In this document: positions 1 through 23,207 of the stretch, in pieces
Layout of the letters: every line of letters begins with the position of its first letter
Position numbering within the stretch: the first letter of the stretch is position 1
Virus record (IMG/VR): IMGVR_UViG_3300048109_000183
Coordinates: 1-23,207 of that record
Length of the DNA stretch: 23,207 nucleotides
Source: a virus
Direction: 5' to 3' (one strand)
Program-made: the position numbers and the translations under genes
Notes under the pieces: model-generated
The model's input: only the letters and a program-made list of their open reading frames with translations
Told to the model about the DNA's origin: nothing
Database searches by the model: none

Positions 1-1
1 T

Positions 2-2365
2 ATTTCTGTAAATGGTGAAGTGAATGCACTAACAGGCGATCTACAGTTTGGCGATCACCTAGATATGAATTCAAATCGTATCAAAGAAGTTTCTGCTCCA
101 GTAGACGGTGCGGATGCTGCAAACAAATCATATGTTGACTCAACAATTTCATCACAACTATCAGGTGGTACACTAGAAATTGATGCAACAACTGGTGAAT
201 TCTCAGGTGATGTATCAATTGGTGGTTCACTAACTGTAACAGGTACAGTGACAACAGTTAACTCAGAAACAATTAATCTAGCAGATAACATCCTACTACT
301 AAACTCAAATGCTTCAGGTACAGCTTCACAAAACGGCGGTATCGAAGTTGAGCGTGGTGATGATTTAAATGTTCAGTTTCTATGGGACGAAACAAATGAT
401 CGTTGGTCAGTAGCTTCAGAAGATATATATACAGGCGGTTCATTCATCGGTGATTTAACAGGTTCTGTAACAGGCACAGTTTCATCACTTGCAAACCATG
501 ATACTGATGACCTAATAGAAGGTTCAAATCTATATTGGACAGCAGCACGTGGTAATGCTAACTTTGCAACAAACCTAGCAGCATCAGATACAGATGACAT
601 CGATGAAGGTTCAACTAATCTTTATTACACAGATGCACGTGTTATTGCAGCACTGGCAGCTGGTTCTGTAACAGCAATCGACACAGGTAACTTCGCAGTT
701 TCATCATCAGGTGCAACATTCGATGTTGATATGACATTTAATAATTCGTCAAATGTATCAGTATTCAACATTGATGCATCAACAGGTGCAACAACAATTG
801 CTGGTGCAACAACACTTTCTGGTGCAACAGTTATCAACAACACATTCAATGCTGCTGATAATGTAACATTTGCAGGTGATAACACATTCAAAATTGCAAA
901 CTCATCATCAACAAATGTATTTGCAATCGATGTGGCTAACACAACATTTGCAATCGACCTAGATATGACTGTAAATAATGCATCAACATTTAACAACGAT
1001 GTGACAATTGAAGGTAACAACAACTTCACAATCAATGATAATTCATCAGCGACAGTGTTTGATATTGATGTTGCAAACAACACAACAGTTATCGGTGGCG
1101 CAACAACAGTTAAGAATGATTTTGCAATTACTAACTCATCAAATACAAATCTATTTGATATTGATGTTGCAAATACAAATCTAGAAATTGACCTAGATAT
1201 GACTGTAAACAGTACATCAACATTCAATAATAGCGTGACAGTTAAAAACTCATCAAATACAACATTAGTTGATATGGATGTGACAGCTAACACATATGAC
1301 ATTGCTATGGATCTGACTGTAAACAACTCAGCAACATTCAATAATAATATTGCAATCAATAACTCATCAAACACAACAATGGTTGATATTGATGTAGCGA
1401 ATGCAACATATGACATTGCTATGGATCTGACAGTTAATAACACTGCAACATTCAAGAATGATTTCTCAGTAACTAACTCATCAAATACAAATCTATTTGA
1501 TATTGACGTTGCGAACACAAATCTAGCAATTGACCTGGATATGACTGTAAACAATTCAGCAGTATTCAATAACAATATGACGATTAATAACTCATCAAAC
1601 ACAACAATGGTTGATATTGATGTAGCAAATGCGACATATGCGATTGATATGGATCTGACAGTTAATAATGCTTCAATATTCAATAACAACCTAACAATCA
1701 ATAACTCATCATCAACTGCAATATTTGATATTGATATAGCAAATACAACGCTAGATATTGACCTAGATGTGACAATGAATAATGAAGTTACAATTAACAA
1801 TACGTTAGTATTAAACAATGGTCTAACATTAGGTACAACAGCACAAGGTGTTATTGATGCTAGAGTACGTGCTGTTAATCTAGCAGATGATATGGCAACA
1901 GAAGCATATGCAGATCAAGCAGAAGCAGACGCTAGAGCGTATACAGATACACGTGAAACAGCAATCACTACAGCGTACACATCAGCAATCTCAACAGCAG
2001 TAGCTGCTAAAGATGCTCTATCAGAATTGTCTGGTACAACAGATGACGTAACTGAAGGCTCAACAAATCTGTATTTCACAGATGCACGTGCATTAGCAGC
2101 AGCTAAAGCAGGTATGTCAATGACACACTCAGGTGTATATGTTGTAACATCAACAGATGCAACAGGTAACTCAGGTTCATCACATGCAATTACAGCAGCA
2201 ACACTAGGCTTCAACGTAGGCGGTAAAGAATTCTACCAAGTATATATAAACCGTCAACTACTGAGACCAACAGAGTATACTGTAAACTCATCAAACGGTA
2301 CAATTACATTCTCATCAGACATCATCGCAACAGACGATGAAATTGAGGCAGTAATCTACGGTTAA
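2..2365 (+). CDS. Tail fibre-like structural protein, 5'-truncated by window edge
   Basis: The frame is open from base 2, and the GTG at base 20 is only an internal codon, so the true start lies upstream. The N-terminal visible part has a fibre-type segment (DMNSNRIKEV, then DAANKSYVD) common in trimeric phage fibres. Two EGSTNLYYTDAR-like modules follow; the same motif returns near the C-terminus as EGSTNLYFTDAR. The middle, roughly residues 235-600, is made of 38-residue beads around NSSNTxxxDIDVANxxxxIDLDMTVNN. A short alanine-rich helical stretch (AYADQAEADARAYTD) precedes a beta-rich tip of about 85 residues ending in EAVIYG. The role is inferred to be a distal or proximal fibre or other elongated surface protein. 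Receptor specificity cannot be read from the sequence. A second fibre-like gene follows after a hairpin. Codons are strongly biased to A-ending forms (tca, aca, gca, cta), as expected for an abundant late protein. Confidence 0.8.
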   Translation: MSVNGEVNALTGDLQFGDHLDMNSNRIKEVSAPVDGADAANKSYVDSTISSQLSGGTLEIDATTGEFSGDVSIGGSLTVTGTVTTVNSETINLADNILLLNSNASGTASQNGGIEVERGDDLNVQFLWDETNDRWSVASEDIYTGGSFIGDLTGSVTGTVSSLANHDTDDLIEGSNLYWTAARGNANFATNLAASDTDDIDEGSTNLYYTDARVIAALAAGSVTAIDTGNFAVSSSGATFDVDMTFNNSSNVSVFNIDASTGATTIAGATTLSGATVINNTFNAADNVTFAGDNTFKIANSSSTNVFAIDVANTTFAIDLDMTVNNASTFNNDVTIEGNNNFTINDNSSATVFDIDVANNTTVIGGATTVKNDFAITNSSNTNLFDIDVANTNLEIDLDMTVNSTSTFNNSVTVKNSSNTTLVDMDVTANTYDIAMDLTVNNSATFNNNIAINNSSNTTMVDIDVANATYDIAMDLTVNNTATFKNDFSVTNSSNTNLFDIDVANTNLAIDLDMTVNNSAVFNNNMTINNSSNTTMVDIDVANATYAIDMDLTVNNASIFNNNLTINNSSSTAIFDIDIANTTLDIDLDVTMNNEVTINNTLVLNNGLTLGTTAQGVIDARVRAVNLADDMATEAYADQAEADARAYTDTRETAITTAYTSAISTAVAAKDALSELSGTTDDVTEGSTNLYFTDARALAAAKAGMSMTHSGVYVVTSTDATGNSGSSHAITAATLGFNVGGKEFYQVYINRQLLRPTEYTVNSSNGTITFSSDIIATDDEIEAVIYG
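1133..1816 (+). repeat. Six in-frame 114-bp tandem repeats inside the fibre gene
   Basis: The codons for the start of each bead (AsnSerSer) fall at 1133, 1247, 1361, 1475, 1589 and 1703, an exact 114-bp (38-aa) period. Two sub-types are visible: one with LFDIDVANTNL and one with MVDIDVANATY. The copies at 1358 and 1586 share about 40 identical bases, two periods apart. More degenerate copies lie upstream near 899 and 1040. The period being a multiple of three means unit gain or loss would keep the frame and change fibre length. Confidence 0.9.
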
Positions 2366-2382
2366 TAAAATAATCTAGTCAA

Positions 2383-2410
2383 TGTGGGAGGGTAAGACAT
2401 CCCTCCCACA
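2383..2410 (+). terminator. 10-bp perfect hairpin between the two fibre genes
   Basis: TGTGGGAGGG pairs perfectly with CCCTCCCACA around an 8-base loop. The following bases (gtttcatt) form only a poor T-run, so this may be a weak or Rho-assisted terminator, an RNA-processing site, or an mRNA-stabilising hairpin rather than a classic intrinsic terminator. Confidence 0.45.
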
Positions 2411-2431
2411 GTTTCATTAGGAGACATAAGA

Positions 2432-2470
2432 GTGAGAGACTCTTTCGTACTAGAAAGCTCAACAATTTAA
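2432..2470 (+). CDS. Possible 12-codon leader ORF with its own ribosome binding site
   Basis: A GTG codon lies 8 bases after AGGAG (2419-2423) and opens a 12-residue frame, MRDSFVLESSTI, ending at a TAA 15 bases before the next gene. The upstream string attaggagacataa is the same ribosome-binding context used by gp19 at 17686-17699. It could be a translated leader, or the remnant of a gene lost between the fibre genes. Support is limited to the RBS and the open frame. Confidence 0.25.
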   Translation: MRDSFVLESSTI

Positions 2471-2485
2471 ATTAAGGAGACAAAA

Positions 2486-4051
2486 ATGTCATCACGTAAA
2501 ATTAGACACGGTGGTCTACTGCGCAAAGCGGCAGACATCATTTCACGTACAAAGAAATACAAATATAACAAACAGGGTTCACTTGAAGAAATTACAGCAC
2601 AAAATGCCCTAGGCGATGATGAATTCAAATTCGGTGGTTCAAAGTCATCACTAAGACGTATGGCTGACCTAGAACGTAACGTATCACTTCTTATCAACAA
2701 AGTTTCAACATCAGATGGTGAAGCAGATGATGGTAGCGATGATGATTTTGATAACAACATTAACAAAGATACACGCTTCAAAAAAGATGTACAACTTGGT
2801 AACTCCAATTCTGATGAAATTGATGTATACGGTCAATTAGATATCAAAAACGATTTAACACTTGGTTCAACAGCACAGGAAGTCATTCAAGACCTAGTAG
2901 GCGCTATGTTCTCAGGAACAGAAACAGGCATAACAGCCGCATATAATGACTCAGGTTCAGTTGTTAATTTAACAGTTAACTCAGCTCCAAAATTGACAAC
3001 AGCACGTACTATTTCACTAAGTGGCGATGCTTCAGGTTCAATAACATTTGATGGCTCAGCTAACAAATCATTAAGTGTTACAGTTGCTAATGACTCACAC
3101 ACACACGCTTTTGGTAACATAACAGGTAAACCAACAACACTATCAGGTTATGGTATTACTGATTCACTAGCAACAGATGCAGAACTAACATCTGGTCTAG
3201 CTGGTAAAGTTTCAACTAACTCAGCACAATCACTAACTTCATCTGCTAATGCGTTAACATTTTCTGCAAACACATTAACATTATCACGTGGTGATGGTAC
3301 AACTGATACAGTTGACCTATCAGCATACATGGATGATACTAATGCGGCAAGAATCACATCAGGTACAATGGCAAACGATGGTACAGCAACGTTTACACGT
3401 GACGATGCCACAACATTTACAGTTGATATGTCAGTTCTACTAGATGATACAAACCTAACACGTATCACATCAGCAGGATTCAACACATCAAATGGTGTTC
3501 TAACACTAACACGCAATGGTGGATCAACAGTAACAGTTGACCTAGATGGTCGTTTCACAGACAACGGTTATGCAGATGCAATGAATCAGCATGTACGTAC
3601 AACTGATTCACCATCTTTTGTAGCAGTTACAGCAGCAAACTTCTATGGTGAAGCAACAACAGCAAAATATGCTGACCTTGCAGAACGTTATGCAGCAGAC
3701 GCAGAATACGCAGAAGGCACATTAATGGCTTTCGGTGGAGATGCAGAAGTTACAGCAGCAGCAGGTTACGCTTCAGGTAAACTAGCAGGTGTTATTTCAA
3801 CAAAACCAGCGGTTATGATGAATTCAGACGCAGGCGATGACGCAACTCACCCATATATCGCACTACAAGGTCGTGTACCAGTACGTGTTGAAGGTGATGT
3901 GAAAAAAGGTGACATTCTTGTTGCTTCAGATATCGCAGGTCTAGCGGCTGTGTGGATGAATGAAGATGCAGACCCACGTATGACAGCATATGTTGGTATC
4001 GCAATTTCAGATTCAGCAGATGGCATGGTAGAAGTAAAAGTAGGTAAGTAA
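2486..4051 (+). CDS. Fibre/virion structural protein with ADLAERY-type C-terminal domain
   Basis: The 521-residue protein starts at an ATG behind AAGGAGA. Residues 1-120 are charged and contain an acidic low-complexity stretch (DGEADDGSDDD). Residues near 200-245 hold a fibre motif (NDSHTHAFGNITGKPTTLSGYGI), as in collar-type fibres. Next come three related beta modules of about 32 residues with the pattern TFTRDDxxTFTVDxSxLLDDTNxxRITS. The last 130 residues begin YADLAERYAAD, and continue through GKLAGVISTKPAVMMN and ALQGRVPVRVEGDVKKGDILVAS, a domain frequently found at the end of marine T4-like structural proteins. The role is inferred to be fibre or virion surface. It pairs with the preceding repetitive fibre gene and is closed by a strong terminator. 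It shares the A-ending codon bias of the upstream gene. Confidence 0.75.
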   Translation: MSSRKIRHGGLLRKAADIISRTKKYKYNKQGSLEEITAQNALGDDEFKFGGSKSSLRRMADLERNVSLLINKVSTSDGEADDGSDDDFDNNINKDTRFKKDVQLGNSNSDEIDVYGQLDIKNDLTLGSTAQEVIQDLVGAMFSGTETGITAAYNDSGSVVNLTVNSAPKLTTARTISLSGDASGSITFDGSANKSLSVTVANDSHTHAFGNITGKPTTLSGYGITDSLATDAELTSGLAGKVSTNSAQSLTSSANALTFSANTLTLSRGDGTTDTVDLSAYMDDTNAARITSGTMANDGTATFTRDDATTFTVDMSVLLDDTNLTRITSAGFNTSNGVLTLTRNGGSTVTVDLDGRFTDNGYADAMNQHVRTTDSPSFVAVTAANFYGEATTAKYADLAERYAADAEYAEGTLMAFGGDAEVTAAAGYASGKLAGVISTKPAVMMNSDAGDDATHPYIALQGRVPVRVEGDVKKGDILVASDIAGLAAVWMNEDADPRMTAYVGIAISDSADGMVEVKVGK

Positions 4052-4073
4052 TTCTTATCAGAAACACTCAGGG

Positions 4074-4101
4074 AAAGGGAGCGGCAACGCTCCCTTTTTT
4101 T
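4074..4101 (+). terminator. Strong intrinsic terminator after the fibre genes
   Basis: AAAGGGAGCG pairs with CGCTCCCTTT around a GCAA (GNRA-type) tetraloop and runs directly into seven T residues at 4095-4101. It ends the fibre transcription unit just before the next late promoter. Confidence 0.92.
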
Positions 4102-4104
4102 GTA

Positions 4105-4112
4105 TATAAATA
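4105..4112 (+). promoter_or_regulatory. T4-type late promoter box TATAAATA
   Basis: The box is an exact match to the T4 late consensus, 4 bases after the T-run of the terminator. In T4 the box spans about -13 to -6, which would place the transcript start at about 4118, on an ATG of the downstream gene. Confidence 0.7.
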
Positions 4113-4594
4113 TGACTATGACAGATACTATTAAATATGGAAAACTAGAAGTAGAATTCAAACTTTATGATTACTTAGAAAATCAAAAGAATTATGAATT
4201 GCCAGCACCAGATGATAAACGTATGGACAAATTAGCAGTTGAATTTGTTCCGTTTCATAAGTTAAAAATTACACAAAAACAAAAAGACAGCTTCAAACCG
4301 TATCATGTTACAGATATAATTGAAAACTTTCATCCTGCTTTATTAAGACCAAGTGGAGTAGCAAAGTACAATGGCGATTATATATTGTGGGATGGGCATC
4401 ATAGTGCTACAGCTTCATTGTGTATGGGAATGAAAGGTGTGATTTGTATGGTTTATAATTGTGATAGCATTGATGAAATAAACGACATCTTAACATATGA
4501 TACTATTGAAAGTTTTGATACAAATCAATTATTAGATATGATTGAATGTTCAGATGAATTACGTGAAGAAATCTTTAAGCGTTTCAAAAAGTGA
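4112..4594 (+). CDS. ParB/sulfiredoxin-like domain protein
   Basis: The protein has about 160 residues. The centre reads PSGVAKYNGDYILWDGHHSATA, and DGHHS with the preceding strand is the signature loop of the ParB N-terminal/sulfiredoxin fold (usually DGHHR). Such domains bind nucleotides and occur in partition proteins, nucleases and phage DNA-modifying proteins. The usual arginine is replaced by serine, so activity is uncertain. Two starts are possible, ATG at 4112 and ATG at 4118. There is no Shine-Dalgarno, because a terminator and a late promoter fill the space upstream; the predicted transcript start falls on the second ATG. The 3' end overlaps the convergent minus-strand gene by 36 bases. 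A function specific to this phage cannot be named. Confidence 0.65.
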   Translation: MTMTDTIKYGKLEVEFKLYDYLENQKNYELPAPDDKRMDKLAVEFVPFHKLKITQKQKDSFKPYHVTDIIENFHPALLRPSGVAKYNGDYILWDGHHSATASLCMGMKGVICMVYNCDSIDEINDILTYDTIESFDTNQLLDMIECSDELREEIFKRFKK

Positions 4595-5254
4595 TTTGCG
4601 TGTAGTATCATCTTTATTTTCTGTAACCCAATCAGGAAAACGTTCAAATAGTTTCTTCCATTGTTGCATTTCATTATGTAAATCTGTAACTTTCACAGCA
4701 TATTCACTATTACTATTGATACCATATTCATCTCTAATAATTTTTACTCTACTTTTACACTCATATAAATCTTCTAGGTCCTTATCTATTGCTAAAAGTA
4801 TTCTTTCAAAATTTTCTACATTTGAGAATTTACCTATTAGAAATCTATGATGTTCATTCTTTACTTTGCCATCGTATAAGAACATGATTTCTTGTAAATC
4901 ATAGTATAATGCTTTAACTGGATTGATAGTTTCTCTGTATCTATCCATAACTTCTTTTATTTTAAATACTTCATCTAATGTTGACAGATTTTCTAATACG
5001 GATGATGCGACTATATTAACTTTCTGTCTGTTTGAAGAAAGTTTCTTCTGATACATTGTTTTTACTTTTAAGATTACAGCATCTACTATTTTCTTATCAT
5101 CATGTACCAAGCCCTTTTTTAGATATTCTAGATGTCCGGGGGATGAATTAACTATATCCATACGTAAGTTATCTGTAATGATACCTCGCCTAAGGTATTC
5201 TTTACAGTCTCTAATAAATCGTTCTTTTCTGAATTCTACAATTCCTTGAACCAA
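4559..5254 (-). CDS. Hypothetical helical protein (231 aa), TTG start
   Basis: The family is not recognised. The sequence is rich in charged residues and predicted helix, with heptad-like stretches such as FERILLAIDKDLEDLYECKSR and TDLHNEMQQWKKLFERF. There is no signal peptide or membrane segment. The start is a TTG placed 7 bases after GGGAG, with a late promoter about 20 bases further upstream; the next in-frame Met is at residue 32, so the TTG start is well supported. The gene is the last on the minus-strand block with Nudix, gp15 and gp14, but has its own promoter inside the end of the Nudix gene. A structural or assembly role is possible from context only. It ends inside the 3' end of the ParB-like gene. 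Confidence 0.7.
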   Translation of the reverse strand: MVQGIVEFRKERFIRDCKEYLRRGIITDNLRMDIVNSSPGHLEYLKKGLVHDDKKIVDAVILKVKTMYQKKLSSNRQKVNIVASSVLENLSTLDEVFKIKEVMDRYRETINPVKALYYDLQEIMFLYDGKVKNEHHRFLIGKFSNVENFERILLAIDKDLEDLYECKSRVKIIRDEYGINSNSEYAVKVTDLHNEMQQWKKLFERFPDWVTENKDDTTRKSLFETLKDFFT

Positions 5255-5273
5255 TATTTTTCTCCCACTATAG

Positions 5274-5281
5274 TATTTATA
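5274..5281 (-). promoter_or_regulatory. Minus-strand late promoter TATAAATA within an inverted repeat
   Basis: On the minus strand TATAAATACT precedes the GGGAG and TTG start of the 231-aa gene. The box overlaps an inverted repeat, CACTATA / TATAGTG (5266-5272 and 5278-5284). The box lies across the stop codon end of the Nudix gene. Confidence 0.7.
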
Positions 5282-5702
5282 GTGTATTAATTATGTTTCT
5301 AATCAGCTTTAATTTTTTTTTATTAAAGAGAGTTCGTCTAGTTCCAGGATGCAATGGTTTTGGGAAGTAGTTTATATTGACCCAACTATACCCCCCTGAT
5401 TCTTCGTTGAGTTTAGGTATAAATTCTTTTTCTACTATTATAACAAAAGTATAGTAACTAAATGTTTTATCCCTGGAATGATATTGGTCCAATGGATAAA
5501 CTTTTATTATTTCTGAAATAGGATCAAGTCCTATTTCTTCCTTTAATTCTCTTAGTAATCCTTGTGATACATTTTCATCTTGTTCTACTTTGCCACCAAA
5601 TAATCCCCAATTTCTGGAATAAGAACTATCCATTGAACGTTGTTGTAATAAAATTCTATTTGTATCTTTAGTGAGGATACATGCACCTGCCGCTTTAATC
5701 AT
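5277..5702 (-). CDS. Nudix hydrolase
   Basis: The 141-residue protein carries a complete Nudix box: GKVEQDE, then REL, KEE and IGL, matching G-x5-E-x7-REUxEExGU, with the catalytic and metal-binding glutamates present. It should hydrolyse a nucleoside diphosphate linked to another moiety, needing Mg2+. Possible substrates are oxidised (d)NTPs, ADP-ribose, NAD(H) or capped RNA; the box alone does not decide. The N-terminal strand (AAGACILT) and QQRS before the box are typical of MutT-like members. The ATG at 5702 shares its A with the TGA of gp15 (TGATG), so translation is coupled to gp15; an in-frame TTG one codon earlier is a less likely start. T4 also carries a Nudix gene, nudE, but this protein cannot be equated with it. 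Confidence 0.88.
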   Translation of the reverse strand: MIKAAGACILTKDTNRILLQQRSMDSSYSRNWGLFGGKVEQDENVSQGLLRELKEEIGLDPISEIIKVYPLDQYHSRDKTFSYYTFVIIVEKEFIPKLNEESGGYSWVNINYFPKPLHPGTRRTLFNKKKLKLIRNIINTL

Positions 5703-7093
5703 CAAGAACCTTCGTCTATTAATTCAAGTCTCCAATAACCACCCTCGTATATACCTTGGTATGTATCACTCCAAGATCCATCCTCAAATTTAAATTGTTG
5801 TAATGTAGTGGTATTCGTAACATATGCACGTCTATCAAATTCACTAGCATTGAATGCTATTACCCATTCACTGCCGTTATATTCTATAATATCACTGCTA
5901 TTAAAATCAGTACCAAAATAGTTAACTGTGTTATCTTCCATACCAACAGCACACAGATAACGTTGCCCCAGTTCTGGCATTGGGAATCCGTTAAAGCCAG
6001 GTCTTGACTTATTAGGATCAATAATTTTATCTATACTTGCTATTGTATTTGTCGGTAGTGTATCTCTATCAATGTTAAAGGACAATAGTGTCGGATCAGT
6101 AGTAGAAGAAATGGTGCCTATAACATCAGCATTAAGGTCTTCTAGTTCGCCGTGATATTTCAATCTCATGCGAGAAACCCCATCATGTAACATACCATAA
6201 TTATCAAGAACTTCTTCCCATGTTCTATCATTGTCCCAGTTACCGTTTTCTAATGCCTTAATGAATATATCTCCCTGTTCTTCATATACATTAACTGCAT
6301 AATTTCCAGGTGTTACCACAACACTAGAATGGCGTTCTAAGTCTCTAAAGAATTCAAATGCATCTGGATCATAATCTAGTGTATCTAAGTCATCATACTG
6401 ATAGATATTGTGAATAATATTCTTAATGACATTCTGTCTTGTTACTTGCGCAGGAGGGTTAATCCAAATAGGTATTTGAAAGAACATAGTAGCGATATCA
6501 ATTTGATCTTCGATGCCAGCTGGGATTCCTCTACTAGACCATTGAATGTCTGTAAGTTCAACTGTTGTAATAGTAGTCCAATCGATTGGATTATCGTTTT
6601 GTTGTATTTCAAGTGCTGGATTGAAAAGTACTAACATCTGTTCCATTAACTGTAGTTTCTGATCTGTATTAGATGTCCATACATCTACTTGCATATTAAG
6701 TAGATAAGGAACTGGCATAAGACGTCCTACGCTATACTTAGGACCTGTTGTATCAGTATATGAACTAGTCTCTGGATCCCAACGTCTTTCATTTACACTT
6801 ACACTATCTGAGAAGAATGGTTCTTGTACTCTTGCTCTATCTGGTTGAACACTCTGTATCCAACACGCAATGAAAGGAGCAGAGTTTACGATGTTTTCTG
6901 AATTGCCTTTGAGTATTGTGGCAGCCATACGAGATACATCACCATATCTTGCAGGCACACGAATGTAATAATCTGATACACCGTCATTCATTTTCTTTCC
7001 AGTCTTAACTGAAAAGCCACTAAACATACGTACAAATTGTAGAACGTATCTTCTTATTTGTTCATCATAAAAATGTGATTGCTTAACTGACAT
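5702..7093 (-). CDS. gp15: Tail completion / sheath stabiliser protein gp15, extended
   Basis: The N-terminal half matches the T4 gp15 family: SHFYDEQIRRYVLQFVRMFSGF, then RVPARYGDVSRMAATIL, then VPYLLNMQVDVWTSNTDQ and the conserved QMLVLFNPALEIQ. gp15 caps the tail and joins it to the neck, holding the sheath in the extended state. At 463 residues it is much longer than T4 gp15 (about 270). The extra C-terminal 200 residues contain aromatic bead motifs (IIEYNGSEWVIAFN, FKFEDGSWSD, IYEGGYWRLEL) also seen in gp14 and gp18 here. The ATG overlaps the stop of gp14 (TAATG), so the two are translated together. It is on the strand opposite to gp13, gp18 and gp19. Confidence 0.85.
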   Translation of the reverse strand: MSVKQSHFYDEQIRRYVLQFVRMFSGFSVKTGKKMNDGVSDYYIRVPARYGDVSRMAATILKGNSENIVNSAPFIACWIQSVQPDRARVQEPFFSDSVSVNERRWDPETSSYTDTTGPKYSVGRLMPVPYLLNMQVDVWTSNTDQKLQLMEQMLVLFNPALEIQQNDNPIDWTTITTVELTDIQWSSRGIPAGIEDQIDIATMFFQIPIWINPPAQVTRQNVIKNIIHNIYQYDDLDTLDYDPDAFEFFRDLERHSSVVVTPGNYAVNVYEEQGDIFIKALENGNWDNDRTWEEVLDNYGMLHDGVSRMRLKYHGELEDLNADVIGTISSTTDPTLLSFNIDRDTLPTNTIASIDKIIDPNKSRPGFNGFPMPELGQRYLCAVGMEDNTVNYFGTDFNSSDIIEYNGSEWVIAFNASEFDRRAYVTNTTTLQQFKFEDGSWSDTYQGIYEGGYWRLELIDEGS

Positions 7094-8091
7094 TATTCAT
7101 CCACCTTAGGTCTAACTGCTTTTGAAAGATTGACTTTGGACGTGACCTCTGTTCCATCATCAAGTACAACTTTGCCATCGTTGTTAATAAACTTATGATG
7201 TAGAGCATGACCAACTTCCCAGGCACCATCATCGTCTTCTATCTTATACCACCTGTTGTCTCTGTATTGAAATAATCTAGCAGGATTATAATCAATGCGT
7301 AAGAAGTATGAATTATCATCTGGATACATTGGAAATTTAGAACCGCTTTCTACAGTTGCATAGTCAACATCATCTGGGTGGTTCGCCTGTTCAGCATATT
7401 GTAGATTGTTTGTTCTGTAGTCATAATACTTACCTGGTACATTTTCTTGTGCTTCTTCTACGATAGCATCATTGATTTGAAGTTCTTTGTTATATGTAGA
7501 AAGAATGTTTTTCAAATCGTCGGCTTCTTCACCCGTGCCAAAGATATCTGAATATTCTTGTGTATCTTGTAGTTGCTTACAGCGTATTCTCCAAATATGA
7601 GGCCACCATCCGGGATCGAAGCCTTCACTTGCTTTTGATCCCTCTTGTACAACCCAATATTGATTTACTGCTGCGGCATCTTCATCTAGTAGTAAGTCGT
7701 CCCGCATATGTGGTAATTCTATAACATCTCCTGTCATAAGTTTACGACCTAGTCGTTCTACCATATCATTGATATGTACAGTAAAGATGTTTTGATCTGA
7801 TCCTAAAAACATGCCAAATTGAGACAAGTCAAAGTCTTGGTCGCTTACTGTGTAAGCACCACGTAATTCGAAAATGGTTGTCTCATAACGTCTATCACGA
7901 TTCTCCATGAATAGCAAATCCTGAATAGGAGGGTTTGCCGGATCATAATTTTCGTCACTTTCGTCAACTGAACCTATATATTTGTGAACCAATAACGCAG
8001 TGCCACCATGCTCAAAATGAGCCTTTACCATCTTGTCGATGAATTTGTAGTCATTACCTTTGCGTGGGTTCCATAAACTTAATCTTGGCAT
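7093..8091 (-). CDS. gp14: Neck protein gp14
   Basis: The 332-residue protein resembles the marine T4-like gp14 family: an N-terminal region with a HGGTALLVHKYIGS strand, RDRRYETTIFELRG, FDLSQFGMFLGSDQNIFTVHIND, and the characteristic GDVIELPHMRDDL followed by NQYWVVQEGSKASEGF. gp14 forms the neck with gp13 and is needed to join heads to tails. The C-terminal 100 residues include a YFLRIDYNPARLFQYRDNRW motif shared with related marine gp14 proteins. It starts at an ATG behind AAGGAA and is led by a minus-strand late promoter. It is separated from gp13 by four other genes and lies on the opposite strand. Confidence 0.8.
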   Translation of the reverse strand: MPRLSLWNPRKGNDYKFIDKMVKAHFEHGGTALLVHKYIGSVDESDENYDPANPPIQDLLFMENRDRRYETTIFELRGAYTVSDQDFDLSQFGMFLGSDQNIFTVHINDMVERLGRKLMTGDVIELPHMRDDLLLDEDAAAVNQYWVVQEGSKASEGFDPGWWPHIWRIRCKQLQDTQEYSDIFGTGEEADDLKNILSTYNKELQINDAIVEEAQENVPGKYYDYRTNNLQYAEQANHPDDVDYATVESGSKFPMYPDDNSYFLRIDYNPARLFQYRDNRWYKIEDDDGAWEVGHALHHKFINNDGKVVLDDGTEVTSKVNLSKAVRPKVDE

Positions 8092-8101
8092 GTTTTTTTC
8101 C

Positions 8102-8130
8102 TTGACTTTATACTGTATTTATCTTATAGT
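8102..8130 (+). promoter_or_regulatory. Sigma70-like promoter for the oxygenase gene
   Basis: TTGACT at 8102-8107 is followed after 17 bases by TATAGT at 8125-8130, five of six matches in each box. The expected start is near 8137, 18 bases before the ATG and just before a GGAG. It overlaps the minus-strand late promoter for gp14. Confidence 0.6.
8115..8123 (-). promoter_or_regulatory. Minus-strand late promoter GATAAATAC for gp14-gp15-Nudix
   Basis: The minus strand reads GATAAATAC 24 bases upstream of the gp14 ATG. It sits within the spacer of the divergent sigma70-like promoter on the plus strand. Confidence 0.75.
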
Positions 8131-8154
8131 GTAGATAACGTATGGAGAAAATTA

Positions 8155-8841
8155 ATGAATTTTGACGGAACAGCAGTTTTACGCAGTGTAATAAATCCAA
8201 CAACAATTTCACAGTTCAAATTATGGGCTACAAACCCAGAGAGATATCACCGTGGTAATGGTGTAGATGGAAACTATTATAGTGAGCATGATGGTGAAAG
8301 AGAATATGATGTGTGGTGGACTACTCAGCCTCCTAGAGAAATGTGGGAACCTCTTGTTTGGATGTTGTCTTCGTCTATTAATCATTTATTCGGTCATCAA
8401 AAGTGGGACATCCATGTAGTTGATTGTATCACCACAAGACCTAGTTCAAGCAAAGTGTATGCTCACATTGACACTCCCTATAGATTTGAAGAATTTTCAA
8501 AAGTAGATGAAACTCTTGGTGTGCAGATTATTATTCCTCTTGATACATTTACATTAGAGAATGGAGCAACTGCATATCTACCAGGATCATATAGAGAACA
8601 AATAGATTATAACGATTTAGAAAAAAACCGTGATCATTATAATGATAGATTACTTACTGAAGGACAGCAGTTTTTGTCAACTCCTGGTGATGTTTTGATG
8701 TATGATGGACGTACTCTACACTCAACAATGCCAAACAATTCAGATAAATTTCGTTCAGCACTTCTTATAAATGCTTTAAAATCTGATATTATTCAACGTG
8801 TACAGGAACTTGATGAAAATACAGATTTTGTTAAAAAGTAG
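8155..8841 (+). CDS. 2-oxoglutarate/Fe(II) dioxygenase, PhyH-like
   Basis: The 228-residue protein has the double-stranded beta-helix signature of phytanoyl-CoA dioxygenase-like enzymes. The iron ligands are H104 and D106 in YAHIDTPYR and H189 in DGRTLHS. R200, eleven residues after the distal histidine, is placed to bind 2-oxoglutarate. The core also shows ENGATAYLPGSY and STPGDVLMYDGR, typical of the family. It should couple oxidation of an organic substrate to decarboxylation of 2-oxoglutarate; the substrate is not predictable. Such oxygenases are common in marine T4-like phages, with roles proposed in nucleotide, protein or metabolite modification. It starts at ATG behind GGAG and has a sigma70-like promoter, suggesting earlier expression than the virion genes. 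Confidence 0.85.
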   Translation: MNFDGTAVLRSVINPTTISQFKLWATNPERYHRGNGVDGNYYSEHDGEREYDVWWTTQPPREMWEPLVWMLSSSINHLFGHQKWDIHVVDCITTRPSSSKVYAHIDTPYRFEEFSKVDETLGVQIIIPLDTFTLENGATAYLPGSYREQIDYNDLEKNRDHYNDRLLTEGQQFLSTPGDVLMYDGRTLHSTMPNNSDKFRSALLINALKSDIIQRVQELDENTDFVKK

Positions 8842-8848
8842 AAAAAAC

Positions 8849-8876
8849 TTGACATTTCCTGTAATTATTGTATTAT
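8849..8876 (+). promoter_or_regulatory. Sigma70-like promoter for the 423-aa gene
   Basis: TTGACA at 8849-8854 (consensus) is followed after 16 bases by TATTAT at 8871-8876. A strong AGGAGG ribosome binding site (8897-8902) precedes the ATG at 8907. Confidence 0.65.
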
Positions 8877-8906
8877 GATTCGTAAATAGAGTGAATAGGA
8901 GGACAC

Positions 8907-10178
8907 ATGACAGTGGCGACTAAAAGAAAAATGACAAGAGTAAAAGTTACTAAGAAAGCAAGCAAGCCTCGTACCCCTAAATTTGTAGATGAAAAATATA
9001 CAGGTCCAGAACCAGACTGGACTTATGCTGAGGATTTTACCGGTGAACAATATTATAAAGAACGTTGTCGTGTAGGGTTTTATTATAATTACTTTTATAG
9101 TCCAAAAGACGGCAAACCATGGGTCCTCACTTGGATGAAAAATAATGGATATACAAATACTGATATTGCGGCAGTAAAAGCAGTACCAGACAGTTGGATT
9201 TCTATAATTACATCAGGTTATTGTCGGGCACTAACTAAAGGAATGCCAACTAATCATGATGGCTTAATCGAATATCTTGAAACTCTTCCAGGTGTTTCAT
9301 CGACATGTATGAAAGATGCTGATGTTTACGTGAAGGAAAAACTTGTAGAGATTATTGAACGTGGTTCTAACATCAAGCACGAAAAGAAAGTTGAGGAAGA
9401 GAAAAAAGATATACCTCGCCCTTCAATTCAACAGTTACTACGTGACAAGTCAGCAGAAATGGCAGAAGAAATAGATAACTTTATTGATGATTTTGATTAC
9501 AAGCCTGCAACTCTTAAAAAGTTTGATGCTGTTAAAATGCTACGTAAAGTAGAAGCTAAAGGAAATCATGCAAAGTTTATTAAGTCATTTTATGAACTAG
9601 AATTCAAAGAGTATGATGAATTACTTAATCCGCCTAAGCGTATGAGTGAAGCTAAAAAAGACGATTACGAGCAACTTAAAGAAGGTTATGCACATCTAAA
9701 GAAACCACAGATTAAAGCAGTGCATGATTTATATAGAAATATATTAGATGCTTGTGATATGATTATGTTAGAAAGTAAAGTTAATCGTACACCACGTAAA
9801 AAGAAGCCGCAAAGTAAAGATAAAATTGTTGCTAAAGTTAAATATGCAAAACAGGATCAGGTAACTACAAGTGTATCTATCAAACCAATTGATTGTTTAG
9901 ATGCGGCAGCGATTATGACTTATAACGTTAAGAACCGTAAACTTGGTATCTATTATCCAGATGCACATAGTAGTCTTTCATTCAAAGGAACGACTTTGAT
10001 TGGGTTTGATGAATCTAAGAGTGTTCAAAAGACAATGCGTAAACCAGTTGAGCAAGTTTCTAAGTTCAAGAAAGTTAGTAAGCGGGCTTTACAGAAAGAG
10101 TTTGAAAGCGTTAATAGTGTAGCGACAAAAATGAATGGTCGTTTCAATGAAAATATACTAATACTAAAGGTGTTTTAA
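8907..10178 (+). CDS. Hypothetical protein (423 aa), basic and helical
   Basis: No domain is recognised with confidence. The N-terminus is very basic (KRKMTRVKVTKKASKPRTPK), followed by a compact segment with aromatic residues (RVGFYYNYFYSPKDGKPWVLTWMKNNGY) and a motif around SGYCRALTKGMP. Residues 155-190 are a charged helix; residues 200-300 are helical and lysine-rich. The C-terminal 130 residues appear to be a separate domain (IDCLDAAAIMTYNVKNRKLGIYY). There is no signal peptide or membrane span. It has its own sigma70-like promoter and perfect AGGAGG site, implying strong early translation. The ATG of the next gene overlaps its TAA, so the pair is coupled. Nucleic-acid binding is conceivable from the charge but is not shown. 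Confidence 0.8.
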   Translation: MTVATKRKMTRVKVTKKASKPRTPKFVDEKYTGPEPDWTYAEDFTGEQYYKERCRVGFYYNYFYSPKDGKPWVLTWMKNNGYTNTDIAAVKAVPDSWISIITSGYCRALTKGMPTNHDGLIEYLETLPGVSSTCMKDADVYVKEKLVEIIERGSNIKHEKKVEEEKKDIPRPSIQQLLRDKSAEMAEEIDNFIDDFDYKPATLKKFDAVKMLRKVEAKGNHAKFIKSFYELEFKEYDELLNPPKRMSEAKKDDYEQLKEGYAHLKKPQIKAVHDLYRNILDACDMIMLESKVNRTPRKKKPQSKDKIVAKVKYAKQDQVTTSVSIKPIDCLDAAAIMTYNVKNRKLGIYYPDAHSSLSFKGTTLIGFDESKSVQKTMRKPVEQVSKFKKVSKRALQKEFESVNSVATKMNGRFNENILILKVF

Positions 10179-10648
10179 TGAATGAAAGATTTGTTTTCGT
10201 AGAATTTCAGTTTCCTCAAGATATTAAAGATTTGTATTGGGGAGAGCCCGGTACTTCTATTCTAAAAATGTTGTTAGACCAATACATACAAGAGACTGAC
10301 TGCTTTGGCGGTAAGCTATTATTCGGTAGAGAGTATGATGATGTTGCTATCTATGTTTGGAATAAAAATAAGTTTGCATTCACTTTACAATTTGTAAACC
10401 TAAGAGACTTGAACAAGTGGAAAGAACACAGAATTAACTTCATCGCTTGGTTAAAAGATACACATGATATTGAACAGACATTCATAGAAGAATATTCTGA
10501 TGTAAAGATAACGGACCTTGAAGACCAGCGCAATTTGTTTTGGAAGAAACGTAAATACTTTTTTGAAGATATACCTGAACAAAAAGGCTATAATCCACAT
10601 AATATTATTTCTGGCGCACCAATCCTTAGTTCTGACAATAATAGATAA
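10178..10648 (+). CDS. Hypothetical protein (156 aa), paralogue A of a tandem pair
   Basis: The family is unknown. It is a soluble alpha/beta protein of 156 residues beginning RFVFVEFQFPQDI. It aligns over its length with the following gene product: AFTLQFVNLRD against AIVLEFLNERD, and LFWKKRKYFFEDIPEQKGY against LYWHTKVYFNETLPKEKGF, in the same order and spacing. The alternation of hydrophobic strands, a loop RD, and an amphipathic helix suggests a small ferredoxin-like or similar fold, but this is inference. Translation is coupled to the 423-aa gene through TAATG. A late promoter for the second copy overlaps its stop codon. Confidence 0.78.
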   Translation: MNERFVFVEFQFPQDIKDLYWGEPGTSILKMLLDQYIQETDCFGGKLLFGREYDDVAIYVWNKNKFAFTLQFVNLRDLNKWKEHRINFIAWLKDTHDIEQTFIEEYSDVKITDLEDQRNLFWKKRKYFFEDIPEQKGYNPHNIISGAPILSSDNNR

Positions 10649-10652
10649 ATAC
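10644..10652 (+). promoter_or_regulatory. Late promoter GATAAATAC overlapping a stop codon
   Basis: The box includes the TAA of the preceding gene (10646-10648) and lies 55 bases upstream of the ATG at 10707. Confidence 0.75.
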
Positions 10653-10655
10653 TAG

Positions 10656-10675
10656 TGTAGAATGACGGTTCTACA
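10656..10675 (+). other. 5' UTR hairpin upstream of paralogue B
   Basis: TGTAGAA pairs with TTCTACA around a 6-base loop, just after the late promoter and 20 bases before the GGGAG ribosome binding site. It would sit near the 5' end of the late transcript and could stabilise it or affect initiation. Confidence 0.4.
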
Positions 10676-10706
10676 GATAATTTGTCTATATACCCGGGAG
10701 ACACAA

Positions 10707-11219
10707 ATGGCAAGCAAAACATTTTTATATTATGAAGTGGAAGTTTCACAAGAACTACGTGATGAAAATCCATTAGAAGATAACGCTGCATCAATTATGA
10801 AGCGTCAGCGCCAACTATATCTTGAAAATAATCCAAATGACAAACATGCAAAAATTATTGATGAATTTATTTACGCATGTACTGCATTCTATGATTTTAA
10901 AGAAGGCACGAATACAGGTGCTATTGTTTTAGAATTTCTAAACGAGAGAGATTATGAAAGACGTAAGATTGCAGTAGCAGGTCTAAAAGACCACTTTGCA
11001 TCAATAGGTTTGAATATCGAAAGCAATGTAGTTGTACGTCACTTAGACCAAGATAAAATGCTGGTACCAGGACCAAATGATAGTCCAAACCTTTATTGGC
11101 ATACAAAAGTTTACTTTAATGAAACACTGCCAAAAGAAAAAGGATTTTCAACAATTTGTCTTTTAGAAGAAGCAGATGGCGAAATGTCATGGATTGATCA
11201 TTGGACACGCCCACTTTAA
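10707..11219 (+). CDS. Hypothetical protein (170 aa), paralogue B of a tandem pair
   Basis: The ATG at 10707 is chosen because GGGAG (10696-10700) lies 6 bases upstream, while the upstream in-frame ATG at 10662 has no such site and lies within the leader hairpin. The 170-residue product begins with KTFLYYEVEVSQELRDE and shares the strand-helix-strand core of the previous protein (AIVLEFLNERD; LYWHTKVYFNETLPKEKGF). There is no signal peptide or membrane segment. It has its own late promoter and is closed by a hairpin terminator, so unlike paralogue A it can be made independently as a late gene. Function unknown; location next to gp13 allows, but does not prove, a virion role. Confidence 0.8.
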   Translation: MASKTFLYYEVEVSQELRDENPLEDNAASIMKRQRQLYLENNPNDKHAKIIDEFIYACTAFYDFKEGTNTGAIVLEFLNERDYERRKIAVAGLKDHFASIGLNIESNVVVRHLDQDKMLVPGPNDSPNLYWHTKVYFNETLPKEKGFSTICLLEEADGEMSWIDHWTRPL

Positions 11220-11233
11220 AAATCAGTTAGATT

Positions 11234-11257
11234 ACCCACGCTTTAAGCGTGGGTTTT
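11234..11257 (+). terminator. Intrinsic terminator before gp13
   Basis: ACCCACGCT pairs with AGCGTGGGT around a 3-base loop and ends in TTTT. The T-run is short, but the stem is strong and is followed at once by a new late promoter. Confidence 0.8.
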
Positions 11258-11273
11258 CCATATCTAATAAATT

Positions 11274-11283
11274 TGATAAATAC
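11274..11283 (+). promoter_or_regulatory. Late promoter TGATAAATAC for gp13
   Basis: NATAAATAC box 21 bases upstream of the gp13 ATG, with CGGAG at 11291-11295 as the ribosome binding site. Confidence 0.8.
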
Positions 11284-11303
11284 TGTGTATCGGAGATTTA
11301 TTA

Positions 11304-12056
11304 ATGCCTAAAAATCGTAATAAAGTAAGAAATGATGTAATCAAAGAAATCAGACTGTTGCTAGGTGACGGTATGATTGATATTGAACTTGATCCAGAAC
11401 ACTATGATGTAGCACTAGATGTTGCTGTATCTAAGATTAGACAACGTTCAGAGAATTCAGTCGAAGAAGATTTCTATGCTATCGAATTAAAAGAAGACGT
11501 TGCAGAGTATTCTTTGCCAGAAGAAATCATTGAAGTGAAACGGATATGGAATCGTTCTTTTGGTAATGGTGTGTCCGGCGGCGTTGATATGGATCCGTTT
11601 GAATTAGCGTATGCTAACTCTTACTTTATGGTTAACAATAATATTGGTGGCGCCGCAACTTATGATATGTTTGCTCAGTATAGAGAAACAATCGCCCGAG
11701 TTGCAGCTACAGAAATTCAATATATTTGGAATCCAGTAACAAAGAAACTAAAACTCTTGCGTAGAATGAGAGCCGATCAGACCGTTTTATTGCATGTTCA
11801 TTTAGAGCGCAATGAAGACCAACTAATGCAAGACCCGTATCTAAAGTCTTGGATACGTGATTACTCATTAGCATACTGCAAACGGATGTTAGGCGAAGCC
11901 CGTGGTAAGTTCTCAGCACTACCCGGCGCTCAAGGCGGTGTAACATTAAATGGCGCAGAAATGAAAGCAGAAGCAGATGCATTGATTGAAAAATTAGAAT
12001 TTGATTTGCAAAACTTTACAGATGGATCTGCTCCATTGGGTTTCATTATCGGATAA
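11304..12056 (+). CDS. gp13: Neck protein gp13
   Basis: The 250-residue protein matches the marine T4-like gp13 family. Visible hallmarks are an N-terminal helical section with a long amphipathic helix (DPEHYDVALDVAVSKIRQR), FYAIELKEDVAEYSLPEEI, IQYIWNPVTKKLKLLRR, and the highly conserved C-terminal block AYCKRMLGEARGKFSALPG followed by GGVTLNG and the ending GFIIG. gp13 binds the portal vertex after packaging and, with gp14, forms the neck to which tails attach. It is a little shorter than T4 gp13 (309 residues), as is usual in marine relatives. It stands alone here with its own late promoter, away from gp14 on the opposite strand. Confidence 0.88.
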   Translation: MPKNRNKVRNDVIKEIRLLLGDGMIDIELDPEHYDVALDVAVSKIRQRSENSVEEDFYAIELKEDVAEYSLPEEIIEVKRIWNRSFGNGVSGGVDMDPFELAYANSYFMVNNNIGGAATYDMFAQYRETIARVAATEIQYIWNPVTKKLKLLRRMRADQTVLLHVHLERNEDQLMQDPYLKSWIRDYSLAYCKRMLGEARGKFSALPGAQGGVTLNGAEMKAEADALIEKLEFDLQNFTDGSAPLGFIIG

Positions 12057-12118
12057 CTGCTACTTTTTATCGCACGTACATACCCAAAATTTGTCATACT
12101 TCAGCGATAAGTATATGT

Positions 12119-12535
12119 ATGAAAATAACACACATAACAAGTAAGATACCAGAATTTTGTATGAGTCATTGGCTCTTACGCATACCATTAGCTATTGTAT
12201 TTCTACAACAAGGTCTCGCTAAGTGGCCTATTGATATAGATTCCGCAACATCATTTGGACTTCCATTATTAGTCTGGACGTTTGTTGTATTGGGCGAGAT
12301 AGGATCTGGAGTAGGATTATTCGTCGGCGGCTTATTAGCAGGATTCAAAAACACAATAAAAGAATTCGGAGATGTGATTACTCGCTTCAGTGGAATCACA
12401 ATTTGTTCAATCATGACAGGTGTTATTTGGATCGGTGAACCGGATAGTTTCTGGGATGTAATATTATATGATAACTTCCATGTCATGTTATGGGTAGGTG
12501 GTATGTTCTTTGCTTTAAGAGGTAATCGCACATGA
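12119..12535 (+). CDS. DoxX-like four-helix membrane protein
   Basis: The 138-residue protein has four predicted transmembrane helices at about residues 18-36, 47-70, 88-106 and 117-134. The first helix region (LLRIPLAIVFLQQGLAKW) and the second (VLGEIGSGVGLFVGGLLAG) have the spacing and Gly/Glu features of the DoxX/DoxD family, whose members include subunits of thiosulfate:quinone oxidoreductase and redox-linked membrane proteins of unknown role. It would lie in the inner membrane. No clear Shine-Dalgarno precedes the ATG; a GATAAGTA at 12106-12113 is one mismatch from the late box and could be a weak promoter. The stop overlaps the start of the 55-aa gene (ATGA). Its place directly before a pseudoazurin supports a redox role but does not prove it. 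Confidence 0.65.
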   Translation: MKITHITSKIPEFCMSHWLLRIPLAIVFLQQGLAKWPIDIDSATSFGLPLLVWTFVVLGEIGSGVGLFVGGLLAGFKNTIKEFGDVITRFSGITICSIMTGVIWIGEPDSFWDVILYDNFHVMLWVGGMFFALRGNRT

Positions 12536-12699
12536 TTAGGTTATTAGCGGGATTATTTAGAAAAAGCAAAGAAACAAAACAAGAAGAATTTAATCCTAGA
12601 ATCCGTATCAATTCAGAAAATATGACAGACGTTGAAAAGATGGATGCTGGTTTTAATGGCAAGACTTATACTAACAACGGTATCGAAACAGATTTTTAA
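12532..12699 (+). CDS. Small hypothetical protein (55 aa)
   Basis: The start overlaps the DoxX-like stop by ATGA. The N-terminus (MIRLLAGLFRKSK) is a short amphipathic, membrane-interacting type helix; the rest is polar (ETKQEEFNPRIRIN) and ends NGIETDF. No family is recognised. Its coupling to the DoxX-like gene suggests it is translated with, and may associate with, that membrane protein. Confidence 0.6.
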   Translation: MIRLLAGLFRKSKETKQEEFNPRIRINSENMTDVEKMDAGFNGKTYTNNGIETDF

Positions 12700-12708
12700 T
12701 TTAATTAC

Positions 12709-12737
12709 TTGACAAACGATTTACAATACTATATTAT
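12709..12737 (+). promoter_or_regulatory. Near-consensus sigma70 promoter for the pseudoazurin cassette
   Basis: TTGACA at 12709-12714 (perfect -35) is followed after 17 bases by TATTAT at 12732-12737. An AT-rich stretch lies upstream and the predicted start is about 12744, 24 bases before the ATG. AAAGGAA serves as the ribosome binding site. No late box is nearby. Confidence 0.8.
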
Positions 12738-12767
12738 ATAGTATAGTTAACACAAAGGAAATGACTA

Positions 12768-13193
12768 ATGAAAAATTTAATCGTTGCAGGAATCGTTGCA
12801 CTATTTGCAACGAATGCATATGCAGAAGATACAACAGTAGAAATGTTGAACAAGCGTGATGATGGCGCTAAGATGGTATACAGTGAAGATATCACACGTA
12901 TTGACGTAGGTGATACAGTAACATGGGTACCAACATCAAAAGGCCACAATGTAGAATTCATTGCAGGCCCAGACGGTTGGAAAGCACCAAAGAAATCAAA
13001 ACTTAACAAAGAAGTTGCAATTACATTTGACGCACCAGGCGTATATCTATATCAGTGTTCCCCACACAAGTCAATGGGTATGATTGCCATTGTAGTTGTA
13101 GGTAAGCCAGAAGAAGTAAAGGATCGTTTCAAGGATGTGAAAGTACGTGGCAAGTCAAAGAAAAAACTAAAGGCATTGTTGGCTGACCTATGA
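12768..13193 (+). CDS. Pseudoazurin, periplasmic blue copper electron carrier
   Basis: The 141-residue protein has a signal peptide of about 19 residues ending NAYA before EDTTVEM. The mature part is a type 1 copper protein with ligands H60 (KGHNVEF), C97 and H100 (YQCSPH) and M105 (HKSMGM); the C-x2-H-x4-M spacing and the GDTVTWVP and VEMLNKR strands match pseudoazurins. Pseudoazurins are soluble periplasmic proteins that pass one electron from the cytochrome bc1 region to acceptors such as nitrite reductase, nitrous oxide reductase or cytochrome c oxidase/peroxidase. The length and C-terminal helices (KSKKKLKALLADL) agree with a complete, functional protein. It is driven by a strong sigma70-like promoter and is followed by coupled tiny genes. 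Codon use and gene spacing match its phage neighbours, so it appears long resident. Cyanophages carry plastocyanin, a related idea; a pseudoazurin in a T4-like phage is unusual to my knowledge. Confidence 0.93.
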   Translation: MKNLIVAGIVALFATNAYAEDTTVEMLNKRDDGAKMVYSEDITRIDVGDTVTWVPTSKGHNVEFIAGPDGWKAPKKSKLNKEVAITFDAPGVYLYQCSPHKSMGMIAIVVVGKPEEVKDRFKDVKVRGKSKKKLKALLADL

Positions 13194-13366
13194 GTGATAA
13201 AACTTATTATTGTACAACAAAAGGCCTAGGCTGGGCATTCTTAATTATTGTTCTTATGATAACAGCCTTGCCTGTGCTAATGACACTGGCAATGGTTGGT
13301 CCTGAAGACTATGCACGTTATTGTAATCTAGCAGCACATTTGCCTTGCTTTGGTATTGGTAAATGA
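13190..13366 (+). CDS. Small single-span membrane protein (58 aa)
   Basis: The ATG overlaps the pseudoazurin stop (ATGA), so translation is coupled. The N-terminal 12 residues are polar (SDKTYYCTTKG) and one hydrophobic helix spans about residues 14-36. The 20-residue C-terminal tail contains C45 and C53 (ARYCNLAAHLPCF), which could form a disulphide or bind a metal if exported. No family is recognised. Next to pseudoazurin it might be a membrane docking or small respiratory-complex subunit, but that is inference. Confidence 0.7.
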   Translation: MSDKTYYCTTKGLGWAFLIIVLMITALPVLMTLAMVGPEDYARYCNLAAHLPCFGIGK

Positions 13367-13560
13367 GTAAGGTAAAAAAAGACGCACAGAAGCAAGCTGA
13401 AGTCGCATTTGACGGTTTCATCTTGTGGAGCAAACGTACAACGTATGCCGCTATTGCGTTTTTGTTGATTGTTGCAAGTTGCAACTTTGGTGTTGAAAAA
13501 GGTCAGTACCCTGGATATAACGGCGAACAATATAGTCCATCAGGATTGAGTACAGACTAA
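13363..13560 (+). CDS. Small membrane protein with lipobox-like site (65 aa)
   Basis: The start overlaps the previous stop (ATGA). A basic N-terminus of about 27 residues is followed by a hydrophobic stretch (TYAAIAFLLIVASC) that ends in VASC, a good lipobox with C40 as the lipidation site. The remaining 25 residues are polar (NFGVEKGQYPGYNGEQYS). The long N-terminal region before the hydrophobic part is atypical for a lipoprotein, so a plain single-span membrane protein is the alternative. No family is recognised. Confidence 0.65.
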   Translation: MSKVKKDAQKQAEVAFDGFILWSKRTTYAAIAFLLIVASCNFGVEKGQYPGYNGEQYSPSGLSTD

Positions 13561-13667
13561 TGCATGGCGACAGAGGCAATCCTAAGATAGTTATATTAAT
13601 GATTGCCTTGTGCGTAGTATTACATGTCGTAGTAATACCAATTTGGATGTGGAGTCTAGGATTATGA
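13560..13667 (+). CDS. Tiny membrane protein (35 aa)
   Basis: The frame opens with the ATG of a TAATG overlap with the previous stop, and closes with an ATGA overlap with the next gene, which strongly suggests a real coding unit. Residues 10-32 are a single hydrophobic helix (VILMIALCVVLHVVVIPIW) after a short polar N-terminus (HGDRGNPK). Size is in the range of small accessory subunits of membrane complexes. Function unknown. Confidence 0.6.
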   Translation: MHGDRGNPKIVILMIALCVVLHVVVIPIWMWSLGL

Positions 13668-13846
13668 AACCAAATAACCAATTTAAACTTGATGTGAATG
13701 ATATAGCAATTATTGAAAATGCACTCATGCTATTGCAGCGTGATGCTGATCATCAAATTACTAAAAAGGAAATTGTAAATATTTTAGCAAAATTATATCA
13801 TCAAAAGAATTGGTATCGTCCTAAGGAAGGATACGTTAGTGGCTAA
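13664..13846 (+). CDS. Small soluble hypothetical protein (60 aa)
   Basis: The ATG at 13664 overlaps the previous stop (ATGA) and is preferred over an in-frame ATG 18 codons upstream, which would lie inside the tiny membrane gene. The product is helical (DVNDIAIIENALMLLQRDADHQITKKEIVNILAKL), without a membrane segment. It ends the coupled chain that starts with pseudoazurin. No family is recognised. Confidence 0.65.
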   Translation: MKPNNQFKLDVNDIAIIENALMLLQRDADHQITKKEIVNILAKLYHQKNWYRPKEGYVSG

Positions 13847-13854
13847 ATAGAAGT

Positions 13855-14178
13855 ATGGAATTCATACTTAAAGCAGTAATATCAGGTATACTCGTAGCTA
13901 CGGTTAGCACAGTTGCACAACGTAATGCAACATTAGCCGCACTACTTATGGGTATACCTTTTACCGCCTTCTTAGCAATGATATTCATGTGGTATGCAGG
14001 TACCGATGTTGAAACATTTTATAAATTTTCTTTTGAAACTGTATATTTTGTCTTGACAAGCCTCGTATTTTTTGTTATATTCGCATTGACAGTTGGTTAC
14101 ATTGGATTTTGGTACAGTATGTTATTGGGATCTGTTATAACTATAATCTTATATAACATTGTGTTGAGGTTTTTATGA
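13855..14178 (+). CDS. Four-helix membrane protein, DUF3147-like
   Basis: The 107-residue protein has four predicted transmembrane helices (about residues 5-21, 27-48, 60-81 and 85-105). The pattern KAVISGILVATVSTVAQRN, then AALLMGIPFTAFLAMIFMW, then FVLTSLVFF and IGFWYSMLLGSVITIILY resembles DUF3147 membrane proteins of bacteria. The biochemical role of that family is unknown to me. A TAAATA core overlaps the preceding stop codon but lacks the usual flanking base, so a promoter is doubtful; transcription probably continues from the pseudoazurin promoter. The stop overlaps the dNMP kinase start (ATGA), coupling the two. Confidence 0.65.
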   Translation: MEFILKAVISGILVATVSTVAQRNATLAALLMGIPFTAFLAMIFMWYAGTDVETFYKFSFETVYFVLTSLVFFVIFALTVGYIGFWYSMLLGSVITIILYNIVLRFL

Positions 14179-14789
14179 TAATTGGAATATGTGGACTTAT
14201 AGGTTCAGGAAAAGGAACTGTAGCAGATATTCTTGTAGAATATCATGGGTTTCAAAAGATATCATTTGCAGATAAACTCAAAGACGGTGTAGCCGCAGTA
14301 TATGGATGGGATCGTTCTATGCTTGAAGGTGATACTGATATTAGTCGTATATGGCGTGAAAAAGTTGATCCTTATTGGACTAAAGAGACTGGAAGAGAAA
14401 TTACTCCCAGACTTGTATTGCAAGAGTTCGGCACTGATTGTATGCGTAATGGATTTGATGATAGTATATGGGTCAGTCTTGTTAAGAAACAAATGATTGA
14501 TAATCCTCATTTAAAGTATGTCATACCTGATGTGCGATTTCCCAATGAAATGAATATGATTAAAGAACTTTCAGGTGAAGTCTGGCAAGTTCGCAGAGGC
14601 GACCTACCTGAATGGTGGGGAAATGCTATCTTAGATAATAATACAGATTCAGAACTTATGAAAAATTATGACATTCACCCCTCAGAATGGAAGTGGGTAG
14701 ATAGCAATAATAAGTTTGAAAATATTATTTACAATAATAGTAGTTTGGAACAACTATATAGTCAAGTTGAACAAACATTGTCTACGTAG
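14175..14789 (+). CDS. gp1: Deoxynucleoside monophosphate kinase (T4 gene 1-like)
   Basis: The 204-residue protein has an N-terminal P-loop GLIGSGKGT, an NMP-kinase-like FADKLKD segment, and the family blocks LQEFGTDCMRNGFDDSIWV and VIPDVRFPNEM, which align with LGTD...NNFD...W and VPDTRxxxEM of T4 dNMP kinase. The C-terminal NNSSLEQLYSQVEQTL parallels the T4 ending. It phosphorylates dNMPs to dNDPs with ATP, feeding phage DNA synthesis. It is a cytoplasmic nucleotide-metabolism enzyme placed, unusually, at the end of the membrane/redox cassette and just before the sheath gene. The start overlaps the stop of the upstream membrane gene. Confidence 0.88.
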   Translation: MIIGICGLIGSGKGTVADILVEYHGFQKISFADKLKDGVAAVYGWDRSMLEGDTDISRIWREKVDPYWTKETGREITPRLVLQEFGTDCMRNGFDDSIWVSLVKKQMIDNPHLKYVIPDVRFPNEMNMIKELSGEVWQVRRGDLPEWWGNAILDNNTDSELMKNYDIHPSEWKWVDSNNKFENIIYNNSSLEQLYSQVEQTLST

Positions 14790-14823
14790 TTAATTATCAA
14801 AACGCTATTTTTTCTCATTTTTG

Positions 14824-14831
14824 TATAAATA
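14824..14831 (+). promoter_or_regulatory. Late promoter TATAAATA for tail sheath
   Basis: Exact T4 late box 36 bases upstream of the gp18 ATG, with AAGGAG at 14855-14860. Confidence 0.85.
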
Positions 14832-14867
14832 GTTGTAGCAATTCTTTAATAACAAAGGAGAAACAGA

Positions 14868-17558
14868 ATGGCGACATTAGTATCCCCAGGCGTATCAGTG
14901 ATGGTGACTGACGAATCTCAGTATGCAGCAGCCACACAAGGTACACTTCCGCTATTAGTAGTAGCAACAGCGTCAAACAAAACAGACGCATCAGGTTCAG
15001 CAATTGCAGCTGGCACCAACCCAGCAAATGCAGGCGTTGCTTATCTTGTTTCTTCACAGCGTGAACTAGTCGAAACTTTCGGCGAGCCAAAATTTTATGA
15101 AGTGGGTGGTTCAGTTGTGCAAGGGGCAGAGACAAGCGAATATGGTCTTCTAGCAGCATATCAATATCTAGGTATTTCAAACAATGCTTATGTTATTCGT
15201 GCAGATGTAGATTTAGCACAACTTGAGTCATCAGCAAATGAACCAAGAGGCTATGTAGAAAACGGTACATATTGGTTAGACACAGATAATACAGATTACG
15301 GTCTGTTTGAATATACTGGAACTGGTTGGGTAAAAGCAACACCAGTAATCATCAATGATGCACCAGGCACAGGAAACGTTGAACAAGAGAACACAGCAGG
15401 TTATGCATCACCAAAGAATACATTTGGTGCAGCAGGAACATTTGCTGTAGTAACTTCAACAGACAAAATTTCATATTGGAAAAAAGTTTCAACAGATTGG
15501 ATTTTATTAGGTGATATCGGTTCACCAGATTTTCAGTTTGCAAAATTTGCTCCAACAAAACAATCAGATGGAACAACAGATTTAGTAGTAGGCGATACTT
15601 ATACACGTCTTACAGTACAAGGCGGCGGTCTAGATGTTTCTGCAAGCGTATACTCTGCTACAGCAGGTCAGTTTATAACTGTCCAAGTACCAGCATATAC
15701 AACAGATGATAACGCAAGTGCAGACTTATCATCACTTGGTGATATTTACCTAAAGACAAATGCATCACTAGGTTATTATCAACTAAAACGTCACAATGGT
15801 GCAACAGCAAACGTAATTGAAGGCGCATCAGCAGGCGGAGAAGCATTCGGTGTTATCGTTGTAGATGGTGTTACATTTACATATGGCGATGTCGCAAACC
15901 CAATTGATACTTCATCAATTGTACAAAACTTACAAGCAAGTGCAATGCTTGCATCAAAAAATATTTCAGTAGAACTAACACCAGTAGGCGGTTTAAGATT
16001 TACAAAAACAGATGGTTTATCACTGACTGTAGAATTCCCAACAAGTAATCATCAAGCATTCGGTTTCGCAACAGGTGATGCAAAAATCGCTTCTTCATGG
16101 GAAAATCTAGTATTTGAATCAAGCCCAGCACAACCAAACGGTGATATTGATGAAGGAACTCTATGGTATAATGCAGACCTAAAGATTGAATTACTAAGAG
16201 CAGAATATGTGAATGGTGTTCAACAATGGATGAAGTATGCATGGTCAGAAGACAACGCTGGTCTGGCACAAAGAGAATTGCAACTACGTTCATCAAAGCC
16301 AACAGTACGTAAAAACGGTTCAACACCATTAGTAGATGGTGATATTTGGGTTGACGGTGATGCAGCAGGTTACCCAGCAATTCATCGCTGGAGTGGTACA
16401 GAGTGGATTAAGTTAGACAATGCAGACCAATCATCAACAAACGGTGTGATTTTTGGACACTATGCATATGAAGCACCATATGATGCCGCAGGCGCAGAAA
16501 CATCACGTACAGCACATGATAAAACGCCAAACGCAGAGTTATACCCAGAAGGTATGATAATGGTGAATATGGATCATTCAACATACAATGTTAAAGCATG
16601 GGTTGACGGTACATGGGAATGGGCATCAGGTATTAATCTAGATGGCTCAGGTAAATTCGGCTCAGACGCACAACGTCATATGGTCGTAGAAGGCATGCAA
16701 GCAGCATTAGCAGGTAATGAAGGTATTCGTTCAGAAGCGACATACTTTAACTTAATTGCATCACCTGGTTATCCAGAACTAATGGATGAAATGATGGGTC
16801 TTAATAAAGACAAAAAAGAAATCGCATTTGTCATTGGTGATACACCAATGAAACTTAAAAGTGATACAACATCAATTAAATCATGGGCAGACGATAACAT
16901 TCCAGCAGATGCATATGCAGGCGTCTATTATCCACATGGTCTATCAACAGACTTGTCAGGTAATGATGTAGTAATCCCAGCATCAGCAATTGCGCTACGC
17001 ACTATTGCATTCTCAGATCAAGTGTCATTCCCATGGTTCGCACCGGCAGGTCTAACACGTGGTGTAGTAACAAACGCATCAGCAGTTGGCTATGTAAATG
17101 CAGAAAATGAATTCGTAAGAGTTCGTCTATCAGAAGGACAACGTGACGTTCTATATATGAACAGAATGAACCCAATTGCAGATATGCCGGGTACAGGTCT
17201 AGTAGTGTATGGTCAGAAGACACTACAATCATTCGCATCAGCAATGGATCGCATTAACGTAGCACGTCTAGTGAACTACATGCGCTTCAATCTTGATCAG
17301 CTATCACGTGGTTTCTTATTCGAACAGAATGATAAAATCACACGTGACAATGTTCGTGATGCAGTAGAACGTTTCTGTGGAGAACTAGTAACTACACGTG
17401 GTCTATATGACTTCTTAGTAGTGTGTGATGAATCTAATAACACACCAGCACGTATTGATAGAAACGAATTATGGGTAGATATTGCTATTCAACCAGTTAA
17501 ATCAGTTGAATTCATCTACATCCCACTACGTATTAGAAATACAGGCGAAGAACTATAA
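14868..17558 (+). CDS. gp18: Tail sheath protein gp18, enlarged
   Basis: The N-terminus (LVSPGVSVMVTDESQYAAAT) and the C-terminal 260 residues (WFAPAGLTRGVV, DVLYMNRMNPIADMPGTG, LVNYMRFNLDQLSRGFLFEQND, VDIAIQPVKSVEFIYIPLRI) are diagnostic of contractile tail sheath. It polymerises around the gp19 tube and contracts to drive it into the host. At 896 residues it is well above T4 gp18 (659). The surplus sits in the middle, roughly residues 130-590, and contains at least four aromatic beads (YWLDTDNTDYGLFEYTGTGW; GTLWYNADLKIE...QQWMKYAW; GDIWVDGDAAGYPAIHRWSG; MIMVNMDHSTYNVKAWVDG) that look like outward-facing decoration. It has its own late promoter and terminator and strongly A-ending codon use. 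Confidence 0.95.
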   Translation: MATLVSPGVSVMVTDESQYAAATQGTLPLLVVATASNKTDASGSAIAAGTNPANAGVAYLVSSQRELVETFGEPKFYEVGGSVVQGAETSEYGLLAAYQYLGISNNAYVIRADVDLAQLESSANEPRGYVENGTYWLDTDNTDYGLFEYTGTGWVKATPVIINDAPGTGNVEQENTAGYASPKNTFGAAGTFAVVTSTDKISYWKKVSTDWILLGDIGSPDFQFAKFAPTKQSDGTTDLVVGDTYTRLTVQGGGLDVSASVYSATAGQFITVQVPAYTTDDNASADLSSLGDIYLKTNASLGYYQLKRHNGATANVIEGASAGGEAFGVIVVDGVTFTYGDVANPIDTSSIVQNLQASAMLASKNISVELTPVGGLRFTKTDGLSLTVEFPTSNHQAFGFATGDAKIASSWENLVFESSPAQPNGDIDEGTLWYNADLKIELLRAEYVNGVQQWMKYAWSEDNAGLAQRELQLRSSKPTVRKNGSTPLVDGDIWVDGDAAGYPAIHRWSGTEWIKLDNADQSSTNGVIFGHYAYEAPYDAAGAETSRTAHDKTPNAELYPEGMIMVNMDHSTYNVKAWVDGTWEWASGINLDGSGKFGSDAQRHMVVEGMQAALAGNEGIRSEATYFNLIASPGYPELMDEMMGLNKDKKEIAFVIGDTPMKLKSDTTSIKSWADDNIPADAYAGVYYPHGLSTDLSGNDVVIPASAIALRTIAFSDQVSFPWFAPAGLTRGVVTNASAVGYVNAENEFVRVRLSEGQRDVLYMNRMNPIADMPGTGLVVYGQKTLQSFASAMDRINVARLVNYMRFNLDQLSRGFLFEQNDKITRDNVRDAVERFCGELVTTRGLYDFLVVCDESNNTPARIDRNELWVDIAIQPVKSVEFIYIPLRIRNTGEEL

Positions 17559-17580
17559 TAGTTCTTACATAAACTTAAAT

Positions 17581-17607
17581 AAAAACCCTGCTTCGGCGGG
17601 GTTTTTT
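17581..17607 (+). terminator. Intrinsic terminator after gp18, UUCG loop
   Basis: ACCCTGC and GCGGGGT pair (one G-T) around a TTCG tetraloop; A and T tracts extend the stem and give six T residues at 17602-17607. It isolates the abundant sheath transcript from the tube gene. Confidence 0.93.
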
Positions 17608-17637
17608 ATTAACTACAACTTTAATATTTTAGTTATT

Positions 17638-17647
17638 TGATAAATAC
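17638..17647 (+). promoter_or_regulatory. Late promoter TGATAAATAC for tail tube
   Basis: NATAAATAC box 53 bases upstream of the gp19 ATG; AGGAG at 17688-17692 is the ribosome binding site. Confidence 0.82.
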
Positions 17648-17666
17648 TTGCATGACTATAAACAAT

Positions 17667-17680
17667 TAGTTTGCAAACTA
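17667..17680. repeat. 14-bp perfect palindrome in the gp19 leader
   Basis: TAGTTTGCAAACTA is its own reverse complement. It lies between the late promoter and the ribosome binding site. It could form a small hairpin in the RNA leader (5-bp stem, TGCA loop) or be a protein binding site. Confidence 0.5.
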
Positions 17681-17699
17681 TATTATTAGGAGACATAAC

Positions 17700-18302
17700 A
17701 TGGCAAGAACATTAAGCAATTTCGGTGTGCCACTAGATACAGCGGGCACGGGTACTGGTATTCTACAGCCTAAACTAAACTATCGTTTCCGTGTTATCGT
17801 AACTGGTTTTGGCGGTATTACAGCCCAGACTGGCCCACAAGAATTTACACGGCAGGTGATGAATGTAACTCGACCAAAAGTTACACACGAATCAATCCCA
17901 GTAGATTCATACAACTCACGTATGTATATGATGGGTAAACACACATGGGAACCAATTACAATCACGTTACGTGATGACATTTCGAACAGACTAACAAAAC
18001 TTGTTGGTTCGCAATTACAAACACAATTGGATCACAGATCACAATTGGGTCCACAAGCAGGTTCTGATTACAAATTCTCAACTCTTATTGAGATTCTAAA
18101 CGGCAATGACGGCGCAGCAATTGAACAGTGGCAACTAGAAGGTTGTTTCGTACAGAACGCAGATTACTCACAGTCTGATTACGCAGTTTCAGATCCAGTA
18201 ACTATTGCACTAACATTGCAGTATGATAACGCAACATTCAATGATGAAACGATTATGCCAAGTATTGGCCAGCGTAATAACGCAAATAGTGGTCTAGGTT
18301 AA
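17700..18302 (+). CDS. gp19: Tail tube protein gp19
   Basis: The 200-residue protein has the tube family pattern: NYRFRVIVTGFGG, FTRQVMNVTRPKVTHESIPVD, SYNSRMYMMGKHTWEPITITLRDD, then LEGCFVQNADYSQSDYAVSDP and VTIALTLQYDNATF. It forms the inner tube of the contractile tail, stacked as hexamers on the baseplate and surrounded by gp18. It is slightly longer than T4 gp19 (163 residues). It starts at an ATG behind AGGAG with its own late promoter, and is followed after 16 bases by a second protein of the same fold. No unusual codon change relative to gp18 was noticed. Confidence 0.93.
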   Translation: MARTLSNFGVPLDTAGTGTGILQPKLNYRFRVIVTGFGGITAQTGPQEFTRQVMNVTRPKVTHESIPVDSYNSRMYMMGKHTWEPITITLRDDISNRLTKLVGSQLQTQLDHRSQLGPQAGSDYKFSTLIEILNGNDGAAIEQWQLEGCFVQNADYSQSDYAVSDPVTIALTLQYDNATFNDETIMPSIGQRNNANSGLG

Positions 18303-18318
18303 TAAGAGGTAATTTATA

Positions 18319-20199
18319 ATGGCGGCACGTATCTTAGCGGATAGCAAAGGTGCTAGTAAAAGATTTGGTTTCGGTGTAGGAAATAAGAACCCAATCAAAA
18401 CTGCACCGAAGCTAACTGAGCAGTGGTTTATAGAATTTATTGATACAAACGATAAATTAAAAGATATATCTGCACAAGCACAAAGCGTGTCGCCAATTAC
18501 TATTCAAACAACCACGCAACCAATCGATAGATATGGGAAGCGTGAATATATTCCAACAAGAGTAGATTTTCCAGAAGTAACTGTCACATTGTATGATACA
18601 ATTGACGGTAAAACTATGACCTTTGCAGAAGATATATATGCACAATTCTTTAAGAATGCAGGACTATCAATAGGATCAGGAACATCTACTATTGAAGATA
18701 TTAATTCAGGTAGACATGTACCATTATCAGTGAAGACTGAATCTCATAAGAACTTTGATAGAGTAACAATATATCATTTCTTTGGTTCATTTGCAGATGG
18801 TGGCAGTGGTACAATACAACGCATTGTTTTAGTAAATCCTATCGTGACAAGTATTACATTTTCTGAAAGTGATTATACAGGCGGCTCTTTACGAACCATT
18901 TCAATTACACTACAACCAGAAAATATTATCTTTGGCACACCTGAAAAAGATGTAGCTAATCCCAGATGGATTCAAGACGGTGAACCTACATCAAAAGATT
19001 CATTAAGTGTAGATAACTCACAAACGCAACAACAAAAAAATAGAAACGACTTGGGATCAACAGAGATCCCTACTCCTAGCGTATTCGAAGGGTCTACAAA
19101 TACAGAAACGTTAAATGTAGGAACGATTGTCGGAACTTCTGATAATGAGCGTTTTACTACTAGACGAAAACTTTCAGATGAAGAAAAAACAAATGTACGT
19201 GAACTACAGCGTTCAAAAAGAGCATTAGATGCAGTTAATAATGATCCTAACTCGACAGAAGCAGAAAAACAAGCCGCATTAGAGCGTTGGCAAGAAGCAA
19301 AGCGTAACTCGCCTATTGTTAGTACTAATCCAAGTACTACTGACCTACCAGTTCCTGGACCAGTTGATACTTCTAAAGATTTATCATTAGATGGTCAAAA
19401 ACTTGCCGCACGTGAGATACGTGACAATGCAACAGGAGCTGAAACTAGCCCAGAATCTGATACTCCACAAGGAGATTCAAGATCATATAATGAAAGTTAT
19501 TCTGGTGTAAACATCGGCGGTGAGCCGTATATACCGGGCAAGCCAATGTCAGATGTCCAAATTGCAGCAACAAGTGCTAAAATTGCAATCGGAAATGAAT
19601 TATCTGAACAAGAATTGAGAGATTATAATTCTGGTCGTGAGAGACAACAAAGAGCGGCTGCGGCACAAAGTGATTTAGAAAATCCAAGTACTAACGGCAG
19701 AATGACAGAAGAAGAACGTATTGAAGCAGAAAGACAGGCATCACAAAATAATATCAGTAATTTGAAAAAACAAACAAACAAGCCACAAGAACCAGAAATA
19801 CCTTCTGAGGATGAAATTTCAAGAAATACAACCTATAGGGAATGGGCTGCTCATCTGAAAGAAAATTTACCTAATAGAGAATTTAGAGTAGATAAATGGA
19901 TGCCGGACTCAGACGGTTTACTTGGGCGTCCTATTACGAGCATTACGTTATCGGAAAGTGATCCAGACTGGCAAGATTATATAAGTAAATATAGTGATGA
20001 AATAGGGGATAATTTGTCAGGATCAGAAAAGATAGCATGGCTTTCTGACCGAAATCAAGCACAGTCCAAGTTAAAAAATGATATGGTATATGGCATCGTG
20101 GATTCGCTAACCGGTAATCCTACATATCAAGAGATACATATTAATATATATTCTCCGTTGGGAGAAGTTTTACATACTGGTACTGTTGGGATAATGTAA
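18319..20199 (+). CDS. Tube-fold protein with long C-terminal extension
   Basis: The 626-residue protein has an N-terminal tube-like domain of about 210 residues: LTEQWFIEFIDTND, then RYGKREYIPTRVDFPEVTVTLYDT, FFGSFADGG and NPIVTSITFSESDYTGGSLRTISITLQPE parallel the order of elements in gp19 (RFRVIV, HTWEPITITLRD, LEGCFVQNADYSQSDYA, TIALTLQYDN). T4 uses tube-fold proteins gp54 and gp48 as the baseplate-to-tube adaptor, so that role is possible. Residues about 215-500 are polar and low in hydrophobics, with a helical stretch (LSDEEKTNVRELQRSKRALDA), and look flexible. The last 120 residues (YREWAAHLKENLPNREF to HTGTVGIM) seem to be a separate folded domain of unknown type. It follows gp19 closely and likely shares its late transcript. 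Confidence 0.72.
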   Translation: MAARILADSKGASKRFGFGVGNKNPIKTAPKLTEQWFIEFIDTNDKLKDISAQAQSVSPITIQTTTQPIDRYGKREYIPTRVDFPEVTVTLYDTIDGKTMTFAEDIYAQFFKNAGLSIGSGTSTIEDINSGRHVPLSVKTESHKNFDRVTIYHFFGSFADGGSGTIQRIVLVNPIVTSITFSESDYTGGSLRTISITLQPENIIFGTPEKDVANPRWIQDGEPTSKDSLSVDNSQTQQQKNRNDLGSTEIPTPSVFEGSTNTETLNVGTIVGTSDNERFTTRRKLSDEEKTNVRELQRSKRALDAVNNDPNSTEAEKQAALERWQEAKRNSPIVSTNPSTTDLPVPGPVDTSKDLSLDGQKLAAREIRDNATGAETSPESDTPQGDSRSYNESYSGVNIGGEPYIPGKPMSDVQIAATSAKIAIGNELSEQELRDYNSGRERQQRAAAAQSDLENPSTNGRMTEEERIEAERQASQNNISNLKKQTNKPQEPEIPSEDEISRNTTYREWAAHLKENLPNREFRVDKWMPDSDGLLGRPITSITLSESDPDWQDYISKYSDEIGDNLSGSEKIAWLSDRNQAQSKLKNDMVYGIVDSLTGNPTYQEIHINIYSPLGEVLHTGTVGIM

Positions 20200-20211
20200 G
20201 AGATAAATGAT

Positions 20212-20472
20212 ATGAATATAGATGTTGTAGTAGCGAAATTAATAAAACGTGGTATGGTAGAGAGTAACGCAAAGAGATTTGCCGCTAAATTATTGGAAGA
20301 AGCCAACATATATGGAGTTGACTTATCAGTGTTATTTGAAGACATACAAAATGCTTCATTATCACAGCTCGGAGATTTTTTATCTAATAATATAGGTGTA
20401 AAGGGATTTATTACTGGGAAAGCACCTAGAAAATCATCAAGTGATATTGTGTCAAGAACAATAATTAAATGA
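20212..20472 (+). CDS. Small helical hypothetical protein (86 aa)
   Basis: The protein is mostly helix: VVAKLIKRGMVESNAKRFAAKLLEEAN, then VDLSVLFEDIQNASLSQLGDFLS, and a basic tail (KAPRKSSSD). It shows no membrane segment or known motif. Only a weak ribosome binding site precedes the ATG, but the stop overlaps the start of gp4 (ATGA) and the gene lies in a structural operon, so it is likely real and may be a minor virion or assembly component. Confidence 0.68.
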   Translation: MNIDVVVAKLIKRGMVESNAKRFAAKLLEEANIYGVDLSVLFEDIQNASLSQLGDFLSNNIGVKGFITGKAPRKSSSDIVSRTIIK

Positions 20473-20927
20473 GTAAATATCATCAGGGCAGATATAAAGT
20501 CCAAAACAAACAAAAGTATGCAGGTGCGGGAGAACCAACGTTTAGAAGTAGTTGGGAACTCACCTTTATGCAGTTTTGTGATAATAATCCTAACGTAGTT
20601 GCATGGGCTAGTGAACCTGTAAAGATCAACTATATGCATCCGTTAAAAGGTAAGCTAACTGTTTATGTTCCTGACTTCATTATTACATATATTGACGCAA
20701 AAGGAAATAAACTAGCAGAAGTTATAGAGATTAAACCATCTTCACAGTCGAGGCCTGAGTTAGCACGTAAGAGAGGTGAAGCACAGCAAGTAGTTGTTAA
20801 CTATGCAAAATGGGAAGCAGCAACTAAATGGGCGAAAAAGAGAGGTATGCGTTTTAGAGTATTGAATGAAGGAGATATCTATCAGAATACTAAGAAACCT
20901 AAACCTAAGAAACCCCGTAAACGATGA
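20469..20927 (+). CDS. gp4: Head completion protein gp4 (TnsA/endonuclease-like)
   Basis: The 152-residue protein matches T4 gp4: KVQNKQKYAGAGEPTFRSSWELTFMQFCDNNPNVVAWASEPVKI, then VYVPDFIITY, and EVIEIKPSSQSRPE. These contain the PD-(D/E)xK pattern PDF...EIK seen in TnsA-like nucleases (S28-W-E as a possible first acidic site). In T4, gp4 (with gp50/65 history) is needed to finish heads before tails attach and probably trims the DNA end. The C-terminus is strongly basic (KKPKPKKPRKR). It is coupled by ATGA on both sides, to the 86-aa gene upstream and the sulfotransferase-like gene downstream. Confidence 0.9.
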   Translation: MSKYHQGRYKVQNKQKYAGAGEPTFRSSWELTFMQFCDNNPNVVAWASEPVKINYMHPLKGKLTVYVPDFIITYIDAKGNKLAEVIEIKPSSQSRPELARKRGEAQQVVVNYAKWEAATKWAKKRGMRFRVLNEGDIYQNTKKPKPKKPRKR

Positions 20928-21646
20928 AACTCAATAATATTAAAAGAATTGTAGAAAAGAATACATTAGTGTTAATGTATGAACCAGGTGCAGGCGGCGA
21001 TTTTCTAACTGCATTATTAAGTATTGATCCAAAAATAAATGGTACTAACGCTGAAATAGATTTTTTCTCAAATGGCAGAATTAAAGCTACAAAAACTAAA
21101 GCATCAGTGTATGTAAATAAAACAGTAAATGATTATGAGTTTTATGATAACGAAAGTTATTTTGAAAAGTTAAAAACTCAACTTGTGACTGATTTATTTT
21201 CTGATTTAGTTACTAGTAAGAGTAAATTTATATCCAAGATACATCCTTACTTCAATGACATTGTTAATTTAGAAAGATTACAGGATTGCATACAAAAAAA
21301 TTACAAAAGCAGTTCTAAAATAATGCTTGTACGTGACAGAGACATTGCAATGAGTAATCATATATACAAGAATGAAATATTAGAGGGCGAAATATATTAT
21401 AGTGAACAATGGTATGAAATGTACAACACATTAAGAGCTAAACACGCAGACATACATACTATCCGCTTTGAAGATTTAATTAGACGACCATTATACACTC
21501 TAAAAAAGATATATACTATTATGGGTTATTCAGAAAGTGAAATTGAACACAATTTTAGTATAAATGAAGAACGTTTAAAGGATATATATGTCACATATAT
21601 AAAAAATCAGAATAACATAGAGCCTGTAGAAAGGTATTGGAAATGA
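20924..21646 (+). CDS. Sulfotransferase-like enzyme
   Basis: The 240-residue protein shows a sulfotransferase layout. A P-loop-like phosphosulfate loop EPGAGGDFL lies after a strand (LVLMY) near residues 16-26. A 3'-phosphate site VRDRDIAMSNH follows in mid-protein. The end has the typical IHTIRFEDLIRRPLYTLKKIYTIMGY, where sulfotransferases read L..RYEDL..P...L..I..FLG. Such enzymes move sulfate from PAPS to a hydroxyl or amine on sugars, lipids or small molecules. The substrate is not predictable; a virion glycan or host surface polymer is possible. The position, coupled by ATGA between gp4 and gp16, is striking for a metabolic enzyme. A loss of activity cannot be excluded because the loops are divergent. 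Confidence 0.6.
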   Translation: MKLNNIKRIVEKNTLVLMYEPGAGGDFLTALLSIDPKINGTNAEIDFFSNGRIKATKTKASVYVNKTVNDYEFYDNESYFEKLKTQLVTDLFSDLVTSKSKFISKIHPYFNDIVNLERLQDCIQKNYKSSSKIMLVRDRDIAMSNHIYKNEILEGEIYYSEQWYEMYNTLRAKHADIHTIRFEDLIRRPLYTLKKIYTIMGYSESEIEHNFSINEERLKDIYVTYIKNQNNIEPVERYWK

Positions 21647-22164
21647 CAAAGAAATTAGAAGAAACATTTAACATAAATCCGTTAGAGGAAGAAGAAGAAG
21701 CTAAAGAAACTCCTACAATTGAAGAAAGCAGAGACTTGACTGAAATACTATCAAGTGAACTTGCTAATACAGATAAGATTGACGCTTCACTGCCAATGGT
21801 TCAAGGATTGAATGATCATGACAAAGACATGGACGACATTCATCAGAAAGCAATTAACACATTTGAAGAACTAATCAGTCTGGGTATGAATGTTGAAGTA
21901 CATGCTGGTGCAAAGTTAATGGAAACAGCAAATCAAATGCTAAAGACTGCAATGGAAGCTAAAGATAGTAAAGTAGATAGAAAGCTAAAGATGTTAAATC
22001 TACAATTGAATAAAGCTAAATTAGACCTAGCAGTTGAAAAAGAAGAAAAGAAAAATAAAACAGAAGATGATTTTGAAACTGAAGGATCAGTGGTTATGGA
22101 TCGTAATGATTTACTCAAACGCCTTGCCGCCGCCCAGCAAAAAATTGATGATTCTGATAAATAA
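21643..22164 (+). CDS. gp16: Terminase small subunit gp16
   Basis: The ATG at 21643 overlaps the previous stop (ATGA) and is preferred to the in-frame TTG two codons upstream. The 173-residue protein has an acidic N-terminus (NPLEEEEEAKET), a central helical hairpin (QKAINTFEELISLGMNVEVHAG, AKLMETANQMLKTAMEAKDSKVDRKL) that corresponds to the oligomerising core of T4 gp16, and a C-terminal helix (DRNDLLKRLAAAQQKI). The length matches T4 gp16 (164). It recognises DNA and regulates the gp17 motor during packaging. The large subunit gp17 is not the next gene, which differs from T4. Part of its stop codon belongs to a late promoter for the next gene. Confidence 0.82.
   Translation: MTKKLEETFNINPLEEEEEAKETPTIEESRDLTEILSSELANTDKIDASLPMVQGLNDHDKDMDDIHQKAINTFEELISLGMNVEVHAGAKLMETANQMLKTAMEAKDSKVDRKLKMLNLQLNKAKLDLAVEKEEKKNKTEDDFETEGSVVMDRNDLLKRLAAAQQKIDDSDK
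22155..22163 (+). promoter_or_regulatory. Late promoter TGATAAATA overlapping the gp16 stop
   Basis: The box covers the end of gp16 (stop TAA at 22162-22164) and lies 27 bases before the ATG of the next gene, which has TTGGAG as ribosome binding site. Confidence 0.68.
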
Positions 22165-22190
22165 GAATAGATATTAATTGGAGCGCACCA

Positions 22191-22772
22191 ATGAAAAGTT
22201 TTAAAGAATACTTAACAGAATCGACAAATGAACACAAAATGACTCTACGTTTTGCGTCAGACCTTGCAGAAGGAGACGTAGACCGTATTGAGAAATTCTT
22301 AGGCAAGTATGACCTAAGAATAATTTCACGTGTTTCAACAACACCGATAACAAAAAATCCTCTATTCTTCTCAGAAGAGGTAGCAAATACAACAGTTTCA
22401 AAAGTAGATATCACAACTGGTTATCCAATGTCAGCAGACATTCTACGCCAGCAACTATCTGACTTATTAGAAATGAATATTACACATATCGCAGTACACC
22501 CAGAAGGCTGGGAACCAACAGAAGAACCAGAAACAGAAGGTGATAAAAAAGCACTACTGGATTCAGAATATGATGATACATCAGATAATGGTGAACATTA
22601 TGGTCGTACATTCGTAGATAATTTCTTAAAATCTTTATCGAAACGTGATGATCATGATAAAGCAGAAGTAGAAAATGCTTTAATGCCAAAACCACAACGT
22701 GATAAAGGCGGAGACATAATGTCAACTGATGATGAAAAAAGTGTTTCTGTTATCTCAGGAGATGAAGAATGA
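22191..22772 (+). CDS. Candidate internal head protein with capsid-targeting N-terminus
   Basis: The first ten residues, MKSFKEYLTE, match the capsid-targeting sequence of T4 internal proteins (MKTYQEFIAE type), and LTE before Ser fits the prohead protease gp21 cleavage rule LxE. Proteins with this tag are built into the scaffold core, trimmed, and can be injected with the DNA. Residues 15-105 form a folded domain (KMTLRFASDLAEGDVDRIEKFL, DLRIISRVSTTPIT, ADILRQQLSDLLEMNITHIAVHP), beta-alpha in pattern. The rest (EPTEEPETEGDK and later KRDDHDKAEVENAL) is acidic and polar. Alternative: a scaffold or core component without injection. The gene has its own late promoter, and its stop overlaps the following start (ATGA). 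Confidence 0.68.
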   Translation: MKSFKEYLTESTNEHKMTLRFASDLAEGDVDRIEKFLGKYDLRIISRVSTTPITKNPLFFSEEVANTTVSKVDITTGYPMSADILRQQLSDLLEMNITHIAVHPEGWEPTEEPETEGDKKALLDSEYDDTSDNGEHYGRTFVDNFLKSLSKRDDHDKAEVENALMPKPQRDKGGDIMSTDDEKSVSVISGDEE

Positions 22773-23207
22773 AAAAACATTATAATTTAACAACTACAGA
22801 AGATAACGGTAAATCTATTACTACTACAAACACTAGTTCAGAGTATCCAGAAGAACTAGTTCGTATGCTTGCACTTGCTGGTCAAGGTATGCCACAAGTA
22901 GCTCCTGCTCCAGTAGCAGATGATTGCGGATGTAACAATACGCCATGTGGCTGTGATGAAGCAGTTGAAGAAGAAATGGAAACAGAATATCAAGCAACAC
23001 CATCAAATGATGAATTAGACTTAGATGATTTCTCAAAAAAGACAGCGAATTCTATTTCACGTCAAAAGAAAAGACTAAAGCCAAGTGCAGGTGATAATCC
23101 ACTAGAATATTCAGTTAATGAAGAAGAAATCTATGATGCTTTAATGGCAGATGCGGCAGAATTCGGTCTTGTTGACGAAGCACATGGTGATGTAGAATTT
23201 GGTATGT
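22769..23207 (+). CDS. Acidic hypothetical protein with Cys cluster, 3'-truncated
   Basis: The ATG overlaps the previous stop (ATGA), and the frame stays open to the window end (146 codons). The N-terminus MKKHYNLTTTEDNGKSITTT leads to EYPEELVRMLALAGQGM, an amphipathic helix, and then a Cys motif DDCGCNNTPCGCDEA, which could bind a metal if the cysteines are close in space. An acidic linker (EEEMETEYQATPSNDELDLDDF) and a basic stretch (KKTANSISRQKKRLKPSAG) follow. Location after a capsid-targeted protein suggests a head- or packaging-related role; no function is known to me. Confidence 0.65.
   Translation, partial: MKKHYNLTTTEDNGKSITTTNTSSEYPEELVRMLALAGQGMPQVAPAPVADDCGCNNTPCGCDEAVEEEMETEYQATPSNDELDLDDFSKKTANSISRQKKRLKPSAGDNPLEYSVNEEEIYDALMADAAEFGLVDEAHGDVEFGM

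Follow-up and report, generated by a model that had tools for sequence, protein, structure and literature searches.

A phage-borne pseudoazurin and its gene cassette: a proposed link to the aa3 oxidase of the host

Introduction

Cyanophage photosynthesis is the only well-known case in which viruses steer electron transport. In the stretch of DNA analyzed here (the window: an IMG/VR record of 23,207 bases), an apparent pseudoazurin gene lies among the neck and sheath genes of a phage. The locus raises three questions: whether the protein is a pseudoazurin, whether the gene truly belongs to the phage, and to which acceptor of the host the carrier would deliver electrons. The features of the locus are collected in Table 1.

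Table 1. Features of the pseudoazurin locus, with positions in the window
Feature	Position	Strand	Basis
Head-tail adaptor Ad2 (neck), upstream phage context	11304..12056	+	phrog_211; nearest, jumbo Pseudomonas phages
DoxX-family membrane protein, 138 aa	12119..12535	+	PF07681; relatives on 488 viral stretches
55-aa protein in the DoxX–pseudoazurin gap; start overlaps DoxX stop	12532..12699	+	relatives in L043, L079, L081
Likely promoter TTGACA-N17-TATTAT (alternatively, alphaproteobacterial TTGAC-N-CTATAT)	12709..12737	+	motif in 10/48 dissimilar upstream regions
Inverted repeat TTTACAATACTATAT-T-ATATAGTATAGTTAA that covers the -10 box; candidate operator	12720..12750		arms of 15 nt, 87% complementary, 1-nt spacer
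Pseudoazurin, 141 aa	12768..13193	+	TIGR02375 over cut-off; PF00127; AF2 model and PDB matches
F3, 58 aa, one TM helix, conserved cysteines; ATG overlaps pseudoazurin stop (ATGA)	13190..13366	+	in most cassette loci
SU4, 65-aa remote homolog of aa3 subunit IV; ATG overlaps F3 stop (ATGA)	13363..13560	+	PF07835 best match
78-aa protein, recurrent near the cassette	13610..13846	+	neighbour clustering
Tail sheath, downstream phage context	14868..17558	+	phrog_10581, E 9e-239; nearest, PA5oct-like jumbo phages, ~40% identity

Identity and fold of the pseudoazurin

The protein scores 112.2 bits with the pseudoazurin equivalog TIGR02375 (cut-off, 109.85) and 59.7 bits with PF00127. With the plastocyanin equivalog TIGR02656, the score is 36.3 bits against a cut-off of 87.85, and it falls far under the cut-off of each of the amicyanin, halocyanin, and plastocyanin models of NCBIfam. 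The type 1 copper ligands are H60, C97, H100, and M105, with the spacing CxPHxxxxM. They are invariant in two pseudoazurin alignments (A1 and A6), and none of the four is lost in any of the 80 distinct phage sequences, as expected from a preliminary description of this DNA, which had pointed to four correctly spaced ligands and to an export signal. The latter, as read from the sequence, is a predicted Sec-type signal at residues ~1–19 (MKNLIVAGIVALFATNAYA), ending in AYA. With those 19 residues removed, C97, H100, and M105 become C78, H81, and M86 of the mature chain, in line with the usual pseudoazurin numbering.

The closest solved structures by sequence are pseudoazurins, with that of Sinorhizobium at the top (3tu6, E 1e-26). 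The AlphaFold2 model (pLDDT 87.8, pTM 0.80) superposes on 3tu6 with a Z of 21.5 and an rmsd of 1.2 Å over 121 residues, spanning residues 19–141, and has both the cupredoxin fold and the C-terminal extension of pseudoazurins. In a structure search with the model, the top 26 PDB entries are all pseudoazurins (Z 18.4–21.5) and plastocyanins come next (Z 12.8). The structure prediction proposed in the preliminary description thus agrees with it, and sequence and model together identify the gene as that of a pseudoazurin, with export predicted from the signal. Between phage copies, dN is 0.04–0.20 and dS 0.5–1.5 (dN/dS about 0.03–0.2), values that indicate purifying selection.

Phage context and bacterial relatives

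Upstream of the pseudoazurin occur Ad2 and further virion genes; downstream follow genes for a dNMP kinase, the tail sheath, the tube, and head closure. The sheath and the adaptor match best those of jumbo phages (PA5oct group, ~40–44%, then CBB and PBECO4), and the preliminary label "T4-like" therefore holds in the wide sense only. In the narrow sense it is not supported: the nearest structural genes are those of jumbo phages PA5oct, PBECO4, and CBB, and, judged by neck and sheath, the phage is of the jumbo type (PA5oct/PBECO4-like) and not an ordinary T4-like phage. The region is otherwise on the plus strand, but it is interrupted by a minus-strand block (5277–8091) that encodes a virion structural protein, a NUDIX hydrolase, and a protein resembling a tail sheath stabiliser.

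The same region is present in a second contig (L002), with 14 genes at 100% identity, and the same neck-cassette-sheath arrangement occurs at lower identity in L009–L012, L079, L081, and L201. Relatives of the pseudoazurin are encoded on 338 viral stretches, but tblastn (E 1e-3) finds none in 50,697 GenBank phage records; for DoxX and SU4, the search of those records is also empty.

The bacterial relatives belong to marine Alphaproteobacteria (Rhodobacterales at 70–72% identity, OCS116, Pelagibacterales, and others). A quick tree, built on 119 columns and with many forks unresolved, contains 83 phage sequences, which cluster with 4 label changes against 42.8 after shuffling. The cluster sits inside the clade of pelagic-alphaproteobacterial pseudoazurins (SH-aLRT 99), which answers the call for a phylogeny against bacterial homologs; 30 classical Rhodobacteraceae pseudoazurins fall apart from it, as a sister set. 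Bacterial contamination or a chimeric assembly, the condition under which the preliminary description would have failed, might be suspected from relatives as close as 72%, but it is refuted by the independent contigs and by the clustering in the tree, and has practically no chance of being right. The pseudoazurin is a genuine phage gene. Three contigs are binned in bacterial MAGs (L082, L090, and L101, in Muricauda, Neomarinimicrobiota, and Rhodobacteraceae), yet their genes are phage-like; the contig of L090 is 335 kb long and carries a pseudoazurin and two copies of F4 (see below).

In 20 bacterial genomes with a pelagic-clade pseudoazurin, mostly incomplete assemblies, CtaD (aa3) occurs in 17, and neither ccoN (cbb3) nor NirK over cut-off occurs in any. 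DUF1127-type neighbours in many phage loci suggest alphaproteobacterial hosts, and we infer such a host for the phage of the window as well. These DUF1127 proteins recur near the cassette together with small "RARAAxELxRxGYxxEA" proteins (L154, L162, L211, and >60 loci), as in alphaproteobacterial genomes.

Promoter and upstream elements

The -35 box TTGACA (12709–12714) and the -10 box TATTAT (12732–12737) are separated by 17 nt and agree with the consensus at 11 of 12 positions. This is the joint-best of 29 sigma70-like matches between 10 and 18.5 kb, but their number is no more than chance (31.8 in shuffles). The comparison between loci is more telling. Of 48 dissimilar regions upstream of the pseudoazurin, 10 contain TTGAC-N14..20-CTATAT, where shuffles give 0.02, with the reservation that the pattern was picked post hoc, after looking at the sequences, and that only this comparative test is significant. 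A host-type promoter, as originally proposed, is therefore likely. Operator-like inverted repeats occur upstream of the pseudoazurin in L042, L044, and L134 as well, over the -35 (TTGACC..GGTCAA) or the -10 boxes.

The promoter had also been set apart from the late boxes of the structural genes. The exact T4 late box TATAAATA is found 44 bp upstream of the sheath gene (14824+). It occurs elsewhere only at 4105+ and 5281-, and, because there are just these three sites, the mention of late boxes for the structural genes is correct only in part.

A cassette that recurs in viral contigs

The pseudoazurin does not stand alone. It is a member of a travelling cassette, missed in the preliminary description, that is present in hundreds of viral contigs and whose genes are for the most part direct neighbours. 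On neighbour clustering, it travels with DoxX, SU4 (a 65–69-aa TM protein), F3 (a 58-aa TM protein), and, often, F4 (a two-TM protein that is missing from the window). In the window, pseudoazurin, F3, and SU4 are joined by overlapping ATGA start/stops. The DoxX protein scores 25.3 bits with PF07681 (cut-off, 23.6); its structure model is poor (pLDDT 48.9). Neither the F3 nor the DoxX profile has convincing relatives in the PDB by sequence.

The association was recounted with six-frame HMM searches, in the 45 pseudoazurin loci that are flanked on both sides by 2.5 kb or more. Within 2.5 kb, DoxX is present in 31, SU4 in 29, F3 in 25, and F4 in 21, and all of them are on the strand of the pseudoazurin. 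Starting from DoxX, pseudoazurin is found in 31 of 39 loci and SU4 in 26 of 39. The commonest order is F4-F3-SU4-PAZ-DoxX (PAZ, pseudoazurin), with 57 loci; the locus sets overlap and include near-duplicate contigs. Relatives of SU4 and of DoxX occur on 476 and 488 viral stretches, respectively.

The search for the same position in other viral contigs gave a divided answer: the neck-sheath location is seen in the clade of the window only, and other loci are placed elsewhere. In 11 loci, the cassette adjoins neck/sheath genes of the jumbo type; in 65, its neighbours are T4-like polymerase or clamp-loader genes. The two sets do not overlap, and the cassette therefore moves from one phage lineage to another. 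No operon that unites pseudoazurin, DoxX, and subunit IV is present in the bacterial contigs read, and the grouping thus looks phage-made.

F4 is the only member of the cassette with a match in a cultured phage, the OM43 phage Melnitz. F4 (L060:8910-9197 and other copies) ends in a C-terminal GGEHE and shares 83% identity with a Melnitz protein annotated as hypothetical. A shorter bacterial homolog of F4 adjoins a cytochrome c gene (L123, L124). Near the cassette, 3′ of the clamp-loader gene, there is in some contigs a 4Fe-4S ferredoxin-like ORF (L187:7777-8118, L188–L190, L199), possibly a further electron carrier.

SU4 and subunit IV of aa3 oxidases

A subunit IV of aa3 oxidases was suspected from the EKTFxGF motif of SU4 before the profile tests. 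PF07835 is the best Pfam match, with an E of 0.0028 for the protein of the window and 6.6e-4 for a relative. The scores (18.2 and 20.3 bits) are under the gathering cut-off of 22, and SU4 is therefore called here a homolog, or "subunit-IV-like," and not filed as a member of the family. Against the PDB, the SU4 family profile gives five matches, all of them aa3 subunit IV (E 0.07–1.5). In bacterial genomes, the significant matches of the SU4 profile (A2) are canonical subunit IV, in OCS116 beside pntA; in 61 Rhodobacteraceae genomes, at E 0.1, canonical subunit IV (MAEHKHGxMDxxEQEKTFxGF...) makes up 14 of 16 matches. An hhalign comparison of SU4 with subunit IV gives 96.3%. By this profile similarity to genuine subunit IV, SU4 is a remote homolog of subunit IV of the aa3 cytochrome c oxidase.

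After the helix, SU4 has a C-terminal extension of ~25 aa that is conserved across phages (CNxGVE...YxG..Y.P). From the positive-inside charge, this extra tail is probably periplasmic. On the other hand, the helix ends in VASC, which resembles a lipobox, and SU4 could be a small lipoprotein instead.

Exchange of the carrier and haem genes

Four contigs (L209, L211, L212, and L213) lack pseudoazurin, and in them the start of a class I cytochrome c overlaps the stop of DoxX. This cytochrome (L211:6399-6764) bears a signal and scores 40.4 bits with PF00034. As judged from its place and its sequence, a class I cytochrome c fills the carrier slot in one lineage. In Paracoccus, the nitrite reductase can take electrons from either pseudoazurin or cytochrome c550 (PMC6872814). 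All seven SU4 contigs without pseudoazurin (L154, at 7127–8837, and L159–L164) have, 3′ of SU4, genes for hemF (coproporphyrinogen oxidase) and hemC (porphobilinogen deaminase), a pair known from "deep ecotype" pelagimyophages (PMC7029224).

A proposed role in host respiration and its alternatives

We consider it probable that the genes form a phage respiratory cassette, in which the pseudoazurin serves as periplasmic carrier for the aa3 oxidase of the host during infection, together with DoxX and the subunit-IV-like protein. After infection, the alphaproteobacterial sigma70-like host-type promoter would drive pseudoazurin-F3-SU4. The pseudoazurin would be exported, load copper, take electrons from the bc1 complex, and pass them to the aa3 oxidase, so supplementing or replacing cytochrome c with no need for haem or for the Ccm export machinery. 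SU4 would join or cap the oxidase, and its extra tail would perhaps aid the docking of the carrier. The benefit would lie in sustained, or re-tuned, oxygen respiration and ATP supply during host gene shutdown. A respiratory role had been foreseen with either a terminal oxidase or a nitrogen oxide reductase as acceptor. The first is favoured because of the subunit-IV-like neighbour, the exchange with cytochrome c, and the oxidase inventory of the related bacteria; for the second, the inventory offers no NirK.

The cassette could, on the contrary, divert or inhibit respiration, with SU4 and the carrier acting as decoys. These would displace cytochrome c from the oxidase or slow the enzyme, perhaps in order to shift the redox state or to block a competing phage. 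SU4 is indeed a modified and extended host subunit rather than a copy, and cyanophages are thought to re-route, and not only to maintain, electron flow. We regard such a decoy as unlikely, since the carrier is intact and under purifying selection, is replaced by cytochrome c and not lost, and is accompanied on related contigs by haem-synthesis genes that suggest supply.

Among the neighbours of the pseudoazurin, DoxX is the most frequent (31 of 45 loci), and DoxX occurs in thiosulfate:quinone oxidoreductase. The carrier and the phage DoxX might thus work in sulfur or quinone oxidation, with an indirect link to the oxidase. This is rather improbable: the DoxX family is broad, no DoxD/TQO partner is seen in the loci read (a non-exhaustive set), and SU4 is also present in 29 of the 45 loci.

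What speaks against the aa3 oxidase as acceptor is that classical pseudoazurins pass their electrons to reductases of nitrite and NO; the pseudoazurin of Paracoccus is a donor to the cd1 nitrite reductase and to NorC (PMC6872814), and the classical Rhodobacteraceae pseudoazurins are the sister set of the pelagic clade. The phage protein might then feed nitrogen-oxide reductases (NirK, NirS, cNor, NosZ) and support denitrification in the infected host. However, the neighbour of the pseudoazurin is a homolog of an oxidase subunit, and in the clade genomes NirK (0/20), the one of these reductases covered by the search, contrasts with aa3 (17/20). The NirK type is disfavoured by that absence, and denitrification as a whole is quite unlikely. 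Lastly, the pseudoazurin might not carry electrons but act in the periplasm as a copper buffer or stress protein, for the protection of the infected cell. Such a role would suit a protein that is copper-binding by sequence, but with the mature pseudoazurin fold and ligand spacing conserved, and with its slot occupied elsewhere by a haem protein, it has very little probability.

Beyond service to the aa3 oxidase, the cassette may be an exchangeable "respiration module" present in several unrelated marine phage lineages, where a carrier (pseudoazurin or cytochrome c) and an extended subunit IV that recruits it, both made by the phage, would re-equip the aa3 oxidase of heterotrophic bacterioplankton and form with it a phage-specific supercomplex. 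We offer this extension tentatively and hold it to be possible but doubtful.

Significance and comparison with known systems

If the proposal is right, phages of pelagic Alphaproteobacteria steer aerobic respiration as cyanophages steer photosynthesis, by means of a modified subunit of the oxidase and of an exchangeable carrier (a copper or a haem protein). The cassette, which is spread over large groups of uncultured marine viruses of bacteria, would be the counterpart, in viruses of heterotrophs, of the photosynthesis genes of cyanobacterial viruses. With hundreds of viral contigs and none among the GenBank phage records, infected cells could shape marine oxygen use and the demand for copper and iron. 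In the open-licence PMC literature, we found no paper on a phage pseudoazurin or DoxX as an AMG. BFVD contains no viral pseudoazurin; its nearest phage cupredoxin is the plastocyanin of Synechococcus phage S-WAM1 (28% identity).

With the pseudoazurins of Alphaproteobacteria (TIGR02375; PDB 3tu6, 1adw, 1bqk), the phage protein shares the fold, the four ligands, the export signal, and the C-terminal helix. It differs in being phage-borne and embedded in a cassette, in belonging to a separate pelagic clade, and in its identity to the crystal structures (38–46%). Like subunit IV of alphaproteobacterial aa3 oxidases (PF07835, COX4_pro_2), SU4 has the EKTFxGF motif and a single TM helix; unlike it, SU4 carries the conserved extra C-terminal tail, scores under the Pfam cut-off, and has no catalytic oxidase subunits beside it in the loci read. 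The haem and tetrapyrrole AMGs of phages (vAlaS, PMC11480375; hemF/hemC, PMC7029224) are similar in their proposed support of respiratory haem proteins, and hemF-hemC is present in the seven SU4 contigs. By term searches, the main texts of both papers are without plastocyanin or DoxX, and that of PMC7029224 is also without cytochrome or azurin. The plastocyanin PetE of cyanophages (phrog_515) is likewise a phage-borne type 1 copper carrier that serves host electron transport. The match to it is remote (phrog_515, E 8e-8), and there the setting is photosynthesis in cyanobacterial hosts, whereas here it would be respiration in hosts that are probably Alphaproteobacteria.
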